From assembly GCF_002159945.1 (NCBI RefSeq), contig NZ_NFJQ01000003.1:124001-188000 (forward strand): a DNA stretch of 64,000 nt, given 5' to 3'. The position numbers were made by a program, and so were the translations under genes. The notes beneath the pieces were generated by a model, which worked only from the letters and a program-made list of their open reading frames with translations, did no database searches and had not been told where the DNA came from. Source of the DNA: Cloacibacillus sp. An23. Its GTDB lineage: Bacteria; Synergistota; Synergistia; Synergistales; Synergistaceae. This document shows positions 1 to 64,000 of the stretch, in pieces (the stretch's first letter is position 1; each line of letters starts with the position of its first letter).

Positions 1-839
1 GCGGCTCCGTCATCGCGCAGACGGGCGGGCACGGCGACGACAGGATATATTCCGAGACGCGCCCGTATTCGGAGCCGTATCTCGGCTTTCGCGCCACCAT
101 CGCCGACGGCGTGCCAGAGGTGCTGAAGGCCTGCCGCGAAAATATACGCCGCGGCGCGGACTTTATAAAAGTCATGTGCGGCGGCGGCTGCGCGAGCCCG
201 AGCCACGGCCCCGAGACGTCGCAGTACACGCTTGACGAGCTCAAAGCCGCGGTGGACGTCGCGGAGTCGATAGGCAGCTACGTCGCGTCGCACAGCTATT
301 CTAACCGAAGCATAAGGCTCAGCGCCGAAGCCGGCATACGCACGATAGAGCACGCGAACCTCATGACGAAGGAGACGGCGGAGCTCGTGGCTAAGAGCGG
401 CGCGTACATCGTGCCGACTCAGATAACCTACGAGATAGTCATAGAGAAGAGCCGCGAGCTGATATCGAAATTCATCTACGACAAATTCGTCTCCGTCTGC
501 GAACGCGGCTACGAGGCCATACGCAACGCCATAGCCGCGGGCGTCCCGGTCGGCGGCGGAACGGACCTCACGGGGACGAACACGATGTACGCCTCAGGCG
601 CGATAGCCTATCAGGCCAAAGCTCAGGGCGCTATGGGCGCTATAGTCTCGTTCACCAAGACCAACGCTGAGATACTGAAAATCGGAGACGTTACTGGGAC
701 TCTGGAAGAGGGGAAGCTTGCGGACGTCCTGGTCGTCAAAGGGGATCCTCTTAAAAATATCGGGCTTTTCAAAAATTACCGCGAAAATCTGCTCGTGATA
801 ATGCAGGGAGGGAGGTTCCACAAGAACATATTGTCTTAG
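1..839 (+). CDS. Metal-dependent amidohydrolase, C-terminal part (5' end outside window)
   Basis: The reading frame is open from the first base of the window, so the gene begins upstream and only the C-terminal ~279 residues are present. It reads as the second half of an imidazolonepropionase/Xaa-Pro-dipeptidase-like amidohydrolase (COG1228 type). The visible metal and catalytic positions of that TIM-barrel family are a Lys in FIKVM, a His in VASHSYS, a His in TIEHAN and an Asp in GGTDLTG. The C terminus has the usual closing strands (GTLEEGKLADVLVVKGDPL). It probably hydrolyses an amide or cyclic amide bond of a small amino-acid derivative in the cytoplasm. The YfcC carrier starts about 50 bases downstream on the same strand, which suggests that the carrier imports the substrate. 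The substrate cannot be told from sequence. Confidence 0.85.
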   Translation, partial: GSVIAQTGGHGDDRIYSETRPYSEPYLGFRATIADGVPEVLKACRENIRRGADFIKVMCGGGCASPSHGPETSQYTLDELKAAVDVAESIGSYVASHSYSNRSIRLSAEAGIRTIEHANLMTKETAELVAKSGAYIVPTQITYEIVIEKSRELISKFIYDKFVSVCERGYEAIRNAIAAGVPVGGGTDLTGTNTMYASGAIAYQAKAQGAMGAIVSFTKTNAEILKIGDVTGTLEEGKLADVLVVKGDPLKNIGLFKNYRENLLVIMQGGRFHKNILS

Positions 840-892
840 TTCCGGCGCTTTTTTCACTTTTGGACTCTAACGTTTCAATCGGAGGTATGAAA

Positions 893-2308
893 ATGGGGAA
901 ATCTCTTATATCGTCTGAGAAGATCAACAAGGGGCTCCGCGTCCCTCACGTATGGACGATCATACTGTTCTGCCTCGTCCTCGGCGGCATTATGACCTAC
1001 CTCGTCCCGGCGGGCGTCTATGAGCGCGTGACTGTGGACGGACGCCAGCTCATCGACCCCGATTCGTTTCACTACGTCGCGCAGACTCCGGTCGCGCCGT
1101 TCGACTGGTTCGTGTCGATAATCGACGGGCTCACGGGGTCTATGGCTATCATGTCCATGATATGGTTCACCATAGCATCGACAGACGTCTATACCGAGAG
1201 CGGCACTCTGCATAAGATGGTCGGATGGATAATGAAGGTCTGCCGCGGCAACTATCTTCTCATCATGGGCGCGCTCATGGCGTTTTTCGCGGTGCGCGGC
1301 GCGATGGGCGCTTTCGAGCTCCACATTCCGTTCGTGCCCATCACGATAGCTCTCGCGCTAGCCTGCGGCTGTGACGTTATGACAGGGCTCGCCATCGCGA
1401 TGGTGCCGACCTTCGTCGCCTTCGCCTACGGGCCGATAAACGTATATACCGTCGCCGTCGCGCAGGGCATCGCCGGCGTGCCGGTGTATTCGGCCATGGG
1501 CTTCCGCGTCGCGGTGTGGCTCGTGCTGATGGCGGCCACCTTCTGGTATGTCCTGCGCTACGCGTCGCGCGTCCGCAAGGACCACTCCATCAGCCCGACC
1601 GGATTTGAAAATCCATCTGCCGCCAAGATCGACATAGAGGCGATCCAGCAGGAAAAGATGACGGGACGCCAGAGGCTGCTGACCGTCATGCTGATAGCTA
1701 CGATCGGGCTACAGATGGCGGGGCCGATGCTCTGGGGCTGGGGCTTCGCGCAGATAGGCGCGCTGTGGCTCATCTCCGGCATAGCGGCCGGGCTCGTCGC
1801 AGGCTTCACCAACGAGAGGATATGCGAGATCATGGGCAACTCCTGCGCCGGGATATTCAGCGGCGTCATCTGCATAGGGCTCGCGAGGTCCGTCTCCGTC
1901 GTCCTGACGAACGGCAACATCCTCGATACGATAGTCTACGGCCTTTCGATACCGCTCCAGCAGATACCGGCGGCGGTCTCCGCGGTCGGAATGCTGTTCA
2001 TACAGGCGCTGCTGAACTTCTTCATCCCGTCGGGCTCGGGGCAGGCGACTGTGGCCATGCCTATAATGGCCCCGCTCGCGGACGTCGTCGGCCTCACGCG
2101 TCAGACGGCGGTCATGGCCTTCCAGCTCGGCGACGGCCTCACGAATATGATAATGCCGACGACGGGGGCGCTCTTCGTCTACATCGGAGTCGCGAAGATA
2201 AGCTATTCCACATACTTCAAGTGGATACTGCCGCTCTTCCTGACGCTGGTCTGCATAGCCGTAGTATCGCTGCTGATAGCTACGTCCATACACCTCGGGC
2301 CGTTCTAA
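893..2308 (+). CDS. YfcC-family membrane carrier (putative amino acid/peptide transporter)
   Basis: About 471 residues with a dozen hydrophobic segments, in the YfcC/DcuC-like ion-coupled carrier superfamily. Typical features are the opening TIILFCLVLGGIMTYLVPAG, the NVYTVAVAQGIAGVPVYS loop and the C-terminal IPSGSGQATVAMPIMAPLADVVG motif. The frame is open from a TTG at 860, but a GGAGG at 881-885 sits 7 bases before the ATG at 893 and only one base before the ATG at 887, so 893 is the best start. The gene follows an amidohydrolase and precedes a GntR regulator, a usual uptake-plus-catabolism arrangement. It is a paralogue of the carrier at 12322-13722. The substrate is unknown. Confidence 0.9.
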   Translation: MGKSLISSEKINKGLRVPHVWTIILFCLVLGGIMTYLVPAGVYERVTVDGRQLIDPDSFHYVAQTPVAPFDWFVSIIDGLTGSMAIMSMIWFTIASTDVYTESGTLHKMVGWIMKVCRGNYLLIMGALMAFFAVRGAMGAFELHIPFVPITIALALACGCDVMTGLAIAMVPTFVAFAYGPINVYTVAVAQGIAGVPVYSAMGFRVAVWLVLMAATFWYVLRYASRVRKDHSISPTGFENPSAAKIDIEAIQQEKMTGRQRLLTVMLIATIGLQMAGPMLWGWGFAQIGALWLISGIAAGLVAGFTNERICEIMGNSCAGIFSGVICIGLARSVSVVLTNGNILDTIVYGLSIPLQQIPAAVSAVGMLFIQALLNFFIPSGSGQATVAMPIMAPLADVVGLTRQTAVMAFQLGDGLTNMIMPTTGALFVYIGVAKISYSTYFKWILPLFLTLVCIAVVSLLIATSIHLGPF

Positions 2309-2440
2309 GCCGTGGCGGCCCGTGGAGTGCCTGACCCAACAGGCGGAGACGGGGGCGCGTTCGCGCGCCCTTGTCTTTGTTTTCCCTCGTCCTTATAATT
2401 TCAGACAGATTGCAATCGGCGACGATGGGGGATTAGACGC

Positions 2441-3112
2441 ATGCGTCCTTTGATAAAAGTACCTACGCTGAGCGAACTCGCGTATCAGAGCATAAAAGAG
2501 CAGATCCTGGCCTGCCGCATAAGGCCGGGCGAGAAGATAAACATAGACCAGTACTCAGCGAGCCTCGGCGTAAGCGCCACGCCCGTCCGCGAAGCGCTGT
2601 CGAAGCTCCAGCAGGAGGGGCTCGTCCAGTACGTGCCGAGGACGGGCTGGAAGATAGCCCGTATATCCAAAAACGAATTCCACAAGCTGCAGGAGATAAA
2701 GGCGCTGCTCGAGGTGACGCTCGCGGACAGGGCCCTGCCGTTTATAAAGGACGAGGACATACCGCAGATGGAGGCCCTCAACGACAGAATGAAGGACCTC
2801 TTCGCGAGCGAGAGCGGCGCGAAGCCGGACCTCGAGAAGCTGCTCGAGGCCAACGACCGCTTCCACATGTATATATTCAAATTCTACTACAACGACCTGA
2901 TGATAGAGCTGCTCCAACAGACGTGGAACACGCTTCGCTACGCCAGGCTGCTGTGGATATCGTCGGAAGAGTTCTTCACGAAATTCTACGAGGAACACAA
3001 CGCCATAATAGACGCCATCAGACAAAGAGACCGCGAAGCGCTCCGCCGCGCGGTCGAGACGCATCTGCAGTGCGGCCTCGAAGACATGGAGGCCTGCCTC
3101 GAAGACAAATAA
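2441..3112 (+). CDS. GntR-family transcriptional regulator (FadR/FCD type)
   Basis: 223 residues. An N-terminal winged helix-turn-helix (about residues 8-75, with YSASLGVSATPVREALSKL as the recognition region) is followed by an all-helical FCD-type ligand domain. This is the normal size of the FadR subfamily. It lies 130 bases downstream of the YfcC carrier on the same strand and probably controls the amidohydrolase/carrier genes in response to a carboxylate ligand. The ATG is at 2441, after a weak GGGG-type ribosome site. The family call is safe; the ligand and operator are unknown. Confidence 0.92.
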   Translation: MRPLIKVPTLSELAYQSIKEQILACRIRPGEKINIDQYSASLGVSATPVREALSKLQQEGLVQYVPRTGWKIARISKNEFHKLQEIKALLEVTLADRALPFIKDEDIPQMEALNDRMKDLFASESGAKPDLEKLLEANDRFHMYIFKFYYNDLMIELLQQTWNTLRYARLLWISSEEFFTKFYEEHNAIIDAIRQRDREALRRAVETHLQCGLEDMEACLEDK

Positions 3113-3127
3113 TCTGCCGTCCGCGCG

Positions 3128-4042
3128 CTACTTGCGCGAAAAGCCGCGCGACGGCGCCGCAGTGCAGGCTATCGCTATAAGTATCAGCGCGCAGCCTATC
3201 ACCTCATGCACAGACGGAATCTGATGCACGAACACGGCTGTCAGCACGACGGCGACGACTATCTCCATCGTACAGAGCAGGCTCGCCATCGCCGCCGGGA
3301 TGCACTTGAGCGCGGCGAAGAAAACTCCGTAAGCTATGAAGCTTCCCGTGAAGGCCTGCACGTTCATCAGAGCGAAGCGCGCGGCGTCGAAATTCGCAAG
3401 GTCGCCCCAGCCGTACCATTTCGTCTTGAAAACGAAAAGAATGAACAGCCCGACGGCGTTTGAGAAAAACAGCAGCTTAAACTCGTCCACCTTATGCTCG
3501 AGCGAGAAGCGGCGCGTGACGAGCGCCTGCCCGGACATGCCGACGACGGCGAGCAGCCCCCAGAAGAGGCCGGGAAGCGATATGTTCATAAGCGCGTGAA
3601 CGCTGCCGCCCATCCCGATGAACACGCCGAGGACTATCAGCACGCCGGCTGCGCACTGCAGCGCGGTGGGCCTCTCGTGCGTTATGTAGAGCGAGCCGGC
3701 GAGCGCGCCGAGCGGGAACGTGTAATGCACGACGAGCGCCTCTGCGACGGACAGATATTCGAGCGAAGTCAGGAAGCCGCCGCCCGCGAAAGCGACGGAG
3801 AGCGTGCCGGAAATTATATAAAACCGGAGATAGCCTCGTTCGACGCGGAAATCCCCGGCGCCGTGCGTGAGGAAGAGAAACAGCCCGGAGGCCGCGAACG
3901 TGAAGAGCGACCGGTAAACCATGACGGACATCAGATCTATGCCCGCCGCGCCGAGAACCTTCGCAATCGGGCTGATAATCCCCCAGCATACCGCCGCCGT
4001 CAGCGCGAGAGCCGCGCCGCGCCAGTAATTATTGAGCTTCAT
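3128..4042 (-). CDS. EamA-family (DMT superfamily) exporter
   Basis: About 304 residues arranged as two tandem EamA repeats of five membrane segments each, with a typical start (WRGAALALTAAVCWGIISPIAK) and the second-repeat signature SLLCTMEIVVAVVLTAVFVHQ. The frame is open to 4075, but the ATG at 4042 begins the natural N terminus just before TM1 and follows a GGAAGG with about 8 bases of spacing. The family exports amino acids or other metabolites or imports nucleotide sugars; specificity cannot be read here. It converges tail to tail with the GntR gene (15-base gap), so it is a separate transcription unit. It is one of four DMT carriers in this window. Confidence 0.9.
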   Translation of the reverse strand: MKLNNYWRGAALALTAAVCWGIISPIAKVLGAAGIDLMSVMVYRSLFTFAASGLFLFLTHGAGDFRVERGYLRFYIISGTLSVAFAGGGFLTSLEYLSVAEALVVHYTFPLGALAGSLYITHERPTALQCAAGVLIVLGVFIGMGGSVHALMNISLPGLFWGLLAVVGMSGQALVTRRFSLEHKVDEFKLLFFSNAVGLFILFVFKTKWYGWGDLANFDAARFALMNVQAFTGSFIAYGVFFAALKCIPAAMASLLCTMEIVVAVVLTAVFVHQIPSVHEVIGCALILIAIACTAAPSRGFSRK

Positions 4043-4142
4043 TCTCCCATCCTTCCGCCGCGCGCCACTGCGCACGCAAGCAGACTATAGCATATTTTTG
4101 CGATTGGGCAATAAGCGCCCGCGCGGATGCGCAAATTCAACC

Positions 4143-4171
4143 TTGACATAGAGCGCGCTCAAGAGGCTAAA
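4143..4171 (+). promoter_or_regulatory. Possible promoter of a non-coding transcript
   Basis: A perfect TTGACA at 4143-4148 is followed, 17 bases on, by a poor -10 (GCTAAA; TAAAGT lies two bases further). It points into a gene-free stretch that ends at the terminator 4304-4381. The -35 match is clear and the -10 match is weak. Confidence 0.35.
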
Positions 4172-4177
4172 GTAACG

Positions 4178-4381
4178 GCGCCGGCCTGAAACGGCGGGGC
4201 TATCCCCGCGAAAATGCGCGCGTGCCACGCGAAAGGAAGGTGAAAGCCGGGAAATAAAGCCGTAACGAATGTCGGACTATGACGCACAAAATTCTCCCTA
4301 AAAAACCGCCCGCCGCGCCCACGCGCAAAGCGCGCGCCAAAGCCGGCCGGCGCGCGGCGCACAGAGCGGGCGGTTGTTTTT
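4178..4381 (+). ncRNA. Candidate structured small RNA, class not recognised
   Basis: A gene-free stretch of about 590 bases lies between the EamA start (4042) and the symporter stop (4637). Its left part contains several consecutive hairpins, for example GCCG/CGGC and then GGGG-ctat-CCCC near 4184-4217. They are bracketed by a TTGACA at 4143 and a strong terminator ending at 4381, so a transcript of roughly 200 nt is plausible. Stretches such as GTGCCAC and GGAAGG recall cobalamin riboswitch elements, but the conserved core around them is absent. No open frame with a ribosome site is present. In 4382-4636 I see only GC-rich DNA and no gene. Confidence 0.35.
4304..4381 (+). terminator. Strong rho-independent terminator
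   Basis: The arms AACCGCCCGC (4304-4313) and GCGGGCGGTT (4366-4375) are exactly complementary over 10 bp. They enclose a further GC-rich internal stem and are followed by a T-rich tail (ttgttttt). No protein gene ends just upstream on the plus strand, so it should terminate the candidate small RNA. The A-run on the left could let it work in the other direction too. Confidence 0.7.
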
Positions 4382-4636
4382 ACTTATAAAAAATTCTGCT
4401 TTCGACGGCTTAAGCATATTTTCGTCCGCCTGACGGACGAAGGATAAATATTCCGCTGCGTACGTCCCGTGCGCGGAGTTCGCTGGATTTGCCCGGCCTC
4501 AGAGCGAGGGTGAAGCGCCTGCTGCTTGAGGGCGGGACGCAGCGAGAGACGCAGCGTTTTGCGCCGGACGCAGAAACGCAGAAACGCGGCGCAGATTCCG
4601 CCGCGCCGCGCGCATTTGTAACGATTTAGTAAAAGG

Positions 4637-5881
4637 CTAGAACGACACCTTGCTTTTCGCCGCGCTGTCGTTGAGTATGCGGTCGTCTATCATTCCTTCG
4701 CCGCGTCCTATGCAGAGCGCCGTCACGACGTCGCCGGTGCAGTTGAACGTCGTCGTGCCCATGTCGATTATGCGGTAGATGCCAGCTATCATGCCGACTA
4801 TCTCAAGCGGCAGGCCCATCGTGGTCAGCAGCATCGTGGACATGATTATCGCGCCGCCGGGCACGCCGGGGCAGCCGACCGACACGATGACGGTCAGCAG
4901 GATTATGAACATCTGCTGCGTTATCGTGAGCGGCACGCCGTAGAGGTGCGAGACGAAGATGACCGCCGCCGAGTAGAAGCAGGCTCCGCCGTTCATGTTC
5001 ATCGTCGCGCCGAGCGGCAGGACGAAGCTCGCGAGGCTCTCGGATACGCCGAGCTTGTCGCGCGAGACGCTTATCGTGACGGGAAGGCTGCCGGAGCTGC
5101 TGGTCGTACTGGCCGTGACCGCCCAGAGCTCGATGATCTTCGAGTAGAACTGCTTGAGCGGGACTTTCGCTATGACTACGAGCATGACGGCGTACATGAC
5201 GCAGACTGCGAAGAGCGCGAGGTAGATCGTGCCGATGAAGGCGGCGAGCGGGCCGAATATCTCAAGCCCGTAGGCCCCGACCGCGCAGGCCATGAGGGCC
5301 GCGACGCCGTAGGGCGAGAAGGCCATGACTATCGCGGTTATCTTGTACATCATTTCCGCGCCGTCCTCGAAGATCCGGCGCAGGCGGCCGCCCTTGTCTC
5401 CGAGGAGGATTATCGCGACGCCCATGAATATCGAGAAGGCGATTATCTGCACGAGCGTGCCGTTGGCCAGCGCGCTGAATATGTTGTTCGGGAACATCTG
5501 GACGATGGTGTCCGTGAGCGACGGCACGGCCTGCGCCTCGTAGACCCTGCCGCCCGTAACTATCATGTCGAGGCGGAAGCTGCGGCCGGGCTGCACGGCG
5601 TTCGCTATCATCATCGACATTCCGGCCGCGGCGGCTGTCGTGCCTATGAAGTAGAGGAAAGTCTTGAGGCCTATTCTTTTGAGTTTGCTCATGTCGCCGA
5701 TGCTGCACACGCCCGCCGTTATCGAGCAGAGTATGAGCGGCGCGACGAGCATCTGGATGAGGCGGAGGAAAAGGTCGCCGACGGGCTTGAGCACCATCGC
5801 GCGCTCCCCGAAGATGAATCCGAGCGCTATGCCGAGGCCGAAGCCGATGAATATTTTTACGCTTAGGCTGAGTTTTTTCAT
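4637..5881 (-). CDS. Dicarboxylate/amino acid:cation symporter (DAACS, GltP-like)
   Basis: 414 residues of the glutamate/aspartate symporter fold: LSLSVKIFIGFGLGIALGF at TM1, a serine-rich re-entrant loop TASTTSSSGSLPVTI (HP1), a TM7 NMNG motif (GATMNMNGG) and the HP2/TM8 region GVPGGAIIM...DMGTTTFNCTGD. It should import an acidic or neutral amino acid with Na+ or H+. It is the last gene of the minus-strand run aminotransferase, FAH, SDR, symporter, although the ~220-base gap and hairpin before it suggest a promoter of its own. The variant TM8 region makes Ser/Thr or an aromatic-derived substrate as likely as glutamate. Confidence 0.92.
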   Translation of the reverse strand: MKKLSLSVKIFIGFGLGIALGFIFGERAMVLKPVGDLFLRLIQMLVAPLILCSITAGVCSIGDMSKLKRIGLKTFLYFIGTTAAAAGMSMMIANAVQPGRSFRLDMIVTGGRVYEAQAVPSLTDTIVQMFPNNIFSALANGTLVQIIAFSIFMGVAIILLGDKGGRLRRIFEDGAEMMYKITAIVMAFSPYGVAALMACAVGAYGLEIFGPLAAFIGTIYLALFAVCVMYAVMLVVIAKVPLKQFYSKIIELWAVTASTTSSSGSLPVTISVSRDKLGVSESLASFVLPLGATMNMNGGACFYSAAVIFVSHLYGVPLTITQQMFIILLTVIVSVGCPGVPGGAIIMSTMLLTTMGLPLEIVGMIAGIYRIIDMGTTTFNCTGDVVTALCIGRGEGMIDDRILNDSAAKSKVSF

Positions 5882-6048
5882 AATCTTTCACCCTTTCTTC
5901 GTTCCGTGGAAATTTCGAGCAAAGAACATCCTGCGCCGCGGCGCGCGCGAGCGACGCGGCCGTGCCGGCGAAGAGGTTCGCTGAGCAGGTTTGCGGTTTT
6001 TTATTGAATTGCGTGGTTTACGTGGATAAAGCTGGAAAATCGGGGCAA

Positions 6049-6072
6049 GGGGCGGCGGCTGAGCGCCGCCCC
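6049..6072 (-). terminator. Terminator-like hairpin after the SDR gene
   Basis: Inverted repeat GGGGCGGCG (6049-6057) / CGCCGCCCC (6064-6072) with a 6-base loop, just beyond the SDR stop codon on the minus strand. The T-tract is interrupted, so it may attenuate rather than fully stop readthrough into the symporter gene. Confidence 0.55.
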
Positions 6073-6105
6073 GGATTTTGCGTTATTTTGCGCGTTTTAC
6101 GTTTT

Positions 6106-6894
6106 TTATATCGCCTTCACCATGCCGCCGTCTACGAGTATCGTCTGGCCCGTGATGAAGGTGTTCGACGGGGCGCAGAGGAAGGCGGCGAGCTTGCCGT
6201 ATTCGTCGGGCCGTCCGTAGCGTCCGAGCGGGATGCCGGCGAAGGCTTTCTTCTGGAGTTCTTCGACGGAGATGCCGGCCTTCTCGGCGCGTATCTTGTC
6301 GAGCTGGTCTATGCGCGCCGTGCCGATGCGTCCCGGCGCTATTACGTTGACGAGGATGTTGTCCCTGCCGAGCTCCTGCGAGAGAGTCTTGGCGAGGCCG
6401 ACGACGCCCATGCGGAAGGTGTTCGAGAGGATGAGGTTGTCGAGCACGGCCTTGACCGAGGACGAGGTGGAGCAGAGTATGCGTCCGCCGCCCTGCTCGC
6501 GCATGTAGGGAAGGACCTCGCGTATCGTGCGGATGTAAGAGAGCAGGCAGAGCTCATAGGCGTCCTGCCAGTCCTTGTCGCTGAAGGCGTCGAAGGGGCC
6601 GGGCTTCGGGCCGCCGGTGTTGTTGACGAGCGCGTAGATCGGGCCGCATTTATCGGCGGCCGTCTTGACGAGGTTCTTTATGTCGTCTGGGTTCGTGATG
6701 CTGCCGACGAAAAATTCCGGGCGGTTTCCGGTCTCCTTGAAGATGTCTTCCTGCGCCTCTTTGAGCTGGTCTTCAAACGGCGAGAAGATCATGACCTTCG
6801 CGCCTTCGCGCGCGAGTTCGCAGGCTATCGCCTTTCCGAGCCCGCTGCTCGAGGCCATTACGAGCGCGCTTTTGTCTTTGAGTCCGAGTTCCAT
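6106..6894 (-). CDS. Atypical short-chain dehydrogenase/reductase family protein
   Basis: 262 residues with a Rossmann fold. The cofactor loop is ASSSGLGKA (residues 14-22), the NNTGG motif is at 91-95, and the C-terminal ITGQTILVDGG is normal for the family. The catalytic YxxxK is missing: the aligned region reads LSNTFRMGVVG (156-166), so Ser157 and Arg161 replace Tyr and Lys. This matches the known atypical 'BKR-like SDR' subgroup. It may be a reductase with altered chemistry, or act as an isomerase or a binding protein. The start is supported by AGGAGG 9 bases upstream. It is 28 bases from the FAH gene and clearly co-transcribed with it and the aminotransferase. Confidence 0.88.
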   Translation of the reverse strand: MELGLKDKSALVMASSSGLGKAIACELAREGAKVMIFSPFEDQLKEAQEDIFKETGNRPEFFVGSITNPDDIKNLVKTAADKCGPIYALVNNTGGPKPGPFDAFSDKDWQDAYELCLLSYIRTIREVLPYMREQGGGRILCSTSSSVKAVLDNLILSNTFRMGVVGLAKTLSQELGRDNILVNVIAPGRIGTARIDQLDKIRAEKAGISVEELQKKAFAGIPLGRYGRPDEYGKLAAFLCAPSNTFITGQTILVDGGMVKAI

Positions 6895-6922
6895 TGTTTT
6901 ATTCCTCCTGTCTGGGTTTCCG

Positions 6923-7828
6923 TTATTTTCTGAGCTTGAGGTCTATTACCGGATTGACGAGCGGCTCGAAGGAGAAGCCGTCCGGCCCCGTGATGCGGCA
7001 CTCCGCGACGTCGCCGTCCTGGATATGCACCGCGCGCGGCGTTCCGGTGGAGAGTATGTCGCCGGGCAGCCAGCCCTGCATGTGCGAGACGAGCGCGACG
7101 AGGCGCGCCGGGCTGAAGGTCATGTTCGAAACGGTGTTTTTCGCGTGGACTTCGCCGTTGTGGACGGTGGAGACTTCGAGCGCCGAAACGTCGGGAATTT
7201 CGTCAGGCGTCACGAACTGAGGCCCGAAGGTGAAGAATGTGTCGAAGCCCTTGACGATGGTCAGGTAGCGCGGATTGAGGCGCAGTATCGACTCTTCGGT
7301 CATGTCGAGTATCGTAGTGTAGCCCGCGACGTATTCGAGCCAGTCTTTTTCTTCGATGAACTTGCATTTTTTGCCGATGATGACGCCGAGCTCGGCTTCC
7401 GCCGTCGTCTTCTGCGCTTCGGGAAGCGCGGGTATCTTTATCTCGTCGCCGGGGCCGGCTATGCACGAGGCGGGCTTGTAGAAGCTTCCGGGGAAGACCT
7501 GCGGCGTCTTCTCGCCGAGGTCGCCGGCGTGGTCCTTGTAGTTGAGGCCGATGCCGAATATCCTCTGCGGATTTCTGTAAAGCGGGCCGTAGACGACCTC
7601 GCCGTAGGGGATGGCCTCTTTTTCCGCGAGCTTCTCGGCTTCGGCCGCGCCGCCCGCGTTGTACCACTCGGTCAGCGGCTTTATCTGCTCTTTCTCAATC
7701 ATCGGGAGCAACTCGGCCTCAGGCTCGAAGCCCGCGCGCAGTCCGAGCGCCGTCACCGGCAGGACGCCGCTCTTCGTCACGAGCCCCGCGCGCTCTACGT
7801 TCCATTTGCGGAATGTCGCTAATCTCAT
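6923..7828 (-). CDS. Fumarylacetoacetate hydrolase (FAH) family protein
   Basis: 301 residues. The C-terminal FAH catalytic domain begins at RIFGIGLNYKDHAGD and carries the metal ligands as TAEAELGVIIGKK (Glu-x-Glu) and TILDMTEES (Asp), ending in LSTGTPRAVHIQDGD and LVNPV. The family cleaves or isomerises C-C bonds in acylpyruvates and hydroxy-dienoates or decarboxylates oxaloacetate. Here it probably acts on the 2-oxo acid made by the neighbouring aminotransferase. The start follows GGAGG with about 10 bases of spacing. The exact reaction is not determinable from sequence. Confidence 0.9.
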   Translation of the reverse strand: MRLATFRKWNVERAGLVTKSGVLPVTALGLRAGFEPEAELLPMIEKEQIKPLTEWYNAGGAAEAEKLAEKEAIPYGEVVYGPLYRNPQRIFGIGLNYKDHAGDLGEKTPQVFPGSFYKPASCIAGPGDEIKIPALPEAQKTTAEAELGVIIGKKCKFIEEKDWLEYVAGYTTILDMTEESILRLNPRYLTIVKGFDTFFTFGPQFVTPDEIPDVSALEVSTVHNGEVHAKNTVSNMTFSPARLVALVSHMQGWLPGDILSTGTPRAVHIQDGDVAECRITGPDGFSFEPLVNPVIDLKLRK

Positions 7829-7849
7829 TTAATAAGACCTCCAGTCCTT

Positions 7850-9031
7850 CTATTTCTCGGAGAGCTTTTCAAAAGCCTTGTTCATTCTCTCACAGCCTTC
7901 TGCGATGTTGTCAAGGCTGTTGGCGAAGCTCATGCGCAGGTAGCCCTCGCCGTTCGCGCCGAATACGCTTCCGGGGACGAGCGCTATCTTCGCCTCGTCG
8001 AGCAGGTATTCCGCGACTTCGCCGCACGGACGGCCCAGCCCCTTCACGTTGATGAAGATGTAGAAGGCTCCCTTCGGCGAGAGGCAGCGCGCGCCGGGCA
8101 TCTTGTTTATCGCCTCGACCGCGTAGTCGCGGCGGCGCTGGAATTCGCGCACCATCAGCTCGACCTCGTCCTTCTCGCCGCGCAGCGCCGTTATCGCGGC
8201 GCGCTGGACGAACGACGCGGCGCAGGTCGTGTTGTGCTGGTGTATCTTGTTCATCGCGACGATGAGATCCTTCGGCGCGGCGGCGTAGCCTATGCGCCAT
8301 CCGGTCATCGAGTAGGCCTTCGAGAAACCGTTGAAGGTCACGGTGCGCTCCGCCATTCCGGGCAGGGAGGCGATGCTCGTCTGCTTCTCACCGTCGTAGA
8401 CGAGGCGCTCGTAGATTTCGTCGGAGATCACGAGAAGGTCGTGCTTCACCGCGAGCTCGGCTATCTCTTCAAGCTTCGCGCGCGAGAGCACGCCGCCCGT
8501 CGGGTTGCAGGGCGTGAGCAGGACGATGGCCTTCGTGCGGGCCGTTATCTTGCTCTCTATCTCGCCGACGCTCGGCTCGAAGCCGTTTTCTTCGGTGAGC
8601 GAATACGAGACGGGCTTCGCCTTGAAGAGCGCCGGGACGTTGAGATAATTTATCCATACCGGGTCGGGGATGAGCAGTTCGTCGCCCTCGTCGAGCACCG
8701 TGCAGAGAAGGTCGAAGACCGCCTCCGACAGCCCCGCCGTGACGAGCACGTTCTCCGCCGCGCAGGGGATGCCGTTCGCGGTGCGCAGCCTTTCGGCTAT
8801 CGCCTCGCGCAGCTCCATCATCCCGAAGTTCGAGGTGTAGAATACCTCGCCGTCGCGCAGGCTCTTTATCGCCGCTTCCTTTATGTAGGCCGGAGTGTCG
8901 AAGTCCGGGCGGCCTATCTCGAAGTGTATCACCCGCTCTCCCGCGCGTTCCATCGCGAGCGCCTTCTCGTTCACCTTGCGTATGCCGGACGGCGCGAGCG
9001 CGCCGATCCTTTCGGCAGTGAAATCCCTCAT
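7850..9031 (-). CDS. PLP-dependent aminotransferase, class I/II
   Basis: About 393 residues of the aspartate aminotransferase fold (Iγ-like). Visible parts are EIGRPDFDTP (residues 38-47), the cofactor-binding NPTGG (176-180), SDEIYERLVYDG, the PLP lysine K238 in FNGFSKAYSMTGWRIGY, and LRMSF near the end. It transfers the amino group of an amino acid to a 2-oxo acid in the cytoplasm. I place the start at the ATG at 9031, 7 bases after an AGGGG; the ATG at 9037 almost touches that ribosome site. It is the first gene of the operon with FAH and SDR and lies head to head with a LysR regulator. Confidence 0.92.
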   Translation of the reverse strand: MRDFTAERIGALAPSGIRKVNEKALAMERAGERVIHFEIGRPDFDTPAYIKEAAIKSLRDGEVFYTSNFGMMELREAIAERLRTANGIPCAAENVLVTAGLSEAVFDLLCTVLDEGDELLIPDPVWINYLNVPALFKAKPVSYSLTEENGFEPSVGEIESKITARTKAIVLLTPCNPTGGVLSRAKLEEIAELAVKHDLLVISDEIYERLVYDGEKQTSIASLPGMAERTVTFNGFSKAYSMTGWRIGYAAAPKDLIVAMNKIHQHNTTCAASFVQRAAITALRGEKDEVELMVREFQRRRDYAVEAINKMPGARCLSPKGAFYIFINVKGLGRPCGEVAEYLLDEAKIALVPGSVFGANGEGYLRMSFANSLDNIAEGCERMNKAFEKLSEK

Positions 9032-9195
9032 TGCCATTCCCCTTTCCGGTCGCGTTATTCAAATTTGGTTTTTTAAGGCCCCGTTGTTTCTTTTTTGCTG
9101 AGCTTATATTAGTAAATTGGGAGTTTGCTGTAAAATACTTATTACAATATAATCTTATATGGTTGTTTCTATGGGCCCCGTAAGGGAGAAACGCT

Positions 9196-10167
9196 ATGCT
9201 GAAAGACATCGAATACATATACGCCGTATATCTGGAGCGAAGCTTCTCGAAGGCCGCGAAGCGGCTGTTCATCTCGCAGCCGTCGCTCTCCGCCGCCGTC
9301 AAGCGCATAGAGAACGAGCTGGGCGTCCCGCTCTTCAACCGCGGCACGAACCCTGTCAGCCTCACAGAGGGCGGGGAATACTATATAAAATTCGCGGAAA
9401 AGATAATGGAGACGGAGCGCGAGATGCGCGAGCATTTCGCGGCGCTCGCCGCGGGCGGCTCGTCGCGCCTCAACGTAGGCAGCTCGATGTTCTTCTGCAC
9501 CTATGTGCTGCCGGACATCGTCGAGGCTTTCCGCGAGAAGCGCGGAGGCGCCTCGGTGACGCTCTCCGAGGGCAGCAGCGTCGCGCTCTCCGAGCGGCTC
9601 AAGGACGGCAGCCTCGATTTTCTGCTCGAAGCCGAGCAGCCTGACAAAAACGCCTTCGAGTCGGCGGTATGGACGACGGAGCACATAATCCTCGCCGTGC
9701 CGTCGTCGTTCGCGATAAACGAGGAACTCGCCGCCTACCGCTATTCGTTCGAAGAACTCGCGTCGGAGCGCGGAAACGCGCCGGCCAAGCCGCCCGTGCC
9801 GCCCGAGCGCTTCGCGGGCGAGAATTTCCTCATTCTCAAAAAATGGAACGACCTGCACCGCCGCGCCATGGCGATATGCCGCCGCGCCGGATTCACGCCG
9901 AAGGTCTCGATGTATCTCGAACAGATGATGACCGCCTACTCGCTCGTATGCGAGGGGCGCGGCATAGCCTTCGTGCGCGACACGCTGCTCGAATGCCTTC
10001 CGCCGACGGACAGGGCCGTCTTCTACCGCATAGACAGCCCGGAGTCGAAGCGCGATATTTATCTCTCCTATAAAAAATCCGGGACTCTCACGCAGATACA
10101 GCGCGAGTTCATAGAATTCATGAAGACCGCGAAGCTGCCGCGGCGCGGAGGAAAAAGCGGCGAATGA
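9196..10167 (+). CDS. LysR-family transcriptional regulator
   Basis: 323 residues: N-terminal winged HTH (SFSKAAKRLFISQPSLSAAVKRIE, about 15-38) followed by a two-lobed substrate-binding-like effector domain. It is divergent from the aminotransferase-FAH-SDR operon with a ~165-base shared region, the classic layout for an activator of that operon. The ATG follows GGGAG with 7 bases of spacing. The effector is probably the amino acid or an intermediate of the pathway. Confidence 0.92.
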   Translation: MLKDIEYIYAVYLERSFSKAAKRLFISQPSLSAAVKRIENELGVPLFNRGTNPVSLTEGGEYYIKFAEKIMETEREMREHFAALAAGGSSRLNVGSSMFFCTYVLPDIVEAFREKRGGASVTLSEGSSVALSERLKDGSLDFLLEAEQPDKNAFESAVWTTEHIILAVPSSFAINEELAAYRYSFEELASERGNAPAKPPVPPERFAGENFLILKKWNDLHRRAMAICRRAGFTPKVSMYLEQMMTAYSLVCEGRGIAFVRDTLLECLPPTDRAVFYRIDSPESKRDIYLSYKKSGTLTQIQREFIEFMKTAKLPRRGGKSGE

Positions 10168-10242
10168 ACGGACGCCGCCGAAACGCCCCGCGCGGCTGCG
10201 GTCCGCAGCGCGGTTCCATGTTTTTGCCTGACGGATATAAAA

Positions 10243-10282
10243 AACCGCCGCCGTCCCGCGTGAGCCGTGGACGGCGGCGGTT
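10243..10282. terminator. Bidirectional terminator between LysR and M20 genes
   Basis: Perfect 14-bp stem AACCGCCGCCGTCC (10243-10256) / GGACGGCGGCGGTT (10269-10282). It has an A-run on the left (T-run for minus transcripts) and a T-rich stretch to the right. It serves two convergent genes. Confidence 0.85.
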
Positions 10283-10292
10283 CCGTATCTTT

Positions 10293-11477
10293 TTAAGACG
10301 CGCGGAAGCCGCGCCTTATCGCCTCGAGGCGCTCCGGCTCGTACACCGACCTTATTATCATTTCGCATATCACGCGCGCGCCGGTCTTTATCACCTTTTC
10401 TATCCTTTCGCCCTTCATACATGCGGCGAATTCGCGCGTGTGCGCGGGGATGTCCCCGTCGCAGACGGATAGCGTCGGGTGGAAGGCCGCGCAGCGGAAG
10501 CTGACGTTGCCGATGTCCGACGAGCCTGCTCGCTCTATGTCGTCCTCCGTCACCGGCAGGCCGAGCGATTCGTATATCTCGCCGAGCAGCGCCGTGCCCG
10601 CGGGGTTCGGCTTCATGCTGTCGAAGGGCGGCGCGAACTCGTCTATCTCGACCTCCGTCTGAGTTGCGAGCGCCGCGCCGCGCGCGCAGTCGTGCAGCTT
10701 CGGCAGTATCTCCGCGAGGTAGCGCGAGTCGGGGCTGCGGAAGAGATATTCCGCCGATGCGAATTCCGGCACTATGTTCGAAGCCTCGCCGCCGCGCGTG
10801 ATTATCCCGTGGATGCGCGTCGACGGGCGGACGTGCTGGCGCATCATGTCGAGCGCGTGCGCCATCAGCGTCACGCCGTTGAGCGCGTTGCGTCCCTCCC
10901 ACGGGCACGACGAGGCGTGCGCCGGCGCGCCGCGGAAGTTGTAGCGGAAGGCCGAGAGCGCGAGGAACTTCGACTCTATTTTATTTTTCGAGTCCATGTG
11001 TATCATTATGACGAAGTCGTACTTGTCGAATACGCCGGCCTTCGCCATGTCGATTTTCCTGCCGTTCAGCTCCTCGTCGGGCGTGCCTATTATATCCACG
11101 TTCGCCGCGAGGCCGCTTCCGTGCAGCGCGAGCGCGGCGAGCAGGCTGAGGCTTCCGCTCGCGCAGTGTCCGCAGGCGTGCCCAATCTCGGGCAGAGCGT
11201 CGTATTCGGCGAGTATCCCGATGTTTATCCCCGACTCGGGCGCTTCGCAGACGCGCGCGCGGAAGGCGTGCGGCACGCCGCAGAATCCGCGTTCGGCCGC
11301 CGCGCCGTGCGCCTCCAGCAGCGCGCAGAATCTCTCGCAGGCCTCGCGCTCCTCGCCCGAAATTTCGGGATTTTCCGCGAGCCAGCGGTTCAGCGCCGCC
11401 GCCTCGGGCGCAAGCTCCTCTATGCGCGCGCGCGCGGCGTCAAGGGCTGCGCGCTCGCTTTCGTTCCGTATCTCCAC
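10293..11477 (-). CDS. M20-family metal-dependent amidohydrolase/peptidase (AbgB-like)
   Basis: 394 residues. Metal-site elements are ILAEYDALPEIGHACGHCASG near 85-105, TPDEELNGRK and the dimerisation-domain segment FRGAPAHASSCPWEGRNALNG. It resembles aminobenzoyl-glutamate or N-acyl-amino-acid hydrolases and should release a free amino acid from an amide in the cytoplasm. The start codon is GTG at 11477 with AGGAGC upstream. It is 10 bases downstream of the DdaH-like gene on the minus strand, so co-translated with it, which points to handling of a modified arginine or N-acyl compound. Confidence 0.88.
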   Translation of the reverse strand: MEIRNESERAALDAARARIEELAPEAAALNRWLAENPEISGEEREACERFCALLEAHGAAAERGFCGVPHAFRARVCEAPESGINIGILAEYDALPEIGHACGHCASGSLSLLAALALHGSGLAANVDIIGTPDEELNGRKIDMAKAGVFDKYDFVIMIHMDSKNKIESKFLALSAFRYNFRGAPAHASSCPWEGRNALNGVTLMAHALDMMRQHVRPSTRIHGIITRGGEASNIVPEFASAEYLFRSPDSRYLAEILPKLHDCARGAALATQTEVEIDEFAPPFDSMKPNPAGTALLGEIYESLGLPVTEDDIERAGSSDIGNVSFRCAAFHPTLSVCDGDIPAHTREFAACMKGERIEKVIKTGARVICEMIIRSVYEPERLEAIRRGFRAS

Positions 11478-11487
11478 CGCGCCGCTC

Positions 11488-12258
11488 CTAGAAGCGCAGC
11501 GAGAGACAGGAGAGGCCGCCGTCGAGCTTGCGGTACTCGGAAGTGTCGGTCAGTATCACCTCGTAGCCGGCCTCGCGCACGAGGCGCTCCACCGTCGGGT
11601 AGCCCGTTGGCACGATAACCTTGCCGTTGACCCAGATGCAGTTCGCGGCGTAGCTCTCTTCCTCGGGAATCACGATTTTGTTGAATTTCGCAAAGTCCGG
11701 CTTGTCCACGAACTCGCCCGAGACGAGCATGTTGTTGTTCTCGATGTAGTTGACGCCCGTCTTGAGGTGCAGCACGTGCTCGAGCGGCACCTCGGAGCCG
11801 GAGAGGCCGCGGCGCTCGAGTATCTCTATGAACTGGCGGATGCCCTCTTCGTTCGTCCTGGCGGAGCGCCCGACGTAGAAGTGGTCGCCGACCATCATCA
11901 CGTCGCCGCCCTCGAGCGTGCCGGGGGCCTTGATGAACTCTATCATGTCGTCGGGGAAGAACTTCTTTATCGTCGGCAGCATCTCCATCGCCTCGCCGTT
12001 GCGGCTCGCCGCGCCGGGGTTCGTGATTATCGCGCATTTGCGCGTAATCACAGCCGCGTCCTCGACGAAGCACGAGTCCGGGTACGCTTCGAGCGGCTCC
12101 AGCTCCGTCACGGCGACGCCGCATTTTTTGAGCGCCTCTATATACGAGGCGTGCTGCTCGAGCGCGAGGCCGTAGTCGGGCTTTCCGAGCTGCGGGTTGG
12201 ACGTTATGCCGTCGATGAGGCTTTTCGCCGGTTTTCTCACTATTACGTTCTTAAACAT
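11488..12258 (-). CDS. ddaH: Dimethylarginine dimethylaminohydrolase-like (DDAH/arginine deiminase superfamily)
   Basis: 256 residues with the pentein fold of small DDAH enzymes. Visible active-site regions are SCFVEDAAVI (substrate Glu/Asp), GTLEGGDVMM, the His in EHVLHLKTG and the catalytic Cys251 in DGGLSCLSLRF just before the C terminus. Known members hydrolyse Nω-methylated arginines to citrulline plus methylamine or dimethylamine; relatives act on arginine or other guanidines. AGGAGG with 9-base spacing marks the ATG at 12258. The neighbours are a YfcC carrier upstream and an M20 hydrolase downstream. The family is clear and the exact substrate is inferred. Confidence 0.85.
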   Translation of the reverse strand: MFKNVIVRKPAKSLIDGITSNPQLGKPDYGLALEQHASYIEALKKCGVAVTELEPLEAYPDSCFVEDAAVITRKCAIITNPGAASRNGEAMEMLPTIKKFFPDDMIEFIKAPGTLEGGDVMMVGDHFYVGRSARTNEEGIRQFIEILERRGLSGSEVPLEHVLHLKTGVNYIENNNMLVSGEFVDKPDFAKFNKIVIPEEESYAANCIWVNGKVIVPTGYPTVERLVREAGYEVILTDTSEYRKLDGGLSCLSLRF

Positions 12259-12321
12259 ATTTTTATGTCCTCCTGTAGAGTTTATCTAAACGACTTCGCT
12301 GTTATACGCGCGCGCCGCGCC

Positions 12322-13722
12322 TTAGAACGGGCCGTAATCTATCGCGACCGCCAGAGCTATGAAGGCCGCCTGCATTACGAGCATGATGCCGAAGAGCGGC
12401 ACGAAGAACCTGTACCACTTGCCGATGGGCACATGCGCTATCGCCGCCATGACCATTATGCCGCCGACGGGCCAGAAGAGGTTGGAGTATCCGTCGCCGA
12501 ACTGGTAGGCGAGTATCGCTATCTGCCTGTTGAGGCCGACGAGGTCCGCGAGCGGTATCATTATCGGCATGACCGCCGTCGCCTGTCCGCTGCCCGATGG
12601 GATGAAGAGGTTCATGATGTTCTGGAATACGAGCATGCCCTCCGCGGCGAGCCACTTAGGCATGTGCTGCAGCGGCTGGTACATGCCGTAGATTATCGTG
12701 TCGAGGATGTTGCCCTCGGTCAGCACGACCATGATGGCGCGCGAAAAGCCGACGATGAGCGCGCCTATCATAATGTCGCGGCAGGTGAAGATGAGGTTCT
12801 CCGTTATCTCGTCTGGCGGCATCTTCCAGAAAATGGAGATAAGCACGCCGGAGCAGAGGAATATCGCCGACATCTCGTCGAGATACCAGCCGAGCTTGAG
12901 CGTAGAGAAGACGATGAATATTATCGTCGCGAAGAGCCAGAATATCGTGAACTGACGCTTCGGCGTGAACTCGTACTTCTCAAGCGAGCTCCTGTCTATC
13001 TCGAGCAGCCCCATGTCCTCGCCGTAGACGAGGCTCTCCTCGGGGTGCTCCTTCACGCGCTTCGCATAGCGCAGCGTCCACCAAATCCCGACGCCGACGA
13101 AGGCCGCGAATACGGCGGCGCGGAACAGCAGGCCGGAGAATATCGGCAGCTCGGCTATCGCCTGCGCTATGCCTATCGTGAACGGGTTCGTCGTCGCGGA
13201 GGCGAAGCCAATGCCGACCGCCATGCCAGTCATGGCGAGGCCGACCATCGCGTCGTAGCCCATCGCTATCGCTATGCCGACGAAGATAGGTATCAGCCCG
13301 TAGACCGTGTCCCACTCGCCGTAGGTCGAGCCGGCGAGCGCGAAAATCAGCATGAAGATGACTATCACCATCGTCTCCCGCCCGCGCAGCCGCTTCAGCA
13401 TGACGTTTATCGCGGCGTGCAGCGAGCCGGTCTTCGTCACGGAGTAGACGCAGAAGTAGGCGAAGAAGATAAGGAAGATGATGCTGCCCGAATCGACGAA
13501 GCCCCTCTGTATGCAGAGGAACATTTTGAAAAGGCCGACCGGCGTCTTTTCGTCCGCGATGTGGAACGACGAGGCGTCCACGACGGTCACGCCGGTCTCC
13601 GGGTTCTGTATCCTTTCGAAATTGCCGCCGGGGATCACCCACGTCATGACCGTCATTATCACGATGATGCCGAACAGAGTCACGATGGCGTTCGGTATCT
13701 TCAGCTTCTTAAAATCGATCAA
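12322..13722 (-). CDS. YfcC-family membrane carrier
   Basis: About 466 residues, polytopic, with the family signatures NPFTIGIAQAIAELPIFSG and FIPSGSGQATAVMPIMIPLADLVG. It is a paralogue of the carrier at 893-2308. The frame opens at a GTG at 13731, but GAGGAG abuts it and lies 8 bases before the in-frame TTG at 13722, so I prefer 13722. It starts a three-gene run with DdaH and M20, so the likely cargo is a (methylated) arginine or an arginine-containing compound. It is divergent from an Lrp-type regulator. Confidence 0.88.
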   Translation of the reverse strand: MIDFKKLKIPNAIVTLFGIIVIMTVMTWVIPGGNFERIQNPETGVTVVDASSFHIADEKTPVGLFKMFLCIQRGFVDSGSIIFLIFFAYFCVYSVTKTGSLHAAINVMLKRLRGRETMVIVIFMLIFALAGSTYGEWDTVYGLIPIFVGIAIAMGYDAMVGLAMTGMAVGIGFASATTNPFTIGIAQAIAELPIFSGLLFRAAVFAAFVGVGIWWTLRYAKRVKEHPEESLVYGEDMGLLEIDRSSLEKYEFTPKRQFTIFWLFATIIFIVFSTLKLGWYLDEMSAIFLCSGVLISIFWKMPPDEITENLIFTCRDIMIGALIVGFSRAIMVVLTEGNILDTIIYGMYQPLQHMPKWLAAEGMLVFQNIMNLFIPSGSGQATAVMPIMIPLADLVGLNRQIAILAYQFGDGYSNLFWPVGGIMVMAAIAHVPIGKWYRFFVPLFGIMLVMQAAFIALAVAIDYGPF

Positions 13723-13941
13723 CTGCCTCACTCCTCATATTTTTGAAACACACGCAAACAAAAAGTTCAAAAATATATTTGCGTTCACAAATCTTATTTA
13801 CTATATAATATCGTCCAGGTATTGAACATAACCATTGTACGCCTGCGCGCGCATTTTTTAGTGATATGTCCGGCGAAAAGCGCTGTTTTCGTGGTTTTGT
13901 CATAAAACGCCGGTTTTTATATGAAAAGGGAGTGTTTCTGT

Positions 13942-14421
13942 GTGAAAAAGGAAGCGTCCGCTGAGATAGACGAAATAGGCTGGAAGATACTCGAAGAGCT
14001 CCAGAGTAACGCGCGGATACCGTTCCGCCAGCTCGCGGAGAAGGTGAACCTATCTCCGACGGCGACCATCGAGAGGGTGAAGCGCATGGAAGAGGAGGGG
14101 ATCATAACGGGCTACCGCGCCGAGGTGGACCCGAAGAAACTCGGCTACTTCTTCTCCGCCGTCCTCGCGCTTCAGGCGAAGTACGACAATCCCGACCCCG
14201 TCATAGACGAGGTGATAAAGGAGATACCCGAGATAGTGTCGAGCTGGTCGGTGACGGGGACGAACGATTTCCTGCTCGAGGTGAACGTCCCGTCGCTGAA
14301 GTTCCTTCATGAGCTTCTCGTCAAACTGTCGAAGCACGGCAAGATAACGACGAGCATCGTCCTGCCGGACTCGTCGCGCAACAGGCGCGTCAAAGCGCCG
14401 CGCGAGTCCCTCGGGGACTGA
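13942..14421 (+). CDS. Lrp/AsnC-family transcriptional regulator
   Basis: About 159 residues: an HTH_AsnC domain (IDEIGWKILEELQSNARI, LSPTATIERVKRMEEEGII) and a RAM ligand-binding domain. The frame is open from an ATG at 13921 that has no ribosome site. AGGGAG at 13927-13932 lies 9 bases before the GTG at 13942, which I take as the start. It is divergent from the YfcC-DdaH-M20 operon and probably senses the amino acid taken up or produced by it. Confidence 0.88.
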   Translation: MKKEASAEIDEIGWKILEELQSNARIPFRQLAEKVNLSPTATIERVKRMEEEGIITGYRAEVDPKKLGYFFSAVLALQAKYDNPDPVIDEVIKEIPEIVSSWSVTGTNDFLLEVNVPSLKFLHELLVKLSKHGKITTSIVLPDSSRNRRVKAPRESLGD

Positions 14422-14427
14422 CGGCGG

Positions 14428-14739
14428 CTACATCGTCAGAAGAAAATTGACGGCGAATACGACGGCGCAGCAGAGCACCGCGACCTGAAAGAGACTGCCG
14501 CCGAACCACGCGAGCGCGACGCCCGCGGCGAGCGCCGCGAGCCCCGCTGCCTGACTGCCGGTGGACTCCATGATGGCGGGGAAGGTCATCACGGCGAGCG
14601 TGACGTAGGGCACGTAGTACAGGAACGCGCGCACGCGCCTGTTCTTTATCTCGCCGCGTATGACGGTGAGCGGCAGCACGCGGATGAGATAGGTCACCGC
14701 CGCCATGACGAAGAGGTAGATATATACTTCCTTATTCAC
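14428..14739 (-). CDS. azlD: AzlD-type small subunit of a branched-chain amino acid exporter
   Basis: 103 residues with three to four membrane segments and the AzlD signature near the start (VTYLIRVLPLTVI). It pairs with AzlC to export branched-chain or analogue amino acids. The start is GTG at 14739 with GGAGG 9 bases upstream. It overlaps the end of azlC by 8 bases, so translation is coupled. Confidence 0.9.
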   Translation of the reverse strand: MNKEVYIYLFVMAAVTYLIRVLPLTVIRGEIKNRRVRAFLYYVPYVTLAVMTFPAIMESTGSQAAGLAALAAGVALAWFGGSLFQVAVLCCAVVFAVNFLLTM

Positions 14740-15448
14740 CGGCTTCGCCCTCCTTCGGCGGGAAGAGGAAGGCCGCCGCGCCCGCTATCGCGATAGTGAG
14801 GATGATGGTCCTCGTGCCGCTCGATATGCCCAGCGGATTGAAGCGCGAGAAGGCGAAGCTAGCCGCCATCGAGACCGCTATCAGCAGCGCGATCGTCCTG
14901 TCGCCGCGCGCGGGCGGCACTATGACGGCGATGAACATGCCGAATATCCCCGCCGAGAGCGCGTCCACGACGTTTCCGGGCAGCACGTTGCCCGCGACGA
15001 CGCCGAGCAGAGTGCCGACCGACCAGCCGGGCACCGCGCAGGCCGCCATGCCGTAGCTGTAATATGGATTGACAGGCGAAGGCTTAGTGACTGAAAGGCC
15101 GAAAATCTCGTCGGTAAGGTAGGCCGCCACAGCGAGGCGGTGGCGCAGCGGCGTGCCCGGCGCGAGCTTCTGGCTCATCGCACAGGACATCAGCATATAG
15201 CGCGCGTTCGCGACGAAGATCATCAGCGCGACGGCGGCGTATGAGGCGCACGAGGAAATCATCATGTAGCCGGCGAACTGCCCCGTAGACGAAGCCTGAG
15301 TCAGAGAGCTGACGAAGGCCTGAAACGGCGTCAGCCCCGCGTTCTTCGCCGCGATGCCGAGCGTGAACGAAACGGCGAAATATCCGAGCATTATTGGCAC
15401 GGCGTCGCGAACGCCGCGCGCGAACACCTCCGCGTCGCTTCTTCTCAT
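14732..15448 (-). CDS. azlC: AzlC-type large subunit of a branched-chain amino acid exporter
   Basis: 238 residues from the ATG at 15448, which is preceded by GGGAGG at 11 bases. The open frame runs on to 15652, but that extension is low-complexity basic sequence typical of non-coding GC-rich DNA. AzlC features are DAVPIMLGYFAVSFTLGI, SLTQASSTGQFAG and DEIFGLSV. It is an inner-membrane exporter acting with AzlD. Confidence 0.9.
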   Translation of the reverse strand: MRRSDAEVFARGVRDAVPIMLGYFAVSFTLGIAAKNAGLTPFQAFVSSLTQASSTGQFAGYMMISSCASYAAVALMIFVANARYMLMSCAMSQKLAPGTPLRHRLAVAAYLTDEIFGLSVTKPSPVNPYYSYGMAACAVPGWSVGTLLGVVAGNVLPGNVVDALSAGIFGMFIAVIVPPARGDRTIALLIAVSMAASFAFSRFNPLGISSGTRTIILTIAIAGAAAFLFPPKEGEAGE

Positions 15449-15706
15449 ACGATGGCGCGCCTCCCGTCCCCGCCTTGCGGGGGAATTTCTCGTGAATATC
15501 TTATCATACGGCGGCCCGCAGCGCGCGGCGGAAACCGGAAACCAAACGCCGAACGGCGCGCGGCGGCATAAACGCCGGCCGACGGACGGCCGCGCCGGCT
15601 GAGTCGGGATACGCAAGGGCGGCGTTTTTACATACGCGCCGCGCTTGGACATGCGGCGCGAGCGGCGATATACTTATCGTAACGTGTGGAAAACGGAGGG
15701 AAAATT

Positions 15707-16534
15707 ATGACAATAAACGAACTTATGGAAGAAGCCCGGAAAATTCTCGACGGGCCGGTGAACTTCGTAGCCGCGGAGGACGCGCTGCGCCCGGACATAG
15801 CAGGCATGAGGATATTCGAAGAACCGCTGTTCGGCGTCGCTTCGGCGGACGACCCTCTATTTGAAGAGCTGCGCCGCCCCGAGGTGATCCACCCCGGCGT
15901 TATGACGCCGCGCGACTGGGTCCCGGATGCGAAAAGCGTGATATCCTTCTTCCTGCCATTTACAGAGCGTGTCGTAACGTCGAACGCGGCCGGCGCGGGG
16001 CCGTCGGACGAATGGCTCCACGGACGCATCGAAGGGCAGATGGCAGTGAGCGCGCTCGGCGAACGGCTCAAAAAGTTTCTCGAGGAGTCCGGCTTCGCCG
16101 CCGCTTTCCCGACGACCGACCCGCGCTTCAAAATGCTCGAGCCCTACGCCTCGAACTGGTCCGAGCGCCACGTGGCCTACGTCTGCGGCCTCGGCACATT
16201 CGGCCTCTCGAAAGGGCTCATCACCGAGCGCGGCATGGCGGGGCGCTTCGGCAGCGTCGTAACGAACGCCGGGCTGACGCCGACGCCGAGAAAATACTCC
16301 GGGCCGTTCGACTACTGCACGCAGTGCGGGGCATGCCAGTTCCGCTGCCCGGCGAAAGCGATAGACAAATCGCGCGGCCCGGCGCTCGCTAAGGATCAGA
16401 AACTCTGCGACGCCTACGTGACCTCGACGAGACGCGCGCCTCACGGCCCGCACGAGAGGGTGCGCTTCGGCTGCGGCAAATGCCAGATACAGGTCCCATG
16501 CTCGCGCCGCATACCGAACGCTGCGAAAAAGTAA
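15707..16534 (+). CDS. Epoxyqueuosine reductase-like 4Fe-4S protein
   Basis: 275 residues from the ATG at 15707 (GGAGGG 7 bases upstream; the frame itself opens at a GTG at 15686). The N-terminal part resembles the corrinoid/QueG-like domain and the C-terminal part has a ferredoxin-type cluster motif CTQCGACQFRCP, then CGKCQIQVPC. The family includes QueG and many uncharacterised reductases that lack the full QueG architecture. Because it is shorter than QueG and has a degenerate second cluster motif, I do not call it queG. It stands alone, ending in a clear terminator. Confidence 0.8.
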   Translation: MTINELMEEARKILDGPVNFVAAEDALRPDIAGMRIFEEPLFGVASADDPLFEELRRPEVIHPGVMTPRDWVPDAKSVISFFLPFTERVVTSNAAGAGPSDEWLHGRIEGQMAVSALGERLKKFLEESGFAAAFPTTDPRFKMLEPYASNWSERHVAYVCGLGTFGLSKGLITERGMAGRFGSVVTNAGLTPTPRKYSGPFDYCTQCGACQFRCPAKAIDKSRGPALAKDQKLCDAYVTSTRRAPHGPHERVRFGCGKCQIQVPCSRRIPNAAKK

Positions 16535-16547
16535 AAAAATAGTAACG

Positions 16548-16571
16548 GGCGGCCCGAAAGGCCGCCTTTAT
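16548..16571 (+). terminator. Terminator of the reductase gene
   Basis: GGCGGCC (16548-16554) - cgaaa - GGCCGCC (16560-16566) followed by tttatattt. Confidence 0.8.
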
Positions 16572-16573
16572 AT

Positions 16574-16601
16574 TTGACAAATCGCGGAAAAGCTATACAA
16601 T
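16574..16601 (+). promoter_or_regulatory. Sigma70-type promoter of the 40-codon gene
   Basis: TTGACA at 16574-16579, 16-base spacer, TACAAT at 16596-16601. It is immediately downstream of a terminator, so it is an independent promoter. Confidence 0.7.
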
Positions 16602-16608
16602 GAATTCG

Positions 16609-16628
16609 TATGGATTAGTTAATCCATA
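16609..16628. promoter_or_regulatory. Perfect 20-bp palindrome at the transcription start: probable operator
   Basis: TATGGATTA (16609-16617) and TAATCCATA (16620-16628) are exact inverted repeats separated by GT. The site covers the predicted +1 region, 8 bases after the -10, where a bound repressor would block initiation. Confidence 0.65.
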
Positions 16629-16654
16629 AAATTTAGAAAAAAGGAGGCGGTTGG

Positions 16655-16777
16655 ATGAGCAATAAATTGGTCTACATAGCCGGGGTACCTTACTGGATGA
16701 CTCCCGAAGGCGGATTCGTCGCCGTGGAGCTCAAGGACGGACTCCCCGTCGAGCACGTAGTCGTGAAGCAGAAGTAG
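16655..16777 (+). CDS. Small protein of 40 residues, function unknown
   Basis: An ATG at 16655 is preceded by AAAAAAGGAGG with 8 bases of spacing, an excellent ribosome site, and has its own promoter and palindrome. The product starts MSNKLVYIAGVPYWMTPEGG and ends VEHVVVKQK. It is neither hydrophobic nor Cys-rich, has no signal peptide, and looks like a tiny β-strand protein. I do not recognise it. The strong upstream signals make it more credible than a chance frame. Confidence 0.6.
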   Translation: MSNKLVYIAGVPYWMTPEGGFVAVELKDGLPVEHVVVKQK

Positions 16778-17184
16778 CGGCAGGCTCGCGGACAAGATTC
16801 ACCGGCGCCGCACGGCGCGAAAAACAAAGCACAGGTTCAGGGTTTACGAAGGGCAAAACCGCTGAACCGTGCCGGGTGAAAATCCCGAAAATCCCACGAT
16901 TCGTTAAAAAATCTGAAATCAGAGCCGTAAGGACGTACAAAGGCGCGCCGCCACGCGCTTGACTACTGTTTCCACTGATTGCGTCTTTCCTTTGCGTCAT
17001 ATTCGCCCGGTTCTCACGCCGCGGCGTTCCCTAAGTGATTGCCCGCGCTGTGCGGAGCTGCCGCATACCGCCATCTGGGGCCGAGGCCGCGTGCTTCGTC
17101 ATTCCCATGTATGCGAGCCGGCCCGGCAAAAGCGGAGCGCGCCGAAGTTTTACAAAATCTTTATGCTTACTTTGCGGCGCATAG
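16778..17184 (+). other. Gene-free structured stretch
   Basis: No frame with a ribosome site is seen in these ~400 bases. A long hairpin lies at 16830-16871: CAC, GGTTCAG and GGTTT pair with AAACC, CTGAACC and GTG. A short CGGG/CCCG hairpin follows at 16873-16887. The rest is featureless up to the promoter at 17185. The hairpins could form the 3' untranslated region of the 40-codon gene's transcript or part of a structured RNA; no known class was recognised. Confidence 0.4.
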
Positions 17185-17213
17185 TTGACAATTCCCGCGC
17201 CTGTCATTACAAT
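17185..17213 (+). promoter_or_regulatory. Sigma70-type promoter of the metNIQ leader
   Basis: TTGACA at 17185-17190, a 17-base spacer and TACAAT at 17208-17213. The start of transcription is expected near 17220, about 24 bases before the leader ATG. Confidence 0.8.
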
Positions 17214-17243
17214 GTCCCCATATTTGAAGAAGGAGGAGCAATC

Positions 17244-17330
17244 ATGAAGCTGAGCGCCATATATTTTGCAAACAACATGATGATGTGCATGTGCTCTGAA
17301 GGCTCCTCTTGTGATTTACCGGGCGCCTAG
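17244..17330 (+). CDS. Met/Cys-rich leader peptide of metNIQ (28 residues)
   Basis: A 28-codon frame whose ATG lies 7 bases after AGGAGG. The codons for residues 12-17 are ATG ATG ATG TGC ATG TGC (MMMCMC), with another Cys at 23. It lies between a consensus promoter and a terminator, directly upstream of a methionine ABC transporter operon, which is the architecture of transcription attenuation by ribosome stalling at Met/Cys codons. A segment inside the leader (AAGGCTC, 17299-17305) is complementary to the 5' arm of the terminator (GGGCCTT, 17359-17365) and can serve as antiterminator when a ribosome stalls upstream. A longer open frame (from 16959) in another phase was rejected. Confidence 0.8.
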   Translation: MKLSAIYFANNMMMCMCSEGSSCDLPGA

Positions 17331-17355
17331 AGCGCCGCGCGCGAGAAATCATAAG

Positions 17356-17384
17356 ACCGGGCCTTTTCAAGGCTCGGTTTTTTT
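17356..17384 (+). terminator. Attenuator terminator upstream of metN
   Basis: ACCGGGCCTT (17356-17365), loop ttc, AAGGCTCGGT (17369-17378), then a run of seven T (17378-17384). One G-T wobble in a 10-bp stem. It lies 39 bases before the metN ATG and after the leader-peptide stop codon, so it must be read through for metNIQ expression. Confidence 0.85.
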
Positions 17385-17422
17385 ATGCACTGAAATCCTT
17401 AAGATAAAAGGACGGGTTTTAT

Positions 17423-18391
17423 ATGATCGAGATTCAGGGATTGGGGAAATATTACGGCGACCACAAGGTCCTCTCCGATATTTCCCTTTCGGTCGGAAAG
17501 GGCGACGTTTTCGGAATCGTCGGCCATTCCGGCGCGGGGAAGTCGACGCTGCTACGCTGTCTCAACGGCCTCGAAGGTTATTCCGAAGGCAGCGTCCGAG
17601 TGAAAGGGCAGGAGGTCAAGGAGCTCGACGACGCGGGGCTGAAGCGGCTGCGCCGCGACATGGGGATGATTTTCCAGAATTTCAACCTCATGAACAGGAA
17701 GAACGTCTTCGAGAACATCATGTTCCCGCTGAAGGTCTGGGGCACGCCGAAGGCCGAGGCCGAGGCGCGCGTGGACGAGCTGCTGGAGCTCGTCGGCCTC
17801 TCGGCGAAGCGCAACGAGAAGGTGCGCAACCTAAGCGGCGGGCAGAAGCAGCGCGTCGGCATAGCGCGCGCGCTGGCGCTGAACCCCGAGATACTGCTCT
17901 GCGACGAGGCGACTTCCGCGCTCGACCCGAAGACGACCATCTCCATCCTCGAGCTGCTGATGGACATCAACAGGAAGCTGAACGTTACGATAATCGCCGT
18001 CACGCATCAGATGGAGGTCGTCAAGATGATCTGCAACAAGGTCATCATCCTCGACGGCGGCCGCGTCGTTGACTCAGGCGACACCGACAAGCTGTTCCTC
18101 GCGCCGGGGCCGGAGCTGCGCAAGCTGATAACCGACGACTACGCCGTCATCCCGCAGGGCACGAACATCCGCCTGATGTTCCCGCGCGAGATAGCGAACG
18201 AGGGCATCGTCGCGAAGATGGCGCGCGAGCTCGACATAGATTTCTCGATAGTCGGCGGGCGCATAGAGAAGTACCGCGACACGGTTATGGGATTCCTCAT
18301 CGTCCACGTCGGAGACGAGGACGTGCCGCGCATAGAAAAATGGCTGAAGGAAAACAAGATGTTCTGGGAGGTAATGGACGATGGCCGCTGA
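17423..18391 (+). CDS. metN: Methionine ABC transporter ATP-binding protein MetN
   Basis: 322 residues. Walker A is GHSGAGKST (34-42), the ABC signature LSGGQKQR (137-144) and Walker B ILLCDE (157-162); TVTHQMEVV-type H-loop follows as AVTHQMEVVK. The C-terminal ~80 residues form the NIL domain that binds methionine in the cytoplasm and inhibits transport, which distinguishes MetN from other amino-acid ATPases. It powers methionine import with MetI and MetQ. It is the first structural gene after the Met/Cys leader and overlaps metI by 11 bases. Confidence 0.95.
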   Translation: MIEIQGLGKYYGDHKVLSDISLSVGKGDVFGIVGHSGAGKSTLLRCLNGLEGYSEGSVRVKGQEVKELDDAGLKRLRRDMGMIFQNFNLMNRKNVFENIMFPLKVWGTPKAEAEARVDELLELVGLSAKRNEKVRNLSGGQKQRVGIARALALNPEILLCDEATSALDPKTTISILELLMDINRKLNVTIIAVTHQMEVVKMICNKVIILDGGRVVDSGDTDKLFLAPGPELRKLITDDYAVIPQGTNIRLMFPREIANEGIVAKMARELDIDFSIVGGRIEKYRDTVMGFLIVHVGDEDVPRIEKWLKENKMFWEVMDDGR

Positions 18392-19016
18392 GCTTCTACG
18401 GGCCCTTTGGGAAACGCTTTATATGGTAATCGTGTCTACTGTGCTGTCGGGCATATTCGGCTCGGGCGTCGCGATACTGATGATAATGACCGGGCCTTCC
18501 GGCCTGCGCCCGAACGCGCCGCTATACCGCGTGCTCGACGTAGTCGTCAACCTTCTGCGCTCCTTCCCGTTCATCATACTGCTTATCGCGATAATCCCGC
18601 TGACGCGCATCATCGTCGGCACGTCGATAGGCAGCACCGCTTCTATAGTGCCGCTCACCATTGCCGCGACGCCATTCGTCGCGCGCCTCATGGAGGGAAG
18701 CCTGCTTGAAGTAGACCGCGGCGTAGTCGAGGCGGCGAAGTCCTTCGGCGCGTCCACGTGGCAGATAATCTGGGGCGTGATGATAAAGGAAGCCATGCCC
18801 TCGATAGTCCTCAACTGGGCCGTCGTCGCGATAAACCTGCTCGGATACTCCGCGATGGCCGGCGTCGTCGGCGGCGGCGGCCTCGGCGACCTTGCGATAA
18901 AATACGGCTACAACCGCTTCCAGACGGACGTGATGATATACTCCGTCGCGATACTGATAGTGGTCGTCCAGGTCATCCAGTGCGTGGGCAACTACGTCTA
19001 CGAGAAGATAAGATAA
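18381..19016 (+). CDS. metI: Methionine ABC transporter permease MetI
   Basis: 211 residues, five or so membrane segments (ETLYMVIVSTVLSGIFGSGVA at TM1) and the EAA loop VVEAAKSFGASTWQIIWGVM contacting MetN. The C-terminal NLLGYSAMAGVVGGGGLGDLAIKYGYNRFQ is the MetI hallmark. The ATG at 18381 lies inside the end of metN, giving coupled translation. Confidence 0.95.
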   Translation: MAAELLRALWETLYMVIVSTVLSGIFGSGVAILMIMTGPSGLRPNAPLYRVLDVVVNLLRSFPFIILLIAIIPLTRIIVGTSIGSTASIVPLTIAATPFVARLMEGSLLEVDRGVVEAAKSFGASTWQIIWGVMIKEAMPSIVLNWAVVAINLLGYSAMAGVVGGGGLGDLAIKYGYNRFQTDVMIYSVAILIVVVQVIQCVGNYVYEKIR

Positions 19017-19077
19017 AAACATGCGTTCAGCCCGCCGCGCGGCGGGTAAAAATAAATAAAAAAGGAGAAGAACGAAA

Positions 19078-19863
19078 ATGAAGAGATTTTTTGCGGCATT
19101 ACTGGCGGCGGCCCTTCTGATACCCGCGGCGGCCTTCGCGGCGGACGAGAAGGAAATCAGCGTGGGCGTGACGCCCTTCCCGCACAAGGACATCATGGAG
19201 GCGGCGCGCACGAACCTTGAAAAAGAGGGCTACAAGCTCAAGATAGTCGAGTTCACCGACTACGTGACGCCGAACACCGCGCTCGCGGAAGGCGCGATAG
19301 ACGCGAACTTCTTCCAGCACGTGCCATATTTTGAGAACGCGAACAAAGAGCGCGGACTCAAATGCGTCTGGGTCGCCAAGATCCACATCGAGCCGATGGG
19401 CCTCTACTCCGCGAAGGTGAAGAGCGTCGACGAAATCAAAGACGGCGCGCAGATAGCGATACCGAACGACGCGACGAACTGCGCCCGCGCGCTCCGCGTC
19501 CTTGAAAAGGCCGGGCTCATCAAGGTAAAGGAAGGCGAGCTCATCACAGCGAAAGACATCACCGACAATCCGAAGAAGCTCAAGATAAGCGAGATAGACG
19601 CCGCGCAGCTCCCGCGCACGCTGCAGGACGTGACCGCGGCCGTCATCAACACGAACTTCGCGGGCGAAGCGGGCCTCAACCCCGCGAAAGACGCGCTGGT
19701 CATCGAAGACAAGGATTCGCCCTACGCGAACATCCTCGTAGTCCGCGAAGCAGACAAGGACAGCGACAAGACCAAGGCCCTCGTGAAAGCCGTCCAGTCG
19801 CCAGAGGTGAAGAAATTCATCGAGACCGAGCTAGTCCCGAAGGGCATAGTCCCAGCGTTCTAA
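19078..19863 (+). CDS. metQ: Methionine-binding protein MetQ (NlpA family)
   Basis: 261 residues. A signal peptide (about 1-21, cleavage after AAAFA) precedes an NlpA/MetQ domain beginning ISVGVTPFPHKDIMEAA with the usual GYKLKIVEFTDYVTPN and FFQHVPYF. Most MetQ proteins in didermic bacteria are lipoproteins; here the signal sequence has no Cys at the cleavage region, so a soluble periplasmic form is predicted. AAAGGAGGAG lies 9 bases before the ATG. It is separated from metI by 61 bases and followed by a strong terminator. Confidence 0.93.
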   Translation: MKRFFAALLAAALLIPAAAFAADEKEISVGVTPFPHKDIMEAARTNLEKEGYKLKIVEFTDYVTPNTALAEGAIDANFFQHVPYFENANKERGLKCVWVAKIHIEPMGLYSAKVKSVDEIKDGAQIAIPNDATNCARALRVLEKAGLIKVKEGELITAKDITDNPKKLKISEIDAAQLPRTLQDVTAAVINTNFAGEAGLNPAKDALVIEDKDSPYANILVVREADKDSDKTKALVKAVQSPEVKKFIETELVPKGIVPAF

Positions 19864-19891
19864 ACGAAACGCGAATACGAAAGCTAAGAAA

Positions 19892-19916
19892 AGCGCCCCG
19901 GCATGGGGCGCTTTTT
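19892..19916. terminator. Terminator shared by metQ and the convergent Fic gene
   Basis: AGCGCCCC (19892-19899) - ggcat - GGGGCGCT (19905-19912) followed by ttttt. A preceding A-run gives minus-strand transcripts a short T-tract as well. It abuts the Fic stop codon. Confidence 0.85.
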
Positions 19917-20830
19917 CATTTCTTGCCGAAGCTGAGCAATTTCGCGAGCTCTTCTTCCACGTATTCGGACACGAGCCGCACCATAGCGTCGCCGCCGTCG
20001 TCAGGAAAACTTTCAAAAGCGTCGTAATAGCGCCGCCTGTCCGCGAATTTCACGTTTACCGGCGGATAGCCGCTCTGCATTAGAGACAGGTTAAGAACGA
20101 GCCGGCCGGTGCGCCCGTTGCCGTCGATGAACGGATGGATGTTCTCGAATCTCAGATGAAAAAGCGCGGCCCGTTCTATCGGGTGGAGCCTGCTCTCCCG
20201 TTCATCGGCGACGAGCCGTTCCATCAGCTCGGGAACCGTCACGGGCTCCGGCGGCGTGTTCGCCGCGCCGAGGATGCGCACCGGGATACGGCGGTAGCGC
20301 CCGCGCTCCTCCGGCCTGTCCATAAGCACGAGAGAGTGTATCTCCCTTATGACGCGCTCGGAAATGTGCGCGCCCTCCTGAACCAGCGACAGCACGTAAG
20401 AAAACGCTTCCTTGTGGCCGACCGCTTCGAGATGGTCCTTCAGCGGCTTTTTGTCTATCGTCAGCCCTTCGAGCACGAGCGCGGTTTCGCGCAGAGTCAG
20501 CGTGTTGCCCTCTATCGCGTTTGAGTCGTAGGTGTATTCGACGGCGAACTCGTCGCGCATGCGCCGCAGCTCGGCCTCGCTGAAAGGACGCCGTTCGTCG
20601 AGCTCCGCCTTCATCGCGTCTATGCGCGTAAAAATTCCGCGGTATCGTTCCGATACCTTGAAACGCCGCGCGCTGCGCCCGTCCGGCGGCTTCGGTGTCT
20701 CGTCGGGAATGCGGTACGCTCGCCCATGCTTGACGGCGCCGTCTACTTTTCCGAGACTGCACAAAAGCCGCACGCGTCTCTCCGAGAGTCCCCAACGCTT
20801 CGCCGCTTCCTTGACTGAAATGTATTCCAT
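19916..20830 (-). CDS. Fic/DOC-family protein with N-terminal HTH and inhibitory helix
   Basis: 304 residues. Residues 1-45 form a MerR/excisionase-like helix-turn-helix (ISVKEAAKRWGLSERRVRLL). The Fic core motif is HPFIDGNGRTGR with catalytic His232. An inhibitory-helix motif SNAIEG (S103-G108, Glu107) lies N-terminal to the core, which places it among class II Fic enzymes that obstruct their own ATP site. Such proteins transfer AMP to hydroxyl groups of target proteins. No antitoxin gene is adjacent, in line with built-in inhibition. The HTH suggests that it may bind DNA or regulate itself. It stands alone and convergent with metQ. Confidence 0.9.
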   Translation of the reverse strand: MEYISVKEAAKRWGLSERRVRLLCSLGKVDGAVKHGRAYRIPDETPKPPDGRSARRFKVSERYRGIFTRIDAMKAELDERRPFSEAELRRMRDEFAVEYTYDSNAIEGNTLTLRETALVLEGLTIDKKPLKDHLEAVGHKEAFSYVLSLVQEGAHISERVIREIHSLVLMDRPEERGRYRRIPVRILGAANTPPEPVTVPELMERLVADERESRLHPIERAALFHLRFENIHPFIDGNGRTGRLVLNLSLMQSGYPPVNVKFADRRRYYDAFESFPDDGGDAMVRLVSEYVEEELAKLLSFGKK

Positions 20831-20936
20831 AAAAACGCCCCGCTTTCGTGACGCCGTTTTATAGGAATGATAGTAGCAGAAAATTTGTTTTTATGGGCAA
20901 TATCATTCCGATAATTCAAGCGCCGCAGCCCGGCTT

Positions 20937-21809
20937 TTACAGCGTCACGAGCGCAGAGCCGAGCACGGCGAGGAATATACCTGCCCACTGGTGCGCGGTC
21001 GGCTTCTCCTTGTAGATGAACATCGCGGCTATCGTCGCGGCTATCGGGTTCGACGCGCCGATAGTCGTCGCGACCGCGGGCTGGACGTAGGCGAGCGCGC
21101 TCGAGAAGAAATACGCGCCGAAGCCGAGCGAGCAGAAGCCCGCGGCGAAGGCGAAAAGGCTCTCGCGCGTCAGGAAGATCCGCCACGCGCCGCGCGAGGC
21201 GAGCTCCTTCTCAAAAAACCAGAGGAAAAGCGAAATCGTGAAAAACGTCATGCCGCGCCCGAAAGTCACGAAAAGAGGCGAAATGCCGCGCGCGATAAGC
21301 GCCTTGTTGAAAAGCAGACCCGCGGCCCAGAAACACGACGCGGCGGCCGCGTAGCCGACGCCAGAAAGCTTGAAAGGGGCGGCGTTTCCTCCCTCCCTGC
21401 GGCATAGCAGAGCCGTACCGGCGAAAGCAGTCAGAGTCCCCGCCGCCGTCGCGCCCGTGAAAGGCGAGCCGAACACGAAATGCGAGGCTATCGAGACGAT
21501 GACGGGATACGAGCTCGCTATCGCGGCCCCGCGCGCGACGCCGAGCCGCTGCACCGCGAAGAGGAGAAAAACGTCGCCTATCACGTTGTTGCAGAGCACC
21601 ATCAGAATAAAGACGAGAGCGTCCGACGCGGTGATCGCAGCCGGGCCGCCGTGGAACGCGAAGAAAAGCACTGAGCCGCAGGCGAGGCCGCCGGCCGCGC
21701 GCAGGAACGAGACCTCGAACGCGCCGAGCCTGCGTATGCCGCGCATCATCACCGACGTGCTCCCCCAGCAGAGGCACGTAAGCACGCTCATAAAAATACC
21801 GAACAGCAT
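20937..21809 (-). CDS. EamA-family (DMT superfamily) exporter
   Basis: About 290 residues with ten hydrophobic segments in two EamA repeats; repeat 2 has ALAYVQPAVATTIGASNPIAATIAAMFIYKEKPTAHQWAGI. The frame opens at a TTG at 21815; I use the ATG at 21809. The exported metabolite is unknown. It is a single gene between Fic and a secreted protein. Confidence 0.9.
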   Translation of the reverse strand: MLFGIFMSVLTCLCWGSTSVMMRGIRRLGAFEVSFLRAAGGLACGSVLFFAFHGGPAAITASDALVFILMVLCNNVIGDVFLLFAVQRLGVARGAAIASSYPVIVSIASHFVFGSPFTGATAAGTLTAFAGTALLCRREGGNAAPFKLSGVGYAAAASCFWAAGLLFNKALIARGISPLFVTFGRGMTFFTISLFLWFFEKELASRGAWRIFLTRESLFAFAAGFCSLGFGAYFFSSALAYVQPAVATTIGASNPIAATIAAMFIYKEKPTAHQWAGIFLAVLGSALVTL

Positions 21810-21943
21810 CGCCAATCACCGTCCGCCGCGCAGATTTGGAAACGCGCCAAAAGGCGGACGCCATATTATATAATAACAGAACGGCGTGCGTACCGCACCG
21901 CCGCGCAAAAACGGAGGAAGCTCCGTCCTCCAGGGGAGATGAT

Positions 21944-22585
21944 ATGAGAATGAAGAAACTTACCGCGGCTGCGGCCTTACTGACAGCGTTCGCGGCGCTC
22001 GCGCTTTCGCCGGCCTGCGCTCCTGCCGTTGAATTCAGCGCGGAATTCAGGGAAAAGCTCGGCGACGAAGTGCGCGAAGGCAAAATATACGTGACGGACG
22101 ACCGCTCTCGCTACGAGGTCGAGGGCGCGGAGACGATAGAAATAACGCGCGCCGACAAAAAAGTCATGTGGGTGATATTCCCGAAGCGCAGGATATACGT
22201 CGAAGAAGAATTCTGGGGCTATCCGATAGGCTCGTCGCTCGAGAACTCCGACCAAAGAAGGGACGGAGGCAACCTCTCGCGCGAGGACCTGGGATACGAG
22301 ACCATCGACACATTCCGCCTGAAAAAATACCTCGTCACAGTCAAGTACAACGGCGGCGAGACCGAGGACAAATATTACGAATGGTACCGCAGCGACTTCC
22401 CTATCCCGGTAAAGACCGAGTCGCTCAACGGCTACATGTCATACGAATACCGCCGCATAAAATTCACGACGCTGGACCCGCACCTATTCGATCCGCCGAG
22501 CCGCTATAAAAAAGTGACCGCGGAAGAGCTGATAAAGCTCGAGGAAAAGTGGGCGAAGGAAGAGGCGAAGCGGAAAAAGAAGTAA
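21944..22585 (+). CDS. Exported protein of unknown function (LolA/DUF4412-like)
   Basis: 213 residues: a signal peptide of about 28 residues (MRMKKLTAAAALLTAFAALA, with a Cys in SPACAPA that might be a lipobox, though the spacing is poor). The mature part is rich in β-strands (FSAEFREKLGDEVREGKIYVTDDRSRYEV) and ends in a lysine/glutamate-rich helix. The pattern of short strands around an aromatic, charged core is like LolA/LppX-type or DUF4412 proteins that bind acyl chains in the periplasm. AGGGGAG lies about 6 bases before the ATG. Single gene with a terminator after it. The fold assignment is tentative. Confidence 0.7.
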   Translation: MRMKKLTAAAALLTAFAALALSPACAPAVEFSAEFREKLGDEVREGKIYVTDDRSRYEVEGAETIEITRADKKVMWVIFPKRRIYVEEEFWGYPIGSSLENSDQRRDGGNLSREDLGYETIDTFRLKKYLVTVKYNGGETEDKYYEWYRSDFPIPVKTESLNGYMSYEYRRIKFTTLDPHLFDPPSRYKKVTAEELIKLEEKWAKEEAKRKKK

Positions 22586-22608
22586 CCGAAAGCCGATCGA
22601 AGCGAACG

Positions 22609-22646
22609 ACAGCCGTCCACCGCAGCTGCGTGACGGCTGTCGTTTT
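22609..22646 (+). terminator. Terminator of the exported-protein gene
   Basis: ACAGCCGTC (22609-22617) / GACGGCTGT (22632-22640), a perfect 9-bp stem with a 14-base loop, followed by cgtttta. A further gene-free stretch of about 300 bases to 22943 holds nothing recognisable. Confidence 0.75.
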
Positions 22647-22942
22647 ATCGCCCGGCCGCAGCAAGACTGGAAAAGTCCGCCGTCCCGCAGAAAACGCGCC
22701 TGGGCGCGCCGCGGCCGGCCTTTTGCTTCCGTCGTTTGGTTAGAAAAGATAAAAAGGGCGCCCGCCCGGCTCCCGACGCCTTGCGCGGCCGGTGTAAAGC
22801 CGCGCGCGGGACAAAATTGAAAGCCGTGTCCATTGCGAGCGCGGAGTGACGGGTTTTTGTTAAGGATTACGAAAATACGCTTTCCGCCGGCAAGTTGCTG
22901 CTGCGGCTTCCGTACCGCGCGGCCAACGGCGGCCTCCGGCGT

Positions 22943-23875
22943 TTATTCCGCTCGGACCGGTTCTCCCGCGCAGAGCCGTCTCAGCAGTTCGTGGCGCAGG
23001 CTTCTGTCGCTGACGGTGAGTTCTTCCGCTTTCGCGGCCTCCATCGCGGCCAGGATTATGCAGGCTCCGCCGAGGATTATTCCCGCGCGCTTCGGCGAAA
23101 GGCCGGGGATCGCGCGGCGCTCTTCTTCGGTGCATTTCGCGTAGAGCGCTATCTGGCGCATGACTTCCTGCTTCGCGAGCGTGCTTCCGTGTATTTTCGA
23201 GCGGTCGTATTCCGTCATTCCGGCGGCGACCGCGGCCATCGCGGCGACGTTGCCGCCCGCGCCTATGAGGCGGCCTTCCTCGCGCCCGACTCCGGCTTCG
23301 GTGAATTTTTTGACGAGGGAGGTTATGACGTAGCAGACTGTCTGCGGGTTGGCGGGGGATTTCGGGAAATATTCGTCGGTGAGCGTGACGGCCCCCGCAT
23401 CTACGCTGACCGCGCCGAGCCTCGCGCCGTCGCGCAGGAATACGAATTCCGTGCTGCCGCCGCCTGTGTCGAAGGTCGTGACGTATCCCTGCGACGCGCC
23501 CGCTATGCTGCCGACGGCGGCCTGGCTCGAAAGTTCCGCCTCTTCTTCGCCGGGCAGCACGGCGACGTCGAGGCCGCAGAGCTCTTTCACGCGCGAGGCG
23601 AACGCGGCGGCGTTGCTCGCCTTCCGCATCGCCATAGTGCCGGCGCACAAAATCCCGTCCGCCCCTTCGGCGCGCGCGAAATCCGCGAATTTCGCGACGG
23701 CCTGCGCGGTGCGTTCCATCGCCGCATCCGAGAGCGCGCCGCCGTCCTTCATCCCTTCGCCGAGCTTCGTAATGACGTTCACGTCGCAGAGCATTTTCGC
23801 CCCGCCGTCCGGCGCTGGTTCGCCCAGCGCGAGTTTGACGGAATTCGTCCCTATGTCTATGACGGCCTTTTTCAT
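22943..23875 (-). CDS. Ppx/GppA-family phosphatase (exopolyphosphatase/pppGpp phosphohydrolase-like)
   Basis: 310 residues, the short two-domain form of the actin-like ATPase superfamily. It begins AVIDIGTNSVKLALG (phosphate 1 motif), has FDTGGGSTEFVFL (phosphate 2) and IIGAGGNVAAMAAV-like (GAGGN) near 205. It lacks the C-terminal HD-like domains of long Ppx proteins. It would hydrolyse polyphosphate or guanosine pentaphosphate. Single gene with GGTGGGG before its ATG, 120 bases downstream of the TRAP permease gene. Confidence 0.9.
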   Translation of the reverse strand: MKKAVIDIGTNSVKLALGEPAPDGGAKMLCDVNVITKLGEGMKDGGALSDAAMERTAQAVAKFADFARAEGADGILCAGTMAMRKASNAAAFASRVKELCGLDVAVLPGEEEAELSSQAAVGSIAGASQGYVTTFDTGGGSTEFVFLRDGARLGAVSVDAGAVTLTDEYFPKSPANPQTVCYVITSLVKKFTEAGVGREEGRLIGAGGNVAAMAAVAAGMTEYDRSKIHGSTLAKQEVMRQIALYAKCTEEERRAIPGLSPKRAGIILGGACIILAAMEAAKAEELTVSDRSLRHELLRRLCAGEPVRAE

Positions 23876-23995
23876 TTTTTCCCCACCTCTTCGCCGCTAT
23901 TATAGCAAACGGCGGCGCGGGCGCGTCCGGCGCGCAAAAAAGGAGACGGCGCGGGGCCGTCTCCTTTGCCGCTTGCAGCGCGCTGTCCGTTGAGG

Positions 23996-25873
23996 TTAAG
24001 CGGCGGCAGGGGTGACCTTGTTCTTTTTGCCGAGTTTTACTATGAGCACCCAGAAGATGATGACGCCGGCCGCGCCTATCGTCGTTATTACCGGGTTGGG
24101 GTGGAGCCCCATGCAGCCGAATAATACGAACACGGCGCGTTCCCACGGCTTGAGCAGGCGGTTCAGATAGCCCTCCATCGCGAAGCCGAAGCCGAAGCAG
24201 GCCGCTATGCAGGCCACTATTCCAAAGATGTTGCCTACGAGGTCGCTTTGTAGCAGGATGCCGGGGTCGTAGCAGAAGGCGAAGGGCGTGACGAAGGCGA
24301 GGAATCCGAGGCGGCAGGCGGTGAAGCCGGTCTTGTTCGGGTTCGAGCCCGCTATCGAGGCCGCGGCGTAGGCCGCGAGCGCGACGGGCGGCGTTATGTT
24401 CGAGATTATCGCGTAGTAGAAGACGAAGAGGTGCGCCGCGAGCGGCTCGAAGCCGAGGCGCGTAAGCACCGGGACGCCGAGCGCGGAGGCGAGGATATAC
24501 GCCCCGGTCGTCGGGAGGCCCATTCCAAGTATGAGCGAGACGATCATGACGAGCGCGAGCGCGAGGAGCGGGATGCCGTGCGTGAGCGCGAGCACCATGC
24601 CGACGAGCTTGACGCCGACGCCGGTCAGAGAGACGGAGGCCAGCACTATGCCCGCCGTCGCGCAGGCGACGCAGACGAGCGTGATGCTCTTGACGCCGGT
24701 GTAGATGGAGTCGATTATTTCTTTCGGCCCCATGCGGTTCTCGGGCTGAGGCAGAGAGACGGCCCACGCGAGGAACGCGCCTATCGCGGCGGCGCGCATC
24801 GGCGTCATGCCCATAAAGAGCAGCGAGATGAGGCCGACGAGCGGGATGAAGAGGTATGCCTTTTTAATGACGATGCGCTTGTCTGGAAGGTCTTCCTTCG
24901 CTATGCCCTTGAGCCCTTCCTTCATCGCCTCGAGGCGGATCATGAAGAATACGGCGGCGTAATAGAGAAGCGCCGGGACGAGCGCCGCTATGATTATATC
25001 GGTGTAGGGCAGCCCGAGGAACGACGCCATGAGGAACGCGCCGGCTCCCATGACCGGCGGCATTATCTGCCCGCCCGAGCTGGCCACCGCTTCGACGGCG
25101 CCCGCGAAATACGGCGCGTAGCCTATCTTCTTCATAAGAGGAATGGTGAACGTCCCCGTCCCGTAGACGTTGGCGACCGCGGAGCCGGAGATCGAGCCGA
25201 AAAGGCAGGAGCTCATGACCGCGATGTTCGCGGGGCCGCCCGGAGCCGTCCCGGTGAAGGCCTGCGCCACGTCCATGAAGAACGGGCCGGTGCCGCATTT
25301 TTCAAGGAATCCGCCGAATATCAGGAACGCTGCGACAAGCGTCGCGGAGACGCCGAGCGGCATCGAGAATATTCCTTCGTCGGTGAGGTATATCTGCTCC
25401 ACGACCTCGTGCATCGAGAAAGACAGCCCGCGCAGGCCGCCGGGCAGCATCTGCCCGACGTACATATATGCGGCGAAGAGGAAGGCGATGAGAGTCAGCG
25501 GGATGCCGACGACGCGGCGCGTGCCTTCGAGCAGAAGGACGAAGAGCAGGATGCCGCATATGAACTGCGCCTGCGTTACCGGGTCGACCTGCACGACGCG
25601 CAGCACTATGTCGTCATAGTTGAGCACGACGTAGAGCGAGGGGATAGCCGAAAGCGCGCCGAGTATCCAGTCGTATATAGGCACGCGGTCCTTGGGCGCG
25701 CCCTTATACATCGGGAACAGGAAAAACGCCGTGGGCAGGACGAGCCCGAGGTGGATGTTCTTCTGGAGATATGATTCGTAGGCTCCGAATATCGACGTAT
25801 AAAGATGGAAGAGCCCGATTATAACAAAATAGACGTAAATAAATTTATAGCTTAATCCGCTCAATTTTCGCAT
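23996..25873 (-). CDS. TRAP transporter fused permease (DctQ-DctM fusion, TAXI type)
   Basis: 625 residues with about 16 membrane segments. The N-terminal four-helix DctQ-like part (about 1-150) is joined to a DctM part with GLPTTGAYILASALGVPVL and GVSATLVAAFLIFGGFLEKCG. Fused permeases of this length accompany TAXI-family binding proteins, and one is encoded directly upstream (26006-27022). The pair forms an Na+-driven secondary importer in the inner membrane, usually for C4/C5 dicarboxylates or amino acids such as glutamate. A hairpin in the 130-base gap between the two genes may reduce permease expression relative to the binding protein. Confidence 0.95.
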   Translation of the reverse strand: MRKLSGLSYKFIYVYFVIIGLFHLYTSIFGAYESYLQKNIHLGLVLPTAFFLFPMYKGAPKDRVPIYDWILGALSAIPSLYVVLNYDDIVLRVVQVDPVTQAQFICGILLFVLLLEGTRRVVGIPLTLIAFLFAAYMYVGQMLPGGLRGLSFSMHEVVEQIYLTDEGIFSMPLGVSATLVAAFLIFGGFLEKCGTGPFFMDVAQAFTGTAPGGPANIAVMSSCLFGSISGSAVANVYGTGTFTIPLMKKIGYAPYFAGAVEAVASSGGQIMPPVMGAGAFLMASFLGLPYTDIIIAALVPALLYYAAVFFMIRLEAMKEGLKGIAKEDLPDKRIVIKKAYLFIPLVGLISLLFMGMTPMRAAAIGAFLAWAVSLPQPENRMGPKEIIDSIYTGVKSITLVCVACATAGIVLASVSLTGVGVKLVGMVLALTHGIPLLALALVMIVSLILGMGLPTTGAYILASALGVPVLTRLGFEPLAAHLFVFYYAIISNITPPVALAAYAAASIAGSNPNKTGFTACRLGFLAFVTPFAFCYDPGILLQSDLVGNIFGIVACIAACFGFGFAMEGYLNRLLKPWERAVFVLFGCMGLHPNPVITTIGAAGVIIFWVLIVKLGKKNKVTPAAA

Positions 25874-25966
25874 TTGTTACACCACTCCTGGTATCTGGGG
25901 TGCGACGGTTCAAAGCCGTCGTTGTGCGCAGGGGATTTCAGACGTGCCGGTGCTTTGAATGAAAGA

Positions 25967-25988
25967 GGCGGAGGAAAGCTCCTCCGCC
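25967..25988 (-). promoter_or_regulatory. Intercistronic hairpin in the TRAP operon
   Basis: GGCGGAGGA (25967-25975) / TCCTCCGCC (25980-25988) is a perfect 9-bp stem with a 4-base loop, followed on the minus strand by TCTTTC. It probably stabilises the binding-protein mRNA or partly terminates. Confidence 0.6.
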
Positions 25989-26005
25989 CCGGTGCAGAAG
26001 CTGCG

Positions 26006-27022
26006 TTATTTCGATTGAGCCCGAAGCTCTTCCCAGAACTTCTTCGCGCCGGCCTGCGTCGGCACGCCTTCGGGGACGGCTATCTCCGGCGTCAGCTCGT
26101 TGAGGTCGACGACGGCCTTGGCGAGGCTTTCCTTGTGCTCCCACATCGACTTGCAGAGCTCGTAGGCCAGCGTGTCGGGGATGTCGTCGCGTACGACTAT
26201 GCAGGTGTAGTCTCCGACCGTCTTCACCGGCTCGGTGACGCTCTTGTAGATGCCGGGCTCTACCGTGAAGGTGACGGTGCCGTAGGCCGCCGCGAGAGCG
26301 TCGAGCGCCGGCTGGTCGACTTCGAGGATAACGATGTCGGTGTTGCTCTCGATGTTCATGACGATGGAGGCTATCTTGCCGACGGAGAAGGCGAAGAGGT
26401 CGAGGTGTCCGTCAGCCATGAGGTCGGCTCCGCCCTCGTAGGAGGCGAACTCGATGGAGCTGCCCATAGCCTTCACGTCGTCGTAGGTGAGGCCGTAGCC
26501 CTTCGATAGAAGCGCCTTGAAGACGAACTCGGAGCCTGTGCCTGGCTTCAGCGTTGCCATTCTGACGGGGACCTTCTTCTCGAAGATGTCGCCTACGGTC
26601 TTGATGCCGTTCTTTTCGGCGAAGTTTTTATTCATGACGAAATAGGTGTACTGAGTGTAAAGGTTGGCGAGAATAGTCGCGTTCTTCGTCGCGCGCCCCT
26701 CGAAGTCCTGCTCGCCCTTGACCGCGGCTCCGAGTATCGAGGTGTTGGAGAATCCGAAATCTCCGCGCCCGCGGTCGCAGTTGATGATGTTCGATACGCC
26801 GCCGCCCGAGCTGCTCGTGACGGGGATAGTGTTCTTCGACCACATGTCCGCGAGGGTGCTGCCGAGCGCGAACCAGCTTCCGCCGGGAGGTCCTGCCGAG
26901 AACTTGAGCTGGCTCGGCCAGCCTTCCTTAGAGGCAGGCTCCGCGAACGCCGCGGCGGATGAAAAGACCAACAGGGAAACCAATAATGCTAACGACATGA
27001 ATCTTCTCACAATTATCACCAT
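26006..27022 (-). CDS. TAXI-family TRAP transporter solute-binding protein
   Basis: About 338 residues. A signal peptide (RRFMSLALLVSLLVFSSAAA, cleavage near FAEP) is followed by a TAXI domain: LKFSAGPPGGSWFALGSTLADMW and GFSNTSILGAAVKG. It captures the substrate in the periplasm for the fused permease. The start is uncertain: GGAAGG lies just one base before the ATG at 27022 and there are later GTG codons at 27019 and 27010; the frame opens at 27091. A short palindrome lies upstream. Confidence 0.92.
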   Translation of the reverse strand: MVIIVRRFMSLALLVSLLVFSSAAAFAEPASKEGWPSQLKFSAGPPGGSWFALGSTLADMWSKNTIPVTSSSGGGVSNIINCDRGRGDFGFSNTSILGAAVKGEQDFEGRATKNATILANLYTQYTYFVMNKNFAEKNGIKTVGDIFEKKVPVRMATLKPGTGSEFVFKALLSKGYGLTYDDVKAMGSSIEFASYEGGADLMADGHLDLFAFSVGKIASIVMNIESNTDIVILEVDQPALDALAAAYGTVTFTVEPGIYKSVTEPVKTVGDYTCIVVRDDIPDTLAYELCKSMWEHKESLAKAVVDLNELTPEIAVPEGVPTQAGAKKFWEELRAQSK

Positions 27023-27036
27023 ACCTTCCAATATAT

Positions 27037-27050
27037 TGACCTTTAGGTCA
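27037..27050. promoter_or_regulatory. Short palindrome upstream of the TAXI gene (possible operator)
   Basis: TGACCT and AGGTCA flank TT in an exact inverted repeat, 15 bases before the predicted start of the binding-protein gene. Confidence 0.4.
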
Positions 27051-27091
27051 TTTTGTAATTTGTAGTACCCCTGCATGAAAAAGTGTAGCAT

Positions 27092-27615
27092 ATATCTTTA
27101 ATTATGTAAATAATTGCTGAAAATCACAAACTTAATGAGATGAATTGAGATTTTATTTAATTTATTTAAGAATAAATATTTAACATCGTATTTTTTGCGT
27201 TAAATCTATAGGTACTTTTACTTATTGCTTTAGTATGATAAGCAGGCGCTTACGTTAGTGTAATTTTTAACAAATATTTTGCTTGAAAATTTATGTCATG
27301 CGCATAAAATTAAAAAAATATATTGCTAAGCGGTTATATATCAGATTTAACGTACTTGTTATGAGAATTTTCGTGTAAAGCCTCGACGGGCGTTCGTCCG
27401 CAAGGCCGGACGCGCCGTCCGTTTGTCATTAGTTTACTTTAAATTTTAGTACAGTCGTTGTTTTGGCTTTAGTATGTCTAAGGCGTGAGACTGAGAAATT
27501 TTTTATCTTTATACTATTTTCTTTGAAGTAGAAAAACTTTAATATATAAAGACAGCCCGGCGCGGCCACTCTCGGCGGACGCAGAACGGGCCGTTCTTAA
27601 GGCCCGCGGCGGGCT
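27092..27615. other. AT-rich intergenic region without genes
   Basis: Some 500 bases between the divergent TAXI and UvrA-like genes. The part up to about 27540 is strikingly AT-rich compared with its surroundings and has no convincing frame. The 11-base word GCTTTAGTATG occurs twice, near 27229 and 27468. From 27551 to 27615 GC-rich inverted segments (AGCCCG.../...CGGGCT) flank an inner CGGGCC/GGCCCG hairpin just before the UvrA promoter. Confidence 0.6.
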
Positions 27616-27617
27616 GA

Positions 27618-27626
27618 TGTTATAAT
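27618..27626 (+). promoter_or_regulatory. Extended -10 promoter of the UvrA-like operon
   Basis: TGTTATAAT is a perfect TGn-TATAAT extended -10, about 38 bases before the ATG at 27665. No good -35 is present, as expected of this class. Confidence 0.6.
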
Positions 27627-27664
27627 AATCCGGTAAACGAACGCAACGGGGAGCGCGGCGCAAA

Positions 27665-29944
27665 ATGCGGCAGGAAATTCGCGATTTTATAGAGATAACC
27701 AACGCTTATGAAAATAATCTGAAAAACGTATCGGTGAAGATACCGAAGAAGGCCGTCACGGTGTTTACGGGAGTCTCTGGCTCCGGCAAGTCGTCGCTCT
27801 GCCTCGACACGATAGCGGCGGAGTCGCGGCGCGAGCTTAACGAAACTTTTCCGAGCTTCGTGCAGCATTATCTGCCGAAGTACGGGCGGCCCGAGGTGGA
27901 GCGCATGGCGAACCTTCCCGTCACGATAGTGATAGATCAGAAAAAGCCCGCCGCGAACACGCGCTCGACCGTCGGCACCTACACCGACGTATATTCGATA
28001 CTGCGTCTGCTCTTCTCGCGCGTCGGGCGGCCGTTCATAGGTTACTCGGACGCATTCTCATTCAACCATCCCGCGGGGAAATGCCCGCGATGCGACGGCC
28101 TCGGCGAAGTGACTGAGCTCGACATACACAAGCTCGTGGACTTCGACAAGAGCCTCAACGACGAGGACGCGATACATTTCCCGACCTTCGGACGCGGCCT
28201 CTGGCGCTGGAAGCGCTACGCATACAGCGGACTTTTCGACCTCGACAAAAAAATACGCGACTACAGCCCTGAGGAGCTCGAGCTCTTTCTCCACTCGCCG
28301 CAGATAAGGCTCAAGAACCCGCCGTCGAACTGGCCGAAGAGCGCGAAGTTCGAGGGCATTTTCCCGCGCATGTACCGCAGCATCATAAACACGAAAGAGG
28401 GCAAACGTTTCCAGCACATCCTCGACAATATGGTGACGACATTCACCTGTCCCGCGTGCGGCGGCTCTCGCGTCAACGATAAGGTGCGGAGCTGTCTGAT
28501 AAACGGGAAGAACATCGCGGACGTCACGGCGATGTCCATACCCGAGGCGCTCGACTTCGTAAATTCGATAACGGACCCGATGGCGGCGGACATCAAGCGC
28601 GAGCTCGGGCGGCGGCTCGGCGCTCTGATTCAGATAGGGCTAGGCTATCTTTCGCTCGCGCGCGGCACGGGCACGCTCTCTGGCGGCGAGGCGCAGCGCA
28701 TCAAGATAGCGAAGTACATCAACTCGGCGCTGACCGACATGGCCTACGTCCTCGACGAGCCGAGCGTCGGGCTGCACGCGAAGGACATCGGCCTGCTCAC
28801 GAAATCCCTGCGCGCGCTGCGCGACCACGGCAACACGGTGCTCATCGTCGAGCACCACCGCGAGGTGATAAAGCTCGCGGACCATGTTGTGGATATGGGG
28901 CCGGGCGCGGGAAGCGCTGGCGGCGAGATAGTCTTCGAGGGAAGCTACGAAGAGCTGCTGCGCTCCGGCACACTGACGGGACGGATGCTCCAGGCGAAAA
29001 GTCCCTTCAAAGAGAAACTGCGCGAGCCGAAGGGCTGGTTCCGCGTCGGGCCGACGAGCCTGCACAACTTAAAGAACGTCTCCGTCGAGCTGCCGCTCGG
29101 AGTGCTCACGGTTATCGCCGGCGTCGCGGGCTCGGGCAAGAGCTCGCTCATGGAATCCTTCCAGAATCAGATAAAAGAAGAAGTCATATTCATCGGACAG
29201 AAAAACATAGGCATCAACCTTCGCTCGACGCCGGCGACATACCTCGGCATAGCCGACGAGATTCGCGCGATATTCGCCGCGGAGAACAAAGTTTCGGCGG
29301 CGTGGTTCAGCTTCAACTCGAAAGGGGCATGCCCGGCCTGCGGAGGCTCGGGCGTGATAGTCTCGGGCATGGCCTTCATGGACTCGATAGAGACCGTCTG
29401 CGACCTCTGCGGCGGCAAACGCTACTCGAAAGAGGCGCTCGCCTACACATACAAGGGAAAGAACATCGCCGAGGTGATGGACATGACGGTTGACGAGGCT
29501 GCGGAATTTTTCGCGGGCCGTCCGCTCTGCGAGAAGCTCACGTCGCTGCGCCGCACCGGGCTCGGCTATCTGCATCTGAACCAGTCGATGACGACGCTCT
29601 CGGGAGGCGAGCTCCAGCGCGTCAAGCTCGCCTCGCACCTCGGCCTGCGCGGCTCTATATTCATTCTGGACGAGCCGACCGACGGACTGCATCTCGACGA
29701 CATACGCACGCTGATGAAGCTCTTCAACGAAATGACCGACGCGGGCAACACTATGTTCCTCGTCGAGCACAGCGTAGACGTGATGAAAGAGGCCGACTAT
29801 ATCGTAGAGCTCGGCCCGGGCGGCGGAAATTCCGGCGGCGAGGTGATTTTCGCGGGCGCGCCGCGCGATATGCTCTCCTGCGAAAAGTCCGTGACGCGCC
29901 CTTACGTCGCGGAAAGCCTGCCGGAAACGGAGGCGCGCGCATGA
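27665..29944 (+). CDS. UvrA-like ABC ATPase (short UvrA paralogue)
   Basis: 759 residues, about 180 shorter than canonical UvrA. Both nucleotide-binding halves are present: Walker [10 protein letters not shown] (36-44) and GVAGSGKSS, signatures LSGGEAQR and LSGGELQR. Zn-binding cysteines remain as [16 protein letters not shown] and [16 protein letters not shown]. The missing length lies mainly in the region that contacts UvrB and in insertion domains, as in the UvrA2/DrrC-like paralogues linked to drug tolerance. It is therefore unlikely to be the main excision-repair UvrA. It overlaps the following exonuclease gene by 4 bases, so the two are a translational unit and probably act together on damaged or drug-bound DNA. 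Confidence 0.88.
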
Positions 29945-30858
29945 TCATCAAGATCACAGACGATCTTCCGAAGAGCGACGAATTCACCTTCACGGCGATA
30001 GATTTCGAGCGCGCGAACAACTGCCAGAGCTCCGTATGCCAGATAGGGCTCTGCGTGGTGGAGCGCGGGAAGATAGTGAAGAGCCGCGAGTACCTCGTGA
30101 AGCCGCCGAAGCGCATCTGCTTCTTCCAGAGGAAGCCCGTCGAGATACACGGCATAACCTACGAGGATGTGGCCGACGCGCCGTCCTTCGCCGAGGTGTG
30201 GCGCGAGATATTCCCGGACGTCGAGGGCCGTCCGCTCGCGGCGCACAGCTTCCGCGACGACGCGAAGACACTCGAAGCCGCGCTGCGCTCGTCGCGGCTC
30301 AAATACGACTACAAGGCCGCGGGCTACATCTGCACGCTCGAGCTAGCGCTGCGTGCGGGCATCCACGGCGAGAACAACAAGTACAGCCTCGAGTCGCTCT
30401 GCGAGCGCTACGGACTGCCGCTGCGCGCGCATCACGCGGGCTCCGACGCCGAGGGCTGCGCGCGGCTCGCTCTCAAGATAGCTGGCGAGCTGGGAATAGA
30501 TTCTTTCAGAAAGCTCGCTGAGCTCTCGCAGCCGCCGGAAGTTCCCGAGCCGGAGCTGCCGGAGCTGCTTTCGTGCGAAGACCTCGAGGAAATAGAAAAA
30601 TATGTCAGCCGTCTGAAAAGCAAGAAGAACGTGCGCCTCGCCGACTGCCCGAAGGCGCGGGATCTCGGCCTCGCGAAGCGCGTGCTGCACCGCGACCCGG
30701 ACGCGCGGCTCGACAGGGAGACCGCGATGAGCGCGAACGCGCTCAACAACTGGCTGATGCGCGCGGAAACGGAGAATCCGCTCCCGCGCCGCCGTTCGAG
30801 AAGAGGGGGCAGACGGCGCTCGAAGCGTCCGGCCGCCGCGCCGCGGCCGCAGGCTTGA
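29941..30858 (+). CDS. DEDDh-type 3'-5' exonuclease (DnaQ-like) with basic tail
   Basis: 305 residues. The exonuclease domain (about 15-180) has motif I FTAIDFE (Asp21, Glu23), a mid-domain Asp region AAHSFRDDAKTLEAAL and motif III HHAGSDAEG (His..Asp). The C-terminal third is helical and ends in an Arg/Lys-rich tail (RRRSRRGGRRRSKRP) that should bind nucleic acid. It resembles the epsilon-like exonucleases annotated as 'exonuclease domain-containing', not the replicative subunit. The ATG overlaps the UvrA-like stop (ATGA). Confidence 0.88.
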   Translation: MIIKITDDLPKSDEFTFTAIDFERANNCQSSVCQIGLCVVERGKIVKSREYLVKPPKRICFFQRKPVEIHGITYEDVADAPSFAEVWREIFPDVEGRPLAAHSFRDDAKTLEAALRSSRLKYDYKAAGYICTLELALRAGIHGENNKYSLESLCERYGLPLRAHHAGSDAEGCARLALKIAGELGIDSFRKLAELSQPPEVPEPELPELLSCEDLEEIEKYVSRLKSKKNVRLADCPKARDLGLAKRVLHRDPDARLDRETAMSANALNNWLMRAETENPLPRRRSRRGGRRRSKRPAAAPRPQA

Positions 30859-30871
30859 CGCAAAAGCGCGC

Positions 30872-31270
30872 TCAGTCCCGCGCCGTATCCGCCGCGCCCG
30901 CGATTTTCCGCTCGGCGGGCAGTATCTTCGAGTAATATTCGTTTATCTTATAGTCGAGCCGTTTCAGGCATTCGTCTATCTTCTCCGCGCGGCGCGTCAT
31001 CTGCGCCCGCTGTTCCGTGAGCAGGTCGAGGCGCGCCTGCGCGGTCTCGTCGCCCCGGCGGCAGAGTGACGCGTACTCCGTGAGCGCCTCGATGGGAAGC
31101 CCGGCGCCCCTCATACATTTCACGAACTCTATCCAGCCGCACTCTTTTTCGCCGTAGTCGCGGATTCCGCCCGCGCTGCGCGGCACCGGCGGCAGCAGGC
31201 CTATCCTTTCGTAATAGCGCAGAGTGTCGGCGGTCATGCCGTATTTGGCGGAAACTTCCGCAATAGTCAT
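30872..31270 (-). CDS. MerR-family transcriptional regulator
   Basis: 132 residues: an N-terminal winged HTH (TIAEVSAKYGMTADTLRYYERIGLLPPV) and a long antiparallel coiled-coil helix (about 80-118). There is no metal-binding Cys cluster at the C terminus, so it is of the organic-effector subfamily (YyaN/AdhR-like). It converges with the exonuclease gene, 13 bases apart. It probably regulates the EamA gene upstream or itself. Confidence 0.9.
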   Translation of the reverse strand: MTIAEVSAKYGMTADTLRYYERIGLLPPVPRSAGGIRDYGEKECGWIEFVKCMRGAGLPIEALTEYASLCRRGDETAQARLDLLTEQRAQMTRRAEKIDECLKRLDYKINEYYSKILPAERKIAGAADTARD

Positions 31271-31403
31271 AATCGTTCACCTCTTCGGCACATCGTAGCA
31301 TTTCGAGCCGGCTCTATGTCAAAGGCGGCGTATGCGAAAAAGCCCGCGCGTCCGTTCCCGGTGCATGAGAACGGGCGGCGGGCGGTAAAAGGCGCGCCTG
31401 ATC

Positions 31404-32309
31404 CTACGCGTCGCCGCGCGCGCGCTCGGAGAATATCGAAAGTACCACGGCGCCGGCGATGACCGCGCAGCCTGCGAGCTCGTGGAGCGGCGGGACTTCG
31501 CCGATGATGAGCGGCGTCAGAGCCGCGGCGAAGACTGTCTCCATCGTGCATATCATGCTCGCGAGCGGCGCGGAGATGTAGCGCAGCGCAGAGAACAGCA
31601 GGCCGTAGCCTGCGAGCGCCGCGAACACCGCGGGGTACTGCATATAGAGGAAAATGCGCGGCGTCATGTTCGAGAGGTCCGGCCAGCCTTCCGTGAAGGT
31701 GCGTATGGCTGCGAGCATGACCGCGCCTATGAGGTGCGAATAGAAAAGCTGCTTCAGCGGGTCGGCCTTCGCCGAAATTTTGCGCGAGAGCAGTGCGTTG
31801 CCGGAAAGCCCCGCGACGGAGAGCATCGACCACGCGACGCCCGCGAGCGATATGGAGCGCAGACCGACGCCGCCGGCGGCGAAGCCGATATAAAGCCCCG
31901 CGAGTACGACGAAGCCGGAAAGCACCTGCAGCGCGGAAGGGCGCTCGCCGTTTATCAGAGCGCTGCCCGCCATCGTTACAATCGGGAAGGTGTAGTTGAG
32001 CATCAGTACCTGCGGCACGGAGAGATAGACGCATGACATCATATAGCCCGTGGCGTTGAAGAGCACAGTGAAGACGCCGAGCGCCGCGTACTGCGCGAGC
32101 TCCGCGCGCCCGCAGCGGAAGAAGGCCGCGCCGCGCCGCGCGAGCATGAAGGCCCCGACGGCGGCCGCGGCGAAGAGCCCGCGGTAGCAGACGACCGTGA
32201 GCTGGCTCACGCCGCCCGCCGCTATGAGCTTGGCGAAGGAGCCCGTTCCGCCCCACGCGAAGGCGGTGCCGAGCGCCATCAGCACTCCGCGCGCGCGTCC
32301 GCCGTCCAT
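31404..32309 (-). CDS. EamA-family (DMT superfamily) exporter
   Basis: 301 residues, ten membrane segments in two repeats, starting GVLMALGTAFAWGGTGSFAKL with repeat 2 ending APLASMICTMETVFAAALTPLIIGEVPPLHELAG. It is close in layout to the carrier at 3128-4042 (both contain the ICTME/LLCTME segment). It begins 3 bases after the stop of the Cys-rich gene, so the two are coupled. A hairpin beyond the stop codon (near 31354-31385) probably ends the transcript. Confidence 0.9.
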   Translation of the reverse strand: MDGGRARGVLMALGTAFAWGGTGSFAKLIAAGGVSQLTVVCYRGLFAAAAVGAFMLARRGAAFFRCGRAELAQYAALGVFTVLFNATGYMMSCVYLSVPQVLMLNYTFPIVTMAGSALINGERPSALQVLSGFVVLAGLYIGFAAGGVGLRSISLAGVAWSMLSVAGLSGNALLSRKISAKADPLKQLFYSHLIGAVMLAAIRTFTEGWPDLSNMTPRIFLYMQYPAVFAALAGYGLLFSALRYISAPLASMICTMETVFAAALTPLIIGEVPPLHELAGCAVIAGAVVLSIFSERARGDA

Positions 32310-32312
32310 CGG

Positions 32313-32567
32313 CTATCTGCTCTTTCCCGTCATAATGAAGCGCGCGAACCCCTCGAAGCTGTAATCCTGGTCGCGCGACATATCTGGCTGCTGTTTGCGG
32401 TAGAAGCAGACGGGAATCTCGCGCTTCGCCACGCAGGCCGCCACGCACGGCGTGCAGCCTCTGCCGTGGTTCGCCGGATTGTTCGGACAGGCGAAGTCCA
32501 CGCATGTGCAGAACGGCGCACTCGACGTTTTTTTGTTATCTCCGCAGATTTCCGACATCGTCGTCAC
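32313..32567 (-). CDS. Small Cys-rich protein (DUF6485-like)
   Basis: 84 residues with nine cysteines in a pattern CTCVDFACP...GRGCTPCVAAC...CF. This matches the DUF6485-like family of about 70-85-residue proteins, often found in anaerobes beside small-molecule genes. The Cys pairs suggest a metal or Fe-S site, and the role is unknown. It is the first gene of a two-gene unit with the EamA exporter and is divergent from an Lrp regulator. Confidence 0.75.
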   Translation of the reverse strand: MTTMSEICGDNKKTSSAPFCTCVDFACPNNPANHGRGCTPCVAACVAKREIPVCFYRKQQPDMSRDQDYSFEGFARFIMTGKSR

Positions 32568-32718
32568 CCCTCACGTTTATCTTACGCGGGGCTATTCTCT
32601 CAAAATTTCCGTTTTTATAGAATATCGGATAGAATCTTTTTACGGAGCGCGCGCCTACGTTTGTAAAGAAGAAACGCGCCTTCGATTACGCCGTGAAGGA
32701 GGCGCGCTTACGTTGAGT

Positions 32719-33192
32719 ATGAAAAAAGAGGAGCTCGACGCTACCGACTGGAAAATCCTCGCGCTGCTGCAAAGCGACGCGCGGGCGACGTACAAGGAGC
32801 TCGGCGGCGCCGTCGGGCTGACGCGCCCCGCCGCGCGCGAGCGGGTGCTGCGCATGGAGGAATCCGGCGTGATAGCGGGCTACCGCGCCGCGCTCGACGC
32901 CGAGGCCGTCGGGCGCGCGCTGCACGTGATGGTGAGCTTCAAGTTCGACCCCGACGCGAAATATAAGAAGAAGCCGAACGACGTGCTCGTGCCGCTGCTC
33001 GAAAATTCGCGCGAGGTCATGCGCTTCTGGGAGATATACGGCGAGCTGGACTTTCTCATCGAGGCGGCCTTCCGCTCGAAAGAGGAAATGCGCGCCTTCC
33101 TCGAAAAGCTGCGCGAATACGGCTTCGTGCGCTCGCATCTGATAGCCGCCGTCGAAGAGCCCGGCCTGCGCCCGCTCGAAAGCGAAGACTAG
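32719..33192 (+). CDS. Lrp/AsnC-family transcriptional regulator
   Basis: 157 residues from the ATG at 32719; the in-frame TTG at 32713 has better spacing from AAGGAGG (10 versus 16 bases) and may be the true start. HTH_AsnC (LDATDWKILALLQSDARATY, LTRPAARERVLRMEESGVI) and a RAM domain are present. The longer open frame from 32452 is not coding. It is divergent from the Cys-rich/EamA pair and likely controls that exporter in response to an amino acid. Confidence 0.88.
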   Translation: MKKEELDATDWKILALLQSDARATYKELGGAVGLTRPAARERVLRMEESGVIAGYRAALDAEAVGRALHVMVSFKFDPDAKYKKKPNDVLVPLLENSREVMRFWEIYGELDFLIEAAFRSKEEMRAFLEKLREYGFVRSHLIAAVEEPGLRPLESED

Positions 33193-33392
33193 CGGGCGTG
33201 GGAAAAAGCCCGCGGATTCGCGCTAACGCAAGAAACGCCCCAATCCCGCCCCGTTCCCCCGCGTCTGTTCGCAAATCCGCCCATTGGCGAGCAGGCCGCC
33301 GCGTCACGCGAGTATGCGGCATGTGCGCTCACCCGCCTTATTCATCGCGTTATGCGCCGCAGCCCTAGATTGTTTAATGCCGCGCGCAGCCG

Positions 33393-34031
33393 CTATCTTA
33401 TGAAATTCGTTAAGACCGGCTCTTCCTGCTCCGGAAGCTTCACTCCGTGCTCGAGTCCGGCCTTTATGCACTTCAGGAAAAAGGCCATGTTGCGCCCGAG
33501 CGTGCGCAGCGTCCAGAGCCCTTCCGCGTCCTGCATCAGCTCTTCGCCGTCGTGTCCGAAGGCGACGTTCCAGTAGCGCGAGGAGACGACGGGCATCTCG
33601 CATATCGTGAAGACCCTGTTGAGCTGGTCGAATGCCGAGGTCGTCCCCGCGCGGCGCGCGACGGCGACTCCCGCGGCGGGCTTTAGGCGGAACGTCGCGC
33701 CGCCTCGCCCGACGAAGTCCGAGTAGAATACGCGGTGCATGAACGAGGTGATGTGTCCCGTGTCGTTCGCGAAGTGCACCGAGGTGCCGAATATGAAGCC
33801 GTCGGCCGACGACGCCAGCTCGGCGAATTCGTTGACGCGCCCGTCGTTCAGCACGCACCTGCCGAGCTTCGCGCATCCGTGGCAGCCTATGCAGCCCGAT
33901 ATGGGCTTCGCGCCGGGCCAGAAAATCTCGTTCTCCACGCCCTCTTTGGTCAGAGTGTCCGCGACGACTTCGAGCGCCGCGCGCGTCGTCCCGTTCTGAT
34001 GCGGGCTGCCGTTTACCAGAAGTACCTTCAT
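33393..34031 (-). CDS. NADPH-dependent FMN reductase/flavodoxin-family protein
   Basis: About 212 residues, beginning MKVLLVNGSPHQNGTTRAAL, the FMN phosphate loop of the NAD(P)H-dependent FMN reductase family. CIGCHGCAKLGRCVLND follows near 50-65, a Cys cluster typical of the iron-sulfur flavoprotein-like (Isf) group. FGTSVHFANDTGHI and GRGGATFRLKPAAGVAVARRAG complete the fold. It would move electrons from NAD(P)H to small acceptors. GGAGG 9 bases upstream supports the ATG at 34031 rather than the abutting one at 34040. Confidence 0.9.
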   Translation of the reverse strand: MKVLLVNGSPHQNGTTRAALEVVADTLTKEGVENEIFWPGAKPISGCIGCHGCAKLGRCVLNDGRVNEFAELASSADGFIFGTSVHFANDTGHITSFMHRVFYSDFVGRGGATFRLKPAAGVAVARRAGTTSAFDQLNRVFTICEMPVVSSRYWNVAFGHDGEELMQDAEGLWTLRTLGRNMAFFLKCIKAGLEHGVKLPEQEEPVLTNFIR

Positions 34032-34289
34032 CTGTCTCATCCTCCGTAAGTCTCTTATTTTTTGCCGCGCGCCCCGTTATTTTTTCAGTCCGTCGAGCCA
34101 CGCCGCTATTTCGCCCTCCGACGCCCCGCCGCGATAAATACGATTCCTTTTTTCATTTCCGTTTTTCTCCTTTCGCCGGGCAAAGCTCCAACAGCGGGGA
34201 AGCCGCCGCGCTCTTCCGCCCGGAATCATCGACTGTGATTTTTTTATAAATTTATGCTAATTCTTAGAGCGTCCTCGAAGGCAAGCCCT

Positions 34290-35720
34290 CTATCGCGATA
34301 TTACGCCGATCTTAGCCCGGCGCAGCAGCGGCAGAGTTATCACCGCCGCGAGGCCGCCGCAGGGGCGGTTCTCGAGCGTCAGAGCGCCGTTGTTGAGCAG
34401 CACCATGTTGCGTGCTATCGTGAGGCCGAGGCCCGTGCCGCCCGAGCCGCGGTTGCGCGAGCGTTCGAGGCGGTAATAGGGTTCGAAGACCTTTTCGAGC
34501 AGCTCTTCGGGGATGCCGGGGCCGTCGTCCTCGACGCGGATGACGGCGTGTCCGCCGGTTTTCGCGACGGAGACCGACGCTCCGCCCGCGTATTTCAGCG
34601 CGTTGCCGGCTAGGTTCTCGACCGCGCGGCGCAGGCATGTCGGGCGCGCCGCGACGAGCAGAGGCTCGTCCCATTCAGGCGTCGGGACGAGCGTCACTGC
34701 GCGGCCGCCGGCCGCCATGTCGTCGGCTATGCTCTCGACGAAGGCCGCGGCGTCCATAGGCACGGCCTTCTCCGAGGTGCGCAGGCTGCGCGCTAGCTCA
34801 AGCCCCTGCTCTGTTATCGAGCGTATTTCTTCTATGTTCGCGGCGAACTTCTCGCGCAGCTCCGGCGGCTCTATGCTGTCGAGACGGAGCTGCACGCGCG
34901 CGAGCGGCGTGCGCAGGTCGTGGCCCATCGCTTCGAGCATGTTGTTGCGCTCTGCGAGGTTCTGCTGTATGCGCGCGAGCATCTTGTTGAAGGAGCGCGC
35001 CACCTCGCGCACCTCGTAGTTGCCGCGCTCTTCGAGCGGCTTCGCGGTCTCCGGGCTGCCGCCGAAGCGCTCCACGTCGTCGCCGAGCTTTTTAAGCGGA
35101 AGCATCGCGCGCACGATGAGCAGCATTATCACGACTGAGCATATCACCGATTCGAGCATTATGAACATCCTCTGCCGCCATATCAGCCGCCTGTCGGTAA
35201 CGGAGAGCGGCTGCGCCAGCTCAAGCCACGAGCCGTCCTCCGACTGCACGAGCATCTGGAGCATCGGGAAGACGTAGCCCGCGTAGCGTTCGGACGACGC
35301 CTCGGGCGAGCCTTCGCCGAGCACGCGCGCGCGTATGTCGCGCGGCGGAAGCCCAGCCTCCGCGAGTATCCCGGAGACGGCCTCGCGCGCGAGCACCGGC
35401 TTGTAGTAATCGGTCTGCGTCTCCCATTCAGGCGCAGCGTCCGCGGCGCGGAAGCGGAAGGGCTTCTTCAGCGGCGCGCGCGAGCGTTCGAGCGAAGCGA
35501 GGTATTCCGCGCGTTCGCCGGGCGTCATATAGGCGAGCGCCTGGCAGACGGAGGCGAGGTAGTCGTGCCCGACCGCTAGGAACTCTCCCGCGTAAGATTT
35601 CTGTATCGAATATACCGCGTAGTAGTTCACGCACTGGAGCGCCGCGACGCTGAGTACCGCTATCATGACGAGCTGCCCGCAGAGCGAGTCGAGACGCAGA
35701 AATTTCAAGAAGGCTTTCAT
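34290..35720 (-). CDS. Sensor histidine kinase
   Basis: 476 residues. TM1 about 16-36, a periplasmic sensor region 40-183, TM2 about 186-208, HAMP about 209-256, HisKA with phospho-acceptor His267 in GHDLRTPLARVQLRL, and HATPase_c with NALKYAG, VEDDGPGIPEE and GGTGLGLTIA. It senses an extracytoplasmic signal and phosphorylates the response regulator at 36055-36813. Last gene of a three-gene run; AAGGAGG lies before the ATG. The periplasmic domain has no named sensor motif that I recognise. Confidence 0.93.
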   Translation of the reverse strand: MKAFLKFLRLDSLCGQLVMIAVLSVAALQCVNYYAVYSIQKSYAGEFLAVGHDYLASVCQALAYMTPGERAEYLASLERSRAPLKKPFRFRAADAAPEWETQTDYYKPVLAREAVSGILAEAGLPPRDIRARVLGEGSPEASSERYAGYVFPMLQMLVQSEDGSWLELAQPLSVTDRRLIWRQRMFIMLESVICSVVIMLLIVRAMLPLKKLGDDVERFGGSPETAKPLEERGNYEVREVARSFNKMLARIQQNLAERNNMLEAMGHDLRTPLARVQLRLDSIEPPELREKFAANIEEIRSITEQGLELARSLRTSEKAVPMDAAAFVESIADDMAAGGRAVTLVPTPEWDEPLLVAARPTCLRRAVENLAGNALKYAGGASVSVAKTGGHAVIRVEDDGPGIPEELLEKVFEPYYRLERSRNRGSGGTGLGLTIARNMVLLNNGALTLENRPCGGLAAVITLPLLRRAKIGVISR

Positions 35721-35735
35721 CGCGCCCTCCTCCTT

Positions 35736-36038
35736 TTATTTTATGATGCGCCGCAGCGCCCACCAGAGCCCGCCGAAAATTACGGGGAACAGCGAGATTA
35801 CTATCCCGAGCGGTATCAGGCCGCCTATGGCGGCCCAGGGCGTGCGGATGAACGAGCCGCCGATGACGTAGGCCGCCGCGGCGAGCGCGCAGTATGCCGC
35901 GAAGGCGAACAGCGGGACGAGCCCGCCGTCGATGCGGCATAGAAACCAAAGCAGCGCTCCGGCGGCCGGCACGGAAACGAGCGGGTATTCGGCGGCGGCG
36001 TAAAAAACGAAAAGCCCCGCGAGCACGAGCGGCTCCAT
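35736..36038 (-). CDS. Small membrane protein between response regulator and kinase
   Basis: 100 residues with three or four hydrophobic segments (VLAGLFVFYAAAEYPLVSVPA, LFAFAAYCALAAAAYVIGG, LGIVISLFPVIFGGLWWAL). It has a GGAGAG ribosome site, a gap of 16 bases from the regulator and 15 from the kinase, so it is expressed with them. A possible accessory or signal-input protein of the two-component system. No family recognised. Confidence 0.75.
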   Translation of the reverse strand: MEPLVLAGLFVFYAAAEYPLVSVPAAGALLWFLCRIDGGLVPLFAFAAYCALAAAAYVIGGSFIRTPWAAIGGLIPLGIVISLFPVIFGGLWWALRRIIK

Positions 36039-36054
36039 GCGGATTATCTCTCCG

Positions 36055-36813
36055 TCACTCCGCCGCCGCTTCGCGCCGCACCGGCGAGGCGAGCATGTAG
36101 CCGTCGCCGCGCATCGTGCGTATCAGAGACGGGTTCGGCCCCTTGTCGCGCAGCTTCGCGCGGAGGCGGCTCACCTGCGCGTCGATGCTCCTGTCGTAGA
36201 TGTTCAGGCTGCGTTCCGCGAGGTAGTCCATGATCATCTCGCGCGTCACGACCTGCTGCGGGTGCTTCAGCAGCAGCATCAGCAGGCGGAACTCCGCCGC
36301 CGAGAGCGGCACCGCGACGCCGTTTTCGTCTATCAGACAGCGCGCCATCGCGTTCAGCTTCCAGCTTCCGAAGCAGAGGAGGCCGCCGCCCTCGCCGCCG
36401 TGTTCCGCGGGCTGACCGCCGCCGGACATCGAGGCGCGGCGCAGCAGCGCGCGCACGCGCGCTATCAGCTCGCGCGCGTGGAACGGCTTGCAGAGGTAGT
36501 CGTCGCCGCCTATCTCGAGGCCGACGACCTTGTCCGTCGTGTCCTGCAGGGCCGTAAGGAAAATCACGGGCAGCGAGGCCCAGCGCGTCCCCGGCGCGCG
36601 CAGCCTGCGGCAGAGCGAAAGCCCGTCCTCGCCGGGCATCATTATGTCGAGCAGCACGAGGCAGAACGAGCCGCGCCCGAGCGCCGCGAACATCTCTTCG
36701 CCGTTCTTCGCGCTCTCCGAGGCGTAGCCGTAGCCCGCCAGCGTCTCGGCTATCAGCTCGCGCAGCTCCTTGTCGTCGTCCACTATCAGTATTTTCTGCC
36801 GTTCAGATGACAT
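36055..36813 (-). CDS. OmpR/PhoB-family response regulator
   Basis: 252 residues: a receiver domain (acidic pair DDD at 12-14, phospho-acceptor Asp56 in VLLDIMMPGEDG, and Thr/Lys switch positions in FLTAL and CKPF) and a C-terminal winged helix with the OmpR-type ending VSRLRAKLRDKGPNPSLIRTMRGDGYML. A Gly-rich linker (MSGGGQPAEHGGEGGG) joins them. It is the first gene of the three-gene signalling operon; AGGAGG precedes its ATG at about 11 bases. Confidence 0.93.
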   Translation of the reverse strand: MSSERQKILIVDDDKELRELIAETLAGYGYASESAKNGEEMFAALGRGSFCLVLLDIMMPGEDGLSLCRRLRAPGTRWASLPVIFLTALQDTTDKVVGLEIGGDDYLCKPFHARELIARVRALLRRASMSGGGQPAEHGGEGGGLLCFGSWKLNAMARCLIDENGVAVPLSAAEFRLLMLLLKHPQQVVTREMIMDYLAERSLNIYDRSIDAQVSRLRAKLRDKGPNPSLIRTMRGDGYMLASPVRREAAAE

Positions 36814-36880
36814 TTCCGCGCGCCTCCTTTCTTTTTCCCAATTTTAATATAGCGGCGCGCCTTTCTCCAGCGACGTAATC

Positions 36881-36937
36881 TTACAAAACCGCAAGGCGTG
36901 GCAAGAAAATAAAATCTTTCGCACGGCGCGCGTCATA
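36881..36937 (+). promoter_or_regulatory. Regulatory block A upstream of the MerR-cupin-CMD operon
   Basis: TTACAAAACCGCAA (36881-36894) and GCGCGCGTCATA (36926-36937) occur in the same order and orientation in front of the gene at 41647 (block B), with a spacer of 31 here and 42 there. Both genes also have a similar leader: a GC-rich hairpin, then CGGCG, an A-run and ATAC before the ribosome site. This suggests a shared operator or promoter, probably for the MerR protein encoded at 37025. Confidence 0.55.
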
Positions 36938-37024
36938 ACGGCGCAAGGCGCGCGCGGTAGATTATAAAGCGCCGGGGGAGGAAGCCCTCGGCGGAAAAAA
37001 TACGAAAGACGCGGAGGGATATAA

Positions 37025-37414
37025 ATGTACACGATAAAACAGGTCTCGGAGCTAACGGGGATTTCCGGCTATACGCTCAGGTACTACGACAAGGAGGGGC
37101 TCTTCCCAGACCTCGGACGCGACGACGGCAACAGGCGCGTATTCTCCGACGAGGACCTGAAAAGCGTCAGGACGATACAGACCCTCCGCGAGATGGGGCT
37201 GCCCATAGCGCGGATACGCGCCTTCGTCGAGGCGGGGCGCGGCGGGCGCGCGCTCGAGCGCCGCGGCGCGATAATAGCGGAGCAGATGGAACGCGCGAAA
37301 TCCGAGCTCGAAGATATGAAAAAGAAAATAACGATGCTCTCGCGCGCGGCGGCCTACTATAAGGAAGAGCTCTCCAAAAGCGGCGCGCGCGGAGCGTCCA
37401 CGATGGCGGCGTGA
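37025..37414 (+). CDS. MerR-family transcriptional regulator
   Basis: 129 residues: winged HTH (TIKQVSELTGISGYTLRYYDKEGLFPDL) and coiled-coil dimerisation helix (about 80-115), without C-terminal metal-binding cysteines. GGAGGG lies 6 bases before the ATG. It heads an operon with an exported cupin and an exported CMD protein and likely controls it through block A. Similar in type to the MerR proteins at 30872 and 48531. Confidence 0.92.
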   Translation: MYTIKQVSELTGISGYTLRYYDKEGLFPDLGRDDGNRRVFSDEDLKSVRTIQTLREMGLPIARIRAFVEAGRGGRALERRGAIIAEQMERAKSELEDMKKKITMLSRAAAYYKEELSKSGARGASTMAA

Positions 37415-37512
37415 CGCGCGGCGGACGGGCGGCAGAATCGGAAATTTCCGCGCGCGCGGCAAATGCGCGAAACGCGGACGGAACGGAAAAAACAGACGGA
37501 GGCAACGTCAAC

Positions 37513-38007
37513 ATGAACAGAACGGTGAGAATAGCCGCGGCGCTCGCGCTCGCGGCGGCGGCTGGGATATTCCTGTGGAACACGATGTGCGCGGGCGCGG
37601 CGCAGAACGTGCGGATAATAAAACACGACGAGCAGAAGGCCGCGCCGGTGTCGCCCGACAACTTCACGGGCGCGGCTGCGTCGAGAGGCTTCTTCCCGGC
37701 GAAGGAGATAGGCGTCTCGACCGGCGAGGTCACGTTCCCCGCCGGAGCGCGCACGGCGTGGCACACGCACCCGCGCGGACAGATGCTCATAATCACCTCG
37801 GGGCGCGGCCTCGTGCGCCAGTGGGGCGAGGCTCCGGTAGAGATGAACGAGGGCGACGCCGTGTGGATCCCCGCGAACGTCAAGCACTGGCACGGCGCGG
37901 CACCCGATTCCTCGATGAGCCACATAGCGATGGCCCCGCTCGACGAGGAAGGCCGCAGCAGCACGTGGATGGAAAAGACGAGCGGCGCGGACTATCCCGG
38001 CAAATAA
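37513..38007 (+). CDS. Exported cupin-domain protein
   Basis: 164 residues from the ATG at 37513 (GGAGG 10 bases upstream; the frame opens at 37411 but that part is not coding-like). An N-terminal hydrophobic segment (TVRIAAALALAAAAGIFLWN) acts as signal peptide or anchor, followed by a single cupin_2 barrel with GARTAWHTHPRGQMLIITSGRG and a Glu/His second motif (MNEGDAVWIPANVKHWHGA). The His/Glu set suggests a bound metal ion. Related proteins sit next to CMD-family proteins in many genomes. It probably acts in the periplasm on a small molecule; the substrate is unknown. Confidence 0.88.
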   Translation: MNRTVRIAAALALAAAAGIFLWNTMCAGAAQNVRIIKHDEQKAAPVSPDNFTGAAASRGFFPAKEIGVSTGEVTFPAGARTAWHTHPRGQMLIITSGRGLVRQWGEAPVEMNEGDAVWIPANVKHWHGAAPDSSMSHIAMAPLDEEGRSSTWMEKTSGADYPGK

Positions 38008-38070
38008 CGGACGCGGAGCGCGCCGTTCGGATATAGACTGAAAGACAAAAAATTCACGGAGGTAACTGAT

Positions 38071-38778
38071 ATGACAAGAATTTGCGCCCTTTTGGCGTTC
38101 GCCCTGATATTCGCCTGCGCTTCGGCGTCCTTCGCCGCTGACGATAAAAAGCTCTCGCCGAAGCAGCGCGCCATCGTGCCGATAGCGGCCTTCACAGCGA
38201 AGGGCGACATGCCGAAGCTGCACGCCGCGCTCGAAAAAGGCCTCGAAGCGGGCCTCACCGTCAACGAGATAAACGAAGTGCTGATACAGCTCTACGCCTA
38301 CTGCGGCTTCCCGCGCAGCCTCAACGCGATAAACAACTTCATGGCGCTCGTAGACGAGCGCGCCGAGGCGGGGATAAACGACCCGCGCGGCGAAGAGCCG
38401 AAGACGCTTCCGCGAGACGCCGACCGCGACAAGATAGGCGGCGAGAACCGCAACAAGCTCGTGGGCCGCGTCTACAAGGCCGCGAACGCGGACTTCGCCC
38501 CCGGCATAGACGCCTTCCTCAAACAGCACCTCTTCGCCGACATCTTCGAGCGCGGCGTGCTGACGTGGCAGGAGCGCGAGCTCGCGACGATCTCCGCGCT
38601 CTCGACGATCGACGGGGCCGAGGCGCAGCTCCGCTCGCACACCGGCAACACCATGAACACCGGCGTGACGCCCGAACAGCTCGCCGGCTTCGTTGAAACC
38701 GTGAAGGCCGAGGTCGGAGACAAAGAGGGCGCGAACGCTCAGACGGCGCTCGAAGCCGCGCTTGAAGCGAGAAAATAG
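38071..38778 (+). CDS. Exported carboxymuconolactone decarboxylase (CMD) family protein
   Basis: 235 residues with a signal peptide (RICALLAFALIFACASASFAA) and two tandem CMD domains, about 25-105 (LSPKQRAIVPIAAFTAKGD...YCGFPRSLNAINNF) and 145-225 (LTWQERELATISALSTIDGAE). The AhpD-type CxxC is absent; only single cysteines remain, which argues against peroxidase activity. The periplasmic location and pairing with a cupin suggest detoxification or modification of an aromatic or lactone compound. The operon ends in a terminator at 38813. Confidence 0.88.
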   Translation: MTRICALLAFALIFACASASFAADDKKLSPKQRAIVPIAAFTAKGDMPKLHAALEKGLEAGLTVNEINEVLIQLYAYCGFPRSLNAINNFMALVDERAEAGINDPRGEEPKTLPRDADRDKIGGENRNKLVGRVYKAANADFAPGIDAFLKQHLFADIFERGVLTWQERELATISALSTIDGAEAQLRSHTGNTMNTGVTPEQLAGFVETVKAEVGDKEGANAQTALEAALEARK

Positions 38779-38812
38779 AGAAATTTTCCGAACGTCGGGA
38801 ACGAACGCACAG

Positions 38813-38848
38813 AATCGGGCGCGAAGCCGAAAGGCCCAGCGCCCGATT
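38813..38848 (+). terminator. Terminator of the MerR-cupin-CMD operon
   Basis: AATCGGGCGC (38813-38822) / GCGCCCGATT (38839-38848), 10-bp perfect arms, then cgcgttttt. Confidence 0.8.
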
Positions 38849-39046
38849 CGCGTTTTTGCGCCGTGGTCTCCTGCGCTCGTCAGCCCGATTGATTCGGCAA
38901 AAGCTGCGCAGCTCCACAGCGTTCCGCGCCTGCGGCGCGAAGCGTGCCATACAGCGTTTTCGCCCGCATAGTGGGCCGGCTGCTGAATTATAGTGCTTTA
39001 ACTTCTACATAAAAACACCGTCGTTCCGCGAATCTTCTGTACCCGA

Positions 39047-39167
39047 TAAAGCGGGGCAGGCTCCGCGGAACCTCCATCCCAAACACAGAGGCCGAATGAA
39101 GCGCTATAGCTATAATAAACGGCTACAGGGTATGGGACGGAGGCTCCGCATAGCATGCCCCGCTTTA
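39047..39167. repeat. Long imperfect inverted repeat, MITE-like
   Basis: Arms 39047-39081 and 39133-39167, each 35 bases, match at 30 of 35 positions when one is reverse-complemented (both begin TAAAGCGGGGCA), with a 51-base centre. A smaller hairpin GGGCAG.../...CTGCCC lies just outside the right arm, and short AT-rich direct repeats (agtataaat) follow near 39243. It carries no coding frame. It may be a small palindromic mobile or REP-type element, or a stable RNA hairpin. The rest of 38849-39290 shows nothing else. Confidence 0.55.
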
Positions 39168-39290
39168 CCGGGCAGAGCCTGCCCCACTTCATTGGGCACC
39201 GGGGATTTGTGGGGCGACATAATGTTTGATATAAAGTTAAATTAGTATAAATAAGTATAAATGGATAAACGGATTCAAACGCCCGTAAAA

Positions 39291-39316
39291 GAGCGCGGCC
39301 CAGAAGGGCCGCGCTC
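39291..39316 (-). terminator. Terminator of the GLUG/Synerg-CTERM gene
   Basis: GAGCGCGGCCC (39291-39301) - agaa - GGGCCGCGCTC (39306-39316), an 11-bp perfect stem. On the minus strand it is followed by TTTTAC. Confidence 0.85.
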
Positions 39317-39359
39317 TCTGTGAATCTCTTTTCTCTTTTCGATTTTTTGATTTCCGCCG

Positions 39360-41173
39360 TTATTTCTTCTTCGTGCGAAGAACGAGCGGAATCAGAGCCA
39401 GCAGCGCGAGAGCGCCGAAGCCCGCGTTGCATCCGCTTCCGCCTCCGCCGCCGGACGTACCGGGCGTCGGCGGGGTTTCGGGAGTTTCCGTGGTTTCAGG
39501 CGTTTCGGGAGTTTCCGTGGTTTCAGGCGTTTCGGGGGTTTCAGGCGTTTCGGGAGTTACCGGAGCGGTCTCGCTCACCGTCACGTTGAAGGTGAACGTT
39601 TGTTTGCGGCTGTCGCCGTATTCGCCTGTGGACATGACCGTCGTGTATAAATACGCCGTGACAGTTATCTTCGCCGTTCCGGCGGCGACGCCCGTCACCG
39701 TTATGACTTTTCCGCCGGTATAGGAGACTGACGCCGTATCCATTTGGTCGCTTACGGCTTCGACTTTGCGCACCGCGCCGCTGTCGTCGAACGTGTCGTC
39801 GTTCGGGGAGGTGGAGAGCGTTATCGCCGCCGTTCCGCCCGGCGCTATTATCGCGTTGTCTATCGACGCGGAGAGCGTCGAGACGATTTTATCTGCGGCA
39901 TCCTCCGTCGTTATCGGGGTTATGCCTTTACTGCCTCCGGTGCCGTTGCCCCCTCCGCTCAGATTGCTGTTTATGATGTCGGTCTTGAGGAATCCGCAGT
40001 TTTTCATAGTAATTTTGTTTTTGCCGTCTCCTACGACGCCGCCAACATAGCCGTTTCCGTTTACATCCCCAAGGTTCATGCAGTCATCCATCCATAACGT
40101 GTCATTACATACCCCCAGGATTCCGCCGGTAGAGTTGCGGCCGGATACTTCCGCTGTATTCGTGCAGTTCGTTACATAACCCCAGTTGCTAAAACCGACT
40201 ATACCGCCTGTGTTATTGCCTCCGGTTACTTTACCGTTGTTCGTGCAGTTGATGGCGCGGCCTCCTCCGCTGTCGTTGCGCCCGAGTATTCCGCCAACGC
40301 AGTCGCCGCTGCCAGACACTTCCGCGTTATTCGTGCAGCCCGTTACGGGACTAACGCCAAAACTAATACCGACTATACCGCCTACCCGCCCTGTTCCGGT
40401 CACCTTGCCGTTGTTCGTGCAGTTGGAGACGGTACCGCCGCCGCCGATGTACCCGGTTATACCGCCGGTGCGTTCGCCAGAGCCGTGTACTACGGCGTAG
40501 TTTACGCATCCGCTTATTGAATTGGCTGCGCCGGTATCGTCGCTGCGCCCGACGATGCCGCCGACGCGGCAACTGCTGGTGTTGGTCGCGCTGACGCTTC
40601 CGTAGGCCGCGCAGTTTTCCACCCTCGCGCCGTCGTTTATGTTACCGGCTATTATGCCGACCATCTGATTGCCGGTCATGGCGTATTCTCCGCCGTCATC
40701 ACTGTAAGTTTCGGCGGTTCTGACGGTCAGGTTTTTTACAGTGCCGCCTTTGACATTTCCGAAGAATCCGATGTAACTACTGCTCGGACTGTGTATCGAC
40801 AGGCTGCTGACCGTATAGCCGTCGCCGTCGAAGGTTCCTGCGTAGGGCACGCTTTCAGTGCCTATCGGCGTCCAGTTCTGCTGTTCTTCGGGAAGCTGAG
40901 AGAGGTCTATATTCGCCGCGAGTCTCGCGTACGCGGCCGCGTTTGTATTGTTGTTTACAATGTCGCGGAATCCGGCGAGATCCGCCGCGGTCGATATTAC
41001 GTAGGGGTTTTCCGCCGTGCCTTCGCCGCTCAGCGCGAGCGCGGGAACGGACGAGAGAGTAAGTGTGAGAAAAGAGAATAGTGCGAGTAGAAGCGATAAA
41101 AATGACCTTAAGTTTACTTCTAAGGGGGGGCTGTCGGTTGTTTCATTTTGTCAAAGGTGAACTCTGTTTTCAT
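39360..41173 (-). CDS. GLUG-repeat, Synerg-CTERM surface protein; frame interrupted at a C7 tract
   Basis: The ATG at 41173 has an ideal ribosome site (AAGGAGGAG, 7 bases) but its frame stops after 17 codons, right after a run of seven C (41124-41130 on the plus strand, as G). With one more C the frame would be continuous for 604 residues. That frame contains a signal peptide (LRSFLSLLLALFSFLTLTLSS, ending PALA), GLUG-type repeats (GGI.G... units, e.g. GGIVGRSDDTGAANSISGCVN), a Big-2-like domain, a Pro-Glu-Thr repeat linker, and a sorting tail with SGCNAGFGALALLALIPLVL plus RTKKK. Downstream of the tract there is no alternative start until the GTG at 40850, which would lack the signal peptide. 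This is a typical phase-variation layout, or a sequencing error. It should be exported and sorted to the outer surface. Confidence 0.8.
39475..39546 (-). repeat. Tandem repeat in the Pro-Glu-Thr linker
   Basis: Two exact 27-base units (39475-39501 and 39502-39528) plus an 18-base shortened copy (39529-39546) encode PETPETTET-like linker sequence. The number of units could vary between strains without changing the frame. Confidence 0.75.
41124..41130 (-). other. Homopolymer (C7 on the coding strand): candidate phase-variation switch
   Basis: Seven consecutive G on the plus strand, 43-49 bases into the surface-protein gene. The tract separates a start codon with a strong ribosome site from the signal-peptide frame. 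A length of 8 (or 5) would join the two frames; 7 does not. Confidence 0.65.
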
Positions 41174-41412
41174 TGTGGAACTCCTCCTTAAAAAATTATT
41201 TCAATATGTTCATTCTATCACAATTCCGGCGTTTCGTTCATGTTTTCTGCATTTTTCCCGCGGCGGCGCGTCCGGCATATGAAAACAACGCGGATATTCT
41301 TGAAAGCCCGCAGACAGAACCGCGCCTGCTTTACAGGAAAACGCATTCTGCACATGGAAGCGGCATGGATTTTTTGAACGCCCGCCGGCGTTTTCGCGCA
41401 TTCTTGCAAAAG

Positions 41413-41480
41413 TTACAAAACCGCAACGCGCCGCAACAAAGCGCCGCCGAAACGCAAGATTACGCGGAGCGCGCGTCATA
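41413..41480 (+). promoter_or_regulatory. Regulatory block B upstream of the dienelactone-hydrolase-like gene
   Basis: TTACAAAACCGCAA (41413-41426) and GCGCGCGTCATA (41469-41480) repeat the pair in block A at 36881-36937. The spacer is 11 bases longer, close to one helical turn. The remaining part of 41174-41646 has no gene: the frames seen there lack ribosome sites. Confidence 0.55.
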
Positions 41481-41646
41481 CTGCCGCAAGCATCGCGCCG
41501 TACAATGACGCCGTGACAGAGAGAGGGACGCGGAACGCGGGAAACGGCGCGCAAAGCGAAAACCTTTCACGGCGCGGCACGGAAATAATAAAACGCCCGG
41601 AGCGCCGCGGCTCCGGCGAAAAAAAATACAAAGGAGAGCGAAAGCA

Positions 41647-42720
41647 ATGAACACGATCGGAACGACTGTAATGACGCTCGCCGCCGCTGCGGCGGTAACG
41701 GCCTCGGCCTTCGCGGTTCCCGCGCAGGCGGCGGAGAAGGCGAAGAACCCCTTCGGCCTCGTCTACGCCGGAGCGATAACGAAGAACGAGCCCGGCAAGG
41801 TCAACATCCACCCCGTAAGCTACGACCTCAACGGCATCAAGATAGCCGCCAACGTCTACACGCCAGCCGGTTACAGCGAGTCGAAGAAATATCCCGCGGT
41901 CGTCGTCGCCCATCCCAACGGCGGCGTCAAAGAGCAGGTCGCGGGCCTCTTCGCGCAGCGCCTCGCCGAGCTCGGATACGTCACGATAACGGCCGACGCG
42001 GCCTTCCAGGGCGCGAGCGGCGGCGAACCGCGCAGCAAGGACGTGCCCTTCTACCGCACCGAGGACATCCACGGCATGGCGGACTACATCTCGACCTATC
42101 CCGGAGTCGATGCGAACCGCATCGGCGCGCTCGGCATCTGCGGAGGCGGCGGCTACACGCTGAACGCCGCGAAGTCCGACAAGCGCTTCAAGGCCGTCGC
42201 GACGCTGAGCATGTTCAACAGCGGGCAGGTACGCCGCAACGGCTATATGAACTCGCAGATGGATTCGATAAACGAGCGCATGAAGGCGGCCTCCGACGCG
42301 CGCGCGATGGAAAAGGCCGGTAAGATAACCTACGCCGGCGAGGTAGACTTCGACGCGCTCACCGACGAGGCGATAAGCAAGATCCCGACCGACCTCTACC
42401 GCGAAGGGATGCTCTACTACGGCAGGACGCACCGCCACCCGAACTCGACCTTCCGTTACGCTGCGGGCAGCCTTATGGAGCTTATGAGCTGGGACGCGGT
42501 TGACGGCATCGATCTCATCGACATGCCGCTGCTCATGATGGCGGGTTCTCAGGCCGACTCGCTCTACATGACGCTCGAAGCCTTCGGCAAAGCGACGGGC
42601 ACAAACGACAAAGAGCTCTACCTCGTCCCCGGCGCGACGCACATCAAAACCTACTACGTCCCCGAGTACGTCAATCTCGAAGTCGCGAAGCTCAAGGACT
42701 TCTTCGGCAAGAGACTGTAA
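41647..42720 (+). CDS. Exported α/β-hydrolase, dienelactone-hydrolase-like
   Basis: 357 residues with a signal peptide (MTLAAAAAVTASAFA, cleavage near AQAAE). It has an α/β-hydrolase core with VVVAHPNGGVKEQ (oxyanion region), the nucleophile elbow GICGGGG with Cys165 in place of Ser, as in dienelactone hydrolases, and a late His in PGATHIKTY. An α-helical lid lies between about 200 and 270. AAAGGAGA precedes the ATG. Predicted to hydrolyse an ester or lactone in the periplasm. The upstream sequence shares elements with the MerR-cupin-CMD operon, so the three exported proteins may serve one pathway. Confidence 0.88.
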   Translation: MNTIGTTVMTLAAAAAVTASAFAVPAQAAEKAKNPFGLVYAGAITKNEPGKVNIHPVSYDLNGIKIAANVYTPAGYSESKKYPAVVVAHPNGGVKEQVAGLFAQRLAELGYVTITADAAFQGASGGEPRSKDVPFYRTEDIHGMADYISTYPGVDANRIGALGICGGGGYTLNAAKSDKRFKAVATLSMFNSGQVRRNGYMNSQMDSINERMKAASDARAMEKAGKITYAGEVDFDALTDEAISKIPTDLYREGMLYYGRTHRHPNSTFRYAAGSLMELMSWDAVDGIDLIDMPLLMMAGSQADSLYMTLEAFGKATGTNDKELYLVPGATHIKTYYVPEYVNLEVAKLKDFFGKRL

Positions 42721-42758
42721 CGCGGCGAAATCAGTAAAAGCATAAAAAATCCGAAACG

Positions 42759-42790
42759 GCGGGCCTTCCGGCGAAACGCGGGCGGCCCGC
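42759..42790 (+). terminator. Terminator-like hairpin after the hydrolase gene
   Basis: GCGGGCC (42759-42765) / GGCCCGC (42784-42790), without a T-run. From 42791 to 43099 the DNA is AT-rich with no convincing gene; it marks the left edge of the restriction-modification island. Confidence 0.5.
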
Positions 42791-43099
42791 TAGCTCTTGC
42801 TGTATAGCGGATTAACCCAGGGCGAAAGAAATTTATGTTAACTCGGCAATCTTATAACCGAAATCGCAAGAGTAAATACAATAAGCTGAAACCGTGGCGC
42901 ATGTTCTAAATATAGCAATCTAATGTTCCGGCATATGGGGGGGAGGCGCACGATTTATTAATTCCAAAAGAATTACTGTGGGACAGTGTTTTTGTTATTA
43001 AATCAATTCACTGTATCAACTCATAGCTAATGTTCAGCGTCTTGTTTGGCTTGAAAAGCTAAGTACTGTGACAAAACCGCAATGAATGCGGCCTGTTTA

Positions 43100-43128
43100 T
43101 TGACTTTTATGGTCCGACATCTTATGAT
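43100..43128 (+). promoter_or_regulatory. Sigma70-type promoter of the restriction-modification operon
   Basis: TTGACT at 43100-43105, 17-base spacer, TATGAT at 43123-43128. Transcription should begin near 43135, right at the first GGATG motif. Confidence 0.75.
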
Positions 43129-43137
43129 ACAAAATAA

Positions 43138-43152
43138 GGATGTTTTAGGATG
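43138..43152 (+). promoter_or_regulatory. Two GGATG motifs in the leader of the methyltransferase gene
   Basis: GGATG at 43138-43142 and 43148-43152, 10 bases apart, lie between the -10 element and the ribosome site (GAGG at 43155). GGATG is the recognition sequence of FokI, the closest relative of the encoded enzymes. Binding or methylation here could regulate the operon. Confidence 0.55.
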
Positions 43153-43166
43153 TTGAGGTGCTTGTG

Positions 43167-45116
43167 ATGAGATTTATCGGAAGCAAAGCAAAATTGCTGA
43201 AAAACATTGATATGGTTATATCTGAGAATACAGAGGGGAACGAGAAGACCTTCTGTGATATTTTTGCCGGCACTGGCTCTGTCGCCAGGTATTTCAAGCC
43301 GCGTTATGAAATCATCTCAAATGACACGCTGTATTTTTCCTACGTGATACAGAAAGCTACCATAGAGAACAACTCTACACCTGAGTTCTCAAAGCTTAAG
43401 AGTATCGGCATCCTCGACCCATTTCGTTTTTTAGAAGAAACACAGATACAAATATTGGATTACAATGATAGCCATTATTTTATAACGAAAAATTATACGC
43501 CGCATGGAGGCTGCGAAAGGATGTATCTTTCAAATAAAAACGCGGCGAGAATTGATTTTGTCCGCAACACAATTGAGGCGTGGAAGCGGGAAGGCCTGCT
43601 ATATGATCTAGAATACTATTATCTGCTAGCCGGGCTTATCGAGGGCGTGCCGTCTGTATCCAACATCACAGGTACTTACGGCGCATATCTGAAATACTGG
43701 GACAAAAGGTCATTCAAGGATTTGGAGCTCGCGCGGCTAGATGTTATCAATAATCATAGGCGCAATACAAGCTATAATAGAGACGCAAATGAGTTGATCG
43801 GCGAACTGAGCGGCGATATTTTGTATCTTGATCCGCCATATAATTCTAGGCAGTATGCACAGAACTATCATCTGCTTGAAACAATATCAAAATATGATTA
43901 CCCGGAAATACACGGCATAACGGGGATGCGTCCATGTAATAGCGTAAAATCGTCTTTTTGCATAAAAGGCGAGGTTGTGGAGGCATTTGAGGACTTAATA
44001 AACAAGGCTGATTTCAATAATATCGTAATGAGCTATAGCACGGACGGACTTATGGCTGCCAACGATATTGAAAAAATTTTGAAAAGGCACGGAATTGCAG
44101 AGAGCTATAAAATGTATTCCGTCCCCTATCGGCAGTATATGAGCAAAAAGACTATGCAGAAGGAATATTTATACGAATATATTTTTTACATAAGAAAGTG
44201 TATCTCAAGGAAATCATATTTTGATTTTTGCAAAACGCCCTATATTGGTAGCGAAGTCATCGCCGACACCAAAAAATATATCAAAAGCCCTGTGAATTAT
44301 ATTGGCGGGAAATATAAACTACTTCCGCAAATTTTGCCGAATTTTCCTAACTATATAGGTACTTTTGTAGATTTATTTGCAGGAGGATGTAACGTCACAA
44401 TCAATGTGAATGCCAATAAAATTATCTGCAATGACATAAATATAAAAATAATCGAAATGTTTCAGGCATTCAGAAACACCGGTCTTTCGGAAATATTGAG
44501 TCAAATAAAGGCGCGCATAGTTGAATATGGCCTGTCAAAAGAAAATGAAGATGGTTTTAAACGGTTCAGGGACTTTTACAACGCCACACGAAGCCCCATA
44601 GATTTATATACTCTTACTTGTTATTCATTCAATTACCAATTCCGCTTTAACAATAATCTTGAGTACAACAACCCCTTCGGGAGAAACAGAAGCCGTTTCT
44701 CCGACAACATGGAACACAACTTGATAGCTTTTGTTTCAAAACTTCAAAGATTAAATATCGAATTTTCGAGTAGGGACTTCGTGCAGATACCGCTTGAATC
44801 ATTAGCATCTGACGATTTGATTTACTGCGACCCTCCTTACCTCATAACGACAGGAACGTATAACGACGGCAACAGAGGATTCAAAGACTGGAAGCTGGAA
44901 CAGGAGTCAACTTTGTATGATTATTTGGATGCGGCAAACGCGCGTGGCATAAAGTTTGCCCTGTCGAACGTCATTGAGCACAAGGGAAAAGTAAATGAAC
45001 TCCTCTCTGCGTGGGCTAGTAAATATAAGGTTATCGATCTGTCTATGAATTACTCAAATTCAAGCTATAACACAAAGAGAGGAGAGAGCCGGGAAGTCTT
45101 GATAATAAACTACTAA
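43167..45116 (+). CDS. FokI-type bifunctional adenine methyltransferase
   Basis: 649 residues from the ATG at 43167 (GAGG 8 bases upstream; the frame opens at a GTG at 43158). It is a tandem fusion of two D12-class N6-adenine methyltransferases, as in M.FokI. The first half starts MRFIGSKAKLL with motif I FCDIFAGTGSVARYF (29-43) and catalytic DPPY at 222-225. The second half restarts VNYIGGKYKLL with FVDLFAGGCNV (400-410) and DPPY at 555-558. Each half would methylate one strand of an asymmetric site, probably GGATG/CATCC. It protects the host from the nuclease encoded 11 bases downstream. Codon use is AT-rich, unlike the neighbours, which indicates recent transfer. Confidence 0.93.
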   Translation: MRFIGSKAKLLKNIDMVISENTEGNEKTFCDIFAGTGSVARYFKPRYEIISNDTLYFSYVIQKATIENNSTPEFSKLKSIGILDPFRFLEETQIQILDYNDSHYFITKNYTPHGGCERMYLSNKNAARIDFVRNTIEAWKREGLLYDLEYYYLLAGLIEGVPSVSNITGTYGAYLKYWDKRSFKDLELARLDVINNHRRNTSYNRDANELIGELSGDILYLDPPYNSRQYAQNYHLLETISKYDYPEIHGITGMRPCNSVKSSFCIKGEVVEAFEDLINKADFNNIVMSYSTDGLMAANDIEKILKRHGIAESYKMYSVPYRQYMSKKTMQKEYLYEYIFYIRKCISRKSYFDFCKTPYIGSEVIADTKKYIKSPVNYIGGKYKLLPQILPNFPNYIGTFVDLFAGGCNVTINVNANKIICNDINIKIIEMFQAFRNTGLSEILSQIKARIVEYGLSKENEDGFKRFRDFYNATRSPIDLYTLTCYSFNYQFRFNNNLEYNNPFGRNRSRFSDNMEHNLIAFVSKLQRLNIEFSSRDFVQIPLESLASDDLIYCDPPYLITTGTYNDGNRGFKDWKLEQESTLYDYLDAANARGIKFALSNVIEHKGKVNELLSAWASKYKVIDLSMNYSNSSYNTKRGESREVLIINY

Positions 45117-45127
45117 CCCGGAAAACC

Positions 45128-46897
45128 ATGATTTCTATAATCCCTACATATAATAGACGATTCCGCGCTTTTGGTTGGGTGCAAGACCCGAGTAATCTGC
45201 GAAGCCTTTGCGATGTTGTTGCCGTGTTTGACCCTTGCTCTGCAAAACATGGTGAGATGATAGACAAAGTTATCCCGAGACTAGTCGCGGAGCAAGATGG
45301 GCGTGATGTATTCATCGAGGCACTGCGGCACAAGCCATTGAAACTAAAATATGCGCACCTTGTCGGCACATCATTTACCCCAAGAAGTGCGTCAAGGTGC
45401 AATGGTATTATACAGGCGGCAGTTAAGGGGCAAGGGCGGGATTTTATCGGGGACTGGCCCGCCGATAATTTTGTGCGCTGGGCACATTGCTTTGGCTTCA
45501 TCAAATACGACTACGCAGACGATAGCCTTGAAATAACTGACAGTGGGCTGGAACTTGTGCAGGCCCGTTGCGAGGGAGAAGCGTTATCCGGTAAAGAAAA
45601 AGATTTGCTCATAAACGCTGCTTTGGCATATCCTCCAGCAGTAAGGGTATTAAGCTTGTTATCAGAAACGGAAGATACGCACCTCACGAAATTTGAAATA
45701 GGACGTCAGTTAGGCTTTATCGGTGAGGACGGCTTTACCAGTATGCCTCAGAAAGTATTTGTACGTTCGTTGGCAAACGCAGAAGCAACAGAGCGTCGCA
45801 CCATGAAAGCAAACTGGGAAGGTTCATCGGATAAATATGCAAGGATGATTGCGAAGTGGCTTGAAAACCTTGGACTTGTCACACGCGTCCCGAAAGAAAT
45901 CACGGTTTGGTCAGGCGAAAAGAGCTACACCGATACGATAGCACATTCGTATACTATCACGGCTGCTGGAATTACAGCATTACGAAGGTCCATAGGGAAA
46001 AGCAGACATAAACGGATTGTGAAAAACGTATGCTGGGAGATGTTAGCCACCAAAGGCTCAGATAGGGAATACTTACGTACGCGCCGAGCTCTCATTTTAA
46101 AATGTTTGTCCGAGCACAAGCGAGGGGCTTCAGTCAGTGATGTTATAAATTTTCTTGCATCAAATGGTTTTGAAGAAAACGACAATACTGTTGCCGACGA
46201 TATTAGAGGATTACAGAATATTGGCATTGCAATATTAATAAAAGGCGGCGAATATTTATTTGACGATGTAATCAACGATTTTAGCATTCCTATGTCGCAG
46301 TCATTTACAAAATCTGATTTTGAAGAAACGAAAGAGCAAATCAGGGGAAAATTATTGCATCTACCGCATGAGTATCTATCGCTTATTGACCTTGCATACG
46401 ATAGCAAACAGAATCGCCTGTTTGAGATGAAAACGTTAGGCTTGCTGACAGAAGAGTGCGGTTATCAAGGCTTGCATTTAGGAGGAAGCCGTAAGCCTGA
46501 CGGAATAATCTACACCAGCTCAGAGAAATACAATTATGGTGTAATCATAGATACAAAAGCATATTCCAGAGGTTATAATCTACCCATTTCACAGGCAGAC
46601 GAAATGGAACGTTATATTGGCGAAAATCAAACGCGGGATGCAAAAATAAACCCAAATAAATGGTGGAAGCATTTTCCTGAAGAGGTAAATGAGTTCTATT
46701 TTATGTTCGTTTCAGGACATTTTATCGGTAATTTTAAGGCACAAATTATGCGGATAAGTAGGAACAAAGCGATTAACGGGACTGCCATAGCTGTAGCAAA
46801 TCTTCTGCTGTGCGTTGAGGCTTATAAGGCGGGGCAACTTACTCACGAGGTAATTAAAACAAAAGTGTTTAATAACGGAGAATTTGAACTATTATAA
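45128..46897 (+). CDS. FokI-like type IIS restriction endonuclease
   Basis: 589 residues, very close to FokI in length and along most of the sequence. The recognition part begins RAFGWVQDPSN and keeps the DNA-contact segment NWEGSSDKYARMIAKWL (229-245). The cleavage domain has GGSRKPDGIIYT with Asp458 and GVIIDTKAYS with Asp475 and Lys477, matching FokI Asp450, Asp467 and Lys469. The dimerisation segment QADEMERYIGENQTR (489-503) retains the Asp and Arg needed for cleavage-domain pairing (Asp491, Arg495). All known catalytic residues are intact, so an active enzyme is expected. GGATG recognition is inferred from conservation of the DNA-binding segments. It is co-transcribed with the methyltransferase. 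Confidence 0.95.
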   Translation: MISIIPTYNRRFRAFGWVQDPSNLRSLCDVVAVFDPCSAKHGEMIDKVIPRLVAEQDGRDVFIEALRHKPLKLKYAHLVGTSFTPRSASRCNGIIQAAVKGQGRDFIGDWPADNFVRWAHCFGFIKYDYADDSLEITDSGLELVQARCEGEALSGKEKDLLINAALAYPPAVRVLSLLSETEDTHLTKFEIGRQLGFIGEDGFTSMPQKVFVRSLANAEATERRTMKANWEGSSDKYARMIAKWLENLGLVTRVPKEITVWSGEKSYTDTIAHSYTITAAGITALRRSIGKSRHKRIVKNVCWEMLATKGSDREYLRTRRALILKCLSEHKRGASVSDVINFLASNGFEENDNTVADDIRGLQNIGIAILIKGGEYLFDDVINDFSIPMSQSFTKSDFEETKEQIRGKLLHLPHEYLSLIDLAYDSKQNRLFEMKTLGLLTEECGYQGLHLGGSRKPDGIIYTSSEKYNYGVIIDTKAYSRGYNLPISQADEMERYIGENQTRDAKINPNKWWKHFPEEVNEFYFMFVSGHFIGNFKAQIMRISRNKAINGTAIAVANLLLCVEAYKAGQLTHEVIKTKVFNNGEFELL

Positions 46898-46946
46898 GAC
46901 GAAAAATAAAATAAGAAATAACAATATGGGAAAGAGAAACCCCACG

Positions 46947-47160
46947 TTAGTTTATGGCCTCAACTGTAATGTTATTCATCATATCGTTACTGCCGAGAAG
47001 AGCGAAGAGCTTCACGTATTCGCGCTGCTGTAGGCCGCTTATCGCATGTCTGCCGTCGTCAAACGTGCCTGTGTATTGGTTGTTGTTATTCCTTATTGGA
47101 GTCCAATTTTAGTCATTAGTGATGCTTATGTCCGTAAGTAATACAGACTCACTCATGGAG
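46947..47160 (-). pseudogene. Remnant of a GLUG/Synerg-CTERM surface-protein gene
   Basis: Read on the minus strand, the DNA encodes SMSESVLLTDISITND, an in-frame TAA, then NWTPIRNNNNQYTGTFDDG...HAISGL and about 25 further residues to a stop at 46947. The NWTPI...Y.GTFD..... SGL pattern matches NWTPIGTESVPYAGTFDG near the start of the protein at 39360-41173. No start, signal peptide or tail remains. It sits right beside the restriction-modification island, so insertion or deletion there probably broke it. Between 47161 and 47338 no gene is seen. Confidence 0.7.
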
Positions 47161-47338
47161 TTTGCGTCTGTCCTTCTGTGCCTATGACCACGTCGTGGGA
47201 AAATACGAGATGCCCCGTCATGGAAATTTGACACAAGTTGTTCTCGTATGGCGGATGGCGCAAAAAACGCCGCGGCGGGGCGGATTTCCCGTCCCGCGCC
47301 GCGGCGATGTCGTTCTGTGCTGTTTCGCGCTTTTTCCG

Positions 47339-48388
47339 CTACGGCTTCACGACGGCCTTGAGTATCGGGCCGGCGGGGTCGGACAGGCGCTCGAAGGTGT
47401 GCTGAAGTTCGTCGAGCGAAATTATGTCCGTCACGTATATTTCGGGGTCGATGACTTTGTTCGCGATGAGCGCTATCGTGCCCTCGAACTCTTCGCGCGT
47501 GCAAGAGACGCTGCCGATGAGCTTTATCTCCTGAAGCACGGCGCGGTTGATGTTGACCGGTATCGTCTCCGTTATGCTGTTGCCTATCATGACGACCGTT
47601 CCGCCGGGCTTCGAGGCGTCGATGCAGAGGCCGAGCGTGTTCTCCGAGCCGACGACTTCGAAGGATACGTCGAAGCCGCCGCGCGTCGCCTCGCGCATCT
47701 TTTCCGCCGCGCTGGGGTCGCCGCCGTCGAAGAAATCGTCAACGAAGCCCGCGCGCTTCGCGCGTTCGATTTTGCGGTCGTCGAGCTTCGACATCGCGAC
47801 GTATGAAGCGCCGGATTTTTTCGCGAGCTCTGCTATCATGTGGCCGATTATGCCGGTTCCGACGACGAGCACCTTGTCGCCTAGCTTCACGCCGGATTTG
47901 CGCACGGCGTGATAGGCTACCATTAGCGGGTCGATGAGTCCCGCCGCGACGTCGGATACCGAGTCGGGCAGGAGATAGGCGTTTTTCGCCGGCCCCGCGA
48001 ATTTTTCGGCATAGGCGCCGTTGCAGACGAAGCCGATGTAGTTCGTGCCGTTCACGGAGCGGCAGAGATGCTCGAGCCCCGCGCGGCACATGTCGCACTC
48101 GCCGCAGTAGAGGTTTGCCCAGAAGACGACGCGGTCGCCTTTCTTGAAGCCGCTCTCGCCGGGCTCGGTCACGACGCCGCAGAACTCGTGCCCCATCATG
48201 AAGTCGGGCATCTCGCCTTTGCCCCAGCCCTTTCCGGCCTTCCACATGTGTACGTCGCTGCCGCAGACGCCGCAGGCCGAGACGTCTATGCCTATCTGCC
48301 CCGGCTTGACTTCCGGCGCTGGCACTTCCTTCACAACTATGTCGCGCGGCCCCGCGAGCACGGCGGCCTTCATCGTCTTTTTCTCCAT
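47339..48388 (-). CDS. Zinc-dependent alcohol/polyol dehydrogenase family protein
   Basis: 349 residues of the medium-chain dehydrogenase (threonine/sorbitol dehydrogenase-like) family. Catalytic Zn region SACGVCGSDVHMW, GHEFCGVV, the structural-Zn cluster CGECDMCRAGLEHLC, and NAD(P) loop VVGTGIIGHMIAELA. The start at ATG 48388 follows GGAAGG with 8 bases; the GTG at 48397 is inside the ribosome site. It oxidises a secondary alcohol or amino alcohol. It is divergent from a MerR regulator across a palindromic promoter, the usual sign of MerR control. Confidence 0.92.
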   Translation of the reverse strand: MEKKTMKAAVLAGPRDIVVKEVPAPEVKPGQIGIDVSACGVCGSDVHMWKAGKGWGKGEMPDFMMGHEFCGVVTEPGESGFKKGDRVVFWANLYCGECDMCRAGLEHLCRSVNGTNYIGFVCNGAYAEKFAGPAKNAYLLPDSVSDVAAGLIDPLMVAYHAVRKSGVKLGDKVLVVGTGIIGHMIAELAKKSGASYVAMSKLDDRKIERAKRAGFVDDFFDGGDPSAAEKMREATRGGFDVSFEVVGSENTLGLCIDASKPGGTVVMIGNSITETIPVNINRAVLQEIKLIGSVSCTREEFEGTIALIANKVIDPEIYVTDIISLDELQHTFERLSDPAGPILKAVVKP

Positions 48389-48485
48389 TTCGCGCACCTT
48401 CCCGTGTTTTTCAGGATTTTTTCATTTTCGTGCTGCGGCGGGCCTTCGCCCTTGACCGCCTGTAATGTGTATCGTATCATTAAAG

Positions 48486-48501
48486 TTGACTTGAAAGTCA
48501 A
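48486..48501. promoter_or_regulatory. MerR-type palindrome between dehydrogenase and MerR genes
   Basis: TTGACTTGAAAGTCAA is a perfect 16-base palindrome that also contains a -35-like TTGACT on each strand. It lies 30 bases before the MerR ATG and about 100 before the dehydrogenase. Confidence 0.65.
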
Positions 48502-48530
48502 TGTTTGTTTTCGGCTTCGGAGGTTTTGCC

Positions 48531-48989
48531 ATGACGTACACGATTCATCAGGTAGAGAAGATGACTGGGATCCCGGCGACTACCCTGCGCTATTACGACA
48601 AGGAGGGGCTGCTGCCGTTCCTCGGGCGGCGCGGCTCGGGCTACAGGGAGTTTTCCGAACTCGACCTCGCGTCGCTGCAGATCATCCAGTGCCTGAAGAC
48701 GACGGGAATGTCCGTCGGAGAGATGCGGCTCTTCTCGCAGTGGGTGAGCGAGGGTGATTCGACGCTCGGAAAGCGCTACGAGCTTTTCGCCCGCAGGCGC
48801 GAGGCCGTCGAACGCCAGATAGCGGAGCTGCAAAAGGCGCTCGAGATAATCGAACACAAGTGCGACTACTACAGGCGCGCCGTCGAGGTCGGGACGGAGA
48901 AGCACATGCTCGGCAAGGACAAGCTGCCTTACGCCGAGGAATTTCTGAAATCGCCGGATACGGCGGATGATTCGGTGAAGCCGTCGTAA
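48531..48989 (+). CDS. MerR-family transcriptional regulator
   Basis: 152 residues from the ATG at 48531 (GGAGG 7 bases upstream; the frame opens at 48501). HTH TIHQVEKMTGIPATTLRYYDKEGLLPFL, then a long helix (REAVERQIAELQKALEIIEHKC). No C-terminal metal-binding cluster; effector likely an aldehyde or organic molecule, like AdhR. Probably activates the divergent dehydrogenase. Confidence 0.92.
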   Translation: MTYTIHQVEKMTGIPATTLRYYDKEGLLPFLGRRGSGYREFSELDLASLQIIQCLKTTGMSVGEMRLFSQWVSEGDSTLGKRYELFARRREAVERQIAELQKALEIIEHKCDYYRRAVEVGTEKHMLGKDKLPYAEEFLKSPDTADDSVKPS

Positions 48990-49164
48990 ATCCCGGCGCG
49001 CGGCGTATTTTGTCCGGCCGCGCGGCGCAGGCGGGGAAGTCTGCCGCTCTATGCCCGAGATTGAACGGCGTGTTTCAGACGAGCGGGCGGGAACGGCGCT
49101 TAAGCCGCCGTATGCGGCGGCAGTCGCGTGACGCAGACGCGCATTTTATAACAATTTATAAGAA

Positions 49165-49191
49165 CGGCACGACAGGCCTTTCGTCGTGCCG
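49165..49191. terminator. Hairpin after the MerR gene
   Basis: CGGCACGAC (49165-49173) / GTCGTGCCG (49183-49191), 9-bp perfect stem. The stretch 48990-49429 otherwise holds no gene, only this and the next hairpin. Confidence 0.55.
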
Positions 49192-49307
49192 CGTCCGTCC
49201 GCGAACGCATCGGACGTTGGCCGCGCGAAGATAACGGCAAATCTTATCCGCCGCGCCCGACGCGGCGCACGTCCCGCGAGGGCGCGCCGTTTTTTGAAAA
49301 AATACGA

Positions 49308-49347
49308 GCCGCCGCAGCGCCTTTGGAGCCTGAGGCGCTGCGGCGGC
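49308..49347. terminator. Bidirectional terminator before the DctP gene end
   Basis: GCCGCCGCAGCGCCT (49308-49322) / AGGCGCTGCGGCGGC (49333-49347), a perfect 15-bp stem. On the minus strand a T-rich stretch (cgtatttttt) follows. Confidence 0.8.
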
Positions 49348-49429
49348 TTTATGCTGCGGTGTAATGCGCTGCGCGCGCGTTCGGCCCGTTTTTATAATCC
49401 ATGCCGGAGCCTCCGCGCGCGGTTGTTTT

Positions 49430-50437
49430 TTATTTTTTCTTGTCTTCCCTGAAATGCCTGCGCGCCTCTTCTATGAGCTGCGCTCCGAGCTTCGGCTCGA
49501 GAGTCTTCTGTATATGCGCCAGTGCGGCTTCGCGCGCGGGGGCCAGTTCCTTTTCAGTGTATTCGAAGACCGTCATGCCGTTCTTCTTCATGCGCTCGAC
49601 GTTCAGCTCGTCGTTCTCGCGCGCCGTCTTGAGCGAGCGCTTAGAAGCCTTCGCCACTTCGGAGTAGATTATCTTAAGGTCGTCCTCGCCGAGCTTGTCC
49701 CACGTCTGCGCGCTCATTAGGTACGCGAGGGTCTCTATGGTGTAGTTGAGGCTGTACCAGTATTTCACCGTCCCCTTTAGATCGGAGGTGACGGCGCCCG
49801 TCGAGATGCCTGTCACGGCGTCGCACGAGTCCTCCTGCACCGCGGCGGCTATCCCGGCGTATGGCAGCGAGACCGTCCTGTAGCCCTGCGATTTGATTAT
49901 CTCGGGATAGACGGTCGTCAGCGGCACGCGGGCGAGCACGCCCTTGTTGGCGTCCGGGTCGAGCGGGTTCTTTATCCTCTTCGTCGATGCGATGCCCGTC
50001 ATGCCCTCTATGTGGAAGCCGAGGAACTTGACGCCGAGGCGCGTGTTGTACTCGGAGATCTTCCTGGCGAGCCAGCCGTCGGGAGCGAAGTCCTTCGCGG
50101 CCTTCTCGTAGCTCGGGAATATGTTGAGGTTGGCGAGCTCGAGGCGCGGGTCGAACTCTCCGGAGTTCGTGATGAGCGCCATGTCGATCCTGCCCTTCAT
50201 AAGGTCTTCGTATACGAGCGTGTAGTCGCCGAGTTTGTTGGCGGGGTAGACCTCTATCGCGATCCTCCCTTGGGTGCGCTGGTTGACGCCGCCGGCTATG
50301 TCGCGCATCAGCTTCGTCGCGTAATGCCCGTCGGGGAACTGTCCCGCGAAGCGCAGCGTCACGTCGGCGGCCTCGGAGCAGGGCGCGATGAATACAAGGA
50401 GCAGAAGGGCTGACAATAAACCTTTGAGACTTCTCAT
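49430..50437 (-). CDS. TRAP transporter solute-binding protein, DctP family (orphan)
   Basis: 335 residues. Signal peptide SLKGLLSALLLLVFIAPCSEA (a Cys is present but not in a clear lipobox), then a DctP domain: VTLRFAGQFPDGHYATKLMRDIAGGVNQRT, MKGRIDMALITNSGEF and the Arg-containing GVLARVPLTTVYPEIIKSQGY. No DctQ or DctM gene lies nearby, so the membrane partner must be elsewhere or the protein acts as a sensor. The ATG follows GGAGAGG with 8 bases. Confidence 0.9.
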   Translation of the reverse strand: MRSLKGLLSALLLLVFIAPCSEAADVTLRFAGQFPDGHYATKLMRDIAGGVNQRTQGRIAIEVYPANKLGDYTLVYEDLMKGRIDMALITNSGEFDPRLELANLNIFPSYEKAAKDFAPDGWLARKISEYNTRLGVKFLGFHIEGMTGIASTKRIKNPLDPDANKGVLARVPLTTVYPEIIKSQGYRTVSLPYAGIAAAVQEDSCDAVTGISTGAVTSDLKGTVKYWYSLNYTIETLAYLMSAQTWDKLGEDDLKIIYSEVAKASKRSLKTARENDELNVERMKKNGMTVFEYTEKELAPAREAALAHIQKTLEPKLGAQLIEEARRHFREDKKK

Positions 50438-50697
50438 GGCAAAGACCTCTCCTTTTTATTTGGTATTGATTTGACGCCAGTTTTATTTATCCGCCGTTTG
50501 TACCATTGTTTTTACATTCAGCGGATTGGTTCAGTAAAGTTCTTTCTCATTGTAACATGAATTTTTGCGCCGCGCCATAGCGCGCCGTGAGCGGCGTGAA
50601 ATTTTCGCCGAGCCGTTGTCTCTCCAAGCGAGAAATATTACAATGTAAAACGGATATGGGTTCTGTCGATACGGAATCGGAAAAGGAGCTTGAAGTC

Positions 50698-52878
50698 ATG
50701 ACGAAAAGTATAAAGACCTTAGCCGCCGTCCTGCTCGCCGCGGCGCTCTTCGCGCCGGCGCGCGTATACGCCGCCGTCGCGCCGCTGAACCCCGCCTATG
50801 TCGAATACATGCGCGGGGCGGAACAGGCGAAAAACGGCGCGAGAAGCCTCGCCGCGGACGGCTCTGCGGAGGAGCGCGCCTCCGGCTACGTCCCGTCGCC
50901 GCTCAACTGGTCGCACCTCGCGGGCAGGACATGGAGCCTGCCGCGGGAAAAGGAAGCCGCGCGCGGGACAGAAACGCCGTCAGCGCGCGCCGCGGCGAAC
51001 GACGTTTCGGAGGCTCTGCCCGCGCGTTACGACTTGCGCGAAGAGATGCCGCCGGTCAGAGACCAGACGTATTTCAACAACTGCTGGACGTACAGCGCCA
51101 TGGCGGCGACCGAGTCGAACCTCATAACGAAAAGGCTCGCCGGGACGGACATAGACCTCTCCGAATGGTATCTCACCTATTACGCGCTCAACCCGTGGAA
51201 AGACATGGCGTGCTTCACCAATTCGTCAGGAGCGCCGTATTATGATATAGGCGGCAACGACTGGAAGTCCGTCGCGCTGCTCTCGCGCGGCACCGGCTCC
51301 GTCACGACGGCGAAAGCGCCTGACATATCAAGCGCGGGCGGAGACTTCAGCGCAGTCTACGCGCCGGCGCCCGCCGCGCGCGACTACAAGCTCACGGGCG
51401 CATACTACCTCGGAGACAACGCGGTCTTCGAAGTCCGGCTCTCCGCGGAGCGGCGCGATATGATAAAGCGCGCGATAATGGAGTACGGCGCGGTCTCCGT
51501 CGGGATAAACATGGGGGCGAGCTACAACTGTTATAACAGACAGACTGCGGCCTATTACTCCGGACTTTCGTACGACCCCAGCTGGGTAAACGGAGTGCCG
51601 ACCGACCACGCGGTAACGATAGTCGGATGGGACGACGGCTATTCAAAAGATAATTTTATAAGCGACAACCGGCCTGCAAACGACGGCGCGTGGATAGTGC
51701 GCAACAGCTGGGGCGAAATTTTCGGCGACGGCGGATACTTCTACGTCTCCTACGAAGAAGGCACGCTCTGCGACGGCGTCGCCTACGAAACTGAAGAGGC
51801 GCGCGGCGGCGAAAACGTCTACCAGTACGACGACCTCGGCTGCATCGGATGGTACACTCTGGACACGCTCTTCCCCAGCGTCGGCGGCGCGAAGGATGTG
51901 CAGTATTTTGCAAACATCTTCACCGCCGAGAGCAGCGACGCGATAAACGCCGTCGCCTTCTACGCCGCCGACGAGCGCATAAGCTACGAAATCAGCGTCT
52001 ACACGGACTGCGCCGGCGATTTGCCTGTAAGCGGGCGTCTTGCGTGGACGGGGACTGCGGACTCGCTCGTGCCGGGCTACAATACGGTGACGCTCGGCGA
52101 GCCCGCCGAAGTCGCCGCGGGGACGAGGTTCTCCGTCGTAGTCAGGGCCGTCAGTCCTGGCGGCGACTGCACCTATGCCACGATCCCGACCGAGTACGAG
52201 ATAAAAGGCTATTCTGACGGCGCGTCTGCGAATCCCGGCGAAGGCTGGTTCTCCGTAGACGGGGAAAATTTCTACGACGCGATGGAGGTCGGCGAATCAG
52301 AAGGCTACGACAACCTCAGCGTATGCCTCAAAGCCTTCGGCGAGCGCATATACACCGCCTCCGACGCGCCCGTAAGCGTGACCGGCGGCGTGACCGCGGG
52401 CGGCTCCGTCTCCGAAGCGAGCGCTTCGAATATATCCGGCGATGAAAATTCAACGGCGCAGGACGGCGTGCTGGCGGCGCTCAGAGCCGAAGCCGTGAGC
52501 GGCGTGGCCGCCGATAAAAACGTCGCGCTGCTCGGCGCGTTCAGGCTGAACGCAGAGCACTCGGGCGGCTCCGCGAGATTCTCGGTCGAACTCGCCGAAC
52601 CGATGAGCTTCGAGGGCGCGCCTTACGTCATAATCCAGAACCATAGAACAAATGCCTATTGCGCCTTCGCCGCAGAATACTCCGGCTCGTCGCTCTCATT
52701 CTCCGTAGACGCGCTCGATGACTACTTTTCGTCCGCGACGGTAGTCGTAGCCGACGTAAGGGAAAGCTCCGCCAGCCAGTCCCGCTCAAGCGGCTCAGGC
52801 GGCGGCTGCTCCGCCGGCGTTGGCGCGTTCGCCCTGCTGGCGGCGGTTCCGCTTCTGCTGCGCCGCGTGAAGAGATAA
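50698..52878 (+). CDS. Exported papain-family (C1) protease with Synerg-CTERM tail
   Basis: 726 residues from the ATG at 50698 (AAAAGGAGC upstream; the frame opens at 50587). Signal peptide about 1-26 (LAAVLLAAALFAPARVYAA). The C1A catalytic domain (about 107-350) has Gln123, Cys129 (NNCWTYSAM), His304 (DHAVTIVGWDDGY) and Asn336 (VRNSWGE). A β-rich lectin-like domain typical of this group follows (about 365-570). The C terminus has SGSGGGCSAGVGAFALLAAV and a basic end (LLRRVKR), the sorting and cleavage signal also seen at 39360. It should be active outside the cell or on the surface, digesting proteins to peptides for this amino-acid fermenter. Confidence 0.93.
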   Translation: MTKSIKTLAAVLLAAALFAPARVYAAVAPLNPAYVEYMRGAEQAKNGARSLAADGSAEERASGYVPSPLNWSHLAGRTWSLPREKEAARGTETPSARAAANDVSEALPARYDLREEMPPVRDQTYFNNCWTYSAMAATESNLITKRLAGTDIDLSEWYLTYYALNPWKDMACFTNSSGAPYYDIGGNDWKSVALLSRGTGSVTTAKAPDISSAGGDFSAVYAPAPAARDYKLTGAYYLGDNAVFEVRLSAERRDMIKRAIMEYGAVSVGINMGASYNCYNRQTAAYYSGLSYDPSWVNGVPTDHAVTIVGWDDGYSKDNFISDNRPANDGAWIVRNSWGEIFGDGGYFYVSYEEGTLCDGVAYETEEARGGENVYQYDDLGCIGWYTLDTLFPSVGGAKDVQYFANIFTAESSDAINAVAFYAADERISYEISVYTDCAGDLPVSGRLAWTGTADSLVPGYNTVTLGEPAEVAAGTRFSVVVRAVSPGGDCTYATIPTEYEIKGYSDGASANPGEGWFSVDGENFYDAMEVGESEGYDNLSVCLKAFGERIYTASDAPVSVTGGVTAGGSVSEASASNISGDENSTAQDGVLAALRAEAVSGVAADKNVALLGAFRLNAEHSGGSARFSVELAEPMSFEGAPYVIIQNHRTNAYCAFAAEYSGSSLSFSVDALDDYFSSATVVVADVRESSASQSRSSGSGGGCSAGVGAFALLAAVPLLLRRVKR

Positions 52879-53067
52879 AAGCCCGCGCCGCGCGGGACGC
52901 GATGCCTTGACAGAAATGACGAACGCCGACGCCGCCGTTGAATCGTCGGGGGCTGACGAAGAGCGGCCGGCGTTCCGAGTCCCGGCGCGAACGGGGCGCA
53001 TGGCCGTTTAACCATTTAGCGCTCATAAAGCCGCACGGCATACGGTATGAAATCACGGCAAAACAAA

Positions 53068-53102
53068 GAGCGGCGCGTCCCCGTCCGGGGATCGCGCCGC
53101 TC
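53068..53102 (-). terminator. Terminator of the betaine-lyase operon
   Basis: GAGCGGCGCG (53068-53077) / CGCGCCGCTC (53093-53102), followed on the minus strand by tttgtttt. It lies 29 bases beyond the OCD stop codon. Confidence 0.8.
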
Positions 53103-53130
53103 GTTTCGCCTTTAAGCCGTACCGGCGGGG

Positions 53131-54126
53131 CTAGCGGTAGAAGAGCTTAGTCCCTACGCCGTTCGCCAGCGCCTTCTCGTAATAGAGCTGACCGAGCGCG
53201 ATGTCGTTTATCGACAGGCCGCGGTGCCAGAAGAGTATCTTCTCATCGTCGTTCTCGCGTCCCGGCTTCTTCCCGGCGACGATCTCGCCGAGCTCCGCGT
53301 ACAGGGTTTTCTCCGTGAGCTTTCCGGCTCTGACGTGCGGACTGAGGCTTCCCAGCTTTCCGCCCTCCTTGCACTGTCCCCAGTCGTCAACGACTATCTT
53401 ATCCATCACGTCGGTCAGAGTGATTTCGTTCGCGCATATCGTCCCGTATGGCACGACGAAATTCCCGGGGCGCACCCATTCCGTTTTAAGCAGCGGCTGC
53501 GGCTCCGTCAGGCGCGTCGCCTCCACCATGATGTCGGCTCCCTTGAGGCACTCCTCGGAATCCTTAGCAATCGTTATCTTTTTATGCAGCCTGGCCTCCA
53601 GAGCTTCCGCGAAGGCCTCCATAGACTCGCGCCTTCTGCTGTTTATGCGTATCTCGTCGAAGTCGTAGAGATGGTCGAGCAGCACGACGTTCCAGAACGC
53701 CGTCCCGCGGCAGCCGAGATGCCCGAGCACTTTGTTCTTTTTTTTCGCCAGGTACTTCGCGCCTATCGCCGTGATCGCGCCGGTGCGCATCGAGGTGATA
53801 GCCGTCGCGTCGATGACCGCGTAAGGCGCGCCGGTCTCGGGGCTGAAAAGATTCAGCATCGACATCTCGGAGGGAAGTCCGAGCTTATAATTGTAGACGT
53901 AATCCCCGACGATCTTCACGCCGACCGCGTGCTTCGGCGATATATAGCCGCGAAGGACGTTGAAGTGTCCGTGATATTTCTCCTCCGGGTGAATGTGTAC
54001 GCGCGGCTCGATAGACGTCTCGCCGTTCCCCTGCGCGCGCAGGCTTTCCTCCACCGCGCCGAGGATTTCGTCGTTTGTAAGCGCGAGCGTTTCGATGTCG
54101 CGGGAATTTAAGTATAAAATGTCCAA
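53131..54126 (-). CDS. Ornithine cyclodeaminase/µ-crystallin family protein
   Basis: 331 residues from a TTG start at 54126 (GGGGAG 6 bases upstream). Features are the substrate Arg/Lys region EPRVHIHPEEKYHGHFNVLRGYISPKHAVGVKIVG, a Rossmann-like segment with VLGHLGCRGTAFWNVVLL in place of the canonical GxGxxA, and VVDDWGQCKEGGKLG. Relatives include ornithine cyclodeaminase, imine reductases (Δ1-pyrroline-2-carboxylate reductase) and tauropine-type enzymes. It is the third gene after the MIO-less lyase and the betaine carrier, so it probably handles a product or side substrate of that pathway. The odd nucleotide loop makes the cofactor uncertain. Confidence 0.85.
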   Translation of the reverse strand: MDILYLNSRDIETLALTNDEILGAVEESLRAQGNGETSIEPRVHIHPEEKYHGHFNVLRGYISPKHAVGVKIVGDYVYNYKLGLPSEMSMLNLFSPETGAPYAVIDATAITSMRTGAITAIGAKYLAKKKNKVLGHLGCRGTAFWNVVLLDHLYDFDEIRINSRRRESMEAFAEALEARLHKKITIAKDSEECLKGADIMVEATRLTEPQPLLKTEWVRPGNFVVPYGTICANEITLTDVMDKIVVDDWGQCKEGGKLGSLSPHVRAGKLTEKTLYAELGEIVAGKKPGRENDDEKILFWHRGLSINDIALGQLYYEKALANGVGTKLFYR

Positions 54127-54150
54127 ATGTATCTCCCCTATTACTGTTTA

Positions 54151-55701
54151 TTAGTCTTCAAGTTTGGACATGAAGAACACTTTTAAGAAAGAGGCTACCT
54201 GCAGTATGAACACGCCGAGCACTATGAACGCTCCGACGGCGGAAAGCTGTCTTACCCCGTCGACTCCTCTTACACCGCCGGCGAGAGCTCCCATAATGAC
54301 CGACATGGAGCCGATGATGACGCCCCAGATTACCTTCAGGTAGTTCGGCGCTTCGTCGTTTATGCTGCTGTCATTCTGAGAGACGCAGAGCGAAGCGAGC
54401 GTGTGTGTAATTGAGTCCGCCGCAGTCGAGAAAGAAAGCACGAGCGTGATCATGACCACCGGGATAAGCACGACGCCGAGCTTTAGCGGCAGGTGGCTCA
54501 GGAAGCCCCACACAGCGGAGACCGCGCCGTTGTCCTTGAGTATCTGCACGAGATCGACGACCCCGTTCATCTGCCAGTTGAGCGCAGTGCCGCCCCATAC
54601 GGAAAACCAGACGAGCCCGAAGATAGAAGGCAGTATCCAGTTGATTATCATAAACTCCCTTATCGTGCGCCCATAGGATATTTTTGCGAGGAAAAGCCCC
54701 ATGACGGGCGCGTAGGCGACCCAGACGGTCCAGTCGAACAGAGTCCACCATACGGTCAGCGCTTCGCCGCCGATGTCTACTGGGTCAAGCCCCCACAGCC
54801 AGAAGTTGTCGAGCCACACGGCGAGGCCGAGGCCGAGCGATTTGCATATATCGACGATTGGGCCAGTAAAGAACAGGATTATAAGCAGCGCGTAGAATAT
54901 TTTGCTGTTGAGAGTGGCGAGTTTCTTTATGCCTTTGTCCAGCCCGAGGTAGGCTGCGCCGGTAAAGAGCGCGGTTATAGCTACGCCGAGTATTATCCAT
55001 AAAGTGATAGTCGAGTCTATGCCGTAAATGACTTTAACGCCGGAGAGTATGAAAGCCATCCCCGTTCCCAGGCCGCACGCCATGCCGAGGACGATGCCTA
55101 TGGTGCATAGAGTGTCAAGAATGCTTGAAACCGTGCTGTTGTACGCCTTCTGTCCGAAAAGCGGTGTAAGCGTCGCCGCGACGGAGAATTTTTCTTTTTT
55201 GTTGTAGAACAGATAGGCCATCAGGACGCCGGTGACGCCATAGAATGCGTATGGGACGAACGACCAGTTGTAGAAGCATCTCGCTATCGCGAAATGCGCG
55301 GCCTGCGCGCTGAGCGGTTCTATACCGAGCGTCTCTAGCTCGCCGTAGACGTTGCCGAAATAGACCATTGGCTCGTTGATTCCCCAGTTTACTATGCCGA
55401 CGGATATTCCTCCTGTCAGAGCCATCATGAACCAAGTGTGGAACGGATATTTGGGCTGAGCGTCCCTTCCTCCTATCCTTATATTGCCGGTTTTCGAGAA
55501 CGTCACGAAAAGTACGCCGAACAGGCATATCATGGCGACCATCTGGTACAGCCAGCCGAAGTTGAGAAGCGAGAAGCTGAATATAGATTTGCACGTGGCC
55601 TTAAGCCATTCATTTTTAAATATACCGACTATAACGGCTGTCGCTGTAACTAAAAATGCCGGGACAAAAACGCCCTTTCTCAAAGAAACCTTGTCAGACA
55701 T
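54151..55701 (-). CDS. BCCT-family betaine/carnitine/choline transporter
   Basis: 516 residues, 12 membrane segments. Family signatures are GGISVGIVNWGINEPMVYFGN and a Trp-rich TM8-like region LFDWTVWVAYAPVMGLFLAKISYGRTIREFMIINWILPS. The ATG at 55701 follows AAGGAGG with 7 bases; the in-frame TTG at 55704 is less good. BCCT carriers take up quaternary ammonium compounds such as betaine, carnitine, choline and, in some cases, ergothioneine-type betaines. It is the second gene of the lyase operon, 29 bases after the lyase. Its association with a lyase lacking MIO suggests that the cargo carries a trimethylammonium group. Confidence 0.93.
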   Translation of the reverse strand: MSDKVSLRKGVFVPAFLVTATAVIVGIFKNEWLKATCKSIFSFSLLNFGWLYQMVAMICLFGVLFVTFSKTGNIRIGGRDAQPKYPFHTWFMMALTGGISVGIVNWGINEPMVYFGNVYGELETLGIEPLSAQAAHFAIARCFYNWSFVPYAFYGVTGVLMAYLFYNKKEKFSVAATLTPLFGQKAYNSTVSSILDTLCTIGIVLGMACGLGTGMAFILSGVKVIYGIDSTITLWIILGVAITALFTGAAYLGLDKGIKKLATLNSKIFYALLIILFFTGPIVDICKSLGLGLAVWLDNFWLWGLDPVDIGGEALTVWWTLFDWTVWVAYAPVMGLFLAKISYGRTIREFMIINWILPSIFGLVWFSVWGGTALNWQMNGVVDLVQILKDNGAVSAVWGFLSHLPLKLGVVLIPVVMITLVLSFSTAADSITHTLASLCVSQNDSSINDEAPNYLKVIWGVIIGSMSVIMGALAGGVRGVDGVRQLSAVGAFIVLGVFILQVASFLKVFFMSKLED

Positions 55702-55730
55702 CAAAAATCCTCCTTATAGAGCCGCTCTCA

Positions 55731-57242
55731 TCAAAGGCCGAGAGCTTCTTTCAGAAAATCGCCGGATTCGAGCAGGCGGCGCACATTTTCTATATCGTCG
55801 CTTAATACCCTGTCGTCCCTGCCGTAGAAGGGCATTACCTTACGAAGCGCGGCGAGCCCTTTCGACGTCGTCTCGCCGTAGCGCGCTCCGCGCAGGTCCA
55901 TCGCCTGTCCCGCGTGTATGAGCTCTATCGCCAGCACATAGAAAAGACATTCGAGTATTCTTTTCGTTTTCTGCATTACGAGCGGCGCGTTGGTGCATAT
56001 ATCCTCCATGTCCCCGGCGAGCGCGAAGGTGTCCATGCTTATCGGTGCGGCGAGAAGCCGTATCTCGGCGTCCATATTCGCGTAGATTTTCTGTATCGTG
56101 GAAAACGCGATTGTGGAATCGTCCGGCGTAAGATGGCGCGAAAGCTTCGTGAAATTCGGCGACGCCAGCTTGATGCTTCTGAGGCATGACAGTTTTGAGA
56201 CGTGAGACATTGCGACGCCGAGGTTCTCGACTCCGAGCACCCAGCACAGCGGGTCGAAGTTGCCGCATGACGTTATGTCGCGCTCTTCCATCAGCAGGCA
56301 TGGATTATCGTCCGACGAATTAAGATGTATCTCAAGGTTTTCTGCCGCGTAGGCGAGCGCCGTGCGGACCGCTCCGTGCACCTGCGGAACGCAGCGGAAG
56401 GAAAGGGGGTCCTGCAGCGGACGTTCCGGATCGCTCTCATAAAGATAGCTGTTTTTCAGGTATTTCCTCATGCGCGCCGCCGTCTCTATCTGCTTGGGAT
56501 AGCGGCGGACCTTGTGCGCGCCCTCGCGAAGTGCGGACACGTTGCCGTTGAGCGCTTCGAGCGACATGCCGGCTATGAGGTCGGCCGAATCGAGCAGGTT
56601 TTTCGCAGACGCGAGCACAGAGCATGCGAGCCCCGCCGAGAGCGCGTTTGAGCTCAGAACGGCGAGCCCGTCCTTTTCGGCGAGCGTTATCGGGCTGAGA
56701 CCTTCCTCCCTGAAAGCGTCGCGTGCCTGCGCCGTTCCGTCCTTGTAGAAGACCTTCCCCTCTCCCATGAGCGCCAAACCGAGATGGGACAGGTTTACTA
56801 TGTCCGCCTCGCCGACGGAGCCCTTCGACGGAATGAGCGGTACGATATCGCGGTTCAGCATATCGCGCATCATAAATGCGATTTCCGGGCTGAGCCCCGT
56901 GCACCCGCACAGAAGATTGTTCAGCCGCACTACGACGGCGGCCCTGGCCTCTTCTTTGGAAAGGTACGGGCCGACTCCGACCGCGTGCGAGTGCATCATA
57001 TTGCTGTTGAATTGGGCGATGAATTCCTTCGTAACTTTTTTATCCTTGTTCCAGCCGACGCCGCGATTGCAGCCATATATAGGTATTCCCTTATTCGAGA
57101 GCTCAAAGACAAGCTTTCTGGATTCCGCCAAGAGCTCAGCCGACGACGGGCTGATTTCGACTGCGGCTTTGCCGCAGGCGACGGCGCACACTTCATCAAG
57201 CGTCAGACTGTGTCCGTCTAACACGATAGTTTCCAATGCCAT
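55731..57242 (-). CDS. Histidase-family lyase lacking the MIO tripeptide (ergothionase-like)
   Basis: 503 residues, full length of the histidine/phenylalanine ammonia-lyase fold. The motif that forms the MIO cofactor (GSVGASGDLAPL in ammonia-lyases) reads GSVGEADIVNLSH at 141-153: Ala-Ser-Gly is Glu145-Ala146-Asp147, so no MIO can form. The flexible-loop region YGCNRGVGW (56-64) keeps the Tyr but changes the usual NTGFG. Conserved elsewhere are QDPLSFRCVPQVHG (277-290), NSSDDNP (308-314) and ALAGDMED. Ergothionases, which eliminate trimethylamine from ergothioneine, belong to this family and work without MIO because the leaving group is good. The adjacent BCCT carrier fits a betaine substrate. 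Ergothioneine or hercynine is my inference. GGAGG lies 1 base before this ATG and 7 before a TTG at 57236, which could be the true start. Confidence 0.82.
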   Translation of the reverse strand: MALETIVLDGHSLTLDEVCAVACGKAAVEISPSSAELLAESRKLVFELSNKGIPIYGCNRGVGWNKDKKVTKEFIAQFNSNMMHSHAVGVGPYLSKEEARAAVVVRLNNLLCGCTGLSPEIAFMMRDMLNRDIVPLIPSKGSVGEADIVNLSHLGLALMGEGKVFYKDGTAQARDAFREEGLSPITLAEKDGLAVLSSNALSAGLACSVLASAKNLLDSADLIAGMSLEALNGNVSALREGAHKVRRYPKQIETAARMRKYLKNSYLYESDPERPLQDPLSFRCVPQVHGAVRTALAYAAENLEIHLNSSDDNPCLLMEERDITSCGNFDPLCWVLGVENLGVAMSHVSKLSCLRSIKLASPNFTKLSRHLTPDDSTIAFSTIQKIYANMDAEIRLLAAPISMDTFALAGDMEDICTNAPLVMQKTKRILECLFYVLAIELIHAGQAMDLRGARYGETTSKGLAALRKVMPFYGRDDRVLSDDIENVRRLLESGDFLKEALGL

Positions 57243-57423
57243 TCCTCCAATTTCCCCTTTTTCAAAAACTCGCGAATTTTCGGGTCAACTGCCGCGGCTC
57301 GCAACTATGTGCAAAATAGCGCTATCTATTTATAATCTACGCCATTGACTAAGCTTTGTAAAATAGTTATATTCACTCATAACATAGGTAAAAGGCAATA
57401 ATAAAAAGGGACAGTGCGCGGAT

Positions 57424-58302
57424 ATGCCTATAACTATCAGGGACATAGAGATTTTTCTCGAGGTTGCGAGATGCTGCAACATGACGGCGGCGTCGAAGAA
57501 CCTGTATATAACGCAGCCGACCGTCAGCCAGGTCATCGTCGGCATCGAAAAGGAGTACGACGTCAAGCTTTTCGAACGTCGCAATAAGAAGATATATCTC
57601 ACCGAGCAGGGGAGGACCGTCGCCGCCGAGGCGGAGAAGGTCATGCGCGCCTACCGCGGGCTTGAGAACGTCTTCCGCTTCGCGCGCGAGGAGACGATAC
57701 GCATAGGGACGAACCTCATCACCTCGAGCAGCATATTCAACGATATTTGGTCGAACTATCATAAAATCTGCTACAACGTGAAGACTACGATAGTGATCGA
57801 GGAGGATTTCTGGCTTAAGAACAAGCTGGCCGACGGCGAGCTGGACTTCGTGCTCTCGCAGAACCGCTACACCCACAGCGACATAAGGAGCGAGGTGATA
57901 GCGGAGGACGAGTATGTGCTGATATGCCGCCCAGGCTGCGCGCTCGGCGGGCGGCGTTCCGTTTCTATGAGCGATCTGAAGAGCGAGACTGTCATCATGC
58001 GCGAGACCGGCAACCCGACGCGCGACCTTTTCGACCAGATCAACGCGGAGCGCGGGCTCGGCCTCACAATAAGCTGCGAGTACAAGAATATCGACATAAT
58101 CAAGGAAGAAGTTATAAAGGGAAAGGGCGTCGCGGTCATCGCGAGCAGGCTGGTCGCCCGAGAGCTCGAGCAGGGGCTTCTGCACGTCTGCGAAATCGAC
58201 GACCTAAAGGAGAAGCGTTACTTCTACGTCAATTATCACAAGGATTTGAAGATGAAGCCGCATCTTAAGACTTTTATAGAGGTGTGCAAGGCGGCTTCAT
58301 AG
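57424..58302 (+). CDS. LysR-family transcriptional regulator of the lyase operon
   Basis: 292 residues: N-terminal HTH (LEVARCCNMTAASKNLYITQPTVSQVIVGIE) and an effector domain. It is divergent from the lyase-BCCT-OCD operon, across a 180-base AT-richer region, so probably its activator, with the betaine or its unsaturated product as inducer. The ATG at 57424 has only a weak ribosome site. Confidence 0.9.
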   Translation: MPITIRDIEIFLEVARCCNMTAASKNLYITQPTVSQVIVGIEKEYDVKLFERRNKKIYLTEQGRTVAAEAEKVMRAYRGLENVFRFAREETIRIGTNLITSSSIFNDIWSNYHKICYNVKTTIVIEEDFWLKNKLADGELDFVLSQNRYTHSDIRSEVIAEDEYVLICRPGCALGGRRSVSMSDLKSETVIMRETGNPTRDLFDQINAERGLGLTISCEYKNIDIIKEEVIKGKGVAVIASRLVARELEQGLLHVCEIDDLKEKRYFYVNYHKDLKMKPHLKTFIEVCKAAS

Positions 58303-58401
58303 GCTGACGCGTCCGGCGGCTCCGGCGCGGCTGAAGCGCTGCGGAAAGCCTCGAAAGCGGCGCGGGTTTCCGAGCTGGTGCCTCTGCCCAGCGCCGCTGG
58401 G

Positions 58402-59436
58402 CTAATCTATCACGCCGCCGCCTACGACGTAATCTCCGTCGTAAAACACTACGGACTGGCCCGGCGTTATCGCGCGCTGCGGCTCGTCGAATTCTATTCT
58501 GATTTTATTCTCTGAGATCTGTTCCACCGTCGCCGGCTGCTCCGGCTGGCGGTAGCGGGTTTTCGCGCGGACGCGCATGGGGCGCGGTATTTCCGGCACG
58601 GCTATGAGGTTTGCGCGCGAGGCGGTGAGCGTCTTGGCGTACAGGCCGCTTTCGCGGCATAGCGTGACTGTGTTGTTGCGCGCGTCTTTGGCGCGGACGT
58701 AGAGCGGCTCGCGCAGCGAGAGACCGAGGCCGCGGCGCTGGCCTATCGTGTAGCGTATCAGCCCCTTGTGTTCGCCTATGGCGCGTCCTGCCCCGTCTAT
58801 GAACTTTCCCGGCACGTCGGCGCGTCCCGTCGTTTCGCGGATGAAGGCGGCGTAGTCGCCGTCCGGCACAAAACATATGTCCTGGCTCTCTTTTTTGTGA
58901 GCGTTCGCAAATCCCTGCGCTTCGGCTATCGCGCGCGTCTCTTCCTTGCCGAGCGCGCCGAGCGGCAGCAGCGTGCGCGAGAGCTGCTCCTGCGTCAGCG
59001 TCCACAGCACGTAGCTCTGGTCTTTTTTTTCGTCGGCTCCCTTGCGCAGAAGCCTGCGGCCCGAGGCCGCGTCGTTTTCCACGACCGCATAATGACCGGT
59101 CGCGATGTGGCTCATGCCGAGATTTTGTGCGAGTTCGAGGAATTTGCCGAATTTCATAGTTTTGTTGCATTCGACGCACGGGTTCGGCGTGAGGCCGGCG
59201 CGGTAGGACTCTATGAAGGGCCTTATGACGTTTTCCCGAAATTCCGCCTCCAGCGGGAAAACGTGGAACGGTATGCCGAGGCGGGCGGCGACTTCGCGCG
59301 CGGCCTCCTCTTCGGCGCTGTGCGCGAGCAGGCGCATTATCGCGCCGGCGCACTCGTCTCCGCCGTCTTTTATCAAAAAAGCGGCGACGGAGCTGTCCAC
59401 GCCGCCGCTCATGGCCGTAAGGACTTTACGCGCCAA
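58402..59436 (-). CDS. mnmA: tRNA 2-thiouridylase MnmA
   Basis: 344 residues. PP-loop SGGVDS (10-15), nucleophilic Cys87 in NPCVECN and the second catalytic Cys188 in ESQDICFVPDGDY. TIGQRRGL and the C-terminal barrel ending are typical of MnmA, which thiolates U34 of tRNA for Glu, Gln and Lys. The start codon is TTG at 59436, directly after the TAA of the HD-domain gene and in the same frame; there is no ATG before the PP-loop strand. A GGAGAG about 11 bases upstream lies inside the preceding gene, so translation is coupled. Confidence 0.93.
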   Translation of the reverse strand: MARKVLTAMSGGVDSSVAAFLIKDGGDECAGAIMRLLAHSAEEEAAREVAARLGIPFHVFPLEAEFRENVIRPFIESYRAGLTPNPCVECNKTMKFGKFLELAQNLGMSHIATGHYAVVENDAASGRRLLRKGADEKKDQSYVLWTLTQEQLSRTLLPLGALGKEETRAIAEAQGFANAHKKESQDICFVPDGDYAAFIRETTGRADVPGKFIDGAGRAIGEHKGLIRYTIGQRRGLGLSLREPLYVRAKDARNNTVTLCRESGLYAKTLTASRANLIAVPEIPRPMRVRAKTRYRQPEQPATVEQISENKIRIEFDEPQRAITPGQSVVFYDGDYVVGGGVID

Positions 59437-60021
59437 TTATTTCATGCTCTCCATTTCCGCCGCGACCGCGGGTTCGGCGGCGCGCATCGCCTCGAGCGTC
59501 TTTTCGAGAAGTTCGTCGAGCGGCCAGCCGAGCATCTCCGCGCCCTGGGCTATGACATCGCGCGAGCATCCGGCGGCGAATTTCTTGTCTTTGTATTTTT
59601 TCTTGAGGCTCTTGAGCTCCATGTCGGATACGCTCTTCGACGGGCGCATGAGCGCGGCGGCCCAGATGAGGCCGGTGAGTTCGTCCGCAGCGAAGAGCAC
59701 TTTTTCCATGAGGTGTTCGGGCTTTATGTCCGAGCAGGGGCCGTAGCCGTGGCTGCACACGGAGTTGATGAAGCTCTCGTCCGCGCCGATCTCGCGCAGC
59801 AGCTCGGGCGCTTTCTTGCAGTGCTGGTCGGGGAACTGTTCGAAGTCCACGTCGTGCAGCAGCCCGACGAGCGCCCAGTGGTCGGCCTCGGCGGCGTATC
59901 CTAGCTCGTTCGCGTACCAGCGCATGACCGCCTCGACGGTGAGCGCGTGCAGCAGGTGGAACTCTTCCTTGTTGTATTTGCGAAGCAGACCGACGGCCGC
60001 CTCTCTTGTGATTTCTGCCAT
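59437..60021 (-). CDS. HD-domain phosphohydrolase family protein
   Basis: 194 residues with an HD domain: His in LLHALTVEAV, the HD pair in LVGLLHDVDFEQ, a downstream His in SHGYGP and Asp in LFAADELTGL. Small stand-alone HD proteins of this type hydrolyse nucleotides or act in tRNA/nucleotide metabolism. It is translationally coupled to mnmA, sharing frame with only a stop codon between them. GGAGGG precedes its ATG. Confidence 0.88.
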   Translation of the reverse strand: MAEITREAAVGLLRKYNKEEFHLLHALTVEAVMRWYANELGYAAEADHWALVGLLHDVDFEQFPDQHCKKAPELLREIGADESFINSVCSHGYGPCSDIKPEHLMEKVLFAADELTGLIWAAALMRPSKSVSDMELKSLKKKYKDKKFAAGCSRDVIAQGAEMLGWPLDELLEKTLEAMRAAEPAVAAEMESMK

Positions 60022-60200
60022 GACTATCCCTCCGTTTATGTCATGCGGATAATTATAGTTTTTCCGGCGCGCTCGCGCAAACCGGCGCGAATGGATTTCC
60101 GCGCTCGCCCGTTTCTCGCCGGTTACGCCGTTTCGCGCCGCTCCGCTTTGCTGTAAAATAATTCCGTTTCACTGATATTTTGCGAAAGCGGGGCGCTGTG

Positions 60201-61079
60201 ATGGACGCGAAGCGCAAGTTTATGATACTGGGGGATCTGGCGGTGCTTCTGGTCGCCTTTATATGGGGCGCGACGAACGTCGTGATTCGGGACGCGCTCG
60301 GCGGCATCACGCCTTTCTGGTTCTGCTTCCTGCGCTTCGCCGTCGCGTCGGCCGCCGTCATGCTCATCTTCGGGCGGCGCGCGATGGCGATGCCGCGCCG
60401 CGCCAAGCTCGCGGGGGCGTTTACTGGCATGGCCTTCAGCCTCGCCTATCTCTCGGGCGCGGTCGGCCTGCTCTATACTACCGCCGGCAACCAGTCGTTC
60501 ATCATCTCGATGTCGGTCGTCTTCGTCCCGCTCTCCGTGTGGCTGCTGACTAAAAAGTTCCCCGGCTGGCACGTCATGCTCTCAGTCGCGCTCTGCCTCG
60601 CCGGCCTCGCCGGGCTGATGCTCGACGGGAATTTCAGCGTGAACCCGGGCGACGCGCTCTCGGCTTTCGCGATGCTATGCGTCACGGCCTACATCCTGCT
60701 CGTGCAGAAATTCGTCGCGGGCGAGGACGCATGCGGCCTCGCCTGCTGGCAGGCGGTCGGCAGCATGTTCCTCGCCGCAGTATGCGCTTTCGCCTTCGAG
60801 CCGTTCCCCGCGGAGCTAGCGCGCGCCGCGTGGATAGCCGTAGTGTACGCCGGGACGATAGGCTACGCGCTGACGCTCGTGCTGCAGACCGTCGCGCAGA
60901 AGTACACGAGCCCGACGCACGTCGCGATACTTCTCTCGACCTCGGGCATCTTCGGCAGCCTGCTCGGCGTCGTCTGCATAGGAGAGCCGATGACGTGGCG
61001 CATATTCGCCGCCTCCGCGCTGATATTCTCCGGAGTCGTCGCAGTCGAGGCTATACCGGCGCTGCGAGGGAAAAAGTAA
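60201..61079 (+). CDS. EamA-family (DMT superfamily) exporter
   Basis: 292 residues with ten membrane segments in two repeats (LAVLLVAFIWGATNVVIRDALGG; repeat 2 ends SPTHVAILLSTSGIFGSLLGVVCIGEPM). The frame opens at a TTG at 60180; the ATG at 60201 starts the natural N terminus. It differs from the other three DMT proteins by the second-repeat sequence QTVAQKYTSPTHVAIL. Cargo unknown. Confidence 0.9.
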   Translation: MDAKRKFMILGDLAVLLVAFIWGATNVVIRDALGGITPFWFCFLRFAVASAAVMLIFGRRAMAMPRRAKLAGAFTGMAFSLAYLSGAVGLLYTTAGNQSFIISMSVVFVPLSVWLLTKKFPGWHVMLSVALCLAGLAGLMLDGNFSVNPGDALSAFAMLCVTAYILLVQKFVAGEDACGLACWQAVGSMFLAAVCAFAFEPFPAELARAAWIAVVYAGTIGYALTLVLQTVAQKYTSPTHVAILLSTSGIFGSLLGVVCIGEPMTWRIFAASALIFSGVVAVEAIPALRGKK

Positions 61080-61114
61080 ACGCATGGCGGACGCGCGCGG
61101 TCCTGCGCCGTCCG

Positions 61115-61142
61115 TTGACAGCCCTCCGCCGTATGCTAAGAT
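61115..61142 (+). promoter_or_regulatory. Sigma70-type promoter of the aconitase X operon
   Basis: TTGACA at 61115-61120, 16-base spacer, TAAGAT at 61137-61142. Confidence 0.65.
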
Positions 61143-61154
61143 AAAGGCGTAATA

Positions 61155-61173
61155 ATAGGACGAATTGTCCTAT
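61155..61173. promoter_or_regulatory. Inverted repeat downstream of the promoter: probable operator
   Basis: ATAGGAC (61155-61161) and GTCCTAT (61167-61173) are exact inverted repeats around gaatt. They begin 12 bases after the -10, in the region of initial transcription, 67 bases before the AcnX start. Confidence 0.55.
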
Positions 61174-61239
61174 AACTACGCGGTTTGCTTCTACAACACA
61201 ACGGGCGCGCATCTGCGCCCGAGTCAGGAGACTGGAAAA

Positions 61240-62430
61240 ATGAGATTGACCGAACGTGAAGAGGCCGTGCTGGGCGGCGCGGAGGGGGCCGGAGCGGCCC
61301 TTGCGATGGAGATACTCGCCGGCATAGGCGAGGTGATGGAGGCCGACGTCATGGTCCCCGTCTCGCGCGCGCACGTATCTGCGAGCGCGCAGGAGGCGGA
61401 CCTGTGGTTTGCTGAGAAAATGCTCGGCGAGGGCGCGCGGACGCGGATATGCGCGACGGTGAACCCGAGCTACGACGTCGGATATTTCCGCGGCAGTGGC
61501 TTCATAACGGAGGGCGAGGCGGAGCTCGCGGAGAAATGCGCGTCGGCCTACGAGAAGATGGGATTTATAATGAACCTCACCTGTACGCCGTACTTCGACG
61601 GCAACCTGCCTGGGCTCGGCGAGGCCGCCGCCTTCTCCGAGTCGAGCGCGACGGCTTTCGTCAACTCCGTCTTAGGCGCGCGCTCAAACCCGGAGTCGGC
61701 GCAGAGCGCTCTCTGCTCCGCGATAGTCGGACTCACGCCGCGCTACGGCCTTCTGCTCGACGAGAACAGAAAAGCCACGATGATAGTAAACGCCGAGGCC
61801 GGAGCCGCGGACGAATTCGACTTCTCCGTGCTCGGCTGGGCCGCGGCGAAGAGGATAGGGCGCGGCGTGCCTCTCTTCCGCGGAAACTTCCGCGCTACGC
61901 CCGAAGGGCTGATGAACCTCGGCGCGGAACTCAACACCGCGGGGCGCGTGCCGCTATTCCACGTCGAGGGCGCGACGCCCGAAGCCGCGGCGGCGCTCGA
62001 CGGCGCGAAGATAACGGACGAAATAACGATCACGCGCGAGGAGACCGAGGCCGTGAAAGAAAGCTTCGCCGAAGCGTACACGGGAGCCGACGGCGTGCTG
62101 CTCGGCTGCCCGCACTACTCTCTCGAGCAGATTTACCGAGTCCACAGGCGTCTCGCGGGGCGCAGCGCAAACATCCCGGTCTGGATACTTACCTCGTCGT
62201 CGGTCGTCTCGATGATAAACAAACTGCCGCTAGGGCGCGAACTCGCAGAAGCGGGCGTCTCCGTCGTCGGCGACACCTGCGTAGACCAGCCCTGCTGGCA
62301 CAAACTGCGCGGCATGAGGCTGCTCACCGACTCGCCGAAATGCTTCTACTACACCTCGAGGCGCAGCCTGCGCTTCTGGGTGATGCCGGCGGAACGCTGC
62401 ATAGACGCGGCGCTCGGGCCGAGGAGGTAA
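61240..62430 (+). CDS. Aconitase X catalytic (large) subunit
   Basis: 396 residues from the ATG at 61240 (AGGAG 9 bases upstream; the frame opens at 61165). DUF521/AcnX family: NLTCTPYFDGNLPGLGE, SSATAFVNSVLGARSNPE, LGCPHYSLEQI and TCVDQPCW carry conserved Cys ligands for an iron-sulfur cluster or metal. Heteromeric AcnX enzymes are cis-3-hydroxy-L-proline dehydratases in bacteria, or mevalonate 5-phosphate dehydratases in archaea. The former fits this amino-acid-fermenting host. The small subunit follows after 4 bases. Confidence 0.93.
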   Translation: MRLTEREEAVLGGAEGAGAALAMEILAGIGEVMEADVMVPVSRAHVSASAQEADLWFAEKMLGEGARTRICATVNPSYDVGYFRGSGFITEGEAELAEKCASAYEKMGFIMNLTCTPYFDGNLPGLGEAAAFSESSATAFVNSVLGARSNPESAQSALCSAIVGLTPRYGLLLDENRKATMIVNAEAGAADEFDFSVLGWAAAKRIGRGVPLFRGNFRATPEGLMNLGAELNTAGRVPLFHVEGATPEAAAALDGAKITDEITITREETEAVKESFAEAYTGADGVLLGCPHYSLEQIYRVHRRLAGRSANIPVWILTSSSVVSMINKLPLGRELAEAGVSVVGDTCVDQPCWHKLRGMRLLTDSPKCFYYTSRRSLRFWVMPAERCIDAALGPRR

Positions 62431-62434
62431 CGCG

Positions 62435-62842
62435 ATGGGAACTCACGTATTTTCATGCAGAAAAATAGCGGCGGGCAAGGCCGAGGGCGAAATACTGATC
62501 TCAAAGGACGACATATGCTTCTACCTGACCGACCCCGAAAGCGGAAAAATCATAGAGGAGGGGCACGCGCTCGACGGCGTTGACATATCGGGCAAGATAC
62601 TCGTCTTTCCCGCAGGCAAGGGCAGCTCGAGCGTGAACCTCGACGGCCTCTACCAGCTCATGACGCACGGTAAATGCCCCAAAGCGATGATAGTCGAGTA
62701 CGCCGACGCGATACTCGTCACCTGCGCGATACTCATGCGCATCCCGACCGTGGACAGAGTCCCCGCCGGATTCTACGAGCTCATCCGCGACGGCGCGCGC
62801 TGCCGCGTAGACGCCGGCGGCGGCGAGGTGACGTTGCTGTAA
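62435..62842 (+). CDS. Aconitase X swivel (small) subunit
   Basis: 135 residues of the DUF126 swivel domain: ISKDDICFYLTDPESGKIIEEGHALDG, ILVFPAGKGSSSVNLDGLYQL and RIPTVDRVP. It closes over the catalytic subunit encoded immediately upstream (4-base gap). The 270 bases from its stop codon to 63114 hold no recognised gene apart from a hairpin at 63059-63089. Confidence 0.93.
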   Translation: MGTHVFSCRKIAAGKAEGEILISKDDICFYLTDPESGKIIEEGHALDGVDISGKILVFPAGKGSSSVNLDGLYQLMTHGKCPKAMIVEYADAILVTCAILMRIPTVDRVPAGFYELIRDGARCRVDAGGGEVTLL

Positions 62843-63058
62843 GGCGGCGGAGCGGCGGAATTTGATAGACTACTAATAACGAAACACAATCACCCGCGTT
62901 TGGCGTGGCATACAGGCGGCATTGGTGTGCTCCCCCGCCCTTTTGCGGCTGAGCCGCGCGCTGAGGTGGTTGCCTGCATCTGCCCGCTTAGACGGCGCTA
63001 GGCGCCAGTTATGAAAGGAGCGCGGAACGAACGCTTTCTGAAAAAACTGGTGCAAAAC

Positions 63059-63089
63059 GGACGCCGGAGAATCAAATCCCCCGGCGCCC
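63059..63089 (-). terminator. Terminator after the second lyase gene
   Basis: CGCCGG (63062-63067) / CCGGCG (63081-63086), extended by flanking G-C pairs, with a T-run on the minus strand (cgtttt). Confidence 0.6.
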
Positions 63090-63113
63090 ATTCGTTTTTT
63101 ATATTTTTCCCGC

Positions 63114-64000
63114 CTATATTCTGTCGCGCACCTCTTTGAGCAGCACGCCATCTTTTATAAATTCATAGGCTTTTTTGATGTCGGGCGAGAGCGGGCGGTC
63201 GCTTTCGTAGAGCGGCAGACGCTTGCGGAACTCCGCAAATGCTGCGCCGGTGCCCTTCCCGAGCGTCAGCTTCTTCTCTCGCATACGCAGCTCTACGGCC
63301 TGGCAGGCGTGCATCATTTCCATGCCGTAGATGTATCTCATGTCGTCGGCTATGCGGCGCAGCTTCTGCACGACGAGCGTCGTGTTGTTCGCGTGGTCCT
63401 CGATGTCGCCGGCGAGCGCCATGAAGTCCGGCGAGCATGGGTTCGCGAGCAGCCGTATCTCGGCGTCGAGCGAGGTGAATGTCTTCTGTATCGTGCCGAA
63501 GCAATGCGACTCGCCGCCGTCGTGGCTGAGGAAGCGCGGCAGCTTGGTCAGCGCCGGGTCTGCGAGCTTTATCATGCGGTAGCAGGACATGTGCGAGAGG
63601 TGCGCGCAGATTATCGCGAGCATTTCGAAGGCGGTCGCGAGCGACGTGACCTCGAAGTTGGAGCCGGCGACCATGCGTTTCTCGTCCGCCAGTACGCAGG
63701 GATTGTCGTCGGTCGAGTTCATCTGAACGTCGAGATATTTGCGCGCGTACTCTATCGCCTCGCGCAGCGTGCCGTTCACGTGGACCGCGCCGCGGTAGCA
63801 GAGCGGGTCCTGAAGCGCGCGCTGTGGGTCGGGCTCGCAGACGTAGCTGCCTTCGAGATATTTTCTGACGCGCGCGGCGCTGTACTGCTGGCCCTCGAGC
63901 TTGCGTTCGCGCAGCGCCGACGGGTCGAGCGGAGAGACGTTGCCGTTGAGCCCTTCGAGCGAGAGCGTCGAAACAAGGTCGCCCGTGTCGGCGAGGTCGC
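63114..64000 (-). CDS. Histidase-family (aromatic amino acid lyase-like) protein, C-terminal part
   Basis: The frame is open from the right window edge to the stop at 63114, about 295 residues. It contains RALQDPLCYRGAVHVNGTL, QMNSTDDNPCVLADE and MALAGDIEDHANNTTLVVQK, so it is a paralogue of the lyase at 55731-57242. The MIO region lies outside the window, so it cannot be said whether this copy is an ammonia-lyase or also MIO-less. The Asn-Ser-Thr-Asp-Asp-Asn-Pro stretch and the absence of the classic QEDHVS favour the same divergent subgroup. Confidence 0.85.
   Translation of the reverse strand, partial: DLADTGDLVSTLSLEGLNGNVSPLDPSALRERKLEGQQYSAARVRKYLEGSYVCEPDPQRALQDPLCYRGAVHVNGTLREAIEYARKYLDVQMNSTDDNPCVLADEKRMVAGSNFEVTSLATAFEMLAIICAHLSHMSCYRMIKLADPALTKLPRFLSHDGGESHCFGTIQKTFTSLDAEIRLLANPCSPDFMALAGDIEDHANNTTLVVQKLRRIADDMRYIYGMEMMHACQAVELRMREKKLTLGKGTGAAFAEFRKRLPLYESDRPLSPDIKKAYEFIKDGVLLKEVRDRI

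Follow-up and report, generated by a model that had tools for sequence, protein, structure and literature searches.

Given that the metNIQ operon of Cloacibacillus sp. An23 is preceded by a short reading frame with a run of Met and Cys codons and by a terminator, the question is whether these elements form a ribosome-mediated attenuator, as the original prediction held, and whether such a switch is restricted to this operon. The window, that is, the whole stretch of 64,000 nucleotides analysed, contains the promoter, ideal ribosome site, 28-codon frame and terminator previously described before metN, all of them where they had been placed and all on the + strand. The sigma-70-type promoter (17185-17213) consists of TTGACA (17185-17190) and TACAAT (17208-17213) separated by a 17-nt spacer, and most relatives have this promoter in the equivalent position. 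It is followed by the leader Shine-Dalgarno (SD) sequence AAGGAGGAGC (17230-17239) and by the leader ORF (17244-17330; ATG at 17244, TAG at 17328-17330), whose 28 codons encode MKLSAIYFANNMMMCMCSEGSSCDLPGA. Codons 12 to 17 of this frame read M-M-M-C-M-C (17277-17294). Among the relatives compared, ATG ATG ATG TGC (MMMC, 17277-17288) is invariant and the ATG TGC that follows (17289-17294) differs. The intrinsic terminator (17355-17384) has ten pairs with covariation, its stem GACCGGGCCTT..AAGGCTCGGTT (17355-17379) being followed by T7. The operon behind it comprises metN (methionine ABC transporter ATPase with a C-terminal NIL domain; 17423-18391, ATG at 17423), metI (permease; 18381-19016) and metQ (substrate-binding protein; 19078-19863).

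Alternative pairings can be drawn for this leader. Arm 1, GGAGGAGC (17232-17239), is part of the leader's own SD, a point that the original prediction overlooked, and pairs with GGCTCCTC (17301-17308) of arm 2 with a computed energy of -16.3 kcal/mol. Arm 2, AAGGCTCCTCT (17299-17309), has two possible partners, namely the SD, as an anti-antiterminator, or the terminator 5' arm, as an antiterminator. The latter partner, arm 3 (GGGCCTT, 17359-17365), comprises the terminator 5' arm and the loop edge, and its pairing with arm 2 was seen both in the swap test described below and in the A1 pair counts. Between arms 2 and 3 lies the P2 hairpin (TGATTT..AAATCA, 17312-17351), which contains the leader stop codon and, inside the antiterminator, brings the two arms together; when folded without the 3' terminator arm, the arm 2-P2-arm 3 hairpin reaches approximately -34 kcal/mol.

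The strength of these pairings was assessed with a swap test, in which the pairing energies of own and swapped partners were compared over 79 non-redundant leaders of all specificities with 1000 permutations. Own partners were stronger for 1:2 (z = -7.0), 2:3 (z = -11.9) and 3:4 (z = -24.8), and 0 of 1000 permutations equalled the observed value in each case. The control pairings, arm 2 with the terminator 3' arm and arm 1 with arm 3, were null in this test, and reversed-segment controls gave z = -2.0 and -1.1; genome relatedness may inflate such own-versus-swapped energies, which the near-null controls limit but do not remove. The compensatory changes expected of the arms were thus present over the 79 leaders (2:3 and 1:2) but weak in the 17 Met leaders alone, where 63 of 500 shuffles reached the 2:3 covariation score and arm 1:2 barely varied, because these sequences are close to one another. 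The AAGGCTC:GGGCCTT antiterminator put forward originally is borne out by its conservation, its fixed spacing and the 2:3 swap-test result. The proposal that ACCGGGC (17318-17324) competes for the terminator 3' arm had to be abandoned, since this segment is not conserved even within the family; it sits in the P2 hairpin.

The conservation of the leader was then examined among close metN loci (MetN 67-100% identity, same family). The leader was kept at 17 of these 19 loci and was absent from two close metN genes, L016 and L019. MMMC was invariant in all 17 leaders, as expected of the Met/Cys run, and the residues behind it varied (M, A, I or G, then C, Y, S and others). The spacing was fixed, the first Met codon lying 24 nt from GGCTCCTC in 16 leaders and 21 nt in the remaining one. 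Of the named relatives, Candidatus Caccocola faecipullorum is the closest to have the element (genome G001, of the same genus; its MetN is 94% identical). When 84,980 species were scanned for the exact pattern, 66 stretches were returned, of which the true leaders with a terminator all belonged to Synergistota; none of the approximately 35 matches outside this phylum had both a leader and a terminator. In addition, 198 of 200 dinucleotide shuffles folded less well than the leader region. Collectively, the shuffle folding, the conservation at 17 of 19 loci and the restriction of true matches to Synergistota confirm, as far as sequence can, that the metN leader is a conserved RNA switch rather than a chance arrangement.

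The metNIQ leader therefore combines what is looked for in an attenuator, that is, a short ORF with an SD, a matching codon run, a terminator and competing, covarying pairings. We consider it very probable that it is a ribosome-mediated transcription attenuator through which metNIQ is transcribed when charged tRNA-Met and, secondarily, charged tRNA-Cys are scarce. The invariant MMMC, the spacing, the covariation and the Met-specific genes downstream of such leaders elsewhere all support this core reading of the original prediction. Stalling, its kinetics and the response to starvation are inferred to proceed as follows. A ribosome would load onto the leader SD once it has been transcribed. If it stalled with MMMC in the A site, its front edge would stop just short of arm 2 and the ribosome would keep arm 1 away from arm 2; the freed arm 2 could then pair with arm 3 around P2, the terminator would be blocked and metNIQ would be read. 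A ribosome reaching the stop codon would cover the 5' strand of P2, so that arm 2 would re-pair with the SD and the terminator would form, and the closed SD would halt further rounds of leader translation. If no ribosome loaded, arms 1 and 2 would pair first and termination would follow. Judged by the usual footprint of a ribosome, stalling any further along than MMMC would no longer leave arm 2 free.

A covariance model built from the metN leaders (R1) was used to search 188 Synergistota genomes and matched in 90 of them. Reading of the R1 loci revealed other codon runs within the same context of frame and terminator, and the idea of a family restricted to metNIQ was rejected, as other genes also carry such leaders. 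Met/Cys leaders were found upstream of metNIQ, metQ, metQNI, metY, metX and metA; Val/Ile/Leu leaders upstream of ilvC (mostly behind ilvN or ilvB), leuA, leuC and ilvE; Ile leaders upstream of ilvA (threonine deaminase) and a PorA-like 2-oxoacid oxidoreductase operon; and Phe/Tyr(/Trp) leaders upstream of paaK and transporters. Single cases suggest a Thr/Met leader before aspartokinase (L257) and a Ser/Gly/Cys leader before a class-V aminotransferase (L261). With the downstream genes named from NCBIfam and Pfam, the sensor codons agreed with the amino acid expected for the gene in 98 of 103 cases, against a shuffled mean of 46 and maximum of 60; the PorA-like operon class was assigned after its leaders had been seen, and agreement without its ten cases was 88 of 93. 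The SD, the anti-SD (which encodes G-S-S/P-P), P2 and the terminator form a framework common to the members, in which the sensor codons differ. Met/Cys attenuation had been called unusual; it is indeed rare for a methionine importer, but it is not isolated, being a member of a modular family that extends across the phylum.

A second covariance model (R2) matched at E<1e-6 in 32 of 37 Synergistales genomes from ten families. Outside Synergistales, R2 also gave branched-chain leaders ending in GSPPGVIGV or GSPPGRIGA and a stop before ilvN-ilvB in another Synergistota family. On 35 genomes from other phyla, chosen via named loci, R2 gave no match below 1e-6 (best, 4.8e-6). Matches between approximately 1e-7 and 1e-2 were not accepted by score alone, and one of them (G044:C1:1788699, 2.2e-7, before argG) was rejected as the end of a T-box. 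Some members suggest functions for the genes that they precede. A 420-aa protein (L101:710-1969, + strand; also L109 and L266) lies under MMMC- or MMC-bearing leaders, which suggests a role in Met/Cys metabolism; the protein had no Pfam, NCBIfam or PDB match. Membrane proteins at L250, L142 and L288 lie under aromatic or mixed aromatic/Ile leaders, whose codons suggest aromatic amino-acid transport; the one searched, that of L250, had no Pfam or NCBIfam match. A leader with an AAAA run (MSRRGPFLLAAAAMCGGPPGGAGAP) precedes an aminotransferase-like gene at L271 (G049:C1:2943229) and is possibly an alanine version.

The An23 genome itself has five convincing members by the R2 search, on which this list rests. 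Besides that of metNIQ in the window, they are a leader before metQ (C1:143201), a VVVVII leader before ilvN-ilvC (C3:63566), an IIIIII leader before a 2-oxoacid oxidoreductase (C5:55887) and FYFYYSYAY, an aromatic leader in front of a membrane transporter (C7:76623). A further R2 match, C11:43222 (L222), was dropped for want of a convincing leader. Two other elements of the window were observed upstream of the leader. The 125-nt intergenic stretch at 16793-16917 is 87% identical to an unlinked place in a sister genome (G001:C286, L328), had no Rfam match and looks like a structured RNA. A short ORF of 40 aa, MSNKLVYIAGVPYWMTPEGGFVAVELKDGLPVEHVVVKQK, lies at 16655-16777 behind its own near-consensus promoter (16574-16601).

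The family bears on what the leader senses. Met alone may be sensed, with the Cys codon serving geometry or a longer stall; this is a tenable alternative, albeit one that we regard as somewhat doubtful. It is in line with the CGC (Arg) codon that follows MMM in some metQ leaders (7 cases) and with the lack of conservation of Cys codons past MMMC, but TGC follows ATGATGATG in 49 of the 59 Met leaders having that run and many leaders contain further Cys. Considerably less probable is that the leader acts as a TnaC-like nascent-chain arrest peptide sensing free ligand rather than the level of charged tRNA. The invariant MMMC and the leader C-terminus G-S-S/P-P..G-A, conserved in the family, could be read in this way; however, the family keeps this C-terminus while swapping the upstream residues to suit the regulated pathway, the C-terminal residues are accounted for by RNA pairing, and those past MMMC vary freely.

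Since SAM-I riboswitches and T-boxes are present in Synergistota, it was also considered whether the metNIQ leader could be a ligand-binding riboswitch (for SAM or another ligand) or a T-box, its short ORF being accidental. Covariance-model searches found no SAM-I riboswitch (RF00162) in the window or the whole genome and no T-box (RF00230) in the window; the seven T-boxes of the genome all lie away from the leader. Neither the metNIQ leader nor the other family members had a gathering-score match in Rfam, and the ORF stays in frame with pathway-specific codons. A riboswitch, T-box or other Rfam family at this leader was therefore rejected as very improbable. An ordinary constitutive terminator behind a meaningless ORF, common as simple terminators are, is hardly credible for a leader with a promoter of its own, an ORF that is conserved and an alternative pairing that covaries, and no result here favours it.

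In other Synergistota, eight loci have a SAM-I riboswitch whose end lies approximately 50-90 nt upstream of an attenuator on the same strand (L129:325-646, L140:301-670, L128 and L120 in genomes G153, G041, G048 and G091; also in G056, G058 and G185). The four loci inspected, L120, L128, L129 and L140, have the order promoter, SAM-I, terminator, Met/Cys leader and second terminator, and L128 and L129 leave no room for another promoter. This arrangement suggests a gate that would stay shut unless both SAM and charged tRNA were low. For the family as a whole, we modestly favour the reading that one homologous framework has had its sensor cassette repeatedly exchanged (Met/Cys, Ile, Val/Leu, Phe/Tyr, perhaps Thr or Ser/Gly), that about one ribosome translates the leader per transcript, the leader closing its own SD, and that in some lineages it stands in series behind SAM-I as a two-input gate for SAM and charged tRNA. 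The framework may have reached its several specificities by common descent or by convergence.

Leader-peptide attenuators are usually viewed as inventions of single operons with little common sequence. If the reading of one exchangeable framework is true, a single framework serving many amino acids would be the equivalent of the T-box among ribosome-based switches, the leader codons would provide a rule for predicting the specificity of uncharacterised transporters and enzymes, and the evolution of codon-sensor exchange would become testable. Likewise, the tandem SAM riboswitch and attenuator leaders would represent a new kind of two-input RNA control.

A search of open-access main texts found no account of attenuators in Synergistota. 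A structured-RNA survey including Thermovirga lienii presents for that genome one candidate riboswitch together with motifs of mobile or repeat type, and its main text contains no attenuator family (PMC6429828). Met/Cys leaders before metNIQ have already been proposed once, in Streptomyces: metL of S. lividans, a leader of 29 residues that includes Cys and Met codons (..CMCRRMC..), precedes metNIQ and is a proposed attenuator, but its transcript is leaderless, a typical terminator was not found, an MMM run is lacking and its sequence is unrelated (PMC8079986). The uORFC-8-2 motif, a Cys leader before cysS in Rhodobacterales, likewise has a terminator behind a leader ORF that contains Cys codons, but with a single specificity, in another phylum and with another structure (PMC8632094). 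The ilvBNC attenuator of C. glutamicum similarly has three hairpins, a terminator, an antiterminator and an anti-antiterminator, but in another phylum and sequence, and an SD-based arm is not described in the portions of that report consulted (PMC11857589). The his attenuator has been described as well (PMC9413887).

T-box and SAM-I elements also act by transcription attenuation, in response to charged tRNA or Met status; the metNIQ leader, in contrast, has no aptamer or tRNA-binding motif, and its sensing would require a ribosome. The classical attenuators of Proteobacteria (trp, his, leu, thr and ilv) have a short leader in which the regulated amino acid occurs in runs, an antiterminator opposed to a terminator, and coupling to translation, and the logic of leader and competing hairpins is common to them and the Synergistota family. 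In trp-type attenuators arm 1 lies within the coding region, with the control codons, whereas in the Synergistota family arm 1 is the leader's own SD, many specificities share one sequence framework and a Met/Cys specificity occurs. The mechanism is hence of a known kind, and the family and its architecture seem new; it is a variant on account of its SD-based arm, a common framework in which sensor codons can be exchanged, its Met/Cys specificity and the tandem arrangement with SAM-I.
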